Assembly (NCBI RefSeq): GCF_008041935.1
Contig: NZ_VKAC01000005.1
Location: 186,001 to 250,000 of the forward strand
DNA: 64,000 nucleotides
Reading direction: 5' to 3'
Source of the DNA: Quadrisphaera setariae
GTDB taxonomy: Bacteria > Actinomycetota > Actinomycetes > Actinomycetales > Quadrisphaeraceae
Shown: piece by piece, positions 1 to 64,000 of the stretch
How the letters are laid out: the number at the start of each line of letters is the position of its first letter
Numbering within the stretch: the stretch's first letter is position 1
Notes under the pieces: generated by a model
What the model saw: only the letters and a program-made list of their open reading frames with translations
What the model was told of the DNA's origin: nothing
Databases searched by the model: none
Program-made: the position numbers and the translations under genes

Positions 1-1
1 G

Positions 2-1195
2 GGCGCGGAGCCGCTGGCGGGAACCGTGGTGGTGACCTTCGGCGACGTACCGCTGCTGCGCGCGCAGACCCTCGTCGACCTGGTCGCGGCGCACGAGGGC
101 GAGCGGAACGGCGTGACGGTGCTGTCCGCCGTCCTGGCAGACCCGACCGGCTACGGGCGCATCCTGCGCGACGACGACGGCGCCGTGGCCTCGATCGTCG
201 AGCAGAAGGACGCCACGGACGCGCAGCGCGCGGTCACCGAGGTGAACACGGGCATCTGGGCGTTCGACGCCGCCGTGCTGACCGCCGCCCTGCCGCAGGT
301 CGGCCGCACCAACGCGCAGGGCGAGGTCTACCTCACCGACGTGCTCGCGCTGGCCCGCGCGCAGGGCCACCGCGTGGCCGCCCGCCCGGTGGCCGACACC
401 GCCGAGGTGGAGGGCGTCAACGACCGCGTGCAGCTGGCCGCGCTGGGCGCCGCGCTGAACCGGCGGACGCTCGAGGCGCACATGCGCGCCGGCACCACCG
501 TGGTCGACCCGTCGACCACGTGGGTGGACGTCCACGTCGACCTCGGGCGCGACGTGGTCCTGCTGCCCGGCACCCAGCTGCTCGGCGCCACCAGCGTGGC
601 CGCCGGCGCCGTCGTCGGGCCGGACACCACCCTCACCGACTGCGAGGTGGGGGAGGGGGCCGTGGTGCAGCGCACGCACGGCACGCTCGCCGTGGTCGGT
701 GGCGGCGCCACCGTGGGGCCGTTCTCGTTCCTGCGGCCGGGCACCCGCCTCGGCGCGGACGGCAAGATCGGCGCCTTCGTGGAGACCAAGAACGCCGTCA
801 TCGGCGCGCACAGCAAGGTGCCGCACCTGTCCTACGTCGGCGACGCCGAGATCGGGGAGCGCGCCAACATCGGCGCCGCCACGATCTTCGCGAACTACGA
901 CGGCCAGACCAAGAGCCGCACGGTGGTGGGCGACGCCGCCTTCGTGGGCAGCGACAGCGTGCTGGTGGCCCCCGTGACGATCGGTGCGGGCGCCTACACG
1001 GCGGCGGGCTCGGTCATCACCGAGGACGTGCCGGCCGGGGCGATCGGCGTCGGCCGCGGCCGGCAGAAGAACATCGACGGCTGGACGGAGCGCAAGCGCC
1101 CCGGCAGCGCGTCGGCCCGCGCGGCGGCAGCCGCGCGAACCGCACCCGCGGACGCGCCCGCGGGTGCGCGGGACGAGCAGGAGGAGAAGGCATGA
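2..1195 (+). CDS. glmU: Bifunctional N-acetylglucosamine-1-P uridylyltransferase / glucosamine-1-P acetyltransferase, 5' truncated by window edge
   Basis: GlmU makes UDP-GlcNAc for peptidoglycan: acetyl-CoA-dependent N-acetylation of glucosamine-1-P, then uridylyl transfer. The reading frame is open from base 2. It begins inside the uridylyltransferase domain just before the GDVPLL motif, so roughly the first 100 residues lie outside the window. The C-terminal left-handed beta-helix is complete, with hexapeptide repeats, the RPGTRLG segment, the [10 protein letters not shown] segment that carries the acetyltransferase histidine, and the NYDG motif. The tail is a disordered Ala/Arg/Glu stretch. 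The stop overlaps the prs start (ATGA), so the two are probably translationally coupled. The glmU-prs order is standard in actinobacteria. Identity is secure; only the true start is unseen. Confidence 0.97.
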
Positions 1196-2172
1196 CCGGC
1201 ATCACCACCACGGGGGAGAAGCGCCTCGTTCTCATCAGCGGGCGGGCCCACCCCCAGCTGGCCGAGGAGGTCTCCGCCGAGATGGGTGCGGCCCTCGTGC
1301 CGACCTCGGCCTACGACTTCGCCAACGGCGAGACGTACGTGCGCTTCGAGGAGAGCGTGCGCGGCTGCGACGCGTTCGTGCTGCAGAGCCACTGCGCCCC
1401 CATCAACCAGTGGATCATGGAGCAGCTCATCATGGTCGACGCGCTCAAGCGCGCGTCGGCCAAGCGCATCACCGTGGTCGCCCCGTTCTACGGCTACGCC
1501 CGGCAGGACAAGAAGCACCGCGGCCGCGAGCCGATCTCCGCCCGCCTCATGGCCGACCTGTTCAAGACCGCCGGCGCCAACCGCCTCATGTCGGTGGACC
1601 TCCACACGGCGCAGATCCAGGGCTTCTTCGACGGCCCGGTCGACCACCTGTGGGCGCTGCCGCTCCTCGCCGACTACGTGCGCGGCCGTGTGGCGGACAC
1701 GGGCAGCATCACCGTGGTGTCCCCGGACGCCGGGCGGGTGCGCCTGGCCGACGTGTGGTCGGACCGCCTCGGCGCCCCGCTGGCGATCATCCACAAGCGG
1801 CGCGACCCCAACCGCCCCAACCAGGTGCAGGTGCACGAGCTGGTCGGTGACGTCGCGGGGCGCACCTGCGTGCTCGTCGACGACATGATCGACACCGGCG
1901 GCACCATCGTCCAGGCCGCGCAGGCGCTCAAGGACAACGGCGCCAAGGAGATCATCGTCGCGGCGACCCACCCGATCCTCTCGGGCCCCGCGGCCGCGCG
2001 CCTCAAGGACAGCCCGATCTCCGAGGTCGTGGTCACCAACACGCTGCCCATCCCCCCGGCGCACCAGTTCCCCAGCCTCAAGGTGCTCTCCATCGCCCCG
2101 CTCATCGCCCGGGCGATCCGCGAGGTCTTCGACGACGGCTCGGTCACCAGCCTCTTCGACGGCAACAGCTGA
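1192..2172 (+). CDS. prs: Ribose-phosphate pyrophosphokinase (PRPP synthetase)
   Basis: Prs converts ribose-5-phosphate and ATP to PRPP, the precursor of nucleotides, His, Trp and, in some actinobacteria, decaprenyl-phosphoryl-arabinose. The 326-residue length is typical. Visible motifs are the catalytic flexible loop [13 protein letters not shown] near residues 104-116, the ribose-binding [12 protein letters not shown] near 135-147, and the PRPP-binding loop [13 protein letters not shown] near 227-239. An AGGAGGAGAAGG ribosome-binding site precedes the ATG, which overlaps the glmU stop. Cytoplasmic housekeeping enzyme; nothing unusual seen. Confidence 0.98.
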
Positions 2173-2221
2173 CCCTCGCCCGGTCGGCCCCTCGACGCGG
2201 TCGCCGCGCAGCCCGCGCGGT

Positions 2222-2227
2222 TACCGT
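2222..2227 (+). promoter_or_regulatory. -10 box (TACCGT) for a probable leaderless transcript
   Basis: TACCGT fits the actinobacterial TAnnnT -10 element. It lies 6 bases before the GTG at 2234, and there is no Shine-Dalgarno sequence. Transcription would start at or next to the start codon. No clear -35 box was seen. Inference from spacing only. Confidence 0.45.
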
Positions 2228-2233
2228 GTCGTC

Positions 2234-2476
2234 GTGCCTGACGCGGTGAGCAGAGACCTCGTGCGCCGGGCCCTCATGGGCCTGGCGGTCGTCGGCGTGC
2301 TGTCCGTGCTCGCCCTCGCGGTGGTGGTCGGCGACCACCGCTTCCAGGGGCCGGTGGTGCTGCCGCTGACCTGGAGCCACGGGCTCCACCTCGGTGACGG
2401 GCTGGTCGGGCTGGCCTGGTTGCTCTGCGTCGGGATGGTCGCCCGGCTCGTCGTCGCACCCGCCGCGAGCCGGTAG
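2234..2476 (+). CDS. Small two-helix membrane protein, unknown function
   Basis: An 80-residue protein with two hydrophobic segments, about residues 16-36 (rich in Val, Leu, Ala) and 54-75, separated by a short polar loop containing a HGLHLGDG stretch. It has no recognisable catalytic motif. It sits alone between prs and rplY, in the same direction. The GTG start was chosen because TACCGT lies 6 bases upstream with no ribosome-binding site, which fits leaderless expression; a GTG at 2261 is an alternative. Function unknown. The GC pattern and spacing suggest a real gene, but it is short. Confidence 0.6.
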   Translation: MPDAVSRDLVRRALMGLAVVGVLSVLALAVVVGDHRFQGPVVLPLTWSHGLHLGDGLVGLAWLLCVGMVARLVVAPAASR

Positions 2477-2612
2477 GCTGTCGGCGCTCCTCGGCGAGGG
2501 AGGCGCCCGCGAACCGGGTGCGCTCCGTGATCGACGCGGCGGCCGGTCCTCCGGCCCGCACCTCGGTCCGCCCCGAGGCAGCGGAGACCGTCGAGGAACC
2601 AGGAGACCCCCC

Positions 2613-3290
2613 ATGGCCAAGAGCACCGGCACGCAGCTCGCTGCCGCCGCCCGCACCGAGTTCGGCAAGGGCGCTGCCCGCCGCATCCGCCGGGCCCACC
2701 AGATCCCCGCGGTCGTCTACGGCCACGGCCAGGAGCCGCTCCACGTGACCCTCCCGGGCCACGAGACGATGCTGCTCATCAAGAACCCCAACGCCCTCGT
2801 CGACCTGCAGCTCGACGGCGGCGCGACGCAGCTCGCCGTGGTCAAGGCGATCCAGGTCGACCCGGTGCGCCGCGCGATCGAGCACGTCGACCTCGTCGTC
2901 GTGCGCCGCGGCGAGCGCATCGAGGTGCAGGTCCCGGTGCGCACCACCGGTGAGGCCGCCCCGCAGACCGTCGTCTCCGTCGAGTCCGGCACCCTGGCCG
3001 TCACCGCCGAGGCGACCCACCTGCCCGAGGTCATCGAGGTGGACGTCGAGGGCCTCCAGGCCGGCACGCTCATCACCGCCGGTGACGTGAAGCTCCCGCA
3101 GGGCGTGGAGCTGGCCGTCGACGCCGAGGCCGGCGTGGTCAACGTCTCCGCCGCCCCGACCGCCGAGGAGCTGGACGCCGAGCTCGCCGAGGCCGAGGCC
3201 GAGGCCGGCATCGAGAAGGACGCCCCTGAGGACGAGGCCGCCGAGGGCGCTGAGGCGTCCGAAGGTGGCGAGGAGTCCTCGAAGGAGTGA
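2613..3290 (+). CDS. rplY: 50S ribosomal protein bL25, long CTC form
   Basis: Binds 5S rRNA in the large ribosomal subunit; the long (CTC) form is also a general-stress protein in some Gram-positives. The 225-residue product has an N-terminal L25 domain (about residues 6-95, containing [15 protein letters not shown]), a C-terminal TL5/CTC domain (about 100-185), and a very acidic Glu/Ala/Asp tail. The ATG at 2613 follows CCAGGAGA with good spacing. A 136-base leader precedes it. The stop overlaps the pth GTG (GTGA), giving a translationally coupled rplY-pth pair as in other actinobacteria. Confidence 0.96.
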
Positions 3291-3943
3291 GCAGCTCCTC
3301 GAGCGCCGCGCCCGGCGGCGGGGGCACCACCCCCGCCGCCGGGCGCGAGCTCGTCGACGGGCCCTGGCTCGTCGTCGGGCTCGGCAACCCCGGGCCCGAG
3401 CACGCCGCCGACCGGCACACGGTGGGCGCGATGGTCCTCGACGAGCTCGCCTCCCGCCTGCGCACCGGCTTCAAGGCCTCCAAGCAGCGCGCGGCCGTCG
3501 CCGAGGTGCGCCTCGGCCCGCCCGGCCCCACCAGCCAGCGGGTGGTGCTGGCCAAGCCGACGTCGTGGATGAACGAGTCCGGCGGTCCGACCGCGGGGCT
3601 GGCGCGCTTCTACGGGGTCGACCCGCTGCGCGTGGTCGCCGTCCACGACGAGCTCGACATCGACGCCGGCGCCGTGCGCCTCAAGCGCGGCGGGGGCGAG
3701 GGCGGCCACAACGGCCTCCGCGACATCAGCAAGGCCCTCGGGACCAAGGACTACGTCCGGGTCCGCGTGGGCATCGGCCGACCTCCCGGCCGGATGGACC
3801 CCGCCGACTTCGTGCTGCGGGGCTTCTCCGCCACCGAGCGCAAGGAGCTCCCCTTCCTGCTGTCCGACGCCGCCGACGCGGTGGAGGCCGTCATCACCGA
3901 CGGCCTGGAAGCGGCTCAGCAGCGCTTCCACGGACCGCGATGA
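3287..3943 (+). CDS. pth: Peptidyl-tRNA hydrolase
   Basis: Releases tRNA from dropped-off peptidyl-tRNA. The 218-residue protein carries the family blocks [16 protein letters not shown] (catalytic His near residue 44), [21 protein letters not shown] and the [13 protein letters not shown] loop. A Ser/Gly-rich extension of about 25 residues precedes the fold. The usual RHNxG block reads RHTVG here: Thr replaces an Asn that is conserved in E. coli and M. tuberculosis Pth, while the other catalytic residues are present. The GTG start overlaps the rplY stop, and the gene's own stop overlaps the next ATG (ATGA), so rplY-pth-phosphatase look like one operon. Confidence 0.96.
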
Positions 3944-4584
3944 GCGCCCCCGAGGCCGGTGGCCCCGCCGCCGCTGCCGCGGAGCCCGGGCCGTCCGTGC
4001 TGGTGGTCTGCACCGGCAACATCTGCCGCTCACCCGTCGCGGAGCGGGTGCTGCAGGCGGCCCTGGACGCCGTCACCCCGCCGGGCGCCCCCCGCGTGCG
4101 GGTGGCCAGCGCCGGGACCGGCGCCGTCGTCGGCCACCCGATGGAGCCGGAGGCGGTCGACGTCGTGCGGCGAGCCGGGTGCCGCGCCGAGGGGCACGTG
4201 GCCCGGCACATCACGGCGGATCAGGTCCGCGAGGCCTCTCTCGTGCTGACCGCCACGCGCGAGCACCGCAGCGCCGTCGTCCGCCTCGTGCCGGCGGCCG
4301 TCCGGCGCACCTTCACCCTGCGCGAGGCCGGTCGGATCGCCGCCGCGCGCGCACAGGACGTCCGGGGTGCAGACCCCGCGGCGCGGCTCGCGTCGCTGGC
4401 GGACGTGCTCGTGCGGTCCCGAGGCGCTCTGGCGTCGCGCGAGGCCGACCAGGACGACGTGGTCGACCCGTTCCGCACCGACGCCGCCACGTGGGAGCTG
4501 GCAGAGGCCCAGCTGCTGCCGGCGCTGCACGCCGTCGCCGGGGCGCTCACCCCCGCGGCCGAGCCCGGGGCACCGACCGGCTGA
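3940..4584 (+). CDS. Low-molecular-weight protein-tyrosine phosphatase (Wzb/PtpA type)
   Basis: Likely dephosphorylates the tyrosine kinase encoded just across the terminator on the opposite strand, the classic Wzb/Wzc partnership in polysaccharide export. The 214-residue product has the phosphatase loop CTGNICRS near the N-terminus (Cys24, Arg30, i.e. CX5R). A late DPF at about residue 176 supplies the expected Asp-Pro. A low-complexity Ala/Gly/Pro segment of about 18 residues precedes the domain. The ATG overlaps the pth stop, which is an unusual placement because it couples a signalling phosphatase to translation housekeeping genes. Substrate is inferred from position only. Confidence 0.9.
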
Positions 4585-4612
4585 CCGTGCGACCGGGCGC
4601 ACGGACGGCGCC

Positions 4613-4665
4613 AGCACGTGCAGGAGGGCCCGGGACGGTGCGTCCCGGGCCCTCCTGCACGTGCT
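4613..4665. terminator. Long perfect hairpin between convergent genes
   Basis: Two 24-base arms (4613-4636 and 4642-4665) pair perfectly around a 5-base GGTGC loop. It lies between the stop of the phosphatase gene (+) and the stop of the kinase gene (-), so it can end both transcripts. There is no T-tract on either side, as often seen in very GC-rich actinobacteria. Confidence 0.8.
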
Positions 4666-4680
4666 CTGCTGACCGGGGGG

Positions 4681-6114
4681 TCAGGCCTTGCGGTCACCCG
4701 CGGCGCCGGGCTGCTGCGCCGGCCGGGGACCGCGCCTGCCACCGGGCTGCGTCTCCTCCCCGACGGGCTGGTAGCGGTAGTAGTACGTCTGGTAGGCGTC
4801 GGCGCCCTTGGTGGGCAGCATGGTGACCACGGCGCCCAGCACGCTCGCGCCCACGGCCGACAGGGCCTGCAGGGAGCGGGCCAGCTGCGGGCGGGAGCTG
4901 CGGCCGGAGCCGACCACGAGCACGGCTCCGCCCACGGACTCCGCGAGGACCGCGGAGTCCGTCACGGCGAGGAGCGGCGCGCCGTCGAAGATGACCACGT
5001 CGAAGCGGTGCTCGAGGTCCTGCAGGAGCTTGGCCATCGGCTCGGACGCGAGCAGCTCGCTGGGGTTCGGCGGCACTCCGCCCGCGGCCAGCACCGACAG
5101 CGCGCCGTCCTCGCCCCACGTCTGCAGCACGTCGTCGAGGGACGCTTCGCCCACGAGCACGGTGGTCAGGCCCACGGCCCCCTCCAGGCCGAGGTAGGTG
5201 GCCACCATCGGCCGGCGCAGGTCGGCGTCCACGAGGACCACGCGGGTCCCCGCGCCGGCCATGGTCAGCGCCAGGTTGATGGCGGTGGTGCTCTTGCCCT
5301 CGCTCTCGATGGAGGAGGTGACCACCAGGGAGCGGGCGCCGTTGGCGGCGGTGGCGAAGGCGAGGTTGGTGCGCAGCTGGCGGAAGCTCTCCGCACGCAC
5401 GCTGCGCGGGTCCGTCACCACCACCAGCGGGGTCTCTCGCGCCTTGTCGTCGTAGGGCATCCCCGCCAGGACCGGGACGCCGAAGTGGGCGACGTCGTGC
5501 TCGCCGCGGACCGTCGTGTCGAGCGTCTCGCGCAGCACGGCGAGCCCCACTCCCACCGCCAGGCCCACGAGCAGGCCCAGCGCGAGGTTGAGCGGCGTGT
5601 TGGGGGACGACGGCGCGGCGGGCACCACGGCGGGCTGGGTGGTGGTGAGCTGCACCGGCGTGCTCGTGCCGGTCCCGTTGCCCTCCAGCTGCGCCACGGC
5701 CGTGATGAGCGAGGTCCCGACGGCGTTCGCGATGGTCGCGGCCTGCTGCGGAGAGGGGTCGGTGACGGTGATGTTGATGAGCACCGTGTCGAGGGGCGCC
5801 TCGGCGGTGATGTGCTGCGCGAGCTGGCCGGGGGTGGTGTCCAGCCCCAGCTCGGAGATCACCGGCTCCAGGACCATCGGCTGGCTGGCGACGTCCGCGT
5901 AGGACTGCACCCGCTGCTGCACGAAGGTGTTGCCCTGCTGCAGGTCGGAGTTCGACGACGCCCCGGAGGCCCTGACGAACAGCTTGGTCTGGGCCTGGTA
6001 CTCCGGCGTCGCCGCGAGCGTGGCCGCCGCAGCGCCGGCGAGGGCCAGCGCTGTGAGGACCACGATCGACAGCCACCTCTTGCGCAGCACGCGCAGGTAG
6101 TCGGTGAGCTCCAC
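4681..6114 (-). CDS. Wzc/CpsCD-type polysaccharide co-polymerase with BY-kinase domain
   Basis: Controls polymer chain length and autophosphorylates on tyrosine. The 477-residue protein has a Wzz domain: first membrane helix about residues 15-36, extracytoplasmic loop, second helix about 182-205. A cytoplasmic BY-kinase follows, with Walker A in SSIESEGKST (about 266-276), Walker A' VLVDADLRRP (about 293-302) and Walker B VVIFDGAP (about 370-377). The C-terminus has a tyrosine cluster, YQTYYYRY, the autophosphorylation site. The GTG start was chosen because GAGGGGGGAG lies just upstream and the VELTDYLRVLRKRW start matches the family. This is the catalytically complete copy; the relative at 40412 is degenerate. 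Confidence 0.92.
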   Translation of the reverse strand: MELTDYLRVLRKRWLSIVVLTALALAGAAAATLAATPEYQAQTKLFVRASGASSNSDLQQGNTFVQQRVQSYADVASQPMVLEPVISELGLDTTPGQLAQHITAEAPLDTVLINITVTDPSPQQAATIANAVGTSLITAVAQLEGNGTGTSTPVQLTTTQPAVVPAAPSSPNTPLNLALGLLVGLAVGVGLAVLRETLDTTVRGEHDVAHFGVPVLAGMPYDDKARETPLVVVTDPRSVRAESFRQLRTNLAFATAANGARSLVVTSSIESEGKSTTAINLALTMAGAGTRVVLVDADLRRPMVATYLGLEGAVGLTTVLVGEASLDDVLQTWGEDGALSVLAAGGVPPNPSELLASEPMAKLLQDLEHRFDVVIFDGAPLLAVTDSAVLAESVGGAVLVVGSGRSSRPQLARSLQALSAVGASVLGAVVTMLPTKGADAYQTYYYRYQPVGEETQPGGRRGPRPAQQPGAAGDRKA

Positions 6115-6473
6115 GCTCTCCCCCCTCGTCCGTGGCGACGATCGTGGCACAGGGTCCGGGCACCGGACACGGCCTCGACCTGCCTCGGCCCTCCTGAGGG
6201 GTCCCGGGAGCCCCGGGAGCCCCGCCCGAGGGCGGCGCGCCCCCGAGCGGGGGACGGTCGGGTGACGCTCGCAGGAGGGCTCCGCCCGCCTCCGGGCGGC
6301 CTGGGCGCGCCCCCGCGGTGCGCCCCGTGCGCCTCCTGTGCCGGACGCGACCCGTGGGGCGCCGTCAAGGGTCGCCGCGTCGTCGCAGGTGCTGCGGCGT
6401 GTCGCGCTCCGGTACGGTGCGCCACACCGCCACTCGATCGGAGGCGGCCAGCACATCGCCGAGGAGACCGACC
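6115..6473. other. Divergent intergenic region, 359 bases
   Basis: Separates the minus-strand kinase gene from the plus-strand CBM48-like gene, so it should hold two outward promoters. I see GC-rich direct GGGAGCCCC repeats near 6206-6222 but no convincing -35/-10 pair and no credible small gene. Confidence 0.5.
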
Positions 6474-6755
6474 GTGACGATCACCACCAAGACGACCAAG
6501 GGGTCTGAGGACGTCAAGGTGACGTTCTCCCTGTCCGCGGAGGACTACTCCGAGCCCGTCTCCGTCGTGGGCAACTTCAACGACTGGAGCCCCTTCGCCC
6601 ACGTCATGAAGAAGCGCTCCAACGGGAGCCGCTCGGCCACCGTCACCGTGCCCAAGGGCTCGAGCGTCCACTTCCGCTACCTGGGCACGGACGGCCACTG
6701 GTTCGACGACGAGGACGCCGTCGTGGACGACCAGGGCAGCACCTACCAGGTCTGA
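6474..6755 (+). CDS. Stand-alone glycogen-binding (CBM48/isoamylase N-terminal-like) domain protein
   Basis: A 93-residue protein that is essentially one early-Set/CBM48 beta-sandwich. The signature is VSVVGNFNDWSP, as in AMPK-beta and the N-terminal domain of glycogen branching and debranching enzymes. The VHFRYLGTDGHWFDDEDA stretch matches the end of that fold. There is no enzymatic domain. The GTG start follows GAGGAG by 7 bases. Family knowledge predicts binding to alpha-glucan; the partner enzyme is not in the window. Flanked by two downstream hairpins. Confidence 0.82.
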   Translation: MTITTKTTKGSEDVKVTFSLSAEDYSEPVSVVGNFNDWSPFAHVMKKRSNGSRSATVTVPKGSSVHFRYLGTDGHWFDDEDAVVDDQGSTYQV

Positions 6756-6764
6756 GACGGGGCC

Positions 6765-6788
6765 GGTGCGGGCCGTCGGGCCCGCACC
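6765..6788 (+). terminator. Hairpin, 10-bp stem
   Basis: Arms 6765-6774 and 6779-6788 pair perfectly around a 4-base GTCG loop, 9 bases after the stop of the CBM48-like gene. No T-tract. Confidence 0.6.
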
Positions 6789-6802
6789 CGGGGCCAGCGC
6801 AT

Positions 6803-6831
6803 GACCCGACCGGGCGTCGCCCGGTCGGGTC
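6803..6831 (+). terminator. Second hairpin, 13-bp perfect stem
   Basis: Arms 6803-6815 and 6819-6831 pair perfectly around a 3-base loop. With the previous hairpin it forms a tandem terminator that insulates the cytidylyltransferase gene. The left arm contains CCCGACCGGG, a core also seen in motifs at 29177 and 31806. Confidence 0.6.
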
Positions 6832-6909
6832 CATCGCTGTCAGTGACGGTCGGCGGCCCCTCCTACAGTGGCCGGGACGCCACCGCTGGCCCCTGAGGAG
6901 GACTTCCCG

Positions 6910-7752
6910 ATGACCGCAGCCCAGAGCGCCGAAGGCTCGAGCCAGGGCGTGCAGCCCGCCGACATCCCGGTGGTGATCCTGTGCGGAGGCATGGGCACGC
7001 GCCTGCGCGAGGCCAGCGAGCAGCTGCCGAAGGGCCTCGTCGACGTCGGCGGCCGCCCGATCCTGTGGCACATCATGAAGCTGTACTCCGCGCACGGGTT
7101 CCGGAAGTTCGTGCTGTGCCTGGGCTACAAGGGCGACATGATCAAGTCCTACTTCCTGGACAGCCGCGTGCGCTCCTCGGACCTCACGCTGCACACCAAC
7201 GGCGCCAAGCCGCTGGAGTTCCACACGGACACCTCCGACGAGGACTGGGAGATCACCTTCGTCGAGACGGGGCTGACCACGGCCACCGGCGCCCGGATCG
7301 CCCGCGCCGCCAAGTACCTTGACGCCCCCCGCTTCGCGCTCACCTACGGTGACGGGATCGGCTCCGTCGACGTCTCCGCCGCGCTCGAGCAGCACGTCGC
7401 CTCCGGCCGGACCGGCACCCTGACGGGGGTCCACCCCAGCGGCCGCTACGGCGAGATGCAGGTCGAGGGCGACGCGGTGAAGGAGTTCAACGAGAAGCCC
7501 ACCACGCAGACCGACTACGTCAACGGCGGCTTCTTCTTCTTCGAGCGCCCCTTCGTGGAGGGCTACCTCGACGCCGACCGCACCGAGGAGATGCTCGAGC
7601 ACGCCCCGCTGGGGCGCCTGGCCCGGGACGGGCAGCTGGGCGTCTACAAGCACGAGGGCTACTGGCTGGGCATGGACACCTTCCGCGACTGGAAGGAACT
7701 CAACGGGCTCTGGGACGCGGGCAGGGCCGAGTGGAAGATCTGGCGGGACTGA
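6910..7752 (+). CDS. rfbF: Glucose-1-phosphate cytidylyltransferase
   Basis: Makes CDP-glucose from CTP and glucose-1-P, the entry step to CDP-activated deoxysugars. The 280-residue protein has the nucleotidyltransferase signature LCGGMGTRLRE, then LPKGLVDVGGRPILWHIMK and VNGGFFFFERPF, all close to RfbF. The ATG was chosen because TGAGGAGGAC precedes it; a GTG 42 bases upstream is possible but has no such site. No CDP-glucose 4,6-dehydratase (RfbG) is visible, so the product may feed the modification genes at 20313-27991. The symbol rests on motif recognition. Confidence 0.85.
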   Translation: MTAAQSAEGSSQGVQPADIPVVILCGGMGTRLREASEQLPKGLVDVGGRPILWHIMKLYSAHGFRKFVLCLGYKGDMIKSYFLDSRVRSSDLTLHTNGAKPLEFHTDTSDEDWEITFVETGLTTATGARIARAAKYLDAPRFALTYGDGIGSVDVSAALEQHVASGRTGTLTGVHPSGRYGEMQVEGDAVKEFNEKPTTQTDYVNGGFFFFERPFVEGYLDADRTEEMLEHAPLGRLARDGQLGVYKHEGYWLGMDTFRDWKELNGLWDAGRAEWKIWRD

Positions 7753-7757
7753 GCACG

Positions 7758-8933
7758 GTGCCCACCGCACCCACGGGCCCCTCGGCGCCAGCGCCGGGGG
7801 GCCTGCCCCTGCTGCGGGCCCAGCGCGAGGCCGCCGCGTCCGCGCTGCCGCCCGAGGTGCTCGACTACTACGACGCCGGCGCCGGTGACGAGGTCACGCG
7901 CCGCGAGGGCGCCCTGGCGTGGGCCTCCTACCGGCTGCGCCCGCGCGTCCTGCGCGACGTCGGCGCGGTGAGCACCGCCACCACGCTGCTGGGCCAGCAG
8001 CTGGCCCACCCGGTGGGCATCGCCCCGATGGCGTTCCACGCCCTGGCGACCGAGGCCGGCGAGCTGGCCACCGCCGCTGCGGCCGGGCGGAACGGCGGCC
8101 TGCTCGGGCTGTCGACGCGCTCCTCGCGCTCGCTGGAGGAGGTGGCCGCCGCGGCCGCCGAGCACGGCGCCCCCTGGTGGTTCCAGGTGTACGTCATGAA
8201 GGACCGCTCGCTCACCGAGGCGCTCGTGCGGCGTGCGGTGGCCGCGGGCGCTGGCGCCCTGGTGCTCACCGGTGACACGCCCTACGTGGGCCGCAAGCGC
8301 CGCGTGACCGGCACCCGCCTGTCGGTCCCCGACGACCACTTCCTCGTCAACCTGGCTCCGCACTTCGGCGAGCGCGTGGCCGCCGGGGCAGCGGCGCTGT
8401 CGGTGGCCGAGCAGCGCGCCGCCGCCGAGCAGGACCCGACCATCGACCTGAGCACGATTCGATGGCTCGCGGAGGTCTCCGGGCTGCCCGTCCTCGTCAA
8501 GGGCGTGCTGCGCGGAGACGACGCGGTGGCCTGCCTGCAGGCGGGCGCGGCGGGCGTGGTGGTGTCCAACCACGGCGGGCGCCAGCTGGACCGGTCGGTG
8601 CCGAGCGCGCTGGCCCTGCCCGAGGTGGCCTCCGCCGTGCGCGAGCACGTGCGCCAGGCCGGACCGCTGCCGTCGGGCCACGCCCCGGTGGTGCTGGTGG
8701 ACGGCGGCGTCCGCACCGGCACCGACGTGCTGACCGCGCTGGCGCTGGGCGCCGACGGCGTGCTCGTGGGCCGGCCGGTGCTGTGGGCGCTGGCCGCGGG
8801 GGGCGCCGAGGCGGCGCAGGCGTGCGTGGCGGAGGTCGTCTCCGACCTGGCGCACGTCATGGCCCTGGCGGGTGCGGCGAGCATCGCCGAGGTGACCCCG
8901 GACCTGGTGCACCAGGTCGTCCCGACGGTCTGA
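7758..8933 (+). CDS. FMN-dependent alpha-hydroxy-acid oxidase/dehydrogenase
   Basis: Oxidises a 2-hydroxy acid (lactate, mandelate or glycolate type) using FMN. The product is a 391-residue TIM barrel. Family blocks: PIGIAPMAF-like VGIAPMAFH, WWFQVYVMKDR, LTGDTPYVGRKRR, PVLVKGVLRGDDA (FMN-binding Lys) and the active-site SNHGGRQLD (His and Arg), followed by VDGGVRTGTDVLTALALGADGVLVGRP. The substrate cannot be told from sequence. GTG 7758 sits 5 bases after the previous stop; GTG 7731, overlapping the cytidylyltransferase, is an alternative. Its place beside a sugar gene does not suggest a role in polysaccharide. Confidence 0.88.
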   Translation: MPTAPTGPSAPAPGGLPLLRAQREAAASALPPEVLDYYDAGAGDEVTRREGALAWASYRLRPRVLRDVGAVSTATTLLGQQLAHPVGIAPMAFHALATEAGELATAAAAGRNGGLLGLSTRSSRSLEEVAAAAAEHGAPWWFQVYVMKDRSLTEALVRRAVAAGAGALVLTGDTPYVGRKRRVTGTRLSVPDDHFLVNLAPHFGERVAAGAAALSVAEQRAAAEQDPTIDLSTIRWLAEVSGLPVLVKGVLRGDDAVACLQAGAAGVVVSNHGGRQLDRSVPSALALPEVASAVREHVRQAGPLPSGHAPVVLVDGGVRTGTDVLTALALGADGVLVGRPVLWALAAGGAEAAQACVAEVVSDLAHVMALAGAASIAEVTPDLVHQVVPTV

Positions 8934-8954
8934 CCGGCCGGCCCGGGGCCCGGC

Positions 8955-8993
8955 TTGACCATCTCTTGACCATCTTTTGACCAAGCCTTGACC
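8955..8993. repeat. Four TTGACC(A) direct repeats at exact 11-base spacing
   Basis: TTGACCA begins at 8955, 8966, 8977 and 8988. The period is exactly one DNA helical turn, so all four copies face the same side. The array lies in the 238-base gap before the GMC oxidoreductase. It could be an operator array for cooperative binding; the copies also resemble -35 boxes. Regulator unknown. Confidence 0.75.
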
Positions 8994-9171
8994 AGGTCAT
9001 TCACCGCTCTTGGTGGAGTTCCGCCCGATCGGGTGGTGTGCTGGCGGGCACGGGTGCGCTGCGCGGTCTCGCACTGCGCCCAGCGCTACGTTGGCCCGTG
9101 ATCGACCGAGCAGGGGGGTGCTCGCTCGCCCACGGGCGCCAGGACGTCTGACACGGATGAGGAGGCACGCT

Positions 9172-10983
9172 GTGCGCGGCCACGGACACGCGATCCCGCG
9201 AGCACGACGGGGCGGGGTCTCCGCTCACACCGAGCACGTCGACGTCGTCGTCGTGGGGGGCGGTTCCGCGGGCAGCGTGGTGGCCGGCCGGCTGGTCGAG
9301 CGCGGCGCCGGGTCGGTGCTGGTGCTCGAGGCCGGAGCTCCCGTCCACCCGTGGGACGTCGAGGTGCGCATGCCGCTGGGCATGTACCGCGCCGTCGGCG
9401 ACCCCCGCTACGACTGGAAGTACACCAGCGAGGAGGAGCCCTGGCTCTTCCGCCGCAAGATCGTGCTGCCGCGCGGCAAGGTGCTGGGCGGCTCCAGCGC
9501 CATCAACGGCATGCTCTACCAGCGGGGTCACGCCGCCGACTACGACGGCTGGGCAGCCTTCACCGGTGAGCAGGGCTGGGACTACGCCCACCTGCTGCCC
9601 TACTTCCAGCGCGTCGAGGCGGCGCTGACGCCCGCGGCCGGCCCGAGCCGCGGCCGCGCCGGAGCGCACGTGCTCACGCCGGATCCCGCCGACAGCCCGC
9701 TGCACCAGGCGTTCTTCGAGGCCGCCCGCCAGGCGGGCCACCCGGTGGCCACCGACCCCAACGACGTGCAGGACGGCGTCGGCCGCTTCGAGAAGGCCGC
9801 CCACCGCGGTCGGCGCGTCACTGCCGCGGACGCCTACCTGACCCCCCACCTGCACGGACGCACCGGCCGCGGGGCGCTGCGCGTGCAGACCCGAGCGCTG
9901 GTCACCCGCGTCGTCGTCGAGGGTGGCCGCGCCGTCGGGGTGCGCTACCGCGTGCTCGACGCCTCGGGAGCCGCCGGCCCGGAGCAGGAGGTGCGCGCCG
10001 GTGAGGTGGTGCTCGCCGCGGGCGCCTTCGAGACCCCGAAGCTCCTGCAGCTGTCCGGCATCGGCGACCGGGACGAGCTCGCCGCGGCAGGTGTCGACGC
10101 CGTCCACCACCTCCCGGGCGTGGGCCGCGACCTGCAGGACCACCTGGGCGCCTTCGTCCAGCACCGCTGCAGCCAGCCCGTGAGCATGGCCAGCATCAAG
10201 CACAAGCCGAACCTCCTGGCGGCTGCGGCGCAGTGGGTGGCGCTGGGCACCGGGCCCGGGGCCAGCACCCACATCGAGGCCGGCGGCTTCCTGCGGACGA
10301 GCCCCGAGCAGGTGGTGCCCGAGGCGACGGTGTTCTTCTCCAGCCTGGTCTGGCCGGTGGCCGGCATGCCCGTGGTCGACGGCCACGGCTACCAGCTGTA
10401 CGCCTACCCCGGCCGCGTCACCTCCCGCGGCCGGGTCTCGCTGCGCTCGACCGACCCCTCGGCCGCGCCGGTCATCGTCAACAACTACCTGTCCACCGAG
10501 AGCGACCGGGAGGCGTGGGTGCGCGTGCTGCGCACCGTGCGCGACGTGCTGTCGCAGCCGGCCTTCGCACCGTACGACGGTGGCGAGGTGGTCCCCGGCA
10601 CGCACGTGGTGACCGACGAGGAGCTGCTGGCCTTCGTGCAGCGCACCGCCCGCACCGGTCTGCACCCCACCTCGACGGCCCGGATGGGCGTCGACGACGG
10701 CGCGGTGCTCGACCCCACCACGCTGCAGGTGCACGGGATCGAGGGCCTGCGGGTGGTGGACGCCTCCGCGATCCCGGTGATGCCCAACGGCAACAGCTAC
10801 GCGCCGGTCATGGTGCTGGCCGAGAAGGCCGCGGACCTCATCTCCGGCGCGACGCCCCCGGCGCCCGGTGACGTCCCGGCGGCGGCGCGCGCCCTGCCGG
10901 GCTCGCTGCCGGTCCTGCCGGAGGCCGCCCCGGTGCGTCCCGAGGTCAGCGGCGGACCGGCTGCGGGTCTCGCTCCCGCCTGA
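9172..10983 (+). CDS. GMC-family FAD oxidoreductase (choline-dehydrogenase-like)
   Basis: Flavin-dependent alcohol oxidation. The 603-residue protein has the ADP-binding VVVVGGGSAGSVVAGRL near residues 25-42 and GMC signature 1, RGKVLGGSSAINGM, at about 101-114. Signature 2 is GAFETPKLLQLSGIG. The catalytic His block HPTSTARMG lies near 497, and NGNSYAPVMVLAEKAADLI closes the FAD site. The substrate is not predictable; choline, polyethylene glycol and sugar alcohols are all used by the family. GTG 9172 was chosen because GAGGAGG precedes it by 6 bases; an ATG lies 15 bases upstream. The 3' end overlaps the convergent glycosyltransferase gene by 38 bases. Confidence 0.9.
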   Translation: MRGHGHAIPRARRGGVSAHTEHVDVVVVGGGSAGSVVAGRLVERGAGSVLVLEAGAPVHPWDVEVRMPLGMYRAVGDPRYDWKYTSEEEPWLFRRKIVLPRGKVLGGSSAINGMLYQRGHAADYDGWAAFTGEQGWDYAHLLPYFQRVEAALTPAAGPSRGRAGAHVLTPDPADSPLHQAFFEAARQAGHPVATDPNDVQDGVGRFEKAAHRGRRVTAADAYLTPHLHGRTGRGALRVQTRALVTRVVVEGGRAVGVRYRVLDASGAAGPEQEVRAGEVVLAAGAFETPKLLQLSGIGDRDELAAAGVDAVHHLPGVGRDLQDHLGAFVQHRCSQPVSMASIKHKPNLLAAAAQWVALGTGPGASTHIEAGGFLRTSPEQVVPEATVFFSSLVWPVAGMPVVDGHGYQLYAYPGRVTSRGRVSLRSTDPSAAPVIVNNYLSTESDREAWVRVLRTVRDVLSQPAFAPYDGGEVVPGTHVVTDEELLAFVQRTARTGLHPTSTARMGVDDGAVLDPTTLQVHGIEGLRVVDASAIPVMPNGNSYAPVMVLAEKAADLISGATPPAPGDVPAAARALPGSLPVLPEAAPVRPEVSGGPAAGLAPA

Positions 10984-12133
10984 CCGGCCCCACCAGGGGC
11001 GCCAGCTCGCGCGCCGCAGCGGCCACCCACCGCTGCGGCGCGAACTCCTCGGCGCGCCGTCGGCGCTGCTCGGCTGTGGCGCGCAGCCGCGACGGGTCCT
11101 CGGCGTGCGCGGCGAGGGCGCGGGCGAGCGCCTCGACGTCCTCCACCGGGACCAGCGCCCCCAGCTCGCCGTCGCGCAGCAGCTCCCTGGGGCCCGACGG
11201 GCAGTCGGTGGCCACCACGGGCGTGCCGTGGGCCATGGCCTCCAGCAGCACGAAGCTGCCCATCCCCTCGTACCGCGAGGACAGGACGAACAGCTCCGCG
11301 CCCGCGAGGGCCGCCTGCAGGTCCGTGCTGAAGCCCGGCAGGCGCACCGACCCGCCCAGCCCCAGCTGGTCGACGAGGGCCTCGAGGTGCTCCCGCTCGG
11401 CACCCTCGCCGAGCAGCAGCAGCCGCTGCGGGCGCACCGCGGGTGAGCTCTCCCGGGCCTGCGCCCAGGCCCTCAGGAGCACGTCGAAGCCCTTGGACGA
11501 CGACAGCCGCCCCGCGGCCACCACGAGCGGGCCGTCGTCGAGGGCCGAGGCCACGGCGTCGCCGGGAGGGCTCAGGGCGGCCCGGCGGACCGCCTCGACG
11601 TCGACGCCCACCGGGACCACGGCGGTGCGGGACTCGGGCAGCCCCGCGGCCACCACCGAGGGCACCAGCCCCGCCGAGACGCACAGCGCCAGGTCGCTGC
11701 GGCTGTGCACCCACCGCGTGAGGCGGTGCAGGCGCCGCGGCACCCACTCGTGCAGCGCCTGGGACAGCTGGCTCTGCACCACCACGGCGAACGGGCGGCC
11801 CGCCAGGCGGGCCGCCAGCCACGCGGACAGGAAGCCGTAGCCGATCTCGCTGCCCGACACCACGACGTCGCAGCGGCGCGCCTCGCGGACCAGCCGCACG
11901 AGCCCCGGCAGCAGCGTCCAGCGCAGCTGGCGGGGCCGCGAGGACCCGTGCACCACGTCCACGGACGGGGCGGGCACGAGCACCGGGTGACCGGGCGGGG
12001 TGCGCTGGAGCACGAACAGCCGGGCGGGCAGACCCTCGCCGGGGAGGCGGCGCACCAGCTCGTGGGTGACGCGCACGCCGCCGCTCTCCTCCAGGTGCGC
12101 CTCCACGAGGAGCACCGCCGTCCGACGGCTCAT
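10946..12133 (-). CDS. GT4 family glycosyltransferase
   Basis: Retaining GT-B glycosyltransferase of 395 residues, probably using a nucleotide-sugar donor on a lipid-linked or protein acceptor. The C-terminal donor domain shows VVAAGRLSSSKGFDVLLRAW, RLLLLGEGAEREHLEAL and SRYEGMGSFVLLEAMAHGTPVVATDCPSGPREL (the EX7E region). The start overlaps the stop of the upstream amidohydrolase gene (ATGA), so the two are co-transcribed. Its closest relative in the window is the GT4 at 23847: both share a SEIG(Y/P)G motif and a (L/H)EWVP motif. The stop lies inside the convergent GMC gene. Confidence 0.9.
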   Translation of the reverse strand: MSRRTAVLLVEAHLEESGGVRVTHELVRRLPGEGLPARLFVLQRTPPGHPVLVPAPSVDVVHGSSRPRQLRWTLLPGLVRLVREARRCDVVVSGSEIGYGFLSAWLAARLAGRPFAVVVQSQLSQALHEWVPRRLHRLTRWVHSRSDLALCVSAGLVPSVVAAGLPESRTAVVPVGVDVEAVRRAALSPPGDAVASALDDGPLVVAAGRLSSSKGFDVLLRAWAQARESSPAVRPQRLLLLGEGAEREHLEALVDQLGLGGSVRLPGFSTDLQAALAGAELFVLSSRYEGMGSFVLLEAMAHGTPVVATDCPSGPRELLRDGELGALVPVEDVEALARALAAHAEDPSRLRATAEQRRRRAEEFAPQRWVAAAARELAPLVGPVRRERDPQPVRR

Positions 12134-13350
12134 CGGCCCAGCGCCGGGACCCACGCCCGCGCCGCCCCCGCGTACGCGGCGCGCAGCGCCTGCTCGTCCG
12201 CGGCGCGCAGGTCCAGGCCCGAGACCGCCCAGCGGCCCTGCGGCGGGACCGGCGCCGGGGAGTAGGGGAAGTGCTCGTCGTCGGTCTCGAGCAGGCGGAA
12301 CCACGTGCGGACCTCCTCCACGTCGAACCCGAACGAGTCGCTGCCCCACAGCACCCGGCCCGCGTGGCGGCGCAGCAGCCGCGCCGCGGCGCGCGGCTGG
12401 CGGCCCAGCTCGGCCAGCCGCCCGGACAGGTCCACGGCGAGGTTCGGGTGGGCGTCGAGCAGGGCTGAGGCGGCCGCGAGGTCCTCCGCGGAGCTGGCCA
12501 GGTGGGCGGCGATGAAGCGCGTGCCCGAGTGCGCCCCCACCAGGGCGTCCAGGGCCCGCAGGAGGCGGGCGTGGCTCGGCGCCCCCGTGCCGTGCAGGGC
12601 CCAGTCCGGGTGGGCCAGCAGCTCCTCCAACCGCTCGTTGTGCCGGTCGACGGGGTCGAAGAAGGCCACCGGGTCCGCCACGTGCACCAGGACGGGCAGG
12701 CCCAGCTGCCCGGCGCGCTCCCACAGCGGCGCGAGGCGCTCGTCGTCGGGGAGCACCCGGGCGCCGGAGCCGTCGCGCAGGGACAGGCCGAGGTCCTTCC
12801 AGACCTTCAGGCCCGCGGCCCCGGCGGCGGCCCCGGCCTCGAGCTGCGCGACCAGCCGGGCACCGGCCCGGGCCGGCTCGGCCAGGGCGGCGGCGAGGTC
12901 GACGTGGCAGAAGGTGGCGAACCGGCCTGGGTGGGCGCGGTCGTACCTGTCGAGGTTGGCCTCCAGCTCGGCGCCCCAGCGGCCGTCGAGGTTCACCACG
13001 GCCTCCACGCCGGTGGCGTCCATGGACGCGAGCAGCGCGCGCACGTCGGGCGCCATCCACCGCGCGCCGTCGTTGAGCCACAGCCCCAGGTGGTTGTGTG
13101 CGTCCACGGCCGGACAGGCGGCGCGCTCCACCCGCTGCTCGGGCACCCGCAGGGCGGAGCGGGGCGCGTAGCGGCCCAGGGGCACGGCCGCCAGGCGGGC
13201 TCTCGCGCGCAGCGCGGAGGCGGTGCGCAGCGCGCGGCGCCCGCCGCGGCGGGCGAGGGCGCCCCAGCCGGTCGGGTCGACGGAGGGGGGCGGCGCGGAC
13301 GGGGCGGCGCTGCCACGCCCCTGCCCGGGCTGGTGCTCGGCGGGACGCAT
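12130..13350 (-). CDS. Amidohydrolase-2 family metal-dependent hydrolase
   Basis: A 406-residue TIM-barrel hydrolase/decarboxylase. The metal-binding DAHNHLG (HxH) is near residue 83, HVADP near 221, a conserved His in FIAAHLAS near 285, and the terminal metal-binding Asp in LWGSDSFGFD near 335. The N-terminal 75 residues are Arg/Ala-rich and likely disordered. It is the first gene of a two-gene operon with the GT4 at 10946, suggesting action on a sugar or aromatic substrate, but nothing identifies it. ATG 13350 chosen; a GTG at 13419 is possible. A 156-base gap separates it from the divergent mfd. Confidence 0.82.
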   Translation of the reverse strand: MRPAEHQPGQGRGSAAPSAPPPSVDPTGWGALARRGGRRALRTASALRARARLAAVPLGRYAPRSALRVPEQRVERAACPAVDAHNHLGLWLNDGARWMAPDVRALLASMDATGVEAVVNLDGRWGAELEANLDRYDRAHPGRFATFCHVDLAAALAEPARAGARLVAQLEAGAAAGAAGLKVWKDLGLSLRDGSGARVLPDDERLAPLWERAGQLGLPVLVHVADPVAFFDPVDRHNERLEELLAHPDWALHGTGAPSHARLLRALDALVGAHSGTRFIAAHLASSAEDLAAASALLDAHPNLAVDLSGRLAELGRQPRAAARLLRRHAGRVLWGSDSFGFDVEEVRTWFRLLETDDEHFPYSPAPVPPQGRWAVSGLDLRAADEQALRAAYAGAARAWVPALGR

Positions 13351-13492
13351 CGCCTCGAACCTACCTGCGGAGCCCCTGTGCGTCCGCCGGAGGGAAGCGG
13401 AGGCAGTGGTGAGCCCCACAGGACCTGCGCCCGGCCCGCGACCGGCGCGGGGCGGGAGGCGGCGGCTGTCGGCAGGTGTCAGCGCCGCGACC

Positions 13493-13498
13493 TACCCT
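13493..13498 (+). promoter_or_regulatory. -10 box (TACCCT) for leaderless mfd
   Basis: TACCCT ends 8 bases before GTG 13507 and there is no ribosome-binding site. Transcription would begin at the start codon. TGTCGG at 13467 is a weak -35 candidate. Confidence 0.45.
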
Positions 13499-13506
13499 GG
13501 GTGCTC

Positions 13507-16500
13507 GTGCCGCTGACTGGGATCGTCTCCGCCCTGCTGCCCGACCGCGGGTTCTCCCTCGCCGTCGCGAACGCCCGCTCCGGCGACGTCCCGCTGCTCG
13601 ACGCCGCCGTCCCGGCCGGCGTCCGCCCCGCGCTGCTCGCGGCCCTCGCCGGGCCGCAGGAGAGCGGCGGTGCCGGGCGCACCGTGCTCGCCGTGACCGC
13701 CACCGGCCGCCAGTGCGAGGACCTGGCCGCCGCGCTGCGCTGCTTCCTGGAACCGACGTCGGTGGTGGAGTTCCCCAGCTGGGAGACGCTGCCGCACGAG
13801 CGCCTCTCGCCGCGCTCGGACACGGTGGGCCGCCGCCTCGCCGTCCTGCGCCGGCTCGCCCACCCGGGTTCGCTGGGCGGCGAGGACGGGCCGGTCCGCG
13901 TGGTCGTCGCCCCTGTCCGGGCGGTGCTGCAGCCGCTGGTGGCGGGCCTGGGGGACCTGCGCCCGGTGCAGCTGCGCGCGGGCGACGTGGTGGACCTGGA
14001 GCAGGTGGTGGCCGACCTCGCCGCCGCGGCGTACACCCGCACCGAGATGGTGGAGCGCCGCGGTGACGTCGCCGTGCGCGGCGGCATCCTCGACGTCTTC
14101 CCGCCGACGTCGGACCACCCCCTGCGGGTCGAGCTCTTCGGCGACGAGGTGGAGGAGGTCCGCGCCTTCTCCGTGGCCGACCAGCGCTCCCTGGAGGTGG
14201 TGCCCGAGGGCCTGTGGGCGCCGCCGTGCCGCGAGCTGCTGCTCACCGACGAGGTCCGCCGCCGCGCGGCGGCGCTCAAGGAGCAGCTCCCGGGCGCGGC
14301 GGAGATGCTCGACAAGATCGCCGGCGGCGTCGCGGTGGAGGGCATGGAGTCGCTGGCCCCCGCCCTCGTCGACGGCATGCAGCCCCTCCTGGACGTGCTG
14401 CCCGCCGGCACGCACGTCGTCGTCCTCGACCCCGAGCGGGTCCGCAGCCGCGCCCACGACCTCGTGGCCACCTCCGAGGAGTTCCTCGCCGCGGCCTGGG
14501 CCAACGCGGCCTCCGGCGGGCAGGTGCCCGTCGACCTGGGGCTGGACCGGGCCAGCTACACCACCTTCGCGGCCACCCGCGCTCACGCGCTGACCACCGG
14601 CCGCCCCTGGTGGTCGCTGAGCTCGTTCACCGCCGACGAGGAGACCGCCACCTTCGACGGCGGGGACAGCGCCGTCGTGGTCACCGTCGGGGCCCGTGAG
14701 GTGGAGGGCTACGCCGGCGACGTGCCGCGGGCCCTGGCCGACCTGCGCGGCCTCGTCAGCGACGGGTGGCGCCTGGTGGCCACCGCTGCCGGCCACGGCT
14801 CGGCGGACCGCCTCGCCGAGGTGCTGCGCGACGCCGACGTGCCCGCCGCCCGCGCGGACGAGGTCGACGAGGTGCCCGATCCCAGCGTGGTGCGGGTGAC
14901 CACGGCGAGCCTGGGCCACGGGTTCGTGGCTCCCGGCCTCAAGCTCGCGGTGCTCACCGAGGCCGACGTGCTGGGCACGTCGGGGCCGATGTCGGCGAAG
15001 GACGCCAAGCGGATGCCCTCGCGGCAGCGGCGCAACGCCGTCGACCCGCTGCAGCTCAAGACCGGCGACTTCGTGGTGCACGAGCAGCACGGGGTGGGCC
15101 GCTACGTGGAGATGGTGCAGCGCACGCTGCAGGGCGCCACCCGCGAGTACCTCGTCATCGAGTACGCCCCCTCCAAGCGGGGTCAGCCGGGCGACCGCCT
15201 GTTCGTGCCCACCGACACCCTCGACCAGGTCACCCGGTACGTGGGTGGCGAGGCCCCAGCGCTGAACAAGATGGGCGGCGCCGACTGGGCCAAGACCAAG
15301 GGGCGGGCGCGCAAGGCGGTCAAGGAGATCGCCGGTGACCTCATCAAGCTCTACAGCGCCCGGATGGCCACCAAGGGGCACTCCTTCGCCGGCGACACGC
15401 CCTGGCAGCGCGAGCTGGAGGACGCCTTCCCCTTCGTGGAGACGCCCGACCAGCTGGTGACCATCGACGAGGTCAAGGCCGACATGGAGCGCGTCGTGCC
15501 CATGGACCGCCTGATCTGCGGTGACGTCGGCTACGGCAAGACCGAGATCGCCGTGCGCGCGGCCTTCAAGGCCGTGCAGGACGGCAAGCAGGTGATGGTG
15601 CTCGTGCCCACCACGCTGCTCGTGCAGCAGCACCTGGAGACCTTCTCCGAGCGCTTCGCCCCGTTCCCCGTCACCGTCCGGGCCCTGAGCCGCTTCGTGT
15701 CGCCCAAGGAGTCCGAGGCGGTCAAGGCCGGCCTGGCGGACGGCACCGTCGACGTGGTCATCGGCACCCACCGCCTCCTCGGCGGGGAGTACCGCGCCAA
15801 GGACCTCGGCCTGGTCATCATCGACGAGGAGCAGCGCTTCGGCGTGGAGCACAAGGAGCTCCTCAAGACGCTGCGCACCAACGTGGACGTGCTCGCGATG
15901 AGCGCCACCCCCATCCCGCGCACGCTGGAGATGGCCGTCACCGGCATCCGCGAGATGTCGACGCTGGCCACCCCGCCGGAGGAGCGCCACCCGGTGCTCA
16001 CCTACGTGGGGCCCTACGAGGAGAAGCAGGTGGCCGCCGCGATCCGGCGCGAGCTGCTGCGCGAGGGCCAGGTCTTCTACGTGCACAACAAGGTCGAGTC
16101 GATCGACAGGGCGGCGGCGCGCCTGGCCGAGCTCGTCCCCGAGGCCCGCATCGCCACGGCGCACGGGAAGATGCCCGAGCACCGCCTCGAGGAGGTCATC
16201 GTCGACTTCTGGGAGAAGCGCTCCGACGTGCTCGTGTGCACCACGATCGTCGAGACCGGCCTGGACATCTCCAACGCCAACACGCTCATCCTCGAGCGGG
16301 CCGACCTGCTGGGCCTGAGCCAGCTCCACCAGCTGCGAGGCCGCGTGGGCCGCGGCCGCGAGCGCGCCTACGCGTACTTCATGTACCCGGGGGAGAAGCC
16401 GCTCACGGAGACCGCGCACGACAGGCTGGCCACCATCGCGTCCCACACCGACCTCGGTGCCGGCATGCAGGTGGCCATGAAGGACCTCGAGATCCGCGGG

Positions 16501-17112
16501 GCGGGCAACCTGCTGGGCGGGGAGCAGTCCGGGCACATCGCGGGAGTCGGCTTCGACCTGTACGTGCGGCTCGTCGGCGAGGCCGTGGCGGAGTACCGCG
16601 ACGGTCCGAAGGAGGAAGGGCTGCCCGAGGCGAAGATCGAGCTCCCGGTCGACGGGCTGCTCCCGCACGACTACGTGCCGCACGAGCGGCTGCGCCTGGA
16701 GGCCTACCGCAAGCTCGCGGCGGCCACCTCCGACGACGACGTCGCCGCCGTGCGCGCCGAGCTGGTCGACAGGTACGGCGAGCCGACCGAGCAGGTGGAG
16801 AACCTGCTGGCCGTGGCGCGCTTCCGGGTGCGCGCCCGGGCCTCGGGGGTCAGCGAGGTGTCGCTGCAGGGCCGGAACATCAGGTTCGCGCCGGTGGAGC
16901 TGCGGGAGAGCCAGGAGCTGCGGGTGCGGCGGCTCTACCCGGGCACGCTGGTGAAGCCGGCCCTGCGCACGGTGCTGGTGCCGCAGCCGATGACGGCGCG
17001 CGTGGGCGGGCAGCCGCTGCGCGACCGGGCGGTGCTGGAGTGGGCCACGGCCCTGCTCGACGCGGTGCTCCCGGCGGAGCAGCCGGTGGGGGCCGGCGCC
17101 GCCAGCAGCTGA
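13507..17112 (+). CDS. mfd: Transcription-repair coupling factor
   Basis: Mfd removes stalled RNA polymerase from damaged DNA and recruits UvrA. The 1201-residue length is normal. An N-terminal UvrB-homology part (FLEPTSVVEFPSWETLPHERLSP) comes first. The RNA-polymerase-interaction domain begins around LKTGDFVVHEQHGVGRYVEM. The RecG-like translocase has Walker A GDVGYGKTEIAVRAAF near 672 and box II IIDEEQRFGVEHKE near 772. Also present: MSATPIPRTLEMA, VCTTIVETGLDI and LHQLRGRVGRGRERAYAYF, then the C-terminal domain. A GTG 6 bases upstream is possible. In actinobacteria mfd lies between pth and eno, as here, though far more DNA than usual separates them. No mazG follows it. Confidence 0.98.
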   Translation: MPLTGIVSALLPDRGFSLAVANARSGDVPLLDAAVPAGVRPALLAALAGPQESGGAGRTVLAVTATGRQCEDLAAALRCFLEPTSVVEFPSWETLPHERLSPRSDTVGRRLAVLRRLAHPGSLGGEDGPVRVVVAPVRAVLQPLVAGLGDLRPVQLRAGDVVDLEQVVADLAAAAYTRTEMVERRGDVAVRGGILDVFPPTSDHPLRVELFGDEVEEVRAFSVADQRSLEVVPEGLWAPPCRELLLTDEVRRRAAALKEQLPGAAEMLDKIAGGVAVEGMESLAPALVDGMQPLLDVLPAGTHVVVLDPERVRSRAHDLVATSEEFLAAAWANAASGGQVPVDLGLDRASYTTFAATRAHALTTGRPWWSLSSFTADEETATFDGGDSAVVVTVGAREVEGYAGDVPRALADLRGLVSDGWRLVATAAGHGSADRLAEVLRDADVPAARADEVDEVPDPSVVRVTTASLGHGFVAPGLKLAVLTEADVLGTSGPMSAKDAKRMPSRQRRNAVDPLQLKTGDFVVHEQHGVGRYVEMVQRTLQGATREYLVIEYAPSKRGQPGDRLFVPTDTLDQVTRYVGGEAPALNKMGGADWAKTKGRARKAVKEIAGDLIKLYSARMATKGHSFAGDTPWQRELEDAFPFVETPDQLVTIDEVKADMERVVPMDRLICGDVGYGKTEIAVRAAFKAVQDGKQVMVLVPTTLLVQQHLETFSERFAPFPVTVRALSRFVSPKESEAVKAGLADGTVDVVIGTHRLLGGEYRAKDLGLVIIDEEQRFGVEHKELLKTLRTNVDVLAMSATPIPRTLEMAVTGIREMSTLATPPEERHPVLTYVGPYEEKQVAAAIRRELLREGQVFYVHNKVESIDRAAARLAELVPEARIATAHGKMPEHRLEEVIVDFWEKRSDVLVCTTIVETGLDISNANTLILERADLLGLSQLHQLRGRVGRGRERAYAYFMYPGEKPLTETAHDRLATIASHTDLGAGMQVAMKDLEIRGAGNLLGGEQSGHIAGVGFDLYVRLVGEAVAEYRDGPKEEGLPEAKIELPVDGLLPHDYVPHERLRLEAYRKLAAATSDDDVAAVRAELVDRYGEPTEQVENLLAVARFRVRARASGVSEVSLQGRNIRFAPVELRESQELRVRRLYPGTLVKPALRTVLVPQPMTARVGGQPLRDRAVLEWATALLDAVLPAEQPVGAGAASS

Positions 17113-17120
17113 CCGCGCGC

Positions 17121-17167
17121 GCACGGGCGGGCGGGTGGCGGCGAGGCCGCCACCCGTTCGCCCGTGC
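17121..17167 (+). terminator. Two-part hairpin after mfd
   Basis: An 11-bp perfect inner stem (17132-17142 with 17146-17156, GAG loop) sits inside a 9-bp perfect outer stem (17121-17129 with 17159-17167), separated by a 2-by-2 internal bulge. It lies 8 bases after the mfd stop. Confidence 0.75.
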
Positions 17168-17206
17168 CCTGGCCTGCGGGTTTGCCTGGCCGTCATGTGA
17201 CCGGGT

Positions 17207-17212
17207 GAGGAT
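17207..17212 (+). promoter_or_regulatory. -10 box (GAGGAT) of a leaderless start shared with ppx
   Basis: GAGGATGGGCGC runs directly into GTG 17219 with no ribosome-binding site. The same 17 bases, through GTGGA, occur at the ppx start (56258). Confidence 0.5.
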
Positions 17213-17218
17213 GGGCGC

Positions 17219-18070
17219 GTGGATCACCTCGTGTACATCAGCTTCGGCCAGGGGCGCCACGTCGACGAAGTGCGCTTCTCGGTGCAGACGGCGGCCCGCC
17301 ACCTGGAGACCTCCGGGGGCCGCCGGTGGCAGATCGACGTGTGGACCGACACCCCTCGGCTGTGGAAGGACCTCCCCGTCGAGGTGGTCGAGGTGGCCCC
17401 CGAGCAGGTGGACGCCTGGATGGGCCCGCACCGCTACGTGTGGCGCTCCAAGATCGAGGTGCTGCGCGCAGCGCTCGAGCGCTCCGAGGGGGGACGCTGC
17501 CTCTACGTGGACGGCGACACCTGGTGGCGTCGCTCGCCGTCGGTGGTCTTCGACCGCATCGGCCCGGGCCGCAGCGTCATGCACCTGCGGGAGGGGCGCC
17601 CGCCGGCCCCGGAGGTCGCCGCGCTGGAGCACGTGCTCCAGCGGTACCAGCCCGTCGACACCTCCGGCCGGGCGTGGGTGTTCCCGCCGGACCGCGACTC
17701 CTGGAACGCCGGTGTCATCGGGCTCGACCCGGCCGACGCCGTGGTCTGCGCGGAGGTCGCGCTCCTGACCGACCAGCTGCTGGAGCACGGCTTCGGCGAC
17801 CACTCCCACACCTCCGAGCAGCTGGCGTTCGCGGTGGGCCTGGCCGCGCGCACCACGGTGTCCGAGTCCCGCGACGCGGTCGTCCACTACTGGCCCTCGG
17901 AGATGCGCGAGCCGTTCGGCGCCGCGCTCGCGGAGGCGAGGGCGGCCGACGGGGTCGACCAGGACGTGCTCTTCACGCGCCTGTGGGACCAGCGTCCCCG
18001 CCCGTCGGCGCAGCGCGCCGCCAAGGACACCGCCAAGCGCCTGCTGCGGCGGGTGGGCGTGCGCCGCTGA
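17219..18070 (+). CDS. Putative GT-A (GT8-like) sugar transferase
   Basis: A 283-residue cytoplasmic protein beginning MDHLVYISFGQGRHVDEVRFSV. It has a DxD-type motif in LYVDGDTWWRRSP (about residues 94-106), followed by a DSWNAGVIGLDP block and a late HYWPSEMREPF. That order (DxD, then an N-A-G-hydrophobic-G block, then a conserved His) resembles GT8-like or related nucleotide-diphospho-sugar transferases. Donor and acceptor are unknown. It opens the polysaccharide island directly after the mfd terminator. GTG start chosen for the leaderless promoter. The fold is an inference. Confidence 0.65.
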   Translation: MDHLVYISFGQGRHVDEVRFSVQTAARHLETSGGRRWQIDVWTDTPRLWKDLPVEVVEVAPEQVDAWMGPHRYVWRSKIEVLRAALERSEGGRCLYVDGDTWWRRSPSVVFDRIGPGRSVMHLREGRPPAPEVAALEHVLQRYQPVDTSGRAWVFPPDRDSWNAGVIGLDPADAVVCAEVALLTDQLLEHGFGDHSHTSEQLAFAVGLAARTTVSESRDAVVHYWPSEMREPFGAALAEARAADGVDQDVLFTRLWDQRPRPSAQRAAKDTAKRLLRRVGVRR

Positions 18071-18257
18071 CCCCACCGTCCTCGTGGTGAGTCGTCGTCA
18101 CCCTCCGTGCACGACAGCCGCTCGCCCGGGTGAGGCCACGGCGTCCCGCGGAGCACCGAGCCACTCCCTGTTCACCTGACGGCCCCGCAGCGGTCACCAT
18201 GGCCGCTGCGGGGGGTCCAGAGGGGCGCCCTCCGCCGGAGCGAGGGGGGCGGTCCGC

Positions 18258-19124
18258 ATGGCCGCACGGTCCAGGACGTCGAGCGCTCGGGTCGCGGAGG
18301 ACTCCGCGGTCCGGGAGGGCGCGGGTGGCGGCGCTGCCCCCGACCTGCGGGGGCGACCGCCGGCGTGGCGGAGGCCGGCACGGCTGGTGCGCCCGCTGGC
18401 GGTGGTCCTGGCCGTGCTCGTGGTCGTGGGGCCCCTGGTGCGCCTGGCGGTGGACGGCGTCGCCGGCCGCCCCGACCTGCCGCAGGCGTGGCTGACCGAG
18501 GCCGCCCGGCTGGTCGACCTCGACGAGGAGGGCAACCTCCCCACGTACTTCTCGGCGGCGCTGCTGGCCGCCACGGCGGCTGGGCTGGCGGTGGCGGCCG
18601 CGCTGGTGCGGGCCCGCGGCCTGCGGGCCTGGCCGCTGGCGGTCCCCGCGGCCGTCGCGGCGCTGCTCTCGGTGGACGAGCTGGCCTCGCTGCACGAGCA
18701 GCTGGCGCTGCTCGCCGACCTCCTCGGCGTCGACGCCGGCCTGCGCTTCTCGTGGGTGGTGCCCGGCGTCGTCGTCGCCGCGGTGGTGGGGGCGGGGCTG
18801 CTGCTGGTGGCGCGCCGGATGGCGCCGCGGCTGCGCTGGCGCCTCGTGGTGGCCGGGGCGGTGTACCTGCTCGGCGCCCTGGTGGTGGAGACCGTCACGG
18901 GTGGGATGTTCCGCCCCGCGCCGCCCGGTGGCCTTGAGCCCGTGCAGAGCACCGCGTACGTGCTGCTCAACGCCGTCGAGGAGGGGCTGGAGATGGTCGG
19001 GGCGCTGCTCGCCCTGCGGGCCGTGCTGCTGGCGCTGCGCGTGACCGCCGCGCCGCACGGCCTCGTGGTCGACCTGGACCCGGACCGTCCCGTCCTGGCC
19101 GCGCAGGCCCGCGTGGCGGCCTAG
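18258..19124 (+). CDS. Polytopic membrane protein, first of a tandem duplicated pair
   Basis: A 288-residue protein with about six to seven hydrophobic helices after an Arg/Ala-rich N-terminal tail. It clearly shares architecture with the next gene (19342): NLPTYFSAALLA, LLSVDELASLHEQLALLADLLG, a YLLGALVVETVT helix and LLNAVEEGLEMVGALLALRAV. The invariant acidic and His residues (DE, then LHE, then an in-helix Glu, then EEG.EM) fall in or at the edge of membrane helices, so a metal site or proton path is possible. I do not recognise the family. ATG chosen; GTG 18318 is less likely. Confidence 0.75.
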   Translation: MAARSRTSSARVAEDSAVREGAGGGAAPDLRGRPPAWRRPARLVRPLAVVLAVLVVVGPLVRLAVDGVAGRPDLPQAWLTEAARLVDLDEEGNLPTYFSAALLAATAAGLAVAAALVRARGLRAWPLAVPAAVAALLSVDELASLHEQLALLADLLGVDAGLRFSWVVPGVVVAAVVGAGLLLVARRMAPRLRWRLVVAGAVYLLGALVVETVTGGMFRPAPPGGLEPVQSTAYVLLNAVEEGLEMVGALLALRAVLLALRVTAAPHGLVVDLDPDRPVLAAQARVAA

Positions 19125-19341
19125 ACCGCTGCACCGCGCGCTGGGCCGCACGGGGGATCCCGCCGCTCCGGTGGGCCTGCTCCTCGCCGGGTGGACTGGG
19201 CGGTTCCGTTGCCGAGGGGCATGATCCTGCGATCACCCCCGCCGGTCCCACCTGGCGCGGGTGCTGCGGTCCGGCGGTGCAGCCGTGACGCGGGGGGATC
19301 TGGAGCGCGGGCACGCACCCGCGTCGGAAGGGTGGTGGGCC

Positions 19342-20316
19342 GTGGTCCTCACGAGGAGCGCGCAGCGTGGTCGGGCGGAACCGGGAGCGGGGCGGCGGCG
19401 CGGCCGGGTCTGGTCCGAGGGGGACCTGCTCCGCCTCACGCCGCTGGTGAAGGTGCTGGCGGTGGTCGCGCTCGTGCTGGTGGTCGTCGGGCCGACGGTC
19501 CGGATCGCCGTGGAGGCGGTCCAGTCGGACGCGGCGCTGCCGCTGGCCTGGCTCGACGAGGCCAAGCGGCAGACCGACCTCGACGGCGAGGCCAACCTGC
19601 CCGCCACCTTCAGCGCCGCGCTGCTGGCCCTCGTCGGCCTCGGGTTCCTCTTCCTGGCCGGTGAGCGACGCTCGCGCGGCGAGCGCGCCTGGCCGGTGGT
19701 GCTGCTGGCCGCGGTGGCCGGCTACCTCGGGCTGGACGAGGCGTGCGAGCTGCACGAGTCGCTCGCGCTCATCGCCGACCGGCTGCACGCGACCCTCGGC
19801 CTGCACAACTTCGCGTGGCTCGTGCCGGGGGTGCTGCTGGCGCTCGCCGGCGGCGTGCTGGCGCTGCGCCTGGCGCGTGCGCTGCCGCCGCGCCTGCGCA
19901 CCCGGCTGGTCCTGGCCGGGGTCGTCTACCTCTTCGGCGCCATCGTCATGGAGTACGTGACGAGCCTCTTCCTCGTCGACCTGCCCGGCAGCGCCGAGCT
20001 GACCGCTCCGCAGCCCGTCTCGTACATCCTCCTCAACGCCGTCGAGGAGGGCTCGGAGATGGCCGGGGCGCTGCTCGCGCTCGCGGCCGTGCTGGCCGAG
20101 CTGCGCCTCCGGGTGGTGGCCGGGGGCGTGGCCCTCGTGGGGGCCGGTGCGGCCGACCGAGGTGTGGGCGAGGCCGCCGCTGTCCGCCAGACGGGGGGAG
20201 CTGAGCACGGGACGTCCCTCGGACGGCCCGCCTCGCCCAGCCACGACCCAGCAGGAGTGACTACCGTCAGCGACGAGCAGCAGGGAAGCCTGCGCGGGGG
20301 AGAAGGAGACCGATGA
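19342..20316 (+). CDS. Polytopic membrane protein, second of the tandem pair
   Basis: A 324-residue relative of the 18258 product. Matching blocks: NLPATFSAALLALVG, YLGLDEACELHESLALIADRLH, VVYLFGAIVMEYVT and LLNAVEEGSEMAGALLALAAV. An additional hydrophilic C-terminal tail of about 60 residues is absent from the first copy. The stop overlaps the ATG of the DegT aminotransferase, so at least this copy is coupled to sugar biosynthesis. GTG 19342 follows GGAAGGGTGG; an upstream GTG at 19286 is possible. Function unknown; a role in export or modification of the polymer is only a guess. Confidence 0.75.
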   Translation: MVLTRSAQRGRAEPGAGRRRGRVWSEGDLLRLTPLVKVLAVVALVLVVVGPTVRIAVEAVQSDAALPLAWLDEAKRQTDLDGEANLPATFSAALLALVGLGFLFLAGERRSRGERAWPVVLLAAVAGYLGLDEACELHESLALIADRLHATLGLHNFAWLVPGVLLALAGGVLALRLARALPPRLRTRLVLAGVVYLFGAIVMEYVTSLFLVDLPGSAELTAPQPVSYILLNAVEEGSEMAGALLALAAVLAELRLRVVAGGVALVGAGAADRGVGEAAAVRQTGGAEHGTSLGRPASPSHDPAGVTTVSDEQQGSLRGGEGDR

Positions 20317-21575
20317 GCACCGACACCAGCCTCGACAGCAGCCTGGACAAGACCCTGGGCGCAGACCAGGACGCTGCGTCGGGCCTGGGCGTGGCCACGC
20401 TCAACGACCTGCGCTACCCGGCGCTGGGCTCCGACGAGCCGGTGCCGGTCTACCGCCCCTACCTCGGGGCCGAGGTGCAGGAGGCCGCGCGTTCCGCCCT
20501 GGAGGTGGGCTGGCTCGGCATGGGCAAGCTCAGCCAGGACTTCGAGCTGGGCCTGGAGTCCTTCCTCCACCTCGGCGGGAGCGGCCGCCGCGCGGTCTCC
20601 ACGAACTCCTGCACCGAGGCGCTCCACCTGGCCGGGCAGCTCATCGGCCTGGGCCCCGGTGACGAGGTCATCGCACCGTCGTTCACGTACGTCGCCGGCC
20701 ACCAGGCCATGAGCCGCACCGGCGCGTCCGTCGTGTTCGCCGACGTCGAGGACCGCCGCCTCTGCCTCGACCCGCAGCGCGTCCGCGAGGCGATCACCGA
20801 GAACACGAAGGCGATCCTCGCGGTGGACTACCTCGGGCTGCCCTGCCAGCTGGACGAGCTCCTCGAGATCGCCGACGAGCACGGCCTGCGCGTCATCGAG
20901 GACGCCGCGCACGCCTTCGGCACCACCTCGGACGGGCGGCCCGTCGGCTCCTTCGGCGACATCACCTGCTTCAGCTTCGGCCCGGTGAAGACCATCACCA
21001 CCCTCGAGGGCGGCGCGATCATCACCCGGGACCCCGCCGACGTGCAGGCCCTGCACGAGCTGCGCCACCTGGGCATCGACGCCGACACCGACGCGCGCTA
21101 CAAGAACCAGCGCAACTGGGAGTTCGACGTGGTGCGTCAGGGCTTCCGCTGCCACCTCGGCTCGGTGCCCGCCTCCATCGGGCTGGCCCAGCTGGCGCTG
21201 GTGGACGAGTTCATCTCCAACCGCCGCAGCTACTGCCAGGCCTTCGACGCCGCGTTCGCCGACCTCGCCGAGGCCGGCCACCTGCAGCTGTTCGACACGG
21301 ACTGGGAGGGCGTCGCGCCCTACATCTACGTCATCCGGCTGCGCGACGGCTCACGCCGCCAGGACCTCATCGCCCACCTCAAGGCGCGCGGCATCGGCTC
21401 CGGCATCCACTTCCTCGGCGCTCACGAGTTCTCGTTCTACGCGGACTCCCGCCGCGGCCCGCTGCCGGTGACGGACCTGGCCACCAGCCAGGTGCTCACC
21501 CTGCCGCTGCACCCCTACATGGACCCCGCCACCATCGACCGCGTGGTCGACGGCGTGCGGTCGTTCTTCGCATGA
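20313..21575 (+). CDS. DegT/DnrJ/EryC1/StrS family PLP aminotransferase
   Basis: Transfers an amino group from glutamate to a keto-sugar nucleotide. The 420-residue protein starts with a 40-residue Asp/Ser-rich extension. Family blocks follow: VGWLGMGKLSQDFE, NSCTEALHLAGQLIGLGPGDEVIAPSFTYVA, VIEDAAHAFGT and the Schiff-base Lys in FSFGPVKTITTLEGGAI (about Lys226). GSGIHFLGAHE near the C-terminus matches the sugar-binding part. The ATG overlaps the previous stop and its own stop overlaps the next ATG, giving a coupled three-gene run from 19342 to 22525. Confidence 0.93.
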   Translation: MSTDTSLDSSLDKTLGADQDAASGLGVATLNDLRYPALGSDEPVPVYRPYLGAEVQEAARSALEVGWLGMGKLSQDFELGLESFLHLGGSGRRAVSTNSCTEALHLAGQLIGLGPGDEVIAPSFTYVAGHQAMSRTGASVVFADVEDRRLCLDPQRVREAITENTKAILAVDYLGLPCQLDELLEIADEHGLRVIEDAAHAFGTTSDGRPVGSFGDITCFSFGPVKTITTLEGGAIITRDPADVQALHELRHLGIDADTDARYKNQRNWEFDVVRQGFRCHLGSVPASIGLAQLALVDEFISNRRSYCQAFDAAFADLAEAGHLQLFDTDWEGVAPYIYVIRLRDGSRRQDLIAHLKARGIGSGIHFLGAHEFSFYADSRRGPLPVTDLATSQVLTLPLHPYMDPATIDRVVDGVRSFFA

Positions 21576-22525
21576 GCGTCCCGGAGGGCGGCTGGGAGCA
21601 CACCGCGACCCTCGCGCAGGTCCGCGGCGGCAGCACGGGCCGCCTGCGGGTCGTCTACCGCTCCTACGGCGGCGACAACCTCAAGAACCGCCCGGCGTAC
21701 TACTCCAAGACGACGTCGCTGCTGTCCTTCCTGCGCGCGCTCGACCAGGTCGAGGCCGACGTGGTGTTCATGAACAACGGCCCGATCCCCGAGGAGCGCC
21801 TGGCGCTCATGCGCGGCCGCGGCGAGATCGTGAGCATCGGCCCGACGAACATGCAGGGCTCGTGGATGACCATGCTCAAGCTGGCTGCTACCTGGGGTGA
21901 CGACCTCGTCTGGCTCGCCGAGGACGACTACCTCTACACCGAGGGGTCGCTCGCGGCGCTCGTGGAGGCCGCCTCGGCGCTGCCCGACGTCGACTACTTC
22001 GCCCTCTACGGCGTCACGGAGAACTCCTGGTACCTGCCGCCGGGGCTGGACCAGCCGCGCCCGCGCGGCTGGACCGACCGCGAGGAGTGGGTCGGTGGCC
22101 GTCGCTGGCAGCGCATCGACTCCACCGCCAGCACCTTCGCGGTGCGGGCGAACGCCCTCGCGCAGGACGTCGGCATCTTCCGGCTGGCGATGGTCCCGCA
22201 CCGGAGCATGTACCGCGACCACGACATGTTCCACAACGTCCAGGGCTACGAGACGCACCTGTGGAGCGACCTCGGCCGCACCCTGCTGCTGCGCGGGGAG
22301 GGCAGCCTCTTCCGCAAGCTCCGGCGCGTGTACCTGGCGCCGTTCCTCGCGGCGAGCAACCTGCGCTCCCACCGGCGCCCGGAGAACCGCCGCACGCTCA
22401 TGGCGGTGGACCTCAACCTCGTCGCGCACATGGAGGTGGAGCTGCTGCCGCCCAACCACGACTGGGCCGCCGAGGCGGCCTCCGTGCTGGAGTGGGCCGA
22501 GCAGCGCCACCTCGTCTCCACCTGA
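21572..22525 (+). CDS. Putative GT-A glycosyltransferase with EDDY motif (paralogue of 30749)
   Basis: A 317-residue cytoplasmic protein. After LRVVYRSYGGDNLKNRP, YYSKTTSLLSFLRA and ADVVFMNNGPIPEERL it has VWLAEDDYLYTEGSL (Glu-Asp-Asp near residues 117-119), which looks like a nucleotide-sugar/metal site. GIFRLAMVPHRSMYRDHDM and LNLVAHMEVELLPPNHDW follow. The gene at 30749 repeats every one of these blocks. Overlap with the aminotransferase suggests it transfers, or handles, the amino-sugar made there. I do not know a named family; the transferase call is inference. Confidence 0.7.
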   Translation: MSVPEGGWEHTATLAQVRGGSTGRLRVVYRSYGGDNLKNRPAYYSKTTSLLSFLRALDQVEADVVFMNNGPIPEERLALMRGRGEIVSIGPTNMQGSWMTMLKLAATWGDDLVWLAEDDYLYTEGSLAALVEAASALPDVDYFALYGVTENSWYLPPGLDQPRPRGWTDREEWVGGRRWQRIDSTASTFAVRANALAQDVGIFRLAMVPHRSMYRDHDMFHNVQGYETHLWSDLGRTLLLRGEGSLFRKLRRVYLAPFLAASNLRSHRRPENRRTLMAVDLNLVAHMEVELLPPNHDWAAEAASVLEWAEQRHLVST

Positions 22526-22557
22526 CGGCGCTCGTCCACCGACGCTGATGATGACGA

Positions 22558-22590
22558 CGCCCGGCCGCCCCCCCGAGGGGCGGCCGGGCG
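22558..22590. terminator. 14-bp perfect hairpin between convergent genes
   Basis: Arms 22558-22571 and 22577-22590 with a 5-base loop. It lies between the EDDY gene (+) and the GH26-like gene (-), so it probably serves both. Confidence 0.75.
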
Positions 22591-22632
22591 CTGTCGTCCG
22601 TGCTGGCGTCGGTGCTGTCGGGGTGGCCGGGC

Positions 22633-23790
22633 TCAGGCTCCGAAGCAGCGGCGGTACTCCGCCGAGGCCCGGGGCAGCTCTCCCGGCGGCAGGAGCGTGA
22701 AGGCGCCCCCGAAGCCGGAGCTCACGTTGAACTGGCACGCGTAGAGCACCTGACCCGCTCCCGCCCCCGCGTGGGTGGTCAGCCAGTCGTGCAGGGCGGT
22801 GACGAACTCGGGGGCGTCACCGCCGGAGCCGTCGGCGCACAGCGACCACTCCGGCACCGCCAGCGGGAGCCCCCAGGTGGCAGCCAGGGCCCGGAAGGCG
22901 TCGAGCCCGGCGGGACCTCCCCAGCGGTCGCGCGCGGGCAGCCACCCGGCGAAGTCCGCGGCGGTGGCGAGGTAGGGGTAGCGGTTGTAGTAGCCGACGC
23001 CGAGCACGTCGGCCTGCCCGGAACCCGGGTGGAGCACGGAGCTGTCGGCGTCCAGACCCACGGTGTTGTGGTTGAGGGAGAAGACGAGCCTGGCGGCCGG
23101 GAACAGCCGCTGCTGCAGCGCCCGGTAGCGCTGCCAGCCGCGCTGGAAGTCGCCGACCTGGTCGGGCGCGACGCTCCAGGGGTACCAGTTGCCGTTCATC
23201 TCGTGGGCGAAGCGGATGAAGGTGGTGCCGGTGGCACCGGCGCGCAGGCGGGCGAGCAGGGTCAGCGAGGTGGTCCACGCCTCGTCGCAGGCGCCGTCCG
23301 CGGCCTGTGCCCACGTGGTCCCCGCTCCGAAGGCGCCGAGCGAGACGTCCAGCGCCCGAGTCCACCCCGCCAGCTCGCCGCCGGCCTGCAGCACCGGCAG
23401 GTGGGTGCTGGCCCAGGTGCTGTCCGCCCACGTGGCCGTGAGGTCGAGCCGTCGGCCGAGCTGGCGCTCGTACTCGCCCGAGGCCACGCCGTCCCCGGCG
23501 GCGCCCAGCATGAACGGCAGGCCGCTCGCCGAGGTCTGGAGCAGCGACGCCGGGGTCGCAGTGACGGGTCGCGCGGCGCTCACCGCGGTGGTGCGTGCGC
23601 GGCGCGCTGCCTGCGTCGGCGCGGCAGCGGCCACCTGGGCGCCCACCAGCGCACCGCCCACCGCGGACGCCGCTCCCGCGAGCAGCGCGCGCCGCCCCGG
23701 CGCGCGGCCCGCTCCGGCGCCGGACCCGACGTCGGCCCCGTGGCTCGAGGCAGAGGCGGAGGCGGAAGTGGAGGCTGGGCGGGGTGTCAC
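22633..23790 (-). CDS. GH26-like secreted glycosidase, Tat-type signal (copy 1 of 3)
   Basis: A 385-residue secreted protein. The N-terminal region has PGRRALLAGAASAVGG, a twin-arginine-like signal, ending near AAAAP. The catalytic domain carries FIRFAHEMNGNWYPWS, with the GH26 acid/base Glu (about residue 197), then VLGVGYYNRYP, and the nucleophile candidate in LAVPEWSLC (about 313). GH26 enzymes are mostly beta-mannanases and related endo-glycanases. Two paralogues lie at 29493 and 36148. It may trim or release the island's polymer; the linkage specificity is unknown. The GTG start is uncertain because the ribosome-binding site is weak. Confidence 0.82.
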   Translation of the reverse strand: MTPRPASTSASASASSHGADVGSGAGAGRAPGRRALLAGAASAVGGALVGAQVAAAAPTQAARRARTTAVSAARPVTATPASLLQTSASGLPFMLGAAGDGVASGEYERQLGRRLDLTATWADSTWASTHLPVLQAGGELAGWTRALDVSLGAFGAGTTWAQAADGACDEAWTTSLTLLARLRAGATGTTFIRFAHEMNGNWYPWSVAPDQVGDFQRGWQRYRALQQRLFPAARLVFSLNHNTVGLDADSSVLHPGSGQADVLGVGYYNRYPYLATAADFAGWLPARDRWGGPAGLDAFRALAATWGLPLAVPEWSLCADGSGGDAPEFVTALHDWLTTHAGAGAGQVLYACQFNVSSGFGGAFTLLPPGELPRASAEYRRCFGA

Positions 23791-23846
23791 CCGTCGATCA
23801 TCCCCCAGGGGGGACAGAACGGGCAGACGGGGCGTGTCGGACGGCG

Positions 23847-25061
23847 TCACCCGCCGCCAGGACCGCGGGTCCCGGAGGTCCTCCCGGCGGTGGTGGCGCT
23901 GCTGAGGGCGCGCGCCCACCCCTCGGCCATGACCCCGACGTCGAACTGCTCCACGTGCCGCAGGCCCGCGGCGGCCTTCGCAGCCAGCGGTGCCGGGTCT
24001 CGCAGGTGCGCCTCGAGGGCGGCGGCGAGCGCGGGCACGTCCCCCACCGGCACCAGCTCCCCGGAGCGCCCGCCGTCGAGGACCTCGCGCACCCCGGCGC
24101 TGCTCTCGGAGGCCAGGCACGGCACGCCCAGCGCGACGGCCTCGATGAGCGCCAGCGGCAGCCCCTCGTGCCGGGACGGGAGGCAGAACAGGTCCGCGCG
24201 GGCCACCTCGGGCAGCGGGGAGTCCACGGCGCCTTCGAACGACACCGACTCCACCACCCCCAGCTGCTCGGCCAGCGCCAGCAGCGCCGCGCGCTCCGGA
24301 CCGTCGTTGAGCACGCGCAGCCGGTGCGGGACCCGGCGCACCACGTCAGCGTGGGCGCGCAGCAGCAGGTCGTAGCCCTTCTGCGGCGCCAGGCGCCCCG
24401 TGGCCACGACCACGGGCACCCGCCGGCCGGCCGCGTCGCCGTCGTCGTCCTGGTGGGGGGAGGGGAGCAGCGCGGGCGCCGCGGCGGCCGCGCGCACCGC
24501 CGCCAGGTCCACGCCGTTGCGGACGACGTGCAGCCGCTGCGGTGGCAGGCCGTTGGCCAGCACGGGAGCGACGACGCCCGCGTCGATGCACACCGCGGCG
24601 TCGGCGCGGCGGTGCACCAGCCGCAGCAGCGGGCGCGCCGGCGCGGGGACCCACTCGCTGAGGGCGTCCTCGAGGTCAGCGTGCACCGACACCACGAACG
24701 GCCGCCGCGCCAGGCGCGCCGCCAGCCAGGCCAGCACCACCCCGGGACCGATCTCGGAGGTGGCCAGCACCACCTCGTGCCGGCGGGCCAGGCGGACCAG
24801 CCGCACCAGCGACGGCACGGCGCTGGCCCGCATCCTCTGGCCGGCCCCGGCCAGGTGGAGCACGAGGACGTGGGGGCCGGGGGCGAGCAGGGAAGCGCCT
24901 TCGGGGGCCTGCAGGACCGCCAGCTGCGCGCAGCCGGGTCCCCAGCGCTCGAGCAGGGACAGCACGACGCGCGTGGCACCGGTGCGGAACAGCGCGTCGG
25001 CCACCATCAGCGTGCGAGGGGGACGGGGCGCCGCCCCGGCGGCGTCACTCACGGGGATCAT
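23847..25061 (-). CDS. GT4 family glycosyltransferase
   Basis: A 404-residue GT-B enzyme. The donor domain has VVVATGRLAPQKGYDLLLRAH, LRVLNDGPERAALL and SRHEGLPLALIEAVALGVPCLASESSAGVREVL (the EX7E region). The N-terminal acceptor domain has VLATSEIGPGVVLAWLAARLARRPFVV, strongly like the GT4 at 10946, so the two are paralogues. It ends 57 bases before the GH26-like gene in the same direction and may be co-transcribed with it. ATG 25061 chosen; GTG 25052 is also possible and neither has a good ribosome-binding site. Confidence 0.88.
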   Translation of the reverse strand: MIPVSDAAGAAPRPPRTLMVADALFRTGATRVVLSLLERWGPGCAQLAVLQAPEGASLLAPGPHVLVLHLAGAGQRMRASAVPSLVRLVRLARRHEVVLATSEIGPGVVLAWLAARLARRPFVVSVHADLEDALSEWVPAPARPLLRLVHRRADAAVCIDAGVVAPVLANGLPPQRLHVVRNGVDLAAVRAAAAAPALLPSPHQDDDGDAAGRRVPVVVATGRLAPQKGYDLLLRAHADVVRRVPHRLRVLNDGPERAALLALAEQLGVVESVSFEGAVDSPLPEVARADLFCLPSRHEGLPLALIEAVALGVPCLASESSAGVREVLDGGRSGELVPVGDVPALAAALEAHLRDPAPLAAKAAAGLRHVEQFDVGVMAEGWARALSSATTAGRTSGTRGPGGG

Positions 25062-25076
25062 CGTGGTGCACGCACA

Positions 25077-25112
25077 GGGCGCCGGACCGCACGGGGGTGC
25101 GGTCCGGCGCCC
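25077..25112 (-). terminator. 16-bp perfect hairpin
   Basis: Arms 25077-25092 and 25097-25112 with a 4-base GGGG loop. It follows the stop of the SAF-domain oxidoreductase (minus strand), ending the three-gene sugar operon before the GT4. Confidence 0.8.
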
Positions 25113-25128
25113 GGACGGGTGAGGACCT

Positions 25129-26421
25129 TCAGCCCAGCGGGGCGAGGCGGGCGTCCTGCGCGGCGCGCAGCTCGTCCACCAGGCGCCCCGAGGGCACCTC
25201 GACCATGTCGTAGGTGATGACGGCGTCCTTCGGGACGTCGACCTTCAGGGTGCAGCCGGGTGCCAGGCCCAGCGGCAGCAGCCGCTGCTCGCGGGCGGTG
25301 GCGGCGTCCTCGGCCTCCCCGTACACGTGGTACCCGCCCAGGCCGTCGATGGTGGTCCCCGCGGCGAGGTCGGTCTTGGCCGTGGTGAGCACCTCCACCT
25401 TCAGGTCGCCGGCGGCCACGAGGGCGGCGTCGTCGAAGTCGACGGCGCGGACCACCGTGGTGGGCACCTCGAAGTGGCACAGGTGGTACGGCGTGTAGAA
25501 GGAGTACAGCGGTCCCTCGCCCAGCTTGTAGAGGTTGAGGTAGTGCTGCTGCTTCGGGTCGTCGTGGGTGGCGAGCACGTAGACGCCGGGGCCGGGCTTC
25601 GAGCCGACGACGTAGTCGACGACGCCGCCCTTGGCCTTGAGCTCCTCGACGTCGTAGTGCGACGTCAGCTCGTCGACGTGGCCGCGGTGGTCCCAGCCGT
25701 TCATGCCGCGCTTCGGCACGGTCATGCCCCACGCGTTGGCGACGATGGCCTGCTCGAAGGAGATCTTCGTGCCGTCGGCGAAGCTCGTGACCATCCAGGG
25801 GTCCTGGCCCCACTTCTCGGCGAAGCCCTGCTGGGTGGTGGGCGTGCGGTACGGGTCCTGCAGGCCCTTGATGTTGCCCGCCACCAGCGGCGTCAGGCCG
25901 ATGCCGCGCACGAAGCGCAGCAGGTTGACCGTCACGCCGGGCTGGTCGCCGTCGGCGCCGGTGAACATCACGCCCGCGGCGGCGAAGCGACGGGCGATCT
26001 CCGGTCCGACGGTGGCGTCGAGCTCGGCGTTCATCGTCACGACGGGCGTGCCGGCCTCCAGCGCGGCCATCGTCACCCGGGCGCCGTGCTCGACAGCGCC
26101 GGTCACGTCGACCACGCAGTCCACGCCGTCGGCCGCGACCAGCTCGAGGGCGTCGGCGACGACGGCGGGGGTGCCCTCGCGGATGCTGCGCTCCAGCTCG
26201 GCCCGCGAGTCCACCACCTTCGCGGCGACCCCCGCCTCCTCGTAGGCGCGCAGTCCCTTGGCCTCGGTGCGGTTGGCGACCGCCACCAGCTCCATGCCCG
26301 GGGTGCTGTTGATGATCTGGTTGGCCAGACCCCGCCCCTGGAAGCCGGCGCCGACCATGCCGACCCGGATGGGCCGGCCCTCGCGCTGCCGCTTCGCCAG
26401 GGCGCTGTCAGTGATGATCAC
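25129..26421 (-). CDS. NAD(P)-dependent oxidoreductase with C-terminal SAF domain (homoserine-dehydrogenase-like)
   Basis: A 430-residue protein with a Rossmann start IRVGMVGAGFQGRGLANQII (about residues 17-36), VDCVVDVTGAVEHGA, and a mid-domain resembling homoserine dehydrogenase (MNAELDATVGPEIARRF, GADGDQPGVTVNLLRF). The C-terminal 80 residues look like an SAF domain as in sialic-acid synthases. Proteins of this kind sit in polysaccharide clusters with CDP-sugar genes; the exact reaction is not known to me. The GTG overlaps the stop of the RfbC-like gene, making this the last gene of a coupled operon 27991 to 25129. Confidence 0.8.
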   Translation of the reverse strand: MIITDSALAKRQREGRPIRVGMVGAGFQGRGLANQIINSTPGMELVAVANRTEAKGLRAYEEAGVAAKVVDSRAELERSIREGTPAVVADALELVAADGVDCVVDVTGAVEHGARVTMAALEAGTPVVTMNAELDATVGPEIARRFAAAGVMFTGADGDQPGVTVNLLRFVRGIGLTPLVAGNIKGLQDPYRTPTTQQGFAEKWGQDPWMVTSFADGTKISFEQAIVANAWGMTVPKRGMNGWDHRGHVDELTSHYDVEELKAKGGVVDYVVGSKPGPGVYVLATHDDPKQQHYLNLYKLGEGPLYSFYTPYHLCHFEVPTTVVRAVDFDDAALVAAGDLKVEVLTTAKTDLAAGTTIDGLGGYHVYGEAEDAATAREQRLLPLGLAPGCTLKVDVPKDAVITYDMVEVPSGRLVDELRAAQDARLAPLG

Positions 26422-26969
26422 GAAGGGGCCTTTCCGCCGTTCTCGGCCAGCAGGGGCCAGGAGGCGTCCTTGTCGGAGATGACGGCCACCGGCACCGGCC
26501 ACGACAGGCCGAGGTCGGGGTCGTCGTGGCGCAGGCCGCGCTCGACGCCCGGGGTGTAGGGCGCGGAGACGTTGTAGGTGGCCTCGGTCTCGTCCACGAG
26601 GGTGATGAACCCGTGGGCGAACATCGGCGGCACGTACAGCGCCACGTGGTTGTCAGCGGTCAGCTCCACCGAGACGTGCTGCAGGTACGTGGGGGAGTCC
26701 GGGCGGACGTCCACGATCTGGTCCAGCAGCGCCCCTCGGGTGCACCGGACGAGCTTGGCCTCGGGGGCCACGGGCAGCTGGTAGTGCATGCCGCGCAGCG
26801 TGCCGGCCCGCTCGTTGAAGGAGATGTTCGCCTGCACGAGCTCGGTGTCGAGCCCGGCCTCGGCGAAGGCCGCCTTGTCGAAGGAGCGGGCGAAGAACCC
26901 CCGCTCGTCGGTGTGCGGCTCGATGCGGATGATGGCGACGCCCTGGATGGGCGTCGTCTCTATCCTCAC
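26418..26969 (-). CDS. dTDP-4-dehydrorhamnose 3,5-epimerase-family cupin (RfbC-like)
   Basis: A 183-residue RmlC-type epimerase acting on a nucleotide keto-sugar. Blocks seen: ERGFFARSFDKAAF, QANISFNERAGTLRGMHYQ (with the conserved His of the active site), VRCTRGALLDQIVDVRPDSPTY and YVPPMFAHGFITL. The partner genes favour a CDP- or dTDP-sugar substrate; no RmlA, RmlB or RmlD is in the window, so the symbol rmlC is not assigned. The GTG overlaps the stop of the epimerase gene, and its stop overlaps the next GTG, so translation is coupled. Confidence 0.88.
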   Translation of the reverse strand: MRIETTPIQGVAIIRIEPHTDERGFFARSFDKAAFAEAGLDTELVQANISFNERAGTLRGMHYQLPVAPEAKLVRCTRGALLDQIVDVRPDSPTYLQHVSVELTADNHVALYVPPMFAHGFITLVDETEATYNVSAPYTPGVERGLRHDDPDLGLSWPVPVAVISDKDASWPLLAENGGKAPS

Positions 26970-27991
26970 TTGCTGGTCCAGAACAGCTCGGCGTCGATCT
27001 GGCCGGTGCTCAGCAGGTGCTCGAGCTGCTTGAGGCGGGTGTGGCCGCGGCCGTTGAAGGTGGCCTCGTCCAGCTGGATCGCCTCGAAGACGTCGTGCAG
27101 CTGCTGGGCGCCGCGGGCGGCGTCCCACTGGCACTCGAAGTCGGGCAGGACCTTCTTGATCTTGTCGAAGTTCACCTTGTAGGAGCGGTTGTCCGCGCTC
27201 GCCGGACCGAAGCTCAGCTCGCAGCCCGGGAACGCCGCCGCGACCTTCTCGGCGATGTCGCGGACCTGGTAGTTCTGCTCCTCCGAGCCGACGTTGAGCA
27301 CCTCGCCGCGGACGGCCTCGACCGGTGCGGTGAGCACCCGGCGGATCGCCTGGGCGATGTCCAGGCCGTGCACCAGCGGGCGCCAGGGGGTGCCGTCGCT
27401 GTTCATGGCGATCTTGCCCGTGGTCCACGCCAGGCCGGCGAGGTTGTTGAGCACGATGTCGAAGCGCATGCGAGGGCTGGCGCCGAAGGCGGTGGCGTTG
27501 CGCAGGAAGGTCGGGGCGAAGGTCTCGTCGGCCAGCGGGGCGACGTCGCGCTCGACGCGCGCCTTGCAGATCGCGTACGCGGTCTGGGGGTTGACCGGGC
27601 TGGTCTCGTCGACGGTGCCCTCGGCGACGCCGTACACCGAGCAGCTGGACATGTAGACGAACCGGCCGACGCCGGCCTCCTTGGCCACCGTCGCCAGGCG
27701 CACGGAGCCCTTGTGGTTGACCTCGTAGGTCACCTCGCCCAGCAGGTCGCCCAGGGGGTCGTTGCTCAGCTCGGCCATGTGGACCACGGCGTCGAAGCCG
27801 CGCAGGTCCTCGACCTGGACGTCGCGGATGTCCTTGGCGATGGTCGCCACGGTGCTCGTGACGCCGTTGTAGAGCCAGCCGTGCTTGTAGTAGCCGGTGT
27901 CCAGCCCCGTCACGTCGTGGCCGTCCTCGACCAGCAGGGGCGCCAGGAGGCAGCCCAGGTAGCCCTCGGTGCCCGTCACAAGGATCTTCAT
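26966..27991 (-). CDS. NAD-dependent epimerase/dehydratase (extended SDR)
   Basis: A 341-residue SDR acting on a nucleotide sugar. It has the NAD motif ILVTGTEGYLG at the N-terminus, VVHMAELSNDP, FVYMSSCSVYG and the catalytic pair in YAICK (Tyr-x3-Lys), then NVGSEEQNYQVRDIAE near the C-terminus. It opens a three-gene minus-strand operon with the RfbC-like cupin and the SAF oxidoreductase, all joined by 4-base overlaps. It could supply the 4-keto intermediate that the cupin epimerises, standing in for the missing RfbG; that is inference. The ATG start matches the canonical MKILVTG. Confidence 0.9.
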   Translation of the reverse strand: MKILVTGTEGYLGCLLAPLLVEDGHDVTGLDTGYYKHGWLYNGVTSTVATIAKDIRDVQVEDLRGFDAVVHMAELSNDPLGDLLGEVTYEVNHKGSVRLATVAKEAGVGRFVYMSSCSVYGVAEGTVDETSPVNPQTAYAICKARVERDVAPLADETFAPTFLRNATAFGASPRMRFDIVLNNLAGLAWTTGKIAMNSDGTPWRPLVHGLDIAQAIRRVLTAPVEAVRGEVLNVGSEEQNYQVRDIAEKVAAAFPGCELSFGPASADNRSYKVNFDKIKKVLPDFECQWDAARGAQQLHDVFEAIQLDEATFNGRGHTRLKQLEHLLSTGQIDAELFWTSK

Positions 27992-28170
27992 GGTGGAAGC
28001 GGCCCCCGCCTGTCGTCGTGTGTCCGTCGTGTGTCGTGGTGTGACGTGAGAATCGCCGCCCACGCTAACGGGCCGTGACGGGAGTTCCGCTCCGCACGTC
28101 CGGCGGACGGGTGAGCCTGCTGCGGCCCGTCACACGTCTGACGGAGCGGCCCTCGCCGCTGACCTGCGCG

Positions 28171-29181
28171 TCAGCCGCGCGTGACGACCCGTCCGCCGAC
28201 CGTCGCCGTCGTCGTCGCCGCACCGACCGCGTACGCCCAGTGCTCGCGCGCCCGCCGGCGGTCGCCCTTGGCCACCTGCTCGGCGGCGCGCACGGCGTAG
28301 CCGGCGGCGGTCAGGGCGCGCATCGCCAGGGCGGGCACCAGCGCGTGGTGCTTGCGCACGTAGCGCGCCATCGACGCCCCGCGCAGCCGCATCATCTCCA
28401 GGCTGGGCGCCCCGGAGCCGCCGCTGGCGCCGGGGACGAGGACGTCGGTGCGCAGCACCTCGCGCAGGCCGGCGGCGCGGGCGGCGCGCCCGAAGGCCAT
28501 GTCCTCGTTGTAGACGTAGAAGTCGGTGTCGAACCCGCCCAGGCGCTCGAAGACCTCGCGGCGCACCGCCATGCAGCCGCCGCTGACCCAGTCGACGCGC
28601 AGCGGCGCGTTCGCCAGCGGCTTGGCGTAGACCCCGGCGGTGGGCAGGCGCTTGTGCAGGCCGGCGGCGTGCACGGCCACGCGGGTCAGCGTGGGCTCCC
28701 ACCCGCCGCAGCCGATCTGCGGCTGCCCCGCCTCGGGTCCGTCGGCGTCGACGACGCATGCTGCACTCGCGGCCAGGGTGGCGTCAGAACGGACGTCCGC
28801 GACCACCGCCGCGAGGTGCTCGGGGGTGGGGCGCACGTCGGGGTTGACGAACAGCACCACCGAGGCGGTGGAGCTCAGGGCCCCGCGCGTGGCGGCGCGG
28901 GCGAACCCGACGCCCCCGCCGACCAGGTACCGCCCGTTCGGCCGCCCCTCCACCACGTCGCGCAGCCCGTCCGAGCCGTCGGAGTTGTCGACGACGACGA
29001 GGGGGAGGTCCGCGGGCAGCCCGGCGAGCATCTGCTCGACCTGGGCGCGGCTGCGGTAGGCGACCACCACCAGCTCGACGTCCTCGAGCGCCTCCGGGGC
29101 GGTCTGCGGCGGGGTCTGCGGGGGCACGGGTCCTCCAGGTGGGTCTGCGATCAGCGGGGAGCGGTGCGTGACGTCAGTCAC
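28171..29181 (-). CDS. GT2 family glycosyltransferase (rhamnosyltransferase-like)
   Basis: A 336-residue inverting GT-A enzyme. VELVVVAYRSRAQVEQML and PLVVVDNSDGSDGL give the N-terminal nucleotide site. LFVNPDVRPTPEHL supplies the DxD-like motif, followed by VSGGCMAVRREVFERLGGFDTDFYVYNEDMAFGRAARAAG, a block typical of WbbL-type rhamnosyltransferases. No membrane helix. The GTG start has no ribosome-binding site and falls inside a palindrome (29177-29191). The acceptor is unknown. Confidence 0.88.
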   Translation of the reverse strand: MTDVTHRSPLIADPPGGPVPPQTPPQTAPEALEDVELVVVAYRSRAQVEQMLAGLPADLPLVVVDNSDGSDGLRDVVEGRPNGRYLVGGGVGFARAATRGALSSTASVVLFVNPDVRPTPEHLAAVVADVRSDATLAASAACVVDADGPEAGQPQIGCGGWEPTLTRVAVHAAGLHKRLPTAGVYAKPLANAPLRVDWVSGGCMAVRREVFERLGGFDTDFYVYNEDMAFGRAARAAGLREVLRTDVLVPGASGGSGAPSLEMMRLRGASMARYVRKHHALVPALAMRALTAAGYAVRAAEQVAKGDRRRAREHWAYAVGAATTTATVGGRVVTRG

Positions 29182-29191
29182 CCGACCGGGT
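29177..29191. promoter_or_regulatory. Palindromic motif GTCACCCGACCGGGT (copy 1)
   Basis: An ACCCG-AC-CGGGT inverted repeat at the start of the GT2 gene and upstream of GH26 copy 2. The identical 15 bases recur at 31806 upstream of another GT2 gene, which suggests a shared regulator site. Confidence 0.5.
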
Positions 29192-29492
29192 GAGCGGTGG
29201 TGTCAGCCGCCGGTCTGCGGGAAACCCTCACCCCGCGGGAACGTTACGCGAGGAGCGCAGATCACACCCTCGTCCGGACGCGGCGGTTCGCCCGCTCGGC
29301 TCCCGGTGGGGGACGATGAGGGGCGGACCCGCGCCGCCCCTCCGGGGCAGGACGCGCCGGTCACAGCACACCACAGGCCGCGACGAGCCCCGCGACCGCC
29401 CTCCGGCCGGCGGGGCAGCAGCACCACGCCAGCACCACGCCAGCACCGAACGAGCACTGAGCCCGCACCAGCCGACCACGGGGAGCCCGCCG
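29182..29492. other. Divergent intergenic region, 311 bases
   Basis: Lies between the GT2 gene (-) and GH26 copy 2 (+). It holds the end of the palindrome above and short direct repeats of CACCACGCCAG near 29424-29446. No small gene or clear -10/-35 pair seen. Confidence 0.45.
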
Positions 29493-30635
29493 ATGGCCGC
29501 CACGCCGCCGTCCACGTCCGAGAGGCCCGCCGCCTCCACACCGCCCGAGCCGCACCACCCCTCCCGACGTCGCGCCATCGGCATCGGCGCGGGAGCGCTG
29601 GCCTCCGCCGGCCTGGCCGCCTGGGCGGGTGTGCGCCTGTTCGGCGCCGAGGACGAGGCCCCGGCGCCGGTCCCCGCGCCCGTGGAGTCGCCCAGCCCCA
29701 CCGAGACGCCGTTCGTGCCCGCCGAGTGGATGTCCGGCGCCGCCGGCGTGGGCGTGGCCGACGGGGCCTACGCCGCCGCCCGGGGCAGCGAGCTGGACAT
29801 CTCCGCCACGTGGTTCGACAACAACGAGGCGATGCTCAAGCTGTACACGCTGCAGCCGGGCGAGGAGTACGCGGACTGGACCAAGCCGCTGGACGTGGCC
29901 GTCGGCGCCATCGACCTGGACGAGGGCGAGTCGTGGGCGCGGGCCGCCACCGGCGCCTACGAGGACCGCTGGCGCCAGTCCCTCACGCTCCTGCGCGACA
30001 CCTGGGGCGCCCGCCAGGCCACCATGTACATCCGCTTCGCCCACGAGCTGAACGGAAACTGGTACGGCTGGCGGGTGCGCTCGGACGAGGTCGAGGACTT
30101 CAAGACCTCCTGGCGGCGCTACCGCGCGCTGCAGCAGGAGGTCTTCCCCGCCGCCAAGCTGGTGCTGTGCATGAACCGCGAGACGGTGCGTGACGAGGAG
30201 GCCGGCGACGCGGGCATCGACTGGCGCACGCTGTACCCCGGCGAGGGGCAGGTCGACGTGATGAGCGTCGACTACTACAACCAGTTCCCCTCCGTGGAGT
30301 CCGACCAGGGCTGGGACGCCGCCATGGCGCTCAAGGACCAGTGGGGTGCGCCCAAGGGCCTGCAGGGCCACCTCGACTTCGCGAAGAGCGTCGGGCTGCC
30401 GCTGGCGGTCTCGGAGTGGTCGGGCAACGCCGAGGAGGGCGACATGCCCGTCTTCGTCAAGCGCATGCACGACTTCTTCGCCCGCCACGGCGGCACCGGC
30501 GCCGGGCAGGTGCTCTACGAGGTGCAGTTCAACGTGATCATGGATCAGACCGACGTGCCGGACCAGTGGCTGCTCGTCGGGTCCGGCACGCGGATGCCGC
30601 GCTCGCAGGAGATGTACACCAGCCTCGACTGGTGA
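29493..30635 (+). CDS. GH26-like secreted glycosidase, Tat-type signal (copy 2 of 3)
   Basis: A 380-residue secreted protein. HPSRRRAIGIGAGALAS gives a twin-arginine-like signal; an Ala/Pro-rich linker follows. The catalytic domain has MYIRFAHELNGNWYGW (acid/base Glu near residue 186), VMSVDYYNQFP and LAVSEWSGNAEEGD (nucleophile Glu near 307). It also shares with copy 3 the blocks GSELDI.ATW.DNNEAM, DRWRQSLT and KGLQGHLDFAKSVGLPL, so these two are closer to each other than to copy 1. It ends at a shared terminator with the convergent EDDY gene. Confidence 0.85.
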   Translation: MAATPPSTSERPAASTPPEPHHPSRRRAIGIGAGALASAGLAAWAGVRLFGAEDEAPAPVPAPVESPSPTETPFVPAEWMSGAAGVGVADGAYAAARGSELDISATWFDNNEAMLKLYTLQPGEEYADWTKPLDVAVGAIDLDEGESWARAATGAYEDRWRQSLTLLRDTWGARQATMYIRFAHELNGNWYGWRVRSDEVEDFKTSWRRYRALQQEVFPAAKLVLCMNRETVRDEEAGDAGIDWRTLYPGEGQVDVMSVDYYNQFPSVESDQGWDAAMALKDQWGAPKGLQGHLDFAKSVGLPLAVSEWSGNAEEGDMPVFVKRMHDFFARHGGTGAGQVLYEVQFNVIMDQTDVPDQWLLVGSGTRMPRSQEMYTSLDW

Positions 30636-30663
30636 CGGCCTGGCCACCCCGCGGTGGTGGCGG

Positions 30664-30707
30664 CACGACGAGGGCCCCGGACCAGCAGGTCCGGGGCCCT
30701 CGTCGTG
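30664..30707. terminator. 20-bp perfect hairpin between convergent genes
   Basis: Arms 30664-30683 and 30688-30707, 4-base AGCA loop, no T-tract. Sits 29 bases after the GH26 stop and 42 bases beyond the EDDY gene stop on the other strand. Confidence 0.8.
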
Positions 30708-30748
30708 GTGCCTGGACCGGCGCGGTGGCGCCGGCCCGGCGAGCCCGG

Positions 30749-31669
30749 TCAGGCGTTCGCGCCGTCGGAGGTGAGCCCGCGCTCCGCGCCCCAGGCCAGG
30801 GACTCCGCCGAGACGCGGTCCCAGTCGGTGCCGGTGGCGATGCGCATCTTCTCCAGGTGCGTGGCCAGGTTGGGCTCCACGGCCAGGAACGTGCGGCGGC
30901 GGCTGGGGCGGCGGCTCAGCGCGCGCACGACCGTGGCCAGCAGGAACGGCAGGATGAGCGCGTCGCGCACCCGCATCTTCAGGCTGCGGCCGCGCTCGTA
31001 CAGCGGGTGCAGCAGGTCGTACGGGCGGTAGGGGCTGAAGCCCTGCACCACCACGCACGTGTCGTGGTCTCGCAGCATGTTCTTGTGGGGCAGCATGCAG
31101 AGCCTGAAGATCCCCTTGTCCTCGCGCAGCGCACCCAGGCGCACCCCGAGGCTGGAGGTGGTGCTCTGGATGCGCACCCAGTCGCGGCCCTCGGAGCGGA
31201 ACGGACCCAGCTGCACCCACCCCGGCGGCGGCTCCGACGGCGGCTCGTCGGGTCCGTGCACGGTGCGGTCCGGCGTGGAGCCGTACAGGCCGAAGTACTG
31301 CGCCGGCACCGCCTCGGGCCCGTCCGCCGCCGCCACCAGGGCCGTGAAGGCCTCCGGGTGGTAGAGGTAGTCGTCCTCGCTGAACCAGACGACGTCGTCG
31401 TCGGACCAGTCGGAGTCGGTGGCCAGCGTGATCGCGCCCCAGTAGGAGCCGCGCATCCCGGCGGCGGACAGCTCCACCACGCGGCCGGCGCCGTCCATGA
31501 GGCGCCGCAGCTCCGGGGCCACCGGGCCGTCGTTGAGGAAGACGACGTCGGCCTCGACCGCCTGCGCGGCGCGCAGGAAGGAGACCAGGCAGGTCAGCTT
31601 GCTGTAGCCCTCGGGCCTGTCCTTCTCGTTCTCACCGCCCCAGGAGCGGTACACCACCCTCAGCGCCAC
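30749..31669 (-). CDS. Putative GT-A glycosyltransferase with EDDY motif (paralogue of 21572)
   Basis: A 306-residue cytoplasmic protein matching the 21572 product block by block: LRVVYRSWGGENEKDRP, YSKLTCLVSFLRA, ADVVFLNDGPVAPEL, VVWFSEDDYLYHPEAF (EDDY near residue 98), GIFRLCMLPHKNMLRDHD and LAVEPNLATHLEK. GAGGAAGGA precedes the GTG with good spacing. It lacks the 21-residue N-terminal extension of its paralogue. Next to GH26 copy 2, while the paralogue is next to GH26 copy 1: the pairing EDDY plus GH26 occurs twice. Function inferred only. Confidence 0.7.
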   Translation of the reverse strand: MALRVVYRSWGGENEKDRPEGYSKLTCLVSFLRAAQAVEADVVFLNDGPVAPELRRLMDGAGRVVELSAAGMRGSYWGAITLATDSDWSDDDVVWFSEDDYLYHPEAFTALVAAADGPEAVPAQYFGLYGSTPDRTVHGPDEPPSEPPPGWVQLGPFRSEGRDWVRIQSTTSSLGVRLGALREDKGIFRLCMLPHKNMLRDHDTCVVVQGFSPYRPYDLLHPLYERGRSLKMRVRDALILPFLLATVVRALSRRPSRRRTFLAVEPNLATHLEKMRIATGTDWDRVSAESLAWGAERGLTSDGANA

Positions 31670-31805
31670 GTGCAGTCCTTCCTCGGGCCTTCTCGGTCAG
31701 GCCGGTGCTTGCGGACCCGGCCACGGGTCAGTCCGAGCACGCCTGCGTGCCCCTCGTCGACGGTACCGCCCCTGCGCCGGGAGGTTGACGTTGCGGCAGG
31801 GCGGT

Positions 31806-31820
31806 GTCACCCGACCGGGT
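31806..31820. promoter_or_regulatory. Palindromic motif GTCACCCGACCGGGT (copy 2)
   Basis: Identical to 29177-29191. It lies 33 bases upstream of a TAGATT -10 candidate (31853-31858) for the GT2/polymerase operon, a position suited to an activator or upstream repressor. Confidence 0.5.
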
Positions 31821-31894
31821 CGCTGCGCGCAGACGACCCCCGCCGAGCCGCGTAGATTTCCTCGCTGTCCCCCGTCACCACCGAGGAGGTGCGC

Positions 31895-32971
31895 GTGAGC
31901 GCCCTGACCGACACCGCCCCCGCGGGCGGGCCGGCGCCCGACGCGCAGGGCACCACCAGCCCGGAGCGCAGCCCGGGCCCCGCACCAGCTGTCGAGGTGA
32001 CGGTGCTGGTGCCCGCCCGCGACGAGCGCGGCTCCATCGAGCGCTGCCTCGGCTCCGTCCTCTCCCAGCAGGGCGTCGACTTCGAGGTCGTCGTGGTCGA
32101 CAACGGCTCGACCGACGGCACCACCGAGCTGCTGGAGGCGCTCGCCGAGCGCGACCCGCGCGTGGTGGTGGTGCCCCAGCCGGTGCCGTCCATCCCGGTG
32201 AGCCTCAACGCCGGCCTGGCCCGCGCCCGTGGCCGCTGGCTCGTCCGCGTCGACGCGCACTCCACGATCAGCGAGGGCTACCTCGCCCACGCCGTGGAGC
32301 GGCTGCGCGAAGGCCGGTGGGCAGCGGTGGGCGGACGCAAGACGGCCGTCGGGCGCACCCCCGTCGGACGCGCCGTCGCCGCCGTCCTCAACTCCAAGCT
32401 GGCGGTCGGCGGGTCGACCTACCACTGGGGCACCGAGGAGCAGGTGGTCGACCACATCCCCTTCGGCTGCTACCCCACCGAGCTGGTGCGCCAGCTGGGC
32501 GGGTGGGACACCGAGATCGCCAACAACGAGGACTTCGAGTTCGACCAGCGGCTGCGCCGCCAGGGCGAGATCCTCTTCGACCCCGCCCTCACCATCGACT
32601 GGGACTCCCGCGAGACCGTCGGGGCGCTGTACCGGCAGTACCGCCGCTACGGCACCGGCAAGCCCGGCGTCGCGCTGCGGCACCCCGGCAGCCTCAAGCT
32701 GCGCCACCTCGCGCCACCGCTGCTCGTGGCCTACCTCGCCGGCGCCGCGGTGCTCGGGCTGCGCCGGCCCGGGCTGGCGCTGGCCGCCGTCGCGCCCTAC
32801 GCGGCGGGCGTGGTCGCGGTCGGGTCGCGCATCAGCAGGTCGGCTCCGGAGGGCGCCGACAGGGCCGCCGTCCCGCTGGCGCTGGCCGCCATGCAGGTGG
32901 GCTGGGGCGTCGGGTTCTGGCGGGGCGTCAGCACGCTGCTGCGCCGCCGGGTCGCGAAGGGCGACGCGTGA
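31895..32971 (+). CDS. GT2 family glycosyltransferase with C-terminal membrane helices
   Basis: A 358-residue protein similar to ExoA-type succinoglycan glycosyltransferases. VTVLVPARDERGSIERCL and FEVVVVDNGSTDGTTELL form the nucleotide site, WLVRVDAHSTIS carries the DxD motif, and NNEDFEFDQRLRRQG the ED motif. Two to three hydrophobic helices follow (about residues 270-345). GTG 31895 was chosen because GAGGAGG precedes it by about 4 bases; GTG 31889 overlaps that site. The stop overlaps the polymerase GTG, so it is first in a two-gene operon. Confidence 0.9.
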   Translation: MSALTDTAPAGGPAPDAQGTTSPERSPGPAPAVEVTVLVPARDERGSIERCLGSVLSQQGVDFEVVVVDNGSTDGTTELLEALAERDPRVVVVPQPVPSIPVSLNAGLARARGRWLVRVDAHSTISEGYLAHAVERLREGRWAAVGGRKTAVGRTPVGRAVAAVLNSKLAVGGSTYHWGTEEQVVDHIPFGCYPTELVRQLGGWDTEIANNEDFEFDQRLRRQGEILFDPALTIDWDSRETVGALYRQYRRYGTGKPGVALRHPGSLKLRHLAPPLLVAYLAGAAVLGLRRPGLALAAVAPYAAGVVAVGSRISRSAPEGADRAAVPLALAAMQVGWGVGFWRGVSTLLRRRVAKGDA

Positions 32972-34326
32972 GCGCCACCGTCGCTGCGCTGGCGCGCGTC
33001 GCGCGCGGAGCGGGAGCGGCCCGCTCGCGGGAGACCCCGCACCTGCACCCGGTGGACGAGGTCCGCCCCACCCGCACCGACCTGCGCATCGTCAGCGTCT
33101 TCACGGTGCTGCTGGTGCTCACCAACCGCATCGGTGTGCCCGCCGGCGAGACGGCCATCTCCGTGGGCATCCCGCTGGCCTACCTCTTCTCCGCGGTGAT
33201 GCTGTTCCGCGGCGTCCTCCGCGTGGACCGCCTGCGCGGGGAGCTGTACCTGCTCGCCGTCGGCGCCACGCTGGCCACCACGGCGTACATCGCGATCTCC
33301 GGGCGCGACTTCTCCATGACGTCCTACCTGCTGCTGGTGGTCGTCTACCTGCCGTGGATCCTCAGCTCCGGCGGCCGCGCCGGGCGCGACGTCGTGGTGA
33401 CCGCAGGACGGGCCTTCGTCGGCACGATGCTCGTGCTGTCCGTGGTCGGCGTGCTGCAGTTCGTCAGCCAGGTGGTCGGCGTGTGGAGCTTCACCGACTA
33501 CCTGTCCGACTGGGTGCCCACCGGCTGGATCGTGCCGTTCTACAACTTCGACAACCCGCTCGGGTACGACAACCCGATCCGCAAGGCCAACGCCTTCGTC
33601 CTGCTCGAGCCGTCGTTCCTGTCGCAGTACGCGGCGCTGGCGGTGCTCGTGGGACTGGTCATCGGGGTGCGCGCCTGGAAGCAGGCCGTGCTGCTGGCGG
33701 GCGTGGCGTCCGCGGTGTCCGGCACCGGGGTGGTGCTCCTCGCGGTCGGCGGCCTGCTGGTGCTGGCCCGGGCCCCCAAGCTCGTGCGCCCCAGCCACCT
33801 CGTGGCCGGGGCGATCGGCGTCCTGGTGGTGTTCGCGACGCCGGTCGCCGACACCCTGCTGAGCCGGCGCGACGAGCTCTCCGAACCCGGGTCAAGCGGC
33901 TACGCGCGCTTCGTCTCCCCGTACGCGGAGGTGCTCCGGGGCCTGGCGGACGAGACGCAGCGCAACGTCGTCGGCGCCGGCGCCGGCATGACCGAGCGCC
34001 TGCTCGCCTCCAACCGCTACGGCGGCGGCGACGACGTGCTCTACGGCGTCATCCCGAAGCTGTTCTTCGAGTACGGCCTCATCGCCGGTGGTCTCGTGCT
34101 CCTGTTCATCGTGCTGGCCGTGCTCGACAGGGCCCCGCTGCCCGTGCTGCCGGTCGCCATGCTCTTCATGGTGCTCGTGCTCTCCGGGGCGCTGCTGCAG
34201 CCGCAGACCGCCTACCTCGTGTGGTTGCTCTCGAGCATCGGCGGTGGCGACGTGGTGCGCCGGGTGGTGCTGAGGCGGCAGGAGGCGCGCAGCGCGCCAC
34301 CGGCCGAGCTCGCGTCGTCGTCCTGA
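32968..34326 (+). CDS. Wzy-like polysaccharide polymerase / O-antigen-ligase-like membrane protein
   Basis: A 452-residue polytopic protein with about ten to eleven hydrophobic helices and a large extracytoplasmic loop (about residues 175-215, SDWVPTGWIVPFYNFDNPLGYDN). Short Wzy/ligase-like features include LLEPSFLSQYAAL, AVSGTGVVLLAVGGLLV, a VGAGAGMTERL loop and KLFFEYGLIAGGLVLLFIVLAVL late. It should join lipid-linked repeat units outside the membrane. Sequence conservation in this family is low, so the call rests on topology and position with the flippase 388 bases downstream on the other strand. GTG overlaps the previous stop. Confidence 0.78.
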   Translation: MSATVAALARVARGAGAARSRETPHLHPVDEVRPTRTDLRIVSVFTVLLVLTNRIGVPAGETAISVGIPLAYLFSAVMLFRGVLRVDRLRGELYLLAVGATLATTAYIAISGRDFSMTSYLLLVVVYLPWILSSGGRAGRDVVVTAGRAFVGTMLVLSVVGVLQFVSQVVGVWSFTDYLSDWVPTGWIVPFYNFDNPLGYDNPIRKANAFVLLEPSFLSQYAALAVLVGLVIGVRAWKQAVLLAGVASAVSGTGVVLLAVGGLLVLARAPKLVRPSHLVAGAIGVLVVFATPVADTLLSRRDELSEPGSSGYARFVSPYAEVLRGLADETQRNVVGAGAGMTERLLASNRYGGGDDVLYGVIPKLFFEYGLIAGGLVLLFIVLAVLDRAPLPVLPVAMLFMVLVLSGALLQPQTAYLVWLLSSIGGGDVVRRVVLRRQEARSAPPAELASSS

Positions 34327-34334
34327 TCCGCTGA

Positions 34335-34359
34335 GGGGGCCGGACCCGCCCCGGCCCCC
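34335..34359 (+). terminator. 9-bp hairpin after the polymerase gene
   Basis: Arms 34335-34343 and 34351-34359 with a 7-base loop, 8 bases after the stop. Modest stem; the large palindrome just downstream may contribute. Confidence 0.55.
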
Positions 34360-34367
34360 GACGCACC

Positions 34368-34401
34368 TGACCGCGGTCACCTCCGGAGGTGACCGCGGTC
34401 A
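34368..34401. repeat. 34-base perfect palindrome built on TGACCGCGGTCA
   Basis: Each 17-base half is TGACCGCGGTCACCTCC, and the whole reads identically on both strands. A diverged single unit, CACCTGACCGTGGTCACCT, recurs at 34435, and GCTGACGCGTCAGC (34423-34436) lies between. TGACCGCGGTCA is itself palindromic, so this may be an operator or a REP-like element as well as a transcript end. Confidence 0.7.
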
Positions 34402-34507
34402 TCTGCGTCCGGGGCCGCTGGGCTGACGCGTCAGCACCTGACCGTGGTCACCTGCGCAAGGGGCGCCTCGCACCCGCGCGCCCTCCTGTGCGCCCCCGTT
34501 CCTCTTC

Positions 34508-34569
34508 GCACGTGCCGCGGAAAGTGCGGAACCGGGGGCCCCCTTGGTGCACTTGCCGCGGAAAGTGCG
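34508..34569. repeat. Two 21-base direct repeats around TGCCGCGGAAAGTGC
   Basis: Units at 34508-34528 and 34549-34569 differ by one base; the second contains the inverted pair GCACTT/AAGTGC. They are separated by GGGGGCCCCC (34534-34543). Probably a dispersed intergenic repeat family. Confidence 0.65.
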
Positions 34570-34647
34570 AGTGGGGCGGGCGGTGACGGCGCAGCGCCGG
34601 AGGGCGAGCGCCGACGAGGTGCGTGCTGGAGGGACGAGCGGCCGTGT

Positions 34648-34680
34648 GGCCAGGCCGGCCAGGCCGGCCAGGCCGGCCAG
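34648..34680. repeat. 9-base tandem repeat GGCCAGGCC, 3.7 copies
   Basis: Exact period-9 repeat just beyond the flippase stop, within a 388-base non-coding stretch (34327-34714). That stretch otherwise holds only the hairpin and palindromes listed; no small gene is convincing. Confidence 0.7.
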
Positions 34681-34714
34681 CGGTCAGGTGGCCAGCGGCC
34701 AGGCGTTCAGGCGC

Positions 34715-36019
34715 TCAGGCCGAGCGCTCGGAGGCGGCGAGGTCGTCGCCGGAGCCGTGGAGGCGCATCAGGCGGATCACCATGAACCACTGGATGGGCG
34801 TGACCACGCACTGGGCCAGCGAGAGCCCCAGGGCCGCGCCGTAGGCGCCGCCCAGGTGCAGGCCCAGCAGCCCGAAGCCGATCAGCGCCGGACCGAGCAC
34901 GAGGTTGGTCCAGAAGGTCTGCTTGGCGAAGCCGAGGGCCACGAGCAGGGTGCTGGCGCCGAACCCCGCGCCGATGGCCACCAGGCCCACCAGGGAGGCG
35001 CCCAGCACCGAGCGGGCGCCGTCCCAGGTGGCGCCGAAGGCGAGCTCGCCCCAGCTGTCGGGGATGGCCAGCACGAGCAGGCCGTAGGCGAGCTGGGACA
35101 CCACGAGCACCGCGGACAGGCCCACGCCCACCAGCAGCGCCTTCTTGCCCCGCAGGTTGCGGCGCGCGATCTCCGGCGTCGCGAAGGCGGCCAGCGCGTA
35201 GCCGATGAGGTTCAGCGGGCCGAGCACCACCTGGGCGGCGCGCAGCGAGCCGACGATGACCTTGCTGCCGATCGCGGCGATGAGCAGGATCGCCAGCTGG
35301 TTGGCGCCCAGGACGGACAGGAAGCTGGCGAGGTAGTAGCGCAGCAGGTCGCGCTGGGCCCACAGCCACGGGAGCGCGGCGCGCAGGCGCGGCCCGCCGC
35401 CGAAGAGGCGCCCGCCGACCAGCCCCGACACCAGCGCGGTCAGCCCCCAGGCGAGCAGCAGCGTGCTGGCGGTGGCGTGGCCGCTGGCCTGCACGGCGAT
35501 GACCGCGCCCAGCTGCCCCACCGCCCAGACGGCGTCGACGACGACGGCGCGCTGCGGGCGCCCCTCCGCGATGAACGCCAGGCGCCACAGGTCCTGCAGG
35601 AGCAGACCGGGCAGGAGGATCCCGATGACGATGAGGGAGGGGCCCGACCCGTCGGTGGTGAACAGGCCGACGACGGCGGTGACCAGGCCGGCGGCCGCAC
35701 CGAGCAGCACCCCCGCGCCGGAGGCGGCGCGAGCGGCCTCGAAGAACCTGTCGTCGCCCTCTCCGGTGAACCTCACCACCAGCGGCTGGTTGACCAGCGC
35801 CCGGCTGCCGCCCACCACGAGCGAGTAGACGGCGAAGGCCACCGCGAAGGCGCCGAAGCCCTCCTGGGACAGCGCCCGGGCCACCAGCACGTTCAGCGCC
35901 ATGTTGGTCAGGCTGACCAGCACCTGGTCGCCCGTGGTCCAGCCGGCGCGGCCGAGCAGCTTGACCACCTGCTGGCGGCGCGTGGGGGGCACCACGAGCG
36001 GAGGGGTGGGGGAGGTCAC
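34715..36019 (-). CDS. Wzx-like oligosaccharide flippase (MATE/MOP superfamily)
   Basis: A 434-residue polytopic membrane protein with about twelve predicted helices and no catalytic motif. Features typical of polysaccharide flippases: TTGDQVLVSLTNMALNVLVARALSQEGFGAFAVAFAVYSL near the N-terminus, then repeated pairs of helices with short Arg-rich loops. It should move lipid-linked repeat units to the outer face for the polymerase. TACCGT sits 6 bases before GTG 36019 with no ribosome-binding site, so it is probably leaderless and separately transcribed from GH26 copy 3. Confidence 0.85.
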   Translation of the reverse strand: MTSPTPPLVVPPTRRQQVVKLLGRAGWTTGDQVLVSLTNMALNVLVARALSQEGFGAFAVAFAVYSLVVGGSRALVNQPLVVRFTGEGDDRFFEAARAASGAGVLLGAAAGLVTAVVGLFTTDGSGPSLIVIGILLPGLLLQDLWRLAFIAEGRPQRAVVVDAVWAVGQLGAVIAVQASGHATASTLLLAWGLTALVSGLVGGRLFGGGPRLRAALPWLWAQRDLLRYYLASFLSVLGANQLAILLIAAIGSKVIVGSLRAAQVVLGPLNLIGYALAAFATPEIARRNLRGKKALLVGVGLSAVLVVSQLAYGLLVLAIPDSWGELAFGATWDGARSVLGASLVGLVAIGAGFGASTLLVALGFAKQTFWTNLVLGPALIGFGLLGLHLGGAYGAALGLSLAQCVVTPIQWFMVIRLMRLHGSGDDLAASERSA

Positions 36020-36025
36020 CGCAGG

Positions 36026-36031
36026 ACGGTA
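36026..36031 (-). promoter_or_regulatory. -10 box (TACCGT) for leaderless flippase transcript
   Basis: Same hexamer and spacing as at 2222. No ribosome-binding site precedes the GTG. Confidence 0.45.
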
Positions 36032-36068
36032 CCTGCGGCACCCGGGTGCTCGCGGCGCCGCGCGCGAC

Positions 36069-36105
36069 GACGCCCCCCGACCGGGTGGTCCGGTCGGGGG
36101 GCGTC
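36069..36105 (-). terminator. 16-bp perfect hairpin after GH26 copy 3
   Basis: Arms 36069-36084 and 36090-36105, 5-base loop. Separates the GH26 gene from the flippase promoter downstream. Confidence 0.8.
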
Positions 36106-36147
36106 GCTCAGGCGGCCCAGCGCCTGGTCAGCGTCTGCTGAGCGGGC

Positions 36148-38616
36148 TCAGAAGAGCTTCTGGTACATCTCCGCGGACTTCGGCATCTTGCCCTGGTAGA
36201 GCATGAACTTTCCGCCGCCCATGTCGCAGTTGAACTGGACGTCGTAGAGGATCTGCCCCGGCCCGGAGCCCGCGTTCTTGGAGAAGAACTCGTACATGCC
36301 CTGGATGAAGCCGGGGGAGTCGGCGTTGTCGGAGATGCCCGACCACTCGTTGACCGACAGCGGCAGCCCGACGCTCTTCGCGAAGTCGGCGTGCGCCTGC
36401 AGGCCCTTGGGGGCGCCGTACCCGTCCTTGGCGCCCAGGGCGCCGTTGAAGTCCTGCAGCGAGTTCGCCGTGGGGTACTGGTTGTAGTAGTCGACGCCCA
36501 TGACGTCCACGTACTGCTTGCCCGGGAACGACTCGGTCCAGTTGAAGCCCGAGTTCACCGACTCGCGGTTCACGGAGAAGACCAGCTTGGATTTGGGGAA
36601 GATCTCCTGCTGCAGCGCGCGGTAGCGCTTCCAGCTGGCCACGAAGGCGTCCTTGTTGCCCTTGTTGACGCTCCAGTCGTACCAGTTGCCGTTCATCTCG
36701 TGCGCGAAGCGGATGTAGACCGTGCCGGGCTTGCCGCCCCACAACGTCTTCATCTTGGTCAGCGACTGGCGCCAGCGGTTGTCGTAGGCGCCGGTGGAGG
36801 CGGCCTGCCAGCTCTCCCCGCCACCGATGGCGCCGACCGCGATGTCGATGTTGCCCTGCCAGGAGCCGAACTCCTGGCCCGGCTGCATGCCCCAGGCCTC
36901 CACCATGGCGGAGTTGTTGTCCGACCAGGTGCCCACGATGCCCAGCTCGCTGCCGCGCCACTTGGCGAAGCTGCCGTCGCTCACGCCGGTGCCGGAGGCG
37001 CCGGAGAACCACTTGCCGGCGCCGGCGCCGGTGATCGCGCTGCCGCCACCGCTCGCAGCGCCGCCGGCGGCGCTGGCGGACGGGGTCCCGGAGGGGCTCG
37101 TCGACGGGCTGGCGCTCTTCGACGGGCTGGTGGAGGAGCTGGGCGACGCGCTGGCGCTCGGTGACTGCGCGGCGGCCGGGCGCTTGGCCTTCACCTCGGA
37201 GGGCGCGACGCCGGAGGCGATCTGCGCGGCGTCGTCGGCGGCGTCGGCGGACACCGCCCGCTCACCGCCCACCACGAGCACGCCGTGCACGTCGGAGGCC
37301 GCGGCGTGGATGGCGTCGGCCACCGAGTCGGGCAGCGTGCTGGCCTCGGTGAGCAGCACCGGCCGGTGGTAGGTGCCGCCGACGAGCGCGTCGGCGTAGT
37401 CGGCGCCGCTGGCCAGCACCACGGGGCCGGAGCTGGTCTCGGCGCGCACGGCGGGCGCGTACTGGGCGTCCTGCTGGCCCGGGTCGGACGCCGAGGCCGA
37501 GGGAGACGAGGAGGACGACGCCGACGGCGACGCCGCGTCCGCGGGGGCCACCTGCGCGGTCTCGGCCAGGTCGCCGTCGTCGGCGAGCTCGGAGGCGTCG
37601 CCGGCCGCGGCGTCAGCGGCCTCGACCTTCCTGGCCTCGACCTTCGCGGCCGCGACCTCCTCGCCGGAGACGGCCAGCTGCATGAGCTTGGCGGAGGTCT
37701 CGTAGCGGTCCTTGCCGACGACCGTCTCCAGCTCCACGCCGGAGGGCAGGGCCGCGGACTGGGCGGCCTTCGCGGCGGGACCGCCGACGGCCGTGGCGGT
37801 GCTGCCGGCCTTCGTGCAGGCGGCCAGGGCGGCGCGCGTGGCGAACGGCATGGAGTCGCCCATCGTGTAGAGCAGCGGGCGGTGCGCGGTGACCACGCCG
37901 GAGGCCGCAGCGCCGTCGGCGAAGCTCTGGCCGGTCACGAGCAGCGCGTCGCACTGCCCGGTCGGGCTGGCCTCGGCCACCTGGGAGGCGATGACGGCGG
38001 CGGTGGCGTAGCGGTCCTTGCCGGCCAGGCGCACCGGCTCGCCGCCGGCGGCGGTGACGGCGTCGTCGGTGGCCGGGGCGAGGGCCTTGGGGCCGCCGAG
38101 CACGTACACCTGGCCGCCCTTGGCGAGGTGGGCGCGCAGGTCGTCGGCGACGCGCGGGTCCAGCCCGCCGCGGCCGCTGAGGAGCAGGGGGGCGCCGACG
38201 GCGTCGGCCAGGGCGGAGCCGGCGAGGGCGTCGGCGAAGTCGTCGGCGCTGGCCAGCACGGCGCTGGGGTAGCCGGAGGGGAACCTGTCGCCGGAGACGG
38301 CGATGGCGGTGGCCACGCGGTCGTCCCCGAGGACGCGCTTGACGCCGTTGTCCGAGGTGACCACGGCCACCTGCTCGGTCTCTCCCAGGGTGCCGACGGC
38401 GGGCAGGCCGCTGCCGGCGTCGGAGTTCACCGCGCCCGGGGCCGCGCCCGAGGCCCGGTCCACCGCGGGCAGGTCGCTGCCGCCGTGCGCGACCAGCGTG
38501 GCGGCCACGGCCGTGGCGACCGTCAGCGAGACCGCGGAGGCCCACGCCAGGCGGCGGCGCCGGCGCGGAGGTCGGGCGCGGTGGCCGGTCGCGCCGGCAG
38601 CTCGGTGGGTCGACAT
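36148..38616 (-). CDS. Cell-wall-binding-repeat (CWB2) protein fused to a GH26-like glycosidase (copy 3 of 3)
   Basis: An 822-residue secreted fusion. Residues about 20-45 form a signal/anchor helix after RRRRR. Cell-wall-binding repeats follow: VLGDDRVATAIAVSGDRFPSG with VLASADDFADALAGSALA, then DRYATAAVIASQVAE, then DRYETSAKLMQLAVSGE. The third repeat is interrupted by an Ala/Ser/Asp-rich insert before VLASGADYADALVGGTY and VLVVGGERAVS. A Ser/Pro linker (about 480-530) leads to the GH26 domain with YIRFAHEMNGNWYDWS (acid/base Glu near 639) and LSVNEWSGISD (nucleophile near 756). The repeats should tether the enzyme to the envelope, unlike the free copies at 22633 and 29493. Confidence 0.88.
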   Translation of the reverse strand: MSTHRAAGATGHRARPPRRRRRLAWASAVSLTVATAVAATLVAHGGSDLPAVDRASGAAPGAVNSDAGSGLPAVGTLGETEQVAVVTSDNGVKRVLGDDRVATAIAVSGDRFPSGYPSAVLASADDFADALAGSALADAVGAPLLLSGRGGLDPRVADDLRAHLAKGGQVYVLGGPKALAPATDDAVTAAGGEPVRLAGKDRYATAAVIASQVAEASPTGQCDALLVTGQSFADGAAASGVVTAHRPLLYTMGDSMPFATRAALAACTKAGSTATAVGGPAAKAAQSAALPSGVELETVVGKDRYETSAKLMQLAVSGEEVAAAKVEARKVEAADAAAGDASELADDGDLAETAQVAPADAASPSASSSSSPSASASDPGQQDAQYAPAVRAETSSGPVVLASGADYADALVGGTYHRPVLLTEASTLPDSVADAIHAAASDVHGVLVVGGERAVSADAADDAAQIASGVAPSEVKAKRPAAAQSPSASASPSSSTSPSKSASPSTSPSGTPSASAAGGAASGGGSAITGAGAGKWFSGASGTGVSDGSFAKWRGSELGIVGTWSDNNSAMVEAWGMQPGQEFGSWQGNIDIAVGAIGGGESWQAASTGAYDNRWRQSLTKMKTLWGGKPGTVYIRFAHEMNGNWYDWSVNKGNKDAFVASWKRYRALQQEIFPKSKLVFSVNRESVNSGFNWTESFPGKQYVDVMGVDYYNQYPTANSLQDFNGALGAKDGYGAPKGLQAHADFAKSVGLPLSVNEWSGISDNADSPGFIQGMYEFFSKNAGSGPGQILYDVQFNCDMGGGKFMLYQGKMPKSAEMYQKLF

Positions 38617-39013
38617 GCGGTCTCCAGGTGCTTCGGTGGCAGGAGCGGCCCAGGGCCGTTCCGGGCGCGCCGTCCGAGCTGCCCGGTCGTGCTTGACCTC
38701 GGCGGACCGGTGCCAGCACTTGCGCGACCTCGTCGTCGGTCACCCGGACGGTGGAGTCCGAACCAGTAGCGCTCTGCCATCGTGGAGGCACGGAGGGTGG
38801 CTGCGGGTGAAAACGGACCAACCCGCCTGAACTCGCAGAGACCGCGCGGCGCGTCGTGCGGCCTCCTGCTCCGTCCGTGGTGTAGGCGGGCGGGGGTGCG
38901 CGGGAGTGCGCCACCCTGGGGGGTGGGGCCGCTCGCTGGCCCTCCACGACCCCGTGCGGGACCCGAGCCCGGGTCGCGCACGAGCCCTGAACACCCTCGA
39001 CCGAGGAGCGATC
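38617..39013. other. Divergent intergenic region, about 397 bases
   Basis: Between the CWB2-GH26 gene (-) and a glycosyltransferase (+). It contains GGTCACCCGGACGG at about 38739, related to but not identical with the GTCACCCGACCGGGT motif, and a locally A-rich GTGAAAACGGACCAA near 38808. No promoter could be placed firmly. GTG codons at 38906 and 38954 are in frame with the downstream gene. Confidence 0.4.
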
Positions 39014-40168
39014 CTGCGCAGCACCGTCGTCGCCAAGTTCCTGCCGTGGCCGCCCAACAGCGGTGACAAGCGGCGCACCCTCGGCGTGTGCCGGGCCCTC
39101 CTCGAGCGCGGACCGGTGACCGTCGTCGCCTACAGCGGGGCCGACGAGGACGCCGCGGGCCTGCGCGCCCAGGGGTTCGACGTGGTCACCGCCCCGTGGC
39201 GCCGGCACCCGGTCGACCTGGCCCTGGGGCTGCTGCGCAGCGGCTCGCTGAGCTCGGCCCGCTTCTACGACCGCGCCCTGGAGGGCCTGGCCCTGCGGCT
39301 GCCTCCCCCCGACCTGCTGGTGGTGGAGCACGTCCAGCTGCTGCCGCTGGCGAAGCGCCTGCGCGGGGACGTGCGGGTGCTCGACATGCACAACGTCGAG
39401 TCGGTGCTCGCCCAGCGCGTGGCCGCCACGACGACCGGCCTGAAGAAGCTCGTGTGGGCGGTGGAGGCCCGGGCGCTGCGTCGCGTCGAGGCCGGGCGCC
39501 ACGCGGACGTCGTCGCCGTCACCAGCGCGGTGGACGAGCAGGCGCTGGCGCGCGTCGCGCGCCACGAGCGCGTCGTCGTCGTCCCCAACGCCTGGGACGA
39601 GCCGGCGCCCCTGCCGCCGGCGGCGGATCCGGTGGTGAGCTTCGTGGCGCTCATGAGCTGGACGCCCAACGTCGAGGCCGCGGTGTGGTTCACCCGGGAG
39701 GTCTGGCCGCTGGTGCTGCAGCGGGTCCCGCAGGCGCGGCTGCAGCTGGTGGGGCGGAACCCGGCGCCGGCCGTGCAGGCGCTGGCGGGGGAGTCGGTGG
39801 TGGTCACGGGCACCGTCGACAGCCTGGAGCCCTGGTACGCGGCCACGAGGGTGGCCGTGGCCCCGCTCCTGGCGGGAGGCGGCTCTCGGCTGAAGATCCT
39901 CGAGGCGCTGGCCGCGGCCCGCCCGCTCGTCGCGACGACGGTGGGCGCCGAGGGCCTGGAGGACCTCGTCGGGCGCGGCGTGGTGGTGGCCGACGCCCCC
40001 GCCGACCTCGCCCGCGAGGTCGCCGACCTGCTCCAGGACCCGGAGCGGGCTGCGTCGCTCGGCACCGCCGGGGCGCACGCCGTGGGCACCGACCACAGCT
40101 GGCGGGCGGCCGTGGCGCCCCTCACGGCGGCCGTCGACGCGCTGGGCCGGGGCCGGAACCGGGAGTAG
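39014..40168 (+). CDS. GT4-type glycosyltransferase (sugar transferase, PEP-CTERM/EpsO-like)
   Basis: A GT-B enzyme of about 384 residues. The start LRSTVVAKFLPWPPNSGDKRR matches the normal first strand (cf. PPxSGxxxR) of this family. LDMHNVES, then MSWTPNVEAAVWFTREVWPLV, LVGRNPAPAVQAL, and APLLAGGGSRLKILEALAAARPLVATTVGAEGLE form the donor domain. The best ribosome-binding site, GAGGAG, lies 5 bases before a CTG codon (39014), which gives the family-length N-terminus. In-frame GTGs at 38954 and 38906 lack a site and would add 20-36 atypical residues. The CTG start is therefore my reading but not certain. Confidence 0.83.
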   Translation: MRSTVVAKFLPWPPNSGDKRRTLGVCRALLERGPVTVVAYSGADEDAAGLRAQGFDVVTAPWRRHPVDLALGLLRSGSLSSARFYDRALEGLALRLPPPDLLVVEHVQLLPLAKRLRGDVRVLDMHNVESVLAQRVAATTTGLKKLVWAVEARALRRVEAGRHADVVAVTSAVDEQALARVARHERVVVVPNAWDEPAPLPPAADPVVSFVALMSWTPNVEAAVWFTREVWPLVLQRVPQARLQLVGRNPAPAVQALAGESVVVTGTVDSLEPWYAATRVAVAPLLAGGGSRLKILEALAAARPLVATTVGAEGLEDLVGRGVVVADAPADLAREVADLLQDPERAASLGTAGAHAVGTDHSWRAAVAPLTAAVDALGRGRNRE

Positions 40169-40411
40169 GGTCGGAGCCCGAGCCCCCCACCGCCCCTGCG
40201 TCCCCTGCGGACTCCCAGGGTCTCCACAGCCGGTGCGGAGGTCGCTCGAAGGGCGCAGTAGTGCGCTGACCTGCGCCCACGCTGGGAGGTGCGGGCACAC
40301 GGGTGGCCCTGGCGGGCCCGTTCACCCTGGTGGATCAACCGCACCTGTGGGGCCGGGAACGCCTCAGGCACCTTTTCTTCCATGTCCGCGTCGTCGATGG
40401 GTAGGAGAAGC
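40169..40411 (+). other. 243-base leader/intergenic region
   Basis: Several GC-rich inverted segments occur (for example GGTGCGGGCACACGGG and GGTGGATCAACCGCACC), but no recognised riboswitch consensus. An earlier ATG at 40382 is in frame with the next gene but lacks a ribosome-binding site. Confidence 0.35.
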
Positions 40412-42082
40412 ATGTCGGAGCTGGAGCCGAGGGCCGACGAGCCGGCGGGTCGTTCCGTGGTGTTCTCCGCCCTCGGGCGGTCGTGGAAGTGGATCCTCAT
40501 CGCCACGATCGTCGTGGGCGTCGCCGCCTGGGAGCTGAGCCTGCTCACGCCCAAGCAGTACGAGGCCCAGTCCACCGTGGTGCTGCGGAGCACCCAGCCG
40601 TTCAGCGCGCTGGGCGACCAGCAGGGCGGCGGGGACCCGGAGCGCTTCCTCGCCAACCAGGTGGCGGTCGCCAGCTCGACGACGGTGCTGCAGCAGGCCG
40701 CCGAGGCCGACGGGGTCGACGCCACCGGTGCCCAGTTGTTCGACGAAGTGAAGATCACTCCGAGCACCGCCAGCGACGCGTTCACGGTGACCGCCGTGGG
40801 TAGCACCGGTGACCAGGCCGCCGCCCGCGCCAACGCCGTTGTTGCGGCCTACAGCGCCCAGGTGCAGGCCCAGGTGACCGCTGCGGCGCAGCTGGCCATC
40901 AAGAACAACACCGACGCCACCACCGCTGCAGCGCAGGCTGCGGCCGCGGGGGCGCCGGCGGGTGACGCCGACGCCGCCCAGGCCGCCCGCGACGCCAACC
41001 GTGAGGGTGCCCAGCAGGCGGGTCTGATCGCCACGCGAGCGGCGTCGTACGGCAACAACGTCGCCTCGGTCGACTCCGCCGTCGCCCCGACCTCGCCGAC
41101 CGAGCCCAAGCCGGCCCGCAACGGGTTCATCGGCGCCGTCCTCGCCGCGCTCATCGCCAGCGCGATCGCCATCTGGCGGCGCGGCCGCTCCCGGGAGGAC
41201 GTCGAGGGCCTCGTGCGCGGCTCCGGCGTGCCGCTGCTGGGCGTCGTGCCCGTCACCGGCCGCCGCGACCAGCCCGTCGCCGAGGCGCTCGCGCCGCTGG
41301 TCTCCCTGCGCTACCTCTCCTCCGGTCGCGCGAAGGGCCCGGTCCTCGTCACCGGTCTGCAGACCGGTGACGCGACCGCCGAGGTCTCCCTCGCGCTCGC
41401 GGCGGCCGCCGCCCGCGACGGCCGCTCGGTGCTGGTCCTCGCCCCCGCGGACGACGAGGCGGGGCTGGTGCACGCCAGCGGCCTCCCCGTGGCACCGGCC
41501 CCGCTGACGGCCCGCGCCGCCGGTGGGACCACCCCGCCCGGAGCGTTCGCCCCGGTCCCGGCCCTGTCGCACCTCTCGGGACGCGCCTCGCTGGGCGTCC
41601 TCGACTCGACCCTGCTCCACGGCGACGCGCTCGGCGACGTCCTGGCGGACCTCAGCGGCCAGCACGACCTCGTGGTGGTGGCCGCCGGCCCGCTGGCCCG
41701 CAGCCCGCGCGCCTTCGCGGTGCTCGGCGCGGCGGCCACGTCCGTGGCCGTGGTCCGCTCGGACCGGCCCGCCGCGCAGCTGTCCGCCTCGTGGGACGAG
41801 CTGCAGGACCGGCTCTCCGTGGCCGGGCGCACGCTCGACGGCGTCGTGGTGACGCAGAAGGGCCGCAAGGCCCGCGCGGCTCGCGGCGGTGGCAGCACGG
41901 CGGTGGGTCCCGCCGCCGGCCAGGGGGCCGCTCCGGCCGCGGTGCGCCCCGCGCCCGTCGCGCCGGCCGCCAAGACCACCGGTCCGCTGAACGGGGCGCA
42001 GGGCGCCCCCAGGCAGCAGGCCCCGCAGCAGAAGGTCGACGGAGGCCCGAAGGCAGCGCCGGCCGAGCCGCGGAAGTCCTGA
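40412..42082 (+). CDS. Wzz-type chain-length protein with degenerate BY-kinase domain
   Basis: A 556-residue inner-membrane protein. A Wzz domain is bounded by helix 1 (about 26-46, WILIATIVVGVAAWELSLL) and helix 2 (about 232-250, FIGAVLAALIASAIAIW). The cytoplasmic part keeps the kinase layout but the P-loop reads GLQTGDATAEVSLALA: the Lys and the Ser/Thr of GKST are gone. The A' position reads VLVLAPADDE and the B position VVVAAGPLA without Asp. There is no Tyr cluster; the tail is Ala/Pro/Gln-rich. So it can shape chain length but probably cannot phosphorylate. ATG follows TAGGAG. Confidence 0.85.
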   Translation: MSELEPRADEPAGRSVVFSALGRSWKWILIATIVVGVAAWELSLLTPKQYEAQSTVVLRSTQPFSALGDQQGGGDPERFLANQVAVASSTTVLQQAAEADGVDATGAQLFDEVKITPSTASDAFTVTAVGSTGDQAAARANAVVAAYSAQVQAQVTAAAQLAIKNNTDATTAAAQAAAAGAPAGDADAAQAARDANREGAQQAGLIATRAASYGNNVASVDSAVAPTSPTEPKPARNGFIGAVLAALIASAIAIWRRGRSREDVEGLVRGSGVPLLGVVPVTGRRDQPVAEALAPLVSLRYLSSGRAKGPVLVTGLQTGDATAEVSLALAAAAARDGRSVLVLAPADDEAGLVHASGLPVAPAPLTARAAGGTTPPGAFAPVPALSHLSGRASLGVLDSTLLHGDALGDVLADLSGQHDLVVVAAGPLARSPRAFAVLGAAATSVAVVRSDRPAAQLSASWDELQDRLSVAGRTLDGVVVTQKGRKARAARGGGSTAVGPAAGQGAAPAAVRPAPVAPAAKTTGPLNGAQGAPRQQAPQQKVDGGPKAAPAEPRKS

Positions 42083-42094
42083 AGCACGACCGGG

Positions 42095-42130
42095 GGGTGG
42101 AGCGGGCGCAGCGCGCCCGTTCCACCCTTT
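42095..42130 (+). terminator. Intrinsic terminator with short T-tract
   Basis: Arms 42095-42109 and 42113-42127 (15 bp with one G-T pair), 3-base loop, followed by TTT. Confidence 0.75.
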
Positions 42131-42254
42131 CGGGCCCGTTTGATCCCCGATCGGCTGGACGCGGGCAGGTGCGGGCATCCAGACTCTGCGGTGGCCACAT
42201 CGGGTCGGCGAGGGAGCCTGGCGCGGAGCACACGATCGACCAGGGGGGCGAGGA

Positions 42255-43715
42255 GTGACGATCAGCGGACGCAGGCACCCGGCAGAGGGGCTTGCGGGCA
42301 CGGGGGACGCGGACGTCTTCAGCAGCGCGAGCGCGCAGCTGCGGTCGCGGGCCCATCACCTGCCGGAGCGCCGGCGCGGATGGCAGGGCGTCTTCCTGTC
42401 GATGTCGGCGATCCTCCTGGTCGCCGACGTGGCGGCGTGGGCGGTGTCGCTCATGCTCAGCTACGCCGGGGACACCCTCGAGGCGACCATGGTCGTCATG
42501 GTGGCGCTGTCGCTCGCCGCGCAGCGCCTCTACCAGTCCCACCTCACGGCGTCGGTCCTGGACCAGCTGCCCGGCATCCTCGTGGCCTGCTCCAGCGGGT
42601 TCGTGCTGACGCTCGTCGTGGTGAAGCTGCGCTGGTTCGACGTCTCCACCCTCAGCGTCTTCCTGCGGGCGCTGACCTTCGCGCTGTGCATCATCGCGTT
42701 CCGCGCCGTGGCGCTGGCGCTGGTGCGCTACGCGCGCCGCAAGCGGATCATCGCCCACCGGACGCTGGTGCTCGGCGCCGGCACCGTGGGCGCCGCCCTG
42801 CTGGACCGGCTGCACAACCACCCCGAGGCCGGGCTGCTGCCCGTCGCGGTGCTGGACCCGTTCCCGATCCACACCGACAAGACCATGGGCGTGACCTGGC
42901 TGGGCAGCGTCGACGACCTCGCCGCTGTCATCGAGGAGCAGCGCATCAACGTGGTCGTGGTCGCGTTCTCCAGCGTCCGCGAGGCCGACCTCGTGGAGGT
43001 GCTGCGCACCTGCGACCGCCTCGAGTGCGAGTTCTTCTTCGTGCCGCGCCTGTTCGAGCTGCAGCACGTCAACGGCGACATGGAGCAGGTCCACGGCATG
43101 CCGCTGGTGCGGGTGCGCCGTGCGGCGTTCCGCACGCCGGCCTGGAAGGTCAAGCGGCTCTTCGACATCGCCTTCTCCGGGGCGCTGCTCGTGCTGGCGG
43201 CGCCCGTCATGGCGGCCATCGCGGCGGCGGTGCGCCTCGAGGGCGGCCCGGGCGTGCTGTTCAAGCAGGTCCGGGTGGGCCTGGACGGGCGCCCCTTCAC
43301 GATGCTCAAGTTCCGCTCGATGAAGCCGGTGAACGACGCCGAGCAGCAGACGCAGTGGAACATCAGCAACGACAAGCGCGTCGGTCCGGTCGGCAAGGTG
43401 CTCCGGGTGACCTCGCTGGACGAGCTGCCGCAGATCTGGAACGTGCTGCGCGGCGACATGAGCATCGTCGGCCCGCGCCCGGAGCGCCCGCACTTCGTCG
43501 ACGAGTTCTCCTCGCACATCCCGCGCTACACCGGCCGCCACCGCGTACCGGCGGGTCTGACGGGCCTCGCGGCGGTGCACGGGCTGCGCGGCGACACGTC
43601 GATCTCCGAGCGGATCATGCTCGACAACCACTACATCGAGAACTGGTCCCTGTGGCTGGACGCGAAGATCCTGCTGCGCACGGTCGGTGCGCTCTTCCGC
43701 CACCCGGGCTCCTGA
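42255..43715 (+). CDS. Polyprenyl-phosphate sugar-1-phosphate transferase (WbaP/CpsE-type initiating PGT)
   Basis: Starts repeat-unit synthesis by moving a sugar-1-phosphate onto undecaprenyl phosphate. The 486-residue protein has four N-terminal helices (about residues 45-155), a CoA-binding-like Rossmann segment HRTLVLGAGTVGAALLDRL, then the PGT catalytic part: KRLFDIAFSGALLVLAAPVMA, FKQVRVGLDGRPFTMLKFRSM, TSLDELPQIWNVLRGDMSIVGPRPERP and VPAGLTGLAAVHGLRG. GTG start follows AGGGGGG. A terminator-bounded single gene at the end of the island. Which sugar is transferred is unknown. Confidence 0.94.
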   Translation: MTISGRRHPAEGLAGTGDADVFSSASAQLRSRAHHLPERRRGWQGVFLSMSAILLVADVAAWAVSLMLSYAGDTLEATMVVMVALSLAAQRLYQSHLTASVLDQLPGILVACSSGFVLTLVVVKLRWFDVSTLSVFLRALTFALCIIAFRAVALALVRYARRKRIIAHRTLVLGAGTVGAALLDRLHNHPEAGLLPVAVLDPFPIHTDKTMGVTWLGSVDDLAAVIEEQRINVVVVAFSSVREADLVEVLRTCDRLECEFFFVPRLFELQHVNGDMEQVHGMPLVRVRRAAFRTPAWKVKRLFDIAFSGALLVLAAPVMAAIAAAVRLEGGPGVLFKQVRVGLDGRPFTMLKFRSMKPVNDAEQQTQWNISNDKRVGPVGKVLRVTSLDELPQIWNVLRGDMSIVGPRPERPHFVDEFSSHIPRYTGRHRVPAGLTGLAAVHGLRGDTSISERIMLDNHYIENWSLWLDAKILLRTVGALFRHPGS

Positions 43716-43737
43716 GGCCGCTGCCCCGCCTGCGGCG

Positions 43738-43785
43738 ACGCACAGCGCCCCGCCACCCTCCGGAGGGTGGCGGGGCGCTGTGCGT
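43738..43785. terminator. 48-base perfect palindrome between convergent genes
   Basis: Two 24-base halves pair perfectly with no spacer, 22 bases after the PGT stop and 16 bases from the cupin stop. Likely bidirectional. Confidence 0.8.
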
Positions 43786-43800
43786 GCGTCTGAGGGGCTC

Positions 43801-44193
43801 TCAGGCCTCGGGACGGGCGTAGTCGTCGTGGAGGCGCTCGATGTCGGCCTCGTCGAAGTCGCCGAAGGCGATCTCGAGGATGCGTCCGGTGCGGGTGCCG
43901 GAGTTGCCCAGGCGGTGCAGGCTGCCCTTGGGGGTGTAGACGATCTCCCCGACCTGGGCGGTCCAGGACTTCTCGCCGACCTGGACGTCCAGGGGGACGT
44001 CGAGGACCTGCCACATCTCGTCGCGCTCGCCGTGCTTCTGCAGGGAGAGGCGGTGGCCGGGCTCGACGGTGATGACCTTGACGGTGCAGACCTGGTTGAG
44101 CACGAACTGCTGGAACTGGCCCCAGGGGCGCTCGGCGACGAAGACGGCGCTGCGGCGCTCCGCCTCGAGGGACTCGGCGGTGGGCGTGCTCAT
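43801..44193 (-). CDS. Stand-alone cupin of the mannose-6-phosphate isomerase type II family
   Basis: A 130-residue protein equal to only the C-terminal isomerase cupin of bifunctional GMP/PMI enzymes. It has ERPWGQFQQFVLNQVCTVKVITVEPGHRLSLQKHGERDEMWQVL (metal-binding His and Glu), GEIVYTPKGSLHRLGN and GRILEIAFGDFDEADIERL. It could interconvert fructose-6-P and mannose-6-P to feed GDP-mannose, which would suit a mannose-containing polymer and GH26 enzymes. AGGAGG precedes the ATG by 5 bases. No GDP-mannose pyrophosphorylase is in the window. Confidence 0.88.
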   Translation of the reverse strand: MSTPTAESLEAERRSAVFVAERPWGQFQQFVLNQVCTVKVITVEPGHRLSLQKHGERDEMWQVLDVPLDVQVGEKSWTAQVGEIVYTPKGSLHRLGNSGTRTGRILEIAFGDFDEADIERLHDDYARPEA

Positions 44194-44307
44194 GTGGCCT
44201 CCTGGTGGGCGGTCGGGGACGAGCCTGCACAGAAGTGTGCAGGGTCGGGCGGACCCGATGAACCCCGTGCAGCGGATCCGCCCCGATCGGGGGGCGCCCG
44301 TTCCGGC

Positions 44308-44313
44308 TAGGGT
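44308..44313 (+). promoter_or_regulatory. -10 candidate (TAGGGT) for eno
   Basis: TAGGGT lies 57 bases before the eno GTG in the 176-base gap between the divergent cupin and eno. No confident -35. Confidence 0.35.
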
Positions 44314-44333
44314 CGGGACGACCGGTGCGCTGA

Positions 44334-45647
<1,314 letters not shown>

Positions 45648-45660
45648 GGCAGCACCGCAC

Positions 45661-45699
45661 CGAGGCCCCCGGGCGCGCACCGCGCACCCGGGGGCCTCG
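45661..45699 (+). terminator. 13-bp hairpin after eno
   Basis: Arms 45661-45673 and 45687-45699; the 13-base loop contains a further GCGC...GCGC pairing. 13 bases after the stop. Confidence 0.75.
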
Positions 45700-45774
45700 G
45701 CCGTGCCAGCCCCCGTGCGGCGGGTCGTGCCCCGCGGAGGGCACGACCTGCCGCGGGCACGCCCGCACGGCTGA

Positions 45775-45780
45775 GAGACT
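45775..45780 (+). promoter_or_regulatory. -10 candidate (GAGACT) for leaderless ftsB/divIC-like gene
   Basis: GAGACT is followed by GGGGCGC and then GTGG, close to the GAGGATGGGCGCGTGGA context at 17207 and 56258. No ribosome-binding site. Confidence 0.4.
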
Positions 45781-45787
45781 GGGGCGC

Positions 45788-46423
45788 GTGGCCCCCGCGA
45801 GACCCTCGTCCCGGAGCGCGGCCGCCGGTGCCCGCCCCGGGGTCCGGCTGCGCCGTCGCCCCGGTCGTGCCCCCGGCGAGCCGGTGAGCAGCCGCCCCGC
45901 ACCCGCGGCCCGACCGCGCACCACCGACCCGGACGCCGGCGGTCGCGGCAGGCGCCTCACGGCCCGCGGCGCCGCGCTCCTCGCGGTGGGGCTGGTGGCC
46001 GCGGCGTCGCTGCTGGGCCCGGTCCGCGCCTACGTCGAGCAGCGCTCCGAGCTGAGCGCCCTCCAGGACGACATCACCGCCCGCGAGCAGCGGGTCGCCC
46101 AGCTGCAGGCCGAGTCGGCCCGCTGGGACGACCCGGCCTACGCCGCCGCGCAGGCGCGCGCCCGGTTCGGCTACGTGGTCCCGGGGGAGACGGGGTACAC
46201 CGTGCTCGGCGCGCCCGCCTCCGCGACGCCGGGCCCCGGCGCCGCCTCGCCGACCGCCACGGCCACGCCCGCCCCCAGCTCGCTGCTCGACCGGGTGCGC
46301 TCCGGCCTGGGGCTGGGCGGGGGCGCCGCGACGCCCACGCCGACGGTGACGCCGGCGGACATCTCCTCGCCCACCGCCGCCGCGCCGGCTGCCGTGCCCT
46401 CGGCCACTCCGGTGGCGCCGTGA
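45788..46423 (+). CDS. FtsB/DivIC-family septum formation initiator
   Basis: A 211-residue bitopic division protein. A long Arg/Pro-rich cytoplasmic N-terminus (about 55 residues) leads to one membrane helix (AALLAVGLVAAASLLGPV, about 61-78). A coiled coil follows (EQRSELSALQDDITAREQRVAQLQAESARWDDP), then the family block AQARARFGYVVPGETGYTVL. An unusually long Ala/Thr/Pro-rich tail of about 70 residues ends it. It would act with FtsL and FtsQ at the septum. Stop overlaps the DUF501 GTG. Confidence 0.92.
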   Translation: MAPARPSSRSAAAGARPGVRLRRRPGRAPGEPVSSRPAPAARPRTTDPDAGGRGRRLTARGAALLAVGLVAAASLLGPVRAYVEQRSELSALQDDITAREQRVAQLQAESARWDDPAYAAAQARARFGYVVPGETGYTVLGAPASATPGPGAASPTATATPAPSSLLDRVRSGLGLGGGAATPTPTVTPADISSPTAAAPAAVPSATPVAP

Positions 46424-46962
46424 GCGAGCCGGAGCCCCCCGCGCAGGCGGACGACGGCGACCTCGGGCCGGCCCTGTCCCCGGAGGACCGCGAGGCGGTG
46501 CGCCGCCAGCTGGGCAGGCCCCCGCGCGGCGCCGCCAGCACGGCGCACCGCTGCCCGTGCGGCCGCCCGGACGTCGTGGCCACCGCCCCGCGCCTGGAGG
46601 ACGGCACCCCCTTCCCCACCACCTTCTACCTGACGTGCCCGCGGGTGTCGTCGCTGGTGGGCACCCTGGAGGCCTCCGGCCTCATGAAGGAGATGGCGGC
46701 GCGCCTCGAGGACGACGACGAGCTCGCGGCCTCCTACCGCGCGGCCCACGAGGACTACCTCGCCCGGCGCGCCCAGCTGGAGGCACGGCTGGGGGAGGTC
46801 CCGGAGATCGCGGGCGTCTCGGCCGGGGGGATGCCCACCCGGGTGAAGTGCCTGCACGCGCTGCTGGGGCACGCCCTCGCGGCCGGTCCGGGCACCAACC
46901 CCCTCGGCGACGAGGTGCGCGAGGCGCTGGGCGAGTGGTGGGCCGAGGGACCCTGCGCCTGA
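46420..46962 (+). CDS. DUF501 family protein
   Basis: A 180-residue protein of unknown function conserved in actinobacteria between the divIC-like gene and ppx. Characteristic blocks: VRRQLGRPPRGA, HRCPCGRPDVVATAPRLEDGTPFPTTFYLTCPR (three Cys, possible metal site), SGLMKEMAARL, GGMPTRVKCLHALLGHALA and NPLGDEV. Translationally coupled to the upstream gene by GTGA. Here ppx does not follow; it lies about 9.3 kb further on. Confidence 0.93.
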   Translation: MSEPEPPAQADDGDLGPALSPEDREAVRRQLGRPPRGAASTAHRCPCGRPDVVATAPRLEDGTPFPTTFYLTCPRVSSLVGTLEASGLMKEMAARLEDDDELAASYRAAHEDYLARRAQLEARLGEVPEIAGVSAGGMPTRVKCLHALLGHALAAGPGTNPLGDEVREALGEWWAEGPCA

Positions 46963-47382
46963 GGGCGCCGCGCGCACGCGCGTGACCACCACCCCGGTGC
47001 CAGAGGCTCGCCGTGGCGGGGGGCTCCTCGGAACCCTGGGGAGAGGGGCCCTCTCCTGCCGTGGTGCTCACTCGGAGGCCGCCCGCCGCCATCGACCCAG
47101 CGCAGCCGGATGACGCCAGGCGGTGACCACGAGGCCTCGTCGGCGAGGCCCGCAGACGTCCTGCGCGCCTCGACCGCCACTCACCCCGCTCGCTCGGGTG
47201 CGCTCTCGGCCCCGTGGATGCAGGTGACGCCCCATCGGCAGCTCTGATGGGGCGTCACCCGCATCCACGGGGCGTCAACTGCACGGAAGGGGCGTCGTCG
47301 TGGCGCTGCCAGCGCTTCGGTGAGGCGGCGGGCAGGCGCACGTGGCCCTGAGGTCCTCGATCCTCGTCAGAGGAGGGACTGC
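46963..47382. other. Intergenic region of 420 bases with a large inverted repeat
   Basis: Lies between the DUF501 gene and the convergent histidine kinase. The inverted repeat is listed separately. I looked for the tRNA that follows this locus in some actinobacteria and saw none; no protein gene is convincing. Confidence 0.5.
47210..47272. repeat. 27-bp inverted repeat (CCCCGTGGATGC ... GCATCCACGGGG)
   Basis: Arms 47210-47236 and 47246-47272 match at 26 of 27 positions, loop 9 bases. A degenerate third unit, GGGGCGTCAACTGCACGG, follows directly. It looks like a dispersed palindromic element. Confidence 0.75.
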
Positions 47383-49029
47383 TCACTGCCGGGGGAGGCG
47401 CACCCTCACGGTGAGGCCCCCGCCGGGCGTCTCGTCCAGCGCGATCCGCCCGCCGTGGCGGGTCACGATGCGCTGCGCCGTCGCCAGGCCCAGCCCGTGC
47501 CCCGCCACCGCTGCGCCGGTGGCGGGTGCGGTGCCGGTGCGGTGGGCGCCGCGCTCGAAGGCGCGGAACACCGCGGCGCGCTGGTCGGTCGGGACGCCGG
47601 GACCCTGGTCGGCCACCTGGAGCTCCCAGGCGCCGGGCAGCTCCTCGACGGCGCAGGTGACCACCGCAGGCTCCCCGGGCCGGGTGAACTTCAGCGCGTT
47701 GCCCACGAGGTTGGTCAGCAGCTGGTGCAGCTGCACCGGGTCACCGACGAGCACCGGCGACGTGGTCGGCAGCGCCACGACGGCTCCCTCGGGGACGGTC
47801 AGGTCGGCCAGCACCGCCTCCAGCAGGGGGCGCAGCGGCACCTCACGCTGGGGTGCTCCGCTGGGCGCCCCGGCGGTGGCGTAGGCGAGCAGCCCCTGCA
47901 GGAGCGAGGCCATGCGACCCGCGCTGCGCCGGGCCGTGGTGGCCCACCCGACGGCGCGCGCGTCTGCGCGGTCGGCGGCGTCGTCCTCGAGGACCTCCAG
48001 GTAGCCGTCCACCACGGTCAGCGGCGAGCGCAGGTCGTGGGCGGCGATGCCCGCGAAGGCCTCCAGCTCGGCGTTGGACCGCTCGAGCTCCGCGCGGACG
48101 GCCCGCTCGGCGCTGACGTCGGTGAGGGAGGCGACCACCCCGGAACGCTCCCCGGAGCCGGTGGTGAGGGCCCGCGTCCGGCACACGCAGGTCACGGCGG
48201 CGCCGTCGGCGCTGGTGAAGACCAGCTCGGTCTCGGCCTCGCCGCCTGCGGCGAGCGTGCCCAGCAGGGGCCCGCGCACGGCGGACAGCACGGTGCCGGG
48301 CGGGTCGGCGCACAGCGCGGTGGTGGCGGCGCGGGCCGCGCCCGGCGCGTCCAGGTCCTCGGGCAGGCCCGCCCAGGTCCGCACGAGGGGGCTCAGCACG
48401 CTGACGCGGCCCGCGGCGTCCAGCGCGACCACGCCGACGTCGGCGGTGTCGAGGACGGCCTCGAGCAGGTCGTGGCGGTCAGCGAGGCCGGCCTGCGCCA
48501 GCGCGACGCGCTGGTCCGCGGCGGCGACGGCGGCGGCGAGCCCGCTCAGGGCCCGGGACTGCCGATCGGCCGTCACCGAGCTGGCGGCGAGGAGGGCGAG
48601 GTCGGCCAGGGCCTCCTCGCGCTCCCGGCTGGGGGGGTGCGGCACCTCGTCGCGCGCCACGATCACGGCCAGCAGGCCGCCGCCGGGACGGGTGACGGGC
48701 ACCGCGGCGAGCGCGCGGGTGCGCGCGATGCGCCCGTCCACCCACGGGCTGCCGGCCGTCTCGGGTGCCGCGGCCGCGTCGGGCAGGTGCACGGCGGTGC
48801 CGCGCTCGGCGGCGAGGGCGCCGAGGGAGGTGGGCAGGAGCTGCTCGGCCAGCTCCAGCGACGCCCACGGCCAGCCGGTGGCGGCGCGCACGCGGCGCAG
48901 GAGGGCGGTCCGGGCGTCGGTCTCGCGCGGCGCCGTCGACGTGCCCGGTGCGACCGGTGCGATGGCCGCGGCAGCTGTGGTGAGCGGCGCTGCGACGGCG
49001 GCCTGCTGCTCGACCGGGCTGCTGGGCAC
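47383..49029 (-). CDS. Cytoplasmic sensor histidine kinase (GAF-PAS-HisKA-HATPase)
   Basis: A 548-residue soluble kinase. A GAF-like domain (about 40-170) is followed by a PAS-like segment (DLLEAVLDTADVGVVALDAAGRVSVLSP, about 185-290). HisKA has the H-box AGIAAHDLRSPLTVVDGYLEVL (His near 330), and HATPase_c has the N-box LLTNLVGNALKF and GHGLGLATAQRIVTRHGG. Such HisKA/HATPase pairs are common in light or redox sensors; the ligand is unknown. GTG 49029 chosen because CAGGAGG precedes it by 5 bases; GTG 49044 is upstream. Divergent from the receiver operon and likely its kinase. Confidence 0.9.
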   Translation of the reverse strand: MPSSPVEQQAAVAAPLTTAAAAIAPVAPGTSTAPRETDARTALLRRVRAATGWPWASLELAEQLLPTSLGALAAERGTAVHLPDAAAAPETAGSPWVDGRIARTRALAAVPVTRPGGGLLAVIVARDEVPHPPSREREEALADLALLAASSVTADRQSRALSGLAAAVAAADQRVALAQAGLADRHDLLEAVLDTADVGVVALDAAGRVSVLSPLVRTWAGLPEDLDAPGAARAATTALCADPPGTVLSAVRGPLLGTLAAGGEAETELVFTSADGAAVTCVCRTRALTTGSGERSGVVASLTDVSAERAVRAELERSNAELEAFAGIAAHDLRSPLTVVDGYLEVLEDDAADRADARAVGWATTARRSAGRMASLLQGLLAYATAGAPSGAPQREVPLRPLLEAVLADLTVPEGAVVALPTTSPVLVGDPVQLHQLLTNLVGNALKFTRPGEPAVVTCAVEELPGAWELQVADQGPGVPTDQRAAVFRAFERGAHRTGTAPATGAAVAGHGLGLATAQRIVTRHGGRIALDETPGGGLTVRVRLPRQ

Positions 49030-49074
49030 GGGAACCTCCTGCACGGGCCGCGGGTGCGGCGGTGTCCACCTGGC

Positions 49075-49101
49075 CTCGGCGCACGCCCTGTGGACCTTGA
49101 G
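49075..49101 (-). promoter_or_regulatory. Sigma-28/WhiG-like promoter for the histidine kinase
   Basis: On the minus strand CTCAAG (49101-49096) is followed after exactly 15 bases by GCCGAG (49080-49075), 46 bases before the GTG. The upstream flank GTGACCCGTCCGG mirrors that of the divergent promoter. It resembles the motility sigma consensus TAAA-N15-GCCGATAA. Confidence 0.6.
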
Positions 49102-49191
49102 CCGGACGGGTCACCGGGTGTCTGCCCGAGTGTCTCCCTCGAGCGCCTCCGCGCGGCAGCGGCGCGCCGGGACGTGCCGTCACCCGTTCGG

Positions 49192-49218
49192 CTCAAGCCC
49201 GCGGCGCTCGCTGCCGAT
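49192..49218 (+). promoter_or_regulatory. Sigma-28/WhiG-like promoter for the receiver-HEAT-GT2-kinase operon
   Basis: CTCAAG (49192-49197), 15 bases, then GCCGAT (49213-49218), 87 bases before the ATG. The flank GTCACCCGTTCGG (49179-49191) is an inverted near-copy of the one at 49102-49114. Two promoters of the same class face outward from a 275-base region. Confidence 0.6.
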
Positions 49219-49304
49219 GCCGCACCTGACGCCGCAGCGCCCAGCGCTGACCGAGCCGCACGCTCCGACCGACCAGCAGGCACCGCCCCACACCTGGAGG
49301 CACC

Positions 49305-49679
49305 ATGACCACCGTCCTCGTCGCCGACGACGACCTCGACATCCGCGAGCTCGTCGCCTTCAAGCTCACGCAGGCCGGTTACGAGGTGCGCTCCGCTCCC
49401 GACGGCGCCGCGGCGCTCGACGCGGCCCGCGCCGGCGGGGTGGACATCGTGGTGCTCGACCTCATGATGCCGGGGCTGTCCGGCCTCGACGTGTGCGCCG
49501 AGCTGCGCCGCAGCGAGCAGACCGCCGAGCTGCCGGTCATCATGCTCACCGCCCGGGCGCAGGACCAGGACGTCGCCAGCGGCTTCGCCGCCGGTGCCGA
49601 CGACTACGTGGTCAAGCCCTTCAGCCCCCGCGAGCTCGTCAGCCGCGTCCAGGCCGTGCTGGGGCGGACCCGGCCGTGA
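49305..49679 (+). CDS. Stand-alone response-regulator receiver (CheY/SpoIIR type)
   Basis: A 124-residue receiver with no output domain. Acidic pocket in VLVADDDLDIRE, phospho-acceptor Asp in IVVLDLMMPGLSGLDV (about residue 52), Thr in IMLTARAQD and Lys in VVKPFSPREL. It must act by protein contact, perhaps with the HEAT protein encoded next. GGAGGCACC precedes the ATG. The stop overlaps the next GTG, so expression is coupled to the HEAT gene. Confidence 0.95.
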   Translation: MTTVLVADDDLDIRELVAFKLTQAGYEVRSAPDGAAALDAARAGGVDIVVLDLMMPGLSGLDVCAELRRSEQTAELPVIMLTARAQDQDVASGFAAGADDYVVKPFSPRELVSRVQAVLGRTRP

Positions 49680-50893
49680 CCTTCCTCGCCGTCGTCGTCG
49701 CCGGCCTCGTGGCCGTCTCGGCCGCGGTGCTGGCGCTGGCCCTGGCGATCGCCGCCGCCCGCGGTCTGAGGGCGCGCCGCGAGGCGCGCCGCCGGGCCGT
49801 CGCCGAGCCGCTGCGCCCCCTCATCCTGGAGGTGGCCGTGGGGGAGGGGGAGGAGTCCGCCGCTGCTGCCGACGACCTCTCCGCGCTGGACCCCGCGGCC
49901 TGGCGGACCGTGGAGCCGGCCGTGCTGGCCGTGCTGGGCAAGGTGCGCGGCGACGGGCAGCGGCTCCTCGTGGAGCTGCTGGCCGTCCGCGGGGTCGTCA
50001 CGCGCGAGCGGGAGCGCCTGCGCTCGGCCAGCGCCGTGCGCCGCGCCGCCGCGGCCGAGCTGCTGGGCGCGGCCGCGTACGCGCCCGCCGTGACCGAGCT
50101 GGCCGACCTCCTGCACGACCGCGACGCCGAGGTGCGCCTCGTCGCGGCGCGCGCCCTCGGCCGCGCCGGCGCCCCCGGCGCCGTGGGCGTGCTCGACGAC
50201 GACGCCACAGCCCGCGCCGCCCGGGCGCTGCTCGGGGCGCTCGCCGGCGAGCGCCCCGCCGCGCCCCCGGACGTGGTGGCCCGCTCGCTGCTGCTGCTCG
50301 GCGCCCCGGCCGCTGAGGCGCTGCGCGCCGCGCTCGCCGACCCGGCGGCGCGCGTCCGCCTGACCGCCGCCGAGGTGCTCGGCCGGCTCGGTGCGAGCGC
50401 GGCCAGCCGCGACCTGGAGGACCTCGTGCTGCGTGACCCCTCGGACGAGGTGCGCGCCCGCGCCGCGACGGCGCTCGGCCGCATCGGCGCGCCCTCGGCG
50501 GTGTCCGCCCTGCGCGCCGCGACGAGCCCGTCGAGCGCCGCCGCCGTGCGGCGCGCCGCCGTGGTGGCCCTCGGCGAGGTCGGCGACCCCGCGGCGCTGC
50601 GCTGCCTGTGGACCCTGCTCGGGGACGACGACGACCACCTCGCCGACGCCGCCGCGGCGGCCCTGCTCGCCCTGGGCGCCCCCGGTGTGCGGGTGCTCGC
50701 CCAGGTGGCCTCCCAGGCGGACGGCGGGTCGGCGCTGGCGGTGGACCGCGCCCACGGCGTGGTCGCCTGCGCCGTGCTGGCGGAGGTGCTGCCCGCCGCA
50801 GGCCTCGCCGAGGTCCAGGCCGTCGAGGCCGCGACCGCTGCCCGTGACGCCGCCGCCCGTGACGACTCCGCGCTCGTGGGGGCCGGCGCGTGA
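49676..50893 (+). CDS. Membrane-anchored HEAT-repeat protein
   Basis: A 405-residue protein with one N-terminal helix (about 2-26) and a basic patch (RARREARRRA), then alpha-solenoid HEAT repeats. Repeat cores include YAPAVTELADLLHDRDAEVRLVAARALGRAGAP, LRAALADPAARVRLTAAEVLGRLGAS, LEDLVLRDPSDEVRARAATALGRIGAP, and AAAVRRAAVVALGEVGDP with LRCLWTLLGDDDDHLADAAAAALLALG. HEAT arrays are protein-binding scaffolds. Wedged between a receiver and a polysaccharide synthase, all by 4-base overlaps, it is the natural adaptor between signal and synthase. That role is inference. Confidence 0.88.
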   Translation: MTFLAVVVAGLVAVSAAVLALALAIAAARGLRARREARRRAVAEPLRPLILEVAVGEGEESAAAADDLSALDPAAWRTVEPAVLAVLGKVRGDGQRLLVELLAVRGVVTRERERLRSASAVRRAAAAELLGAAAYAPAVTELADLLHDRDAEVRLVAARALGRAGAPGAVGVLDDDATARAARALLGALAGERPAAPPDVVARSLLLLGAPAAEALRAALADPAARVRLTAAEVLGRLGASAASRDLEDLVLRDPSDEVRARAATALGRIGAPSAVSALRAATSPSSAAAVRRAAVVALGEVGDPAALRCLWTLLGDDDDHLADAAAAALLALGAPGVRVLAQVASQADGGSALAVDRAHGVVACAVLAEVLPAAGLAEVQAVEAATAARDAAARDDSALVGAGA

Positions 50894-52482
50894 GCGGGCT
50901 GCTGGCGGACGCGCTCGGCGCCGTCGCCGACAGCGCCGGCGCCTGGGGCCTGCAGGCCCAGGCCGACCTGGCCAGCGGCACCGTGCGCGGCACGGTCGCG
51001 GTGCTCGTGCAGGTGCTGGCCGTGCCGGTGCTCCTGTACGTGCTGGCCATCAACTCCAGCTACCTCGTGCTCATCGGCCTGGCCGGCGTGGACATGGTCC
51101 GCTACCTGCGCCGCGGCTTCTTCCGCGGTGTGGAGGACGCCAGCGCCTCCCCGCTGACGCAGTCGGTGTCCGTGGTGATGCCCGCCTTCGACGAGGAGGC
51201 CTCCGTGGTGGGCTCGGTGAGCGCCATGCTCGCTCTGCGCCACCCGCGCCACGAGGTCGTCGTCGTCGACGACGGCTCCACCGACGCCACGTTCGCGCTG
51301 CTGCGCGAGGCCTTCGACCTGGTCGAGGTGCCCCGTCGTCTCCCCACCGACGTCCCCGTGCGCGGTGCGGTGCGCAGCGTGCACGTGCCCCGCGGCGGTC
51401 GCTCGCCGCTCGTGGTGGTCCGCAAGGACAACGGCGGCCGCGCCGACGCCGTGAACGCCGGGATCAACGCCGCTCGCCACGACCTGGTCTGCATCACCGA
51501 CGCGGACTCCGTCCTGGACCCCGACGCGCTGCTCACCGTCTCCCGGCCGTTCGCCGACGACCCCGAGCGCGTGGTGGCCACCGGTGGTGCCGTGCGCGCC
51601 GTCAACGGCTCGACGCTCGTCGGTGGGCGTGTGGCCGACGTCCGGATGCCCCGCGGCTGGGTCGCCCGCTTCCAGGTGGTGGAGTACCTGCGCGCGTTCT
51701 GCGTGGGGCGCGCGGGCTGGTCACGCCTGCAGTCGCTGGTGCTCATCTCCGGCGCGTTCGGCATGTACCGCCGCGACGTGCTGGTGGAGGTGGGCGGCCT
51801 CGACCCGACGTGCATCGGGGAGGACTTCGAGCTGACGCTGCGGCTGCACCGCCACATGCGCGAGAGCGGCCGCGACCACCGCGTGGTGTTCGTGCCCGAG
51901 CCGGCCAGCTGGACCGAGGTGCCCGCGACCAGCGCCGTGCTGGCCCGCCAGCGCCGCCGCTGGCAGCGGGGCCTGGCCGAGACGCTGTGGCGCCACCGCG
52001 CGATGGTCGGCAACCCCCGCTACGGCCGCATCGGCCTCCTGGCGCTGCCGTACTACGTGCTCTTCGAGCTGGTCGCCCCGGTCATCGAGCTGGTGGGTGT
52101 GGTGCTCACCCCGCTCGCGGTGGCCTTCGGGGTGGTGCCGTGGAAGGCGGCGCTGCTGCTCATGGTCCTCTGCTACGGCTACGCCGTGGTGGTCACGGTG
52201 GCGGCGCTGCTGGTGGAGGAGCTCTCCTTCCACCGCTCCCAGCGCTGGCGCGACCTGGCGCGCGGCCTGGCCGCCGCCGTGCTGGAGAACGTCGGGCACC
52301 GCCAGCTCACCGCCCTGTGGCGCGTGCAGGGGCTGTGGTCGCTGCTGCGCGGCCAGCAGCAGGTGTGGGGTGCCATGGACCGCCAGGGCCTGGCCGCCGG
52401 CGCCTCCGCCGACGGCGGCGACGTGGTGCACCTGCCTGAGACCCGCGCCTCCCGGCGAGAGCTCGCGGAGGCCGGCCGGTGA
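50890..52482 (+). CDS. Membrane GT2 processive synthase (PgaC/HasA/cellulose-synthase-like)
   Basis: A 530-residue polysaccharide synthase. One to two N-terminal helices (about 36-75) are followed by the GT-A domain. SVSVVMPAFDEEASVVGSV and VVVVDDGSTDATFALL bind nucleotide; KDNGGRADAVNAGINAARHDLVCITDADS gives the DxD. TCIGEDFELTLRLH provides the base, and ARQRRRWQRGLAETL is the Q-x2-R-W-like acceptor motif of processive enzymes. C-terminal helices about 375-450. It should polymerise and export a beta-linked glycan from one active site. Coupled on both sides by GTGA overlaps. Confidence 0.92.
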   Translation: MSGLLADALGAVADSAGAWGLQAQADLASGTVRGTVAVLVQVLAVPVLLYVLAINSSYLVLIGLAGVDMVRYLRRGFFRGVEDASASPLTQSVSVVMPAFDEEASVVGSVSAMLALRHPRHEVVVVDDGSTDATFALLREAFDLVEVPRRLPTDVPVRGAVRSVHVPRGGRSPLVVVRKDNGGRADAVNAGINAARHDLVCITDADSVLDPDALLTVSRPFADDPERVVATGGAVRAVNGSTLVGGRVADVRMPRGWVARFQVVEYLRAFCVGRAGWSRLQSLVLISGAFGMYRRDVLVEVGGLDPTCIGEDFELTLRLHRHMRESGRDHRVVFVPEPASWTEVPATSAVLARQRRRWQRGLAETLWRHRAMVGNPRYGRIGLLALPYYVLFELVAPVIELVGVVLTPLAVAFGVVPWKAALLLMVLCYGYAVVVTVAALLVEELSFHRSQRWRDLARGLAAAVLENVGHRQLTALWRVQGLWSLLRGQQQVWGAMDRQGLAAGASADGGDVVHLPETRASRRELAEAGR

Positions 52483-54551
52483 AGGGGGCCCAGCCGCTCG
52501 CCGTCGGCCTGCGCGGCTGGCTGGCGCTGCTCGTGGTGCTGCTCGTGGTGCTCGGAGGGGCTGGCGCAGCCTCCCTGCTGCTCAGCGACGCCCGCCACAC
52601 CGCCACCGCCCGCCTGGACGCCCTGTCCCGCACGAGCAGCGCCCTCGTGGTGGCCGCCTCCGACGCCGGCGCGGCCCGGGGCCCGCAGGCGCAGGCCGTG
52701 GAGGTCTCCGCCCTCGCGCGGAAGGTGCGGGCCCTGGCCAGCACAAACGCGGAGCGCCGCGCGGTGGAGCGCGAGGTCTCCGCCGCGCAGGCCCGGGTCC
52801 AGCGCGGCCCGTCAGCGGCTGCACCGGCGCCGGGAGACCCTGACGACCTGCTCGCCGCGCACCAGGCGCTGGCCGAGGGGGTCTCCACCGAGCTGGCGCG
52901 GCTGCGCGAGCAGCAGGCGCGCGCCCGGGACACCTCCCTCGTCGTCGTCGGGCTGCTCCTCGCGGGCGCCCTGACCCTCACGCTGCTCCTCGCCGTGCAG
53001 GTCCGCCGGAACCTGGTGGAGCCGCTCGTCGACGTGTCCTCCGTGCTGGGCGCGCTCACCTCCGGCGACCACGCGCGCCGCGCCGACACCGCTCGCGGTC
53101 CCGCCGAGGTGCGCGCCGTGGCGGGCTGGGTCAACGCCTTGGCCGACGAGGGCGCCCGCACCCGGGCCGCCGCGGAGCGGTCGGCGGAGCTGCGGCGCCT
53201 GGCCAGCGAGGTCGGACGGCTGGCGCGCGACCCGATCGACCCGCAGGCCTCCCTCGACGAGGCCCTGCGCGTGCTCGGCGAGGGCCTGGCGGTGGACCGG
53301 GCCTGGGTGCGTCTGGTCGACACCGCCCAGGGCGCCCCGTGGGGGCTCCGCAGCGACGGCCTCGACGGCCTCGACCGCGCCGACAGCACCGACCGCACCG
53401 CCACCGGCAGCGCCATGGCCCCCCTGCAGGGCAGCTGGAGCCGGGACGGTGCACCCGCGGTGGTCGAGGAGGTGGGGGAGGCCGCCGCGTCGCTGCCCGA
53501 CTGGCTCCAGCGGGCGTGGGACGCGGACGGGCACTTCGCCGTCGCCGACCTGTCCGCACTCGTGGCCAGCGGCGCCGCCGAGCCGGCCACGGTCGACTTC
53601 GCCGCCCGCACCGGAGCCGCCGCGGTGCTGCTCGTGCCGGTCGGTGCCGGTGAGGCCGCTGTCGGCGTGCTCACCGTCTTCACCCACGAGGGCCCCCGCG
53701 CGTGGACCGACGAGGAGGTGGCCCTGCTGCGCTCGGTGGCCTCCGACCTCGGTCGCGCCGTGGTGGTCACGCGCCTGTTGGCCGGCTCCGAGGCGCTGGT
53801 GGAGCAGCTGCGCGAGCTGGACGTGCGCAAGTCGACGTTCCTCGCCACCGTCTCCCACGAGCTGCGCACGCCGCTGACGAGCATCGCCGGCTACGTCGAG
53901 ATGCTGCGCGAGGGCGGCGCGGGGGAGCTCGACCCCGGCGTGGACCGCATGCTCGCCGTGGTCGAGCGGAACACCGTCCGCCTGCGGGTGCTCATCGAGG
54001 ACCTCCTCGCCCTGTCCCACATCGAGGACGGAGCGCCGCGCGGCGTGCACGAGCCCGTGGCCGTGGGGGAGCTGGTCCGGGAGGTGGTCGACCGGCACCG
54101 CGCCGCTGCAGCGGCCGCCGGCGTGCGGGTGGAGGTGGACGTCGACCTCGACGCCGAGCTCCTCGGCGCGCTGCGCGTCGCCGGGGACCCGGCCTCCCTG
54201 GGCCGAGCCCTGGCCGGGCTGGTCTCCAACGCCGTGAAGTTCACGCCGTCCGGCGGGTCCGTGCTGGTGCGCGCGCTGCGAGAGGGCCCGCACTGCCTGG
54301 TGGAGGTGGTCGACACCGGCATCGGCATCCCGCTGGGGGAGCAGGGCGGGCTCTTCACCCGCTTCTTCCGCGCCAGCAACGCCACAGCCCTCGCCGTGCC
54401 CGGGGCTGGGCTGGGTCTGACCATCGCGCGCTCGCTCGTGGAGCACCACGGCGGTCAGCTGTCCATCGCCTCCACCCCCGGCTCGGGGACGACGGCGAGG
54501 GTGCTGCTGCCCAGCGCCGCCCCCGCCGAGGCGGTCCCCACCCCGTCCTGA
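52479..54551 (+). CDS. Membrane sensor histidine kinase (2TM-HAMP-GAF-HisKA-HATPase)
   Basis: A 690-residue kinase. Helix 1 about 14-36, an extracytoplasmic helical sensor about 37-147, helix 2 about 148-170, HAMP about 171-225, GAF about 240-430. The H-box is STFLATVSHELRTPLTSIAGYVEML (His near 459), the N-box LVSNAVKFTPSG, then VEVVDTGIGIP and GLGLTIARSLVEHHGG. Last gene of the four-gene operon. With the cytoplasmic kinase at 47383 it gives two candidate donors for a single receiver. Confidence 0.93.
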   Translation: MKGAQPLAVGLRGWLALLVVLLVVLGGAGAASLLLSDARHTATARLDALSRTSSALVVAASDAGAARGPQAQAVEVSALARKVRALASTNAERRAVEREVSAAQARVQRGPSAAAPAPGDPDDLLAAHQALAEGVSTELARLREQQARARDTSLVVVGLLLAGALTLTLLLAVQVRRNLVEPLVDVSSVLGALTSGDHARRADTARGPAEVRAVAGWVNALADEGARTRAAAERSAELRRLASEVGRLARDPIDPQASLDEALRVLGEGLAVDRAWVRLVDTAQGAPWGLRSDGLDGLDRADSTDRTATGSAMAPLQGSWSRDGAPAVVEEVGEAAASLPDWLQRAWDADGHFAVADLSALVASGAAEPATVDFAARTGAAAVLLVPVGAGEAAVGVLTVFTHEGPRAWTDEEVALLRSVASDLGRAVVVTRLLAGSEALVEQLRELDVRKSTFLATVSHELRTPLTSIAGYVEMLREGGAGELDPGVDRMLAVVERNTVRLRVLIEDLLALSHIEDGAPRGVHEPVAVGELVREVVDRHRAAAAAAGVRVEVDVDLDAELLGALRVAGDPASLGRALAGLVSNAVKFTPSGGSVLVRALREGPHCLVEVVDTGIGIPLGEQGGLFTRFFRASNATALAVPGAGLGLTIARSLVEHHGGQLSIASTPGSGTTARVLLPSAAPAEAVPTPS

Positions 54552-54563
54552 CCCCCTCGCCGT

Positions 54564-54660
54564 GATCATGGACGCTGCCGGCAGAACTCCCCGTGATCAT
54601 GGACTTCGCCGACGGCGGCTCCCATGATCACGGCCGGTGGTGCCGGCAGCGTCCATGATC
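54564..54660. repeat. Nested palindromic GATCATGG element between convergent genes
   Basis: Outer perfect 20-base arms 54564-54583 and 54641-54660; inner perfect 12-base arms 54591-54602 and 54622-54633. Four GATCATGG/CCATGATC cores in under 100 bases. It ends against the stop of the convergent oxidoreductase. Looks like a dispersed repeat and can fold as a bidirectional terminator. Confidence 0.75.
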
Positions 54661-56233
54661 ATGGCCGGGTGGGGGGCTGTTGGGGAGCGGAGGCGCGGGC
54701 GGCGCGGACCAGGTCGAGCGGGTCGCGGCGGTCTCCGAAGCGCTGCCGCAGCACCCGCCGCGCGGTGTGGACGCCGTTCATGCCGTGCACGGCCGGCCCG
54801 GGCGGCGTCGCCGCGCCGCACAGGTAGGTGCCGTCCAGGCCCGGGACCCGGTACGGGTCCCACCGCGGCAGCGGGCGCATCACGAGCTGCCACGGCGTGA
54901 CGGCCCCGGCCGCCACGTCGCCGCCGGGGATGCTCGGGTTCTCCGCGCCCAGCTCGGCGGCCGTCGTCGTCGTGCTCGCCAGCACGAGGTCGCGGAAGCC
55001 CGGCGCGAAGCGCTCGACCTGCGCGGTGACGTCGGCCTCGAGGTCGCGCCGGGAGCCGCGCGGGGCGTGGGCGTAGGTCCACAGCGTGTGCCTCCCCGCC
55101 GGGGCGCGGGTCGGGTCGACCACGCCCGGCTGCACCACGATGCAGAAAGGCCGGCGCGGGTGGCGGCCGGCGCGCACCTCCCGCTCCGCAGCGCGGACCT
55201 CCGCGCGCGTGCCCCCGAGGTGCAGCGTGCCCGCCTCCGCCAGGCCGGGCGCGGCCCAGGGCACCGGGCCCGACAGCGCGTAGTCGACCTTGCAGACCGC
55301 CCCGCCGTAGCGGTAGCGCCGCAGCTGCGCGGCGACGCTCGCCGGCAGCCGGTCGCCGGCGACGTCGAGGAGCCCGCTCGGCGTGAGGTCCAGCAGCAGC
55401 GCCCGCGCCCGGGGCAGCTCCGCGAGGTCGTGCACCCGGTGACCGAGCACCACGGACCCGCCGAGGCGCTCCAGCTCGGCGACCAACGCGTCGGCCAGCG
55501 CCTGGCTGCCACCGCGCGCCACGGGCCAGCCACCGGCGTGCGCCATCGCGGCCAGGTAGAGGCCGGCACCTGCCGACGACAGGTCGCGCGGGTCGCCGAT
55601 GTTGTGCGCCGAGGCGCCCGTCAGCAGCGCCGGCGCCTCCTCGGTGCGGAACCTGAGGTCCCACGCGGGGGTGCCCTGCTCCAGGGCCCGCAGGCCCAGC
55701 CGCACCGCCGTCGCGGCGGTGGCCGCGACCCCGGCGGGCGTCCGGGGGACCCCGGGGAAGGTCCGCAGGTCGGACTGGGTGAGCGAGACGACCTCCCGCG
55801 TGCGCTCGACCAGCGGCCCCAGCAGCGAGCGCCAGGCGGCGCCGTCGCGGCCCAGGCCCTCGGCGGTGCGCTCCAGGCTCCTGTGGGCCAGGGCGGCGCG
55901 GCCGCCGTCCAGGGGGTGGCCGAAGGGGGTGTCGGGCTGCAGCCACTCCACGCCGGAGGCGCCGAGGTCGAAGGCGTCGAAGAACGGGCTGACGGCGCCG
56001 GCGGGGTGGGCGATGGAGCAGTGGTCGTGCCGGAAGCCCGGCAGCGTGTTCTCCACCGTGCGCGTGCCGCCGCCGGCCTGCTCCGCCTGCTCGCGCACCT
56101 GCACCCGCAGCCCCGCGCTCGCCAGCACCACCGCCGCTGAGAGGCCGTTCGGTCCGGCTCCGACGACGACGACGTCGACGTCCTCGCCGTCGTGGGTCCT
56201 GCTGCCGCTGGGCCGGACCGGTGGGGTGCTCAC
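54659..56233 (-). CDS. Phytoene-desaturase/carotene-isomerase-like FAD oxidoreductase
   Basis: A 524-residue flavoprotein of the CrtI/CrtISO-like amine-oxidase superfamily. N-terminal VDVVVVGAGPNGLSAAVVLASAGLRVQVREQAEQAGGGTRT is the FAD-binding site. C-terminal GTYLCGAATPPGPAVHGMNGVHTARRVL closes it. GHPARGGSQALADALVAELERLGG-type substrate-domain block present as VARGGSQALADALVAELERLGGSV. No other carotenoid gene is nearby, so the substrate is open. GTG 56233 has TAGCCT 7 bases upstream and no ribosome-binding site: leaderless. Only 36 bases separate it from the divergent ppx. Confidence 0.88.
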   Translation of the reverse strand: MSTPPVRPSGSRTHDGEDVDVVVVGAGPNGLSAAVVLASAGLRVQVREQAEQAGGGTRTVENTLPGFRHDHCSIAHPAGAVSPFFDAFDLGASGVEWLQPDTPFGHPLDGGRAALAHRSLERTAEGLGRDGAAWRSLLGPLVERTREVVSLTQSDLRTFPGVPRTPAGVAATAATAVRLGLRALEQGTPAWDLRFRTEEAPALLTGASAHNIGDPRDLSSAGAGLYLAAMAHAGGWPVARGGSQALADALVAELERLGGSVVLGHRVHDLAELPRARALLLDLTPSGLLDVAGDRLPASVAAQLRRYRYGGAVCKVDYALSGPVPWAAPGLAEAGTLHLGGTRAEVRAAEREVRAGRHPRRPFCIVVQPGVVDPTRAPAGRHTLWTYAHAPRGSRRDLEADVTAQVERFAPGFRDLVLASTTTTAAELGAENPSIPGGDVAAGAVTPWQLVMRPLPRWDPYRVPGLDGTYLCGAATPPGPAVHGMNGVHTARRVLRQRFGDRRDPLDLVRAARASAPQQPPTRP

Positions 56234-56240
56234 CTGCTCG

Positions 56241-56246
56241 AGGCTA
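56241..56246 (-). promoter_or_regulatory. -10 box (TAGCCT), leaderless, facing ppx promoter
   Basis: Reads TAGCCT on the minus strand, 7 bases before GTG 56233. It faces away from the GAGGAT box at 56258, so two leaderless promoters share a 36-base gap. Confidence 0.5.
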
Positions 56247-56257
56247 GGCAGGTCCGG

Positions 56258-56263
56258 GAGGAT
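56258..56263 (+). promoter_or_regulatory. -10 box (GAGGAT) for leaderless ppx
   Basis: GAGGATGGGCGC leads straight into GTG 56270, identical to the sequence at 17207-17223. Confidence 0.5.
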
Positions 56264-56269
56264 GGGCGC

Positions 56270-57271
56270 GTGGAAGACACCCGGGTCCGCGTGGCCGCGA
56301 TCGACTGCGGCACCAACTCCCTGCGCCTGCTCGCGGCTGACGTCGTGGTGGACGCCGACGGCGCGCCGCGGTCGCTGGCGGACGTCGTGCGCACCATGGA
56401 GGTGGTGCGGCTCGGGCAGGGCGTCGACTCCACGGGTGAGTTCGCGGCTGAGGCGCTGGAGCGCACGCTCGCCGAGACCGCGAGGGTGAGGGACCTCCTC
56501 GTCGAGCACGGCGTCCCGCTGGACGCCGACCACGTGCGGTTCGTGGCGACCTCCGCCAGCCGCGACGCCCGCAACGCCCACCTGCTGGTCGACGGCGTGC
56601 GGGAGCTGCTGGGGGTGGCGCCGGAGGTCATCACCGGGGCCGAGGAGGCGTCGCTGAGCTTCCTCGGCGCCACCGGCGAGCTGACCGGCGCCGGCGTGCA
56701 CGGTCCGCACCTGGTCTGCGACCTGGGCGGCGGCTCCACCGAGCTGGTGCTGGGGGAGCAGGACGTGCAGGCCGCCCGGTCGGTGGACGTCGGCTGCGTG
56801 CGCCTGCACGAGCGGCACGCGCTGTCCGACCCGCCGACGCCCACCCAGGTGGAGGCCCTGGTGGCGGACGTGCGCTCCGCGCTGGGCGTCGCCGCGGCCG
56901 CCGTTCCGCTGGAGGAGGCCCGCACGCTCGTGGGCGTGGCCGGGACGGTCACCACGGTCACCGCGCACGCGCTGGGCCTGCCCACCTACGACTCCGCACG
57001 GATCCACGGGTCCGTGCTCCCCGTGGCCGACGTCGTCGCCGCCTGCGACGAGCTGGTGGCCATGCCCCGCGAGCAGAGGGCGGCCCTGCCGTACATGCAC
57101 CCCGGCCGGGTGGACGTCATCGGCGCGGGCGCGCTCGTGTGGCGCGAGGTGGTGCACCGGGTGGCCGCCTGCGCCGGCATCACCGAGGTCCGCACCAGCG
57201 AGCACGACATCCTCGACGGCACCGCCCTCGCACTGGCCCGCCGCGCCGCGCGCACCAGGACCTCCCCGTGA
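56270..57271 (+). CDS. ppx: Ppx/GppA phosphatase (exopolyphosphatase family)
   Basis: Hydrolyses polyphosphate or pppGpp. The 333-residue short form matches mycobacterial Ppx2 in size. Motifs: VAAIDCGTNSLRLLAAD (phosphate 1), EVVRLGQGVDSTGEFA, RFVATSASRDARN, VITGAEEASLSFLGA, LVCDLGGGSTELVLGE (phosphate 2) and VGVAGTVTTVTA. In many actinobacteria it follows DUF501 directly; here about 9.3 kb of signalling genes intervenes. Stop overlaps the next GTG. Confidence 0.94.
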   Translation: MEDTRVRVAAIDCGTNSLRLLAADVVVDADGAPRSLADVVRTMEVVRLGQGVDSTGEFAAEALERTLAETARVRDLLVEHGVPLDADHVRFVATSASRDARNAHLLVDGVRELLGVAPEVITGAEEASLSFLGATGELTGAGVHGPHLVCDLGGGSTELVLGEQDVQAARSVDVGCVRLHERHALSDPPTPTQVEALVADVRSALGVAAAAVPLEEARTLVGVAGTVTTVTAHALGLPTYDSARIHGSVLPVADVVAACDELVAMPREQRAALPYMHPGRVDVIGAGALVWREVVHRVAACAGITEVRTSEHDILDGTALALARRAARTRTSP

Positions 57272-58128
57272 GCGCCGCGGCGGCCCCCGCGGGCTCGACG
57301 GCCGCGGCCGCTCCCGACCCGGTGCGGCCGGGCGGTGCGCTGCGGCTGCTGCCGTCGGCGCTGCTCGTGGTCTCGGGCGTGCTGCTGTTCGCCCTGGAGG
57401 CGCGCCCGGAGGGCTGGGCGGTGCTCGTGGCCGGCGTCGTCGTGGCCGGGCTGGTCGGGCGGCGCGAGCGCTCGTCCTACGGGCGCGACCACCTGCTGGC
57501 GGCCACCGGCCTGTGCGTCATGAGCCTCGTGCCGGTCACCACCGACATCTCGTGGGCGCACATGACCACGATGGGCGCGGCGATGGTCGCGGCGGTCGGG
57601 GTGCCGTACGCGCTCTCGCGGTGGGCCTTCCGCGACCACGCCATCACCTTCCCCGTGGCCACCGGTCGCCGGTGGAACCGCTTCGAGTGGTGGTGGCTGG
57701 CCGCCGTCGTCGTGCTGGGGTGGACCGCCCTGCCGTTCTACCTGATCACCAGCGGCGTCTACGAGAACTGGCCCGCCGCCCGCACGGCCGACGAGCTGGG
57801 GCGGTTGTTCCTCGGGACCAACGCGCTCGGCATCTGGGACGAGCTGTTCTTCATCTGCACCGTCTTCACGCTGCTGCGCCGCCACCACCGAGCGTGGGTG
57901 GCCAACCTGCTGCAGGCCGTGCTGTTCACCGCGTTCCTCTACGAGCTGGGGTTCCGCGAGTGGGGGCCGCTGCTGGTCTTCCCGTTCGCGCTCATCCAGG
58001 GGCTGACGTTCGCGGTGACGCGCTCGCTGAGCTACGTGGTGGCCGTGCACCTGACCTTCGACGCGATCCTCTTCATGGTGCTGGTGCACGCGCACACCCG
58101 GGAGTGGTTCCCGCTGTTCCTGTACTGA
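57268..58128 (+). CDS. CPBP-like polytopic membrane protein
   Basis: A 286-residue protein with about eight hydrophobic helices. Motif order resembles CPBP/Abi intramembrane proteases: WDELFFICTVFTLLRR (one Glu where EExxxR is usual), then YELGFREWGPLLVFPFALIQG, then YVVAVHLTFDAILF (HxxxD). The missing second Glu of the first motif makes protease activity uncertain. GTG overlaps the ppx stop, so it is translated with ppx. Function otherwise unknown. Confidence 0.72.
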   Translation: MSAAAAPAGSTAAAAPDPVRPGGALRLLPSALLVVSGVLLFALEARPEGWAVLVAGVVVAGLVGRRERSSYGRDHLLAATGLCVMSLVPVTTDISWAHMTTMGAAMVAAVGVPYALSRWAFRDHAITFPVATGRRWNRFEWWWLAAVVVLGWTALPFYLITSGVYENWPAARTADELGRLFLGTNALGIWDELFFICTVFTLLRRHHRAWVANLLQAVLFTAFLYELGFREWGPLLVFPFALIQGLTFAVTRSLSYVVAVHLTFDAILFMVLVHAHTREWFPLFLY

Positions 58129-58292
58129 CGCCGGGGGCGCCGAGGGCGTGACGCCGGGCGGGCAGGACCTCTCCGCTGACCGGCTCCCGGGGTCTCGGAG
58201 CGACGTCTGCACGTCGGGCGTCACGGCGCCCGCGCGGCTCACCGGTCCCGATCGCCGGTGTGGCGCACTGGAGGGTACTGCGCTTCGCGCAC

Positions 58293-58298
58293 TAGTGT
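58293..58298 (+). promoter_or_regulatory. -10 box (TAGTGT) with operator-like repeat for PadR gene
   Basis: TAGTGT lies 7 bases before GTG 58306 (leaderless). It is embedded in CGCAC-TAGT-GTGCG, an inverted repeat that could be the site of PadR autorepression. A related GCGCACTGG lies at 58263. Confidence 0.5.
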
Positions 58299-58305
58299 GC
58301 GGTGC

Positions 58306-58638
58306 GTGGACACCACGCAGCTCCTCAAGGGGGTGCTCGACGCGGCCGTGCTGGCCGTGGTCGAGGACGACGACGGCTACGGCTACGACGTCGTGCGGCG
58401 CCTGCGCGGCGCCGGTCTGGAGGACGTCGGTGACGCCTCCGTCTACGGCACCCTGCGGCGCCTCTACGCCGCCGGCGCGCTGAGCAGCTACGTGGTGCCC
58501 TCCGAGGAGGGGCCGCACCGCAAGTACTACGGCATCAACCCCCGCGGACGGGAGCTGCTGGAGGCCCAGCGCAAGAGCTGGCGCGCGTTCAGCGAGACCG
58601 TCGACCACCTGCTCGCGCCCGAGGGAGACCCCCGATGA
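58306..58638 (+). CDS. PadR family transcriptional regulator
   Basis: A 110-residue winged-helix repressor. LLKGVLDAAVLAVVEDDDGYGYDVVRRL, ASVYGTLRRLYAAGALSSYVV (recognition helix and wing) and PHRKYYGINPRGRELLEAQR are the standard PadR blocks, with a short C-terminal dimer helix. It forms an ATGA overlap with the next gene, the usual PadR plus membrane-protein pair. Probably represses itself through the inverted repeat over its -10 box. Confidence 0.93.
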   Translation: MDTTQLLKGVLDAAVLAVVEDDDGYGYDVVRRLRGAGLEDVGDASVYGTLRRLYAAGALSSYVVPSEEGPHRKYYGINPRGRELLEAQRKSWRAFSETVDHLLAPEGDPR

Positions 58639-59711
58639 GCACCACGCTGCCCCTGCCCGCGCCCGGTCTCGACCCCGCCGCTGAGGCCCGCGGGTACTCC
58701 GCCGCGGTGCGCGCGGAGCTCGCCGACCTGCCCGTCGAGGTGGTCGAGGAGCTCACCGGCGGCCTCGAGGCCGACCTGGCCGAGCTGGCAGCGGAGACCT
58801 CCACGCCGCTGCTCGACAGGCTCGGCAGTCCCCGCTCCTACGCCGACGAGCTGCGTGCCGCCGCGGGGCTCGCAGGTCGGACCGGCGAGGCACCGGCAGC
58901 GCGGGGGAGCCTGTGGGGTGCGCCCCTGGCCGAGGCCCGTCGCGACGCCCGGCGCCTCAAGGACCACCTGAGTGCGCGCCCGTGGTGGCCCGGCGCCCTC
59001 GAGCGCGCGGTGCAGCTGCGCCCCGCCTGGTGGGTGCTGCGCGGAGCCCTCGGCGGGTGGCTCTGCGCCGCCGTCCTCGGCGGTCGCGGGCTGCTGGGGC
59101 TGCTCGTGGTCCTCGCCGCTGTTGCGGCCAGCGTGGAGGTGGGCCGCCGCCCCTGGGGCGAGCACTGGCAGCGCGTCGCTCTGGCCAGCGCGAACGCCTT
59201 GGCGATCATCGTCCTGCCGTTCGCCCTCGTCGCCGTGGCGTCGGGTCCCACCACCGAGTACGTGTACCCCACGGCCGACTCGGGCCAGGTGTTCGACGGC
59301 ACTGGCGAGATGTCGCAGGGCGTGTGGTCCGACGGGCAGGTGGTCACCAACATCTACCCCTACGACGCGCAGGGTCGGCCGCTCACCGGGGTGCAGCTGC
59401 TCGACGACTACGGCCGCCCGCTCGTCACGTCGACGGGTGACGAGTCCGACTGGTCCGGTGCCGAGGCGTCACCGCTGGTCCCGTCCGTCGCGGTGGACGG
59501 CGCCCTGCGCTGGAACGCCTACCCGCTGCGCGCCCAGTCGGGGGTGGCGGGTGCGGTGCCCACCACGCCGCCGCTGCCGGAGCCGACGCTGCCGCCGCTG
59601 CTGGGCATCGGCACCGGCGCTGGCGCCCCCAGCGCTGCGCCGACGCCCACCGCCCCGGCGGTCGCTCCTGTCGCCACCGAGCCGGCCGTCGAGGGCGCGC
59701 TCGGCCCGTAG
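58635..59711 (+). CDS. PadR-linked membrane protein with HAAS-like N-terminus
   Basis: A 358-residue protein. Residues about 15-75 (YSAAVRAELADLPVEVVEELTGGLEADLAEL) look like the helical HAAS domain found beside PadR regulators. Two hydrophobic regions (about 135-165 and 185-208) follow, then an extracytoplasmic part with DGQVVTNIYPYDAQGRPLTGVQLLDDYGRPL and a Pro/Ala/Thr tail. Function unknown; probably a PadR-controlled envelope-stress or signal protein. ATG overlaps the PadR stop. Confidence 0.8.
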   Translation: MSTTLPLPAPGLDPAAEARGYSAAVRAELADLPVEVVEELTGGLEADLAELAAETSTPLLDRLGSPRSYADELRAAAGLAGRTGEAPAARGSLWGAPLAEARRDARRLKDHLSARPWWPGALERAVQLRPAWWVLRGALGGWLCAAVLGGRGLLGLLVVLAAVAASVEVGRRPWGEHWQRVALASANALAIIVLPFALVAVASGPTTEYVYPTADSGQVFDGTGEMSQGVWSDGQVVTNIYPYDAQGRPLTGVQLLDDYGRPLVTSTGDESDWSGAEASPLVPSVAVDGALRWNAYPLRAQSGVAGAVPTTPPLPEPTLPPLLGIGTGAGAPSAAPTPTAPAVAPVATEPAVEGALGP

Positions 59712-59731
59712 CGGTGCAGCCCGAGCGCGCG

Positions 59732-59822
59732 TGGGGACGCCCGGTCCCGGTGGGGCCGCTGCATCCCGGTCATGGGTGCCGTGGACGGCACTGAGCGTCC
59801 CCACCGGGACTCCGCGTCCCCA
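59732..59822. repeat. Imperfect 27-bp inverted repeat around GGGGACGC
   Basis: Arms 59732-59758 and 59796-59822 match at 23 of 27 positions. Core TGGGGACGC and TCCCGGTGGGG. Occupies the 231-base gap before the repeat-rich protein; not strong as a terminator because the loop is 37 bases. Confidence 0.65.
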
Positions 59823-59942
59823 GATGTGGGGGCGCCCGCGCCCGTTTCGCGGCGGTTTGGCCCCGTCCGGGGCCGGGTACGGTCGTAGTCGGACCGCAGC
59901 GGCAGCGATGCCGCTGGGAGCACTCGCGTCGGGGGGCGGAGG

Positions 59943-61910
59943 TTGACGGCGACCAGGGCCGTGCGCACGCTGGTGACCACCGCGCTGCTGGCTTGCGCGT
60001 TCGCGGTCCTCTGGGTGGTCCTCGTGACGCCCAGCGCCTCCGCGGCCGACCGCGACGACACGTCCGGCTCGTCCTTGCTGGCCGGTGTCACCGGTGCCGC
60101 GGACGGAGCTGTCGACGGCGTCACGAAGACCCTTGCGAACGTCGCCCCCACCTCGCACGACGCCGAGGCGCCCGCGCAGCTGCCAGTGCCTGACGCCCCG
60201 GCGACCAGGAGGCACGAGGACGACGACGAGCAGGCCCAGCCGGCTGACGCCGCCCCTGCGTCGTCGCCGCACCAGGCCGCTGACGAGCCCGCGGCGCAGT
60301 CGGCCGGCTCCACGGACGACGAGACCGCCGCGAAGGACCGGGTCACCTCGCAGCCGGCGCGCGACGACGGCCCGGAGGCCGCCGACCAGGCGGAGGCTCA
60401 GCCCGTCGACCAGGCCGCTGAGCAGGCTGACGACCGCGCCGATGACCAGGCCGCCGCGACGCCCGCCCACCAGGACGGCGACCGGGGAGCCGACGAGAGC
60501 GCCCAGCGCCCCCACGAGCCCCAGGACGTGCTGAGCGGCGCCCTCGCGACCGTCGAGGAGGCGGTGCCGGCGGCGGAGCCCGTCTCGAGCGCTGTCCAGC
60601 CCGTCGCCTCCGCCCTGGCGCCCGCCACCGCCGCCGCCGCTCCCGTGGTCGACCCGGTGGCCCGCGCCGTGGAGCCCGTCGTGGAGCCCGCGGTCACGGA
60701 GGTCGTGCAGCCGGTCGCAGCGCCCGTCTCCCACGTCGCCGAGCCGCTGGCCCGAGCCGTCGAACCGGCGGTGGAGGCCGCGGCCGACCCCGTCGTCGCC
60801 CCTGGTGCAGCCGCCCTCGAGCCCGTCGTGGCCGACGTCGCAGCGCCCGTCGTCGCGCCTGTGGCCGATGCCGCTGCGCCGCTCGTGGAGCAGGCGGTCG
60901 TCCCCGTCGTCGAGGCCGCGTCCAGGGCGACCGCACCCGTGGTCCAGGACGTCGCAGCGCCCGTCGTCGTGCCCGTCGCCGCTGTGGCCGGCGACGTGTC
61001 CGACGCCGTGGTGGTGCCCGTCGTCCAGTCCGTCGCGGACGCTGCTGCCCCCGTCGTCAGCGGCGCGGCCGTCCCGGTGGTGGAGCCGGTCACCCGGCCG
61101 CTGGGGTCCCTCGGCGGCCTGGTGGCCGAGACCGCGGTCGTCCCGGTGGTGGAGGCGGTCGCAGACCCCGTCGTGAGGGGTGTCGCCGCCCCCGCCGTCG
61201 ACGGCGTCGCCGGGGGAGTGGTCGAGCCGGTCGTCGCGGGCGCCGTCGGTCCTGTCGCGGCGTCCGTCGTCGCCCCTGCCGTCGCCGCTGTCCCCGTCGC
61301 CGTCCCGGTGGTCCCCGCCGTCCTGACGCCGCTTCCTGCGGCCCTCACCGCCACCGCCGCTGGAGTCCTGCCGACGGGCGTTCCGCGCGTCGTGGACGTG
61401 CCGTCAGCGAGCGGCCCCAGCGCCGCCGCCCGTGCCGCGACCACGCCGGCCCCGACGACCCAGACCACGACGACGACCGCGCCCACCCAGACCGCAGCGG
61501 ATGCGGTCGGCCCTCTCGGGCCCCCGGCGCCCCTGACGTCCGCCGGTGCGCCGGAGCTGGTGCTCGCGCCCCCGGCGCCCAGCGCTGCCGCCGCAGACGT
61601 CCTGCAGACCCTCCTCGCGGCCGGTGCGCGCGCCACGGCCACCGACACCGCCATCGCGACCGGCGCTGCGGGCGGTGCCCCGGCCCCGGCCGGTGGGGCG
61701 CCCGGCTCCCCTGCGGGCCCGCACGCGGTGGTGCTCTCCGGCGTCGGCGCCACGAGCTCCGCCTCGGGCGCGAGCGGTGGCCACGACGGCCCCAGCGCCG
61801 TCCTCCCAGCCTTCCTCGTCCTCGCCGCGGCCGGATGCGCCGGTCGCGCCCTGGCCCGCTCCACGCGGCCCCCGCAGCGCGCGTCGCTGCCCCTCGTCCG
61901 ACCCGCCTGA
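59943..61910 (+). CDS. Val/Ala/Pro-repeat secreted protein with C-terminal anchor helix
   Basis: A 655-residue surface protein. Signal peptide: VRTLVTTALLACAFAVLWVVLVTPSASAAD type, cleaved after about residue 35. Then an acidic, Gln/Asp-rich region (about 70-190), and about 250 residues of degenerate 11-15-residue units of the form PVVxPVAxAxxPxVExA. A Thr/Pro-rich stretch follows, and one helix near the end (VLPAFLVLAAAGCAGRALA) precedes an Arg-rich tail. No LPxTG. Likely an extended wall-spanning protein. The TTG start sits behind GGGGGGCGGAGG; GTG 59961 is an alternative. Confidence 0.75.
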   Translation: MTATRAVRTLVTTALLACAFAVLWVVLVTPSASAADRDDTSGSSLLAGVTGAADGAVDGVTKTLANVAPTSHDAEAPAQLPVPDAPATRRHEDDDEQAQPADAAPASSPHQAADEPAAQSAGSTDDETAAKDRVTSQPARDDGPEAADQAEAQPVDQAAEQADDRADDQAAATPAHQDGDRGADESAQRPHEPQDVLSGALATVEEAVPAAEPVSSAVQPVASALAPATAAAAPVVDPVARAVEPVVEPAVTEVVQPVAAPVSHVAEPLARAVEPAVEAAADPVVAPGAAALEPVVADVAAPVVAPVADAAAPLVEQAVVPVVEAASRATAPVVQDVAAPVVVPVAAVAGDVSDAVVVPVVQSVADAAAPVVSGAAVPVVEPVTRPLGSLGGLVAETAVVPVVEAVADPVVRGVAAPAVDGVAGGVVEPVVAGAVGPVAASVVAPAVAAVPVAVPVVPAVLTPLPAALTATAAGVLPTGVPRVVDVPSASGPSAAARAATTPAPTTQTTTTTAPTQTAADAVGPLGPPAPLTSAGAPELVLAPPAPSAAAADVLQTLLAAGARATATDTAIATGAAGGAPAPAGGAPGSPAGPHAVVLSGVGATSSASGASGGHDGPSAVLPAFLVLAAAGCAGRALARSTRPPQRASLPLVRPA

Positions 61911-62016
61911 CACCTCTCCCTCCCGACGGCTGCGGCCGCCCGGCACTGCCCGTGCGCCCGCTGCGGACCTCGCCGTTCCGCACCCCGGTCGAAGCTCGGA
62001 AGAGAGAAGTCCCGCC

Positions 62017-63222
62017 ATGTCCGTGCGCACCTGCCTGCGCGCGCCGGCCGCTCTGCTCGTGTCGCTCGTCGTCCTGCTCCCAGGACTGCCCGCCACCGCG
62101 CAGCCGGTCACCGCCGCGCCCGTTCCTCCCGTCACCGCCTCCGCACCAGACGCCGCCGCCCCCGTCAGCGGGGCCACCACCGCCACCAGCACCCGCGAAC
62201 CCGCCTCTGGAGGTGCGACCTACGTCGTCGCCTCCGGCGACACGCTCACCGGCATCGCCCGCGCCTTCGGCACGCCCGGTGGCTGGCCCCAGCTCTACGC
62301 CGCCAACCGCGACGCGATCGGGCCCTGGCCCGACAGGTTGCGGCCCGGCACCCAGCTCCTGCTCTCCGGCGCGCCGCCGGTGGCCCAGCCAGCGGACCAG
62401 TCCGCGCAGGCGGCGTACGCGGTCGCCCGGGGCGACTCGCTGCGCTCCGTGGCCGCTCGCCTCGGCGTCGAGGGCGGTTGGCCCGCCCTGTACGCCGCCA
62501 ACCGGGACGCGGTCGGACCTGACCCCGACCGCCTCGCCGTGGGCACCCGGCTCGTGCTGCCCGCGAGCTCCGCGGCCGGGGCGCCGTCCGCGGACGCCGT
62601 ACCGCCGCCAGCGCCCGACGGGGGAGTGGGCACCCGTCTGGGGGCGGCGCCCGAGACCTCGTCAGCAGCCCCCGTCACGCCGAGCGCTCCCGCCGAGCCG
62701 GGTCGGCCCGCTGCGCCGGCCGCCCCGGCTACCCCGGCCACCCCGGGTGCGGAGCCGGCCGTGCCGGGCTGGGTGGTCTGGCCGCTCGTCGTGGTGGGCG
62801 TCCTCGCGGCGGCGGTGCTCCTCGGCGACCCGCTGGTGGCCCTGCTGCGCCGGCGCCGCGCCGCCACCGCCTCCGGGGCCTCCGGCGCCTCCCGCGCCGC
62901 CCGTGACGAGCAGCAGCGCGCCCCGCTCAGCCTGGTCCGGCCCGTCGTCGACGTCGGCACTCCGGACGAGGCGTCCCCGTCGGCCGGCGCCGCCGACGCT
63001 CCCGCCGTCCACGTGGCGCAGCACCCGACGCTGCTCGTCAGCTACAGCCCCGCGGACGACCTCGTGCTCCTGCTGCTCCCCGAGGAGCACGACGTCGACG
63101 ACGTGCTGCAGGTGGCGCGGGTGGCCCTGCCCGAGCGCGCCTACCGGGAGGTGGAGCGCCGCCTGCCCACGCCGCTGCGCCCGACGGCCCGCGGGCCGGT
63201 CAGCGCTCGGTGGGCGGGGTGA
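62017..63222 (+). CDS. Secreted/membrane protein with two LysM domains
   Basis: A 401-residue protein: signal peptide (about 1-30, LLVSLVVLLPGLPATAQ), an Ala/Pro/Thr linker, LysM 1 (YVVASGDTLTGIARAFGTPGGWPQLYAANRD, about 68-112), LysM 2 (YAVARGDSLRSVAARLGVEGGWPALYAANRD, about 132-180), a Pro/Ala linker, a membrane helix (about 250-275) and a cytoplasmic tail with DLVLLLLPEEHDVDDVLQVARVALPERAY. LysM binds peptidoglycan or chitin-like GlcNAc chains. The 3' end overlaps the convergent HTH gene by 23 bases. Confidence 0.88.
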   Translation: MSVRTCLRAPAALLVSLVVLLPGLPATAQPVTAAPVPPVTASAPDAAAPVSGATTATSTREPASGGATYVVASGDTLTGIARAFGTPGGWPQLYAANRDAIGPWPDRLRPGTQLLLSGAPPVAQPADQSAQAAYAVARGDSLRSVAARLGVEGGWPALYAANRDAVGPDPDRLAVGTRLVLPASSAAGAPSADAVPPPAPDGGVGTRLGAAPETSSAAPVTPSAPAEPGRPAAPAAPATPATPGAEPAVPGWVVWPLVVVGVLAAAVLLGDPLVALLRRRRAATASGASGASRAARDEQQRAPLSLVRPVVDVGTPDEASPSAGAADAPAVHVAQHPTLLVSYSPADDLVLLLLPEEHDVDDVLQVARVALPERAYREVERRLPTPLRPTARGPVSARWAG

Positions 63223-63691
63223 CGCGGCGGGCGCTCGCGGCGCGCAGCGACTCGACGAGCGCCGCCACGTGGCGGCGGTCGTCGGGGGAGAGGTCGGCCA
63301 GGCCCGCGACGATCACCGCGGTGTCGGGCTCCACCTCGACGGTGCCGTGCGACAGCCCCGTGGCCTCGGCGACGGCCGCCTGCAGCGTGGTCAGGGGCAG
63401 CTCGAGCGCGCCGGCGAGGGCCTCCAGCCGGCTGGGCCGGGGAGCGCGCTGGATGGGTGTGGTGGCGAGGTGGTGGACGGTCGAGCGGGGCAGGCCGCTG
63501 CGACGGGCGACGTCTCCGTAGGACCAGCCGCGCTCGCGCATGCGGTCCTGCAGGAGGCGCTGCACCGCGCCCCGCGGACCGTCCAGCGGGCCGGACGGAG
63601 CGCCGTCGCCGGCTCCCTGCTCGGGACGCTCGGCCGCCTGCGCGGCCGGTCCGTCCACCCCGCGCGCCGAGGGGTCGGGATGCGTGCTCAC
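63200..63691 (-). CDS. HTH (XRE/Cro-like) transcriptional regulator
   Basis: A 163-residue regulator. After a disordered 45-residue N-terminus comes LQDRMRERGWSYGDVARRSGLPRSTVHHLATTPIQRAPRPSRLEALAGALELPLTTLQAAVAEATG, a helix-turn-helix with XRE spacing. A short C-terminal helical segment (DLSPDDRRHVAALVESLRAA) follows. GTG 63691 is one of three consecutive GTGs; GGAG lies 8 bases upstream. Divergent from the small gene at 63928, so it may control that gene. Ligand and target unknown. Confidence 0.82.
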   Translation of the reverse strand: MSTHPDPSARGVDGPAAQAAERPEQGAGDGAPSGPLDGPRGAVQRLLQDRMRERGWSYGDVARRSGLPRSTVHHLATTPIQRAPRPSRLEALAGALELPLTTLQAAVAEATGLSHGTVEVEPDTAVIVAGLADLSPDDRRHVAALVESLRAASARRVTPPTER

Positions 63692-63927
63692 CACCACTGC
63701 TCCGCCGTCCTCCCGGTCGCTGCCCGTCCTGCGCTCCGGGAAGTGCACCACAGAGCCGGGTCGGCGCGGGGGTTGCACATCGCTGGAACGCCGCCTACTG
63801 TACAAGTTACTTGGACAGAACGTCCAAGGGTGTTGGTCGACAGGTCGAGCCGGGATCTCCCAGGGGGGGCGGTTCGACCGGGCTCGGCCAGCACCTGGGG
63901 CACCACAGAGGCACAAGGAGACGTGCG
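63692..63927. promoter_or_regulatory. Divergent regulatory region between HTH gene and small-peptide gene
   Basis: 236 bases, locally AT-richer than the rest of the window. Contains the inverted repeat CTTGGAC-AGAAC-GTCCAAG (63810-63828) next to a TGTACA palindrome. On the minus strand TACAGT is a -10 candidate for the HTH gene. The inverted repeat is a good candidate operator. Confidence 0.5.
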
Positions 63928-64000
63928 ATGACTGTTCTCACTGCAGCCGACCTGGCACTCGAGTCCGTCGAGATGCTCCCGACCCGCGAGACCCTCAACG
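63928..64000 (+). CDS. Start of a small-peptide gene, truncated by window edge
   Basis: Only 24 residues are visible: MTVLTAADLALESV then EMLPTRETLN. ACAAGGAGACG precedes the ATG with ideal spacing. The codons are less GC-biased than elsewhere (ACT GTT CTC ACT GCA). From memory the start resembles short uncharacterised actinobacterial peptides with an ALESxELLPxRETL opening, often beside HTH regulators; I cannot confirm that here. The acidic, leader-like N-terminus could belong to a secreted or modified peptide. Full length unknown. Confidence 0.7.
   Translation, partial: MTVLTAADLALESVEMLPTRETLN

Follow-up and report, generated by a model that had tools for sequence, protein, structure and literature searches.

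Processive glycan synthases with known post-translational control are mostly readers of c-di-GMP. BcsA is regulated after translation, a trait that it shares with the control proposed below for an operon of Quadrisphaera setariae, and the processive GT2 fold is common to both; however, the GT2 of the operon lacks a PilZ domain and reaches only 41.3 bits against the BcsA model TIGR03030, whose cut-off is 699.1. The best NCBIfam resemblance of this GT2 is to the poly-GlcNAc synthase PgaC/IcaA, with a score against TIGR03937 (114.7 bits) that is also below the cut-off (422.3), and the top Foldseek matches of its model are the hyaluronan synthases 9yq5, 8sne, and 8smn, at about 16% identity. We know of no HEAT or receiver partner of PgaC/IcaA and of no HEAT partner of the hyaluronan synthases.

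Among the closest described systems is NfrB/NfrA, an E. coli exopolysaccharide synthase under c-di-GMP control (PMC8669469). According to the excerpts of that paper, it combines, as here, a membrane GT2 that bears processive motifs with a regulatory part, and it has a TPR/beta-barrel exporter like that of a Mesorhizobium cassette described below. However, NfrB receives c-di-GMP through its own MshEN domain, whereas the operon encodes a separate HEAT protein and receiver and no MshEN. Receiver-GT2 fusions, such as MTH_548, have been described in Methanobacteriaceae (PMC5847659); they tie a receiver to a BcsA-like GT2 that belongs, like the one here, to Pfam family PF13641, but in one polypeptide and with HEAT unmentioned in the excerpts of the source, so that the likeness is one of description. 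The same kind of likeness holds for the HEAT_PBS protein OE2401F of Halobacterium salinarum, which is required for the action of CheY-P on the archaeal motor and for which binding has been shown to CheD and OE2402F, not to CheY itself (PMC2666748, in excerpts). There, as proposed for the operon, a lone phosphorylated receiver depends on a HEAT protein for its action on a membrane machine, although that machine is a motor and not a synthase. Other candidates were set aside: the excerpts on HmrABCX of Caulobacter mention no HEAT, and the pathway works through c-di-GMP (PMC11481889); those of PMC12419801 and PMC7159879 bring HEAT and glycosyltransferases together only in unrelated contexts; and DrRRA of D. 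radiodurans acts by transcription, according to the excerpts of PMC10778927. Fusions of a receiver with GT2 have been published, as has a HEAT adaptor acting below CheY, but no published account of the receiver-HEAT-GT2-kinase set was found among the papers listed by literature searches, which did not extend to subscription papers and bioRxiv.

The window, a stretch of 64,000 nucleotides of contig NZ_VKAC01000005.1 of Q. setariae, carries the genes for a receiver, a HEAT protein, a GT2, and a histidine kinase consecutively on the plus strand (Table 1). The earlier note had described the four genes as joined by 4-base GTGA overlaps, the receiver as having no output domain, and the HEAT protein as a membrane-anchored solenoid, and all of this was borne out. 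Three GTGA overlaps are present in the open reading frames and translations, Pfam gives Response_reg (108.8 bits) and no second domain for the receiver, and the HEAT protein has a HEAT_2 match (79.9 bits) and one strong N-terminal membrane helix at about residues 3-28 by hydropathy. This membrane segment is part of a helix reaching residue 55, after which the repeats follow; the AlphaFold2 model (pLDDT 95.5) matches designed alphaRep and other HEAT/ARM proteins in Foldseek.

Table 1. Features of the operon and of the neighboring divergent kinase, with positions in the window
Feature	Positions	Strand	Details	Basis
Divergent PAS-HisKA-HATPase kinase	47383-49044	-	no strong membrane helix	Pfam, hydropathy
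Single-domain receiver, OmpR/PhoB-like	49305-49679	+	124 aa; ATG start; GGAGG just 5'; D9/D10, D52, T82, and K104 retained	
Receiver D52 codon	49458-49460			
GTGA overlap, receiver/HEAT	49676-49679	+		
Membrane-anchored HEAT-repeat solenoid	49676-50893	+	405 aa	Pfam, hydropathy, AlphaFold2, Foldseek
Conserved K89-V-R-G92 of HEAT	49940-49951			
GTGA overlap, HEAT/GT2	50890-50893	+		
Membrane GT2 with processive-synthase motifs	50890-52482	+	530 aa	motifs, Pfam, AlphaFold2, Foldseek
QRRRW motif of GT2	51949-51963			
GTGA overlap, GT2/histidine kinase	52479-52482	+		
Two-helix membrane sensor histidine kinase	52479-54551	+	690 aa; extracytoplasmic part, HAMP-like, GAF, HisKA, HATPase_c	

The GT2 (Glyco_tranf_2_3, 93.4 bits in Pfam) combines the D, DxD, ED, and QxxRW motifs of processive enzymes (D128, D204-A-D206, E311-D312, and Q354-RRR-W358) with membrane helices, hydropathy giving hydrophobic stretches at residues 30-67 and 381-447. 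D128, D204, D206, E311, D312, Q354, R357, and W358 are invariant in an alignment of 71 rows. The best fold matches of its AlphaFold2 model (pLDDT 90.3) are hyaluronan, chitin, and cellulose synthases. The enzyme thus resembles processive polysaccharide synthases, and a long polymer is its predicted product by fold match.

The pairing of HEAT with GT2 was found to be nearly invariable. A scan kept 80 named relatives, which the removal of the duplicates L096 and L106 reduced to 78; eight of these loci lacked sufficient upstream sequence. In the other 70, all with at least 1.6 kb upstream and all drawn by a GT2-based search, HEAT adjoins GT2 without exception, and the receiver lies directly upstream of HEAT in 61. 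In a sample of 296 genomes of the phylum, 40 regions with full-length HEAT were read among the matches listed (G000, G028, G241, G252, and G329 carry full-length matches outside the 40), and GT2 adjoins HEAT in 39, the other region stopping at a contig end. These counts retain six regions of the 40 with a divergent GT2 of only 117-175 bits, and L037, in which HEAT is truncated and the receiver absent, was also kept; in L156, the neighborhood scan missed the HEAT that drew the region, which is flanked by receiver and GT2. Starting from GT2 in the same 296 genomes, 44 places scored at least 479 bits, and at least 38 of them adjoin a HEAT match by coordinates; of the remaining six, four have HEAT by a sensitive scan and two lie at a contig end. 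As controls, generic HEAT proteins had no GT2 or receiver nearby in any of 20 regions (3.7-12 kb, several cut by contig ends), and none of six lower-scoring GT2s had a HEAT partner. One contig of the phylum sample (L121) is, from its equal length, seemingly the same as a named one (L098), and the two sets are therefore not wholly independent. The near-obligate pairing strongly supports the view that HEAT functionally belongs with the synthase.

The receiver is less constant. It was found within 2.5 kb upstream of HEAT, on either strand, in 31 of the 40 phylum regions, including L139, where it belongs to a kinase frame. In 11 of the 40, transcription of the nearest receiver is divergent, and no nearby upstream receiver accompanies HEAT-GT2 in nine.

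Rarity of the set beyond close relatives had been named beforehand as one finding that would refute the proposal; the set is instead spread over several phyla and extends from Bacteria into Archaea. Defined as a full-length HEAT with an N-terminal membrane helix directly upstream of this GT2 subfamily, as in the window, the pair occurs in Bacillota, Alphaproteobacteria, Deinococcota, Bacteroidota, a Legionella plasmid, and haloarchaea. In Bacillota, the phylum of the L117 genome, 20 regions were read in 19 of the 73 genomes with a HEAT match: near-full-length HEAT adjoins GT2 in all five of its regions, and none of the 15 other HEAT matches, three of which align from profile position 12-34, has a GT2. 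Of 57 plasmid records, 40 of them listed, 18 were opened, and HEAT adjoins GT2 in all 12 of those scoring at least 192 bits, a count that does not cover H2 and H3, which exceed the same score. A receiver is in the neighborhood in seven of the 12, whereas the records from Deinococcus, Paenibacillus, Bacteroides, Planococcus, and Legionella have none annotated or detected nearby. Since HEAT-GT2 is found with no receiver close by, the pair does not need it. However, archaea and Alphaproteobacteria again have a receiver next to the pair: the Haloarcula genes for receiver, HEAT, GT2, and GAF kinase follow the order of the window, and the Mesorhizobium cassette comprises a kinase, receivers, a TPR/YaiO barrel, HEAT, GT2, and Hpt. 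Judged from these gene neighborhoods, HEAT-GT2 is the core of the module, and the receiver, its commonest further partner, is a frequent input, a role that is supported yet not universal.

The receiver itself is cassette-specific. It scores 200 bits, the runner-up among the receivers of its genome reaches 134, and 76 of 111 cassette receivers, including that of the window, fall in one fork (100/93) of a receiver tree, which holds only two own-genome receivers besides the cassette ones, both on long branches. The tree, built after removal of nine duplicate or near-duplicate loci and with 29 of the 38 other receivers of the genome, is based on few columns and does not demonstrate a single origin across phyla. 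D9, D52, and K104 are invariant and D10 and T82 at least 90% conserved in 42 aligned sequences; the conserved last third could reflect mere descent from OmpR-type regulators.

With its HisKA (69.4 bits) and HATPase_c (82.7 bits) domains, the kinase is intact, as is the receiver with its D/D, D, T, and K residues, and the two make a candidate two-component pair. The kinase also has GAF (33.8 bits), a HAMP match below the cut-off (17.2 against 25 bits), and two strong hydrophobic stretches; CHASE3 was not found in it, but was found in two of the four homologs that were scanned. Of 57 loci, 33 have a kinase downstream on the same strand, 13 have one upstream, five have one downstream on the opposite strand, and six have none that was seen, and the kinase is thus a putative variable input to the HEAT-GT2 core. 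The divergent kinase is possibly a second input; it has a match near the cassette in all eight same-genus or same-family regions (L022-L028 and L030), although in L027 the match spans the kinase part only.

The recurrence of the HEAT-GT2 pair, usually with a receiver near, suggests that signaling proteins may switch glycan synthesis directly. We think it probable that the synthase of the operon makes a glycan and that a two-component system gates it. The kinase would sense through its GAF and extracytoplasmic sensor and phosphorylate the receiver, which would then dock on HEAT, a regulatory subunit presumably lying against the cytosolic face of GT2, and so change the activity of the synthase after translation. 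More tentatively, and with somewhat less than even confidence, the module may represent a class of glycan synthases that is found across prokaryotes. In this class, a membrane HEAT subunit dedicated to the synthase would read the phosphorylated form of a lone receiver and would directly gate a processive GT2, with neither a second messenger nor transcription. If true, several bacterial phyla and haloarchaea would have a counterpart to gating by c-di-GMP: a widespread synthase with its own HEAT and receiver would illustrate how a two-component signal could start or stop matrix synthesis directly, such control would extend to archaea and Actinomycetota, and many HEAT proteins and lone receivers would gain a function. 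With its three proteins, the core is small enough for reconstitution.

Alternatively, HEAT could be a constitutive assembly or stability subunit, the receiver and kinase being merely co-transcribed and signaling elsewhere or buffering phosphate. The HEAT-GT2 pairs without an upstream receiver, in the phylum regions and the five plasmid records, agree with this, but the position of the receiver in most named loci, its separation from the other receivers of its genome, and its return in archaea and Alphaproteobacteria argue against it, and we regard it as unlikely. It is also improbable that the product is a short glycolipid or glycoconjugate and not a long secreted polymer, which would leave the control unchanged. 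GT2 families do include non-processive enzymes, and no export or modification gene was recognized by eye among the recurring neighbor clusters in Actinomycetota; however, QRRRW is a motif of processive synthases, which also supply the best fold matches, and a YaiO-family beta-barrel, suited to polymer export, is annotated in three Gram-negative plasmid records, Pfam agreeing for Mesorhizobium.

A scheme in which c-di-GMP exerts the main control and the receiver adds a secondary input would agree with the 56 GGDEF matches in the genome and with the response of the processive GT2s BcsA and NfrB to this messenger (PMC8669469, in excerpts). However, Pfam detected no PilZ or other known c-di-GMP domain in the four operon proteins and no MshEN at E values up to 0.01. 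The module also occurs in haloarchaea, and archaeal response regulators have no GGDEF/EAL output domains, according to the excerpts of PMC5847659. Such control seems improbable. The statement of the earlier note that the circuit works without c-di-GMP nevertheless goes beyond these data: it agrees with the domain content of the four proteins, but the genome carries the GGDEF matches.

With start codons chosen automatically and six near-duplicate loci included, 45 of 86 loci have the −4 overlap between receiver and HEAT, and 49 of 91 have it between HEAT and GT2. Same-frame scans of the loci gave no natural fusion of cassette proteins that we accept. An apparent HEAT-GT2 single frame in L138 was attributed to a frameshift, either genuine or introduced by sequencing: its C-terminal part looks out of frame, and an alternative frame of the same DNA ends, by eye, at a GTGA junction like the 4-nucleotide HEAT/GT2 overlap of L133.

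The receiver–HEAT–GT2 module is real and widely conserved, and its core is the HEAT–GT2 pair; the gene arrangements suggest that the receiver is a frequent input and the kinase a variable one. In the window, ORFs and translations bear out the positions of the earlier note's four genes, which lie on the plus strand with three GTGA overlaps (see the table below). Pfam agrees with its domain assignments, giving a receiver alone, with no output domain, for the first gene, HEAT repeats for the second, GT2 for the third and GAF-HisKA-HATPase for the histidine kinase (HK). Hydropathy indicates a membrane helix in HEAT, and membrane helices also in GT2 and HK.

Coordinates of the cassette genes and adjoining features in the window
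Feature	Position	Strand
Receiver	49305-49679	+
HEAT	49676-50893	+
GT2	50890-52482	+
HK	52479-54551	+
PAS histidine kinase	47383-49044	-
Putative REP-like element	54552-54672	

The HEAT protein had a match in 19 of the 59 genomes searched, its own genome counted, and in 16 of the 18 regions from the other matched genomes receiver, HEAT and GT2 were consecutive on one strand. The exceptions were L033, which stops at a contig end, and L037, where the assembly is fragmented, HEAT is truncated and a receiver is missing. Species genomes were also scanned with a GT2 alignment, and the best 80 of at least 575 relatives were by title Actinomycetota of many families, including Solirubrobacter and Acidimicrobiaceae, and one Bacillota (L117). 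Two duplicates were dropped, and 70 of the resulting 78 loci had at least 1.6 kb of upstream DNA. Among these 70, which come from the best 80 of at least 575 relatives, HEAT always adjoined GT2; 61 had a receiver directly 5' of HEAT, and 68 had one within 8 kb. Of the 57 loci with both flanks, 33 had a kinase downstream on the cassette's strand and 5 had one downstream on the opposite strand; a kinase lay upstream in 13, and none was seen in 6.

A HEAT profile run against 296 genomes of the phylum matched in 76, and 40 regions with full-length matches were read, one of which (L121) apparently duplicates the contig of L098 in the GT2-based set. GT2 adjoined HEAT in 39, and the remaining one, L126, stops at a contig end. 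In 31 of the 40, the 2.5 kb upstream hold a receiver on one strand or the other; the nearest was divergent in 11 of these, and in L139 it belongs to a kinase frame. Twenty control regions of 3.7-12 kb, chosen on HEAT matches that were generic and partial, contained no GT2 and no receiver; several of them are truncated at contig ends. Conversely, a GT2-first search of the same 296 genomes found 44 sites scoring at least 479 bits, of which 38 adjoin a HEAT-profile match by coordinates, four have HEAT by a sensitive scan (low scores, 19-39 bits) and two stop at a contig end. The HEAT-first and GT2-first searches agree, so each partner is a near-obligate neighbour of the other. In six loci (L132, L135, L136, L137, L140 and L146) the GT2 next to a full-length HEAT is far more divergent (117-175 bits) and no receiver lies upstream; these are possibly a sister system. 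L146 does have a receiver, ~3.5 kb 3' of the point where HEAT starts.

The search for the four-gene neighbourhood suggested in the earlier note thus found the set well beyond close relatives, and HEAT–GT2 in other phyla and haloarchaea. Twenty regions were read from 199 genomes of the phylum of L117; all five near-full-length HEAT matches had an adjoining GT2 and a receiver nearby (downstream in L183), and none of the other 15 HEAT matches had GT2. Of 57 matches in plasmid records, 18 were opened. A HEAT gene lay directly 5' of GT2 in all 12 opened records of at least 192 bits (Mesorhizobium, Devosia, Erythrobacter, Haloarcula, Salinirubellus, Halosolutus, D. radiophilus, Paenibacillus, Planococcus, Emticicia, Bacteroides and Legionella adelaidensis), and a receiver was in the neighbourhood in seven. 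The Haloarcula order is that of the window (receiver, HEAT, GT2, GAF kinase). In Paenibacillus the stretch is unannotated and HEAT was detected by profile and Pfam, and the Emticicia HEAT protein falls just below the Pfam cut-off (25 vs 27.7). HEAT was absent from the six opened records of at most 152 bits, three of which have a deacetylase domain or DUF2334 neighbour and three of which lie in other contexts. In the Planococcus maritimus plasmid (L209), HEAT–GT2 follows genes annotated as polyphosphate polymerase, DUF4956 and CotH kinase, a context without a receiver.

Across 42 sequences, the phosphorylation residues of the cassette receiver are invariant or nearly so. The window's receiver scores 200 bits, and the next-best receiver in the Q. 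setariae genome 134. A tree of 140 receivers, built on few columns, groups 76 of the 111 cassette receivers in one fork (support 100/93), along with two long-branch receivers of the Q. setariae genome. The most conserved stretch is residues 101-120, much of whose conservation OmpR-type receivers have in common. In 12 of 68 loci (L028, L030, L047, L053, L058, L062, L063, L070, L071, L078, L085 and L088) the cassette receiver is directly preceded by another lone receiver whose aspartate is intact, and an Hpt gene is present in Mesorhizobium and Devosia; true phosphorelays are therefore likely in some lineages.

The HEAT model (pLDDT 95.5) shows a solenoid between an N-terminal helix of ~50 residues and a long C-terminal helix. 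Overall, sequences of the family vary, with a mean column identity of 30%; G92, R123 and D148 are invariant, and close to the membrane end lies a conserved KVRG stretch, a plausible contact site. In GT2 the processive motifs are invariant in 71 sequences, and the model (pLDDT 90.3) best matches hyaluronan, chitin and cellulose synthases at about 12-19% identity; motifs and predicted fold point to a processive-type synthase. Judged by the features that define each, the protein is not PgaC, BcsA or NfrB. The only hints to the donor sugar are neighbouring genes: Halosolutus has glmS and a sugar-phosphate nucleotidyltransferase, and Legionella has epimerases and a nucleotide-sugar dehydrogenase. 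Several neighbour clusters were each shared by 20-24 of the 91 actinobacterial loci; those nameable by eye resemble housekeeping genes, and no polysaccharide export or modification gene was recognised by eye among them.

The module would add to the regulated processive GT2 synthases. In the candidate circuit of the earlier note, the kinase would phosphorylate the receiver, which would then dock on HEAT, and HEAT would alter GT2. The kinase step is likely from the protein families; the two later steps are likely from co-occurrence and two precedents. Receiver–GT2 fusions occur in Methanobacteriaceae (PMC5847659), and CheY-P action on the archaeal motor requires a HEAT_PBS protein (PMC2666748). 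Our searches of open-access literature found no account of the receiver–HEAT–GT2–kinase gene set. That the circuit works without c-di-GMP agrees with the absence of c-di-GMP domains from the cassette by Pfam, but this claim exceeds the evidence, as the same 4.9-Mb actinobacterial genome has 56 GGDEF matches, a large c-di-GMP network.

The divergent PAS histidine kinase beside the cassette is a possible second kinase for it. All eight regions from the same genus or family (L022-L028 and L030) have a match to it near the cassette; in two, the match lies downstream of HK on the cassette's strand. The intergenic element 3' of HK carries four 15-mers like CCGTGATCATGGACG, spaced by exactly 31 nt inside an inverted repeat of 60 nt, and is probably a REP-like repeat. 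The 13-mer CGTGATCATGGAC occurs 44 times in the genome vs 0 for the reversed control, in some cases as pairs 31 or 32 nt apart.
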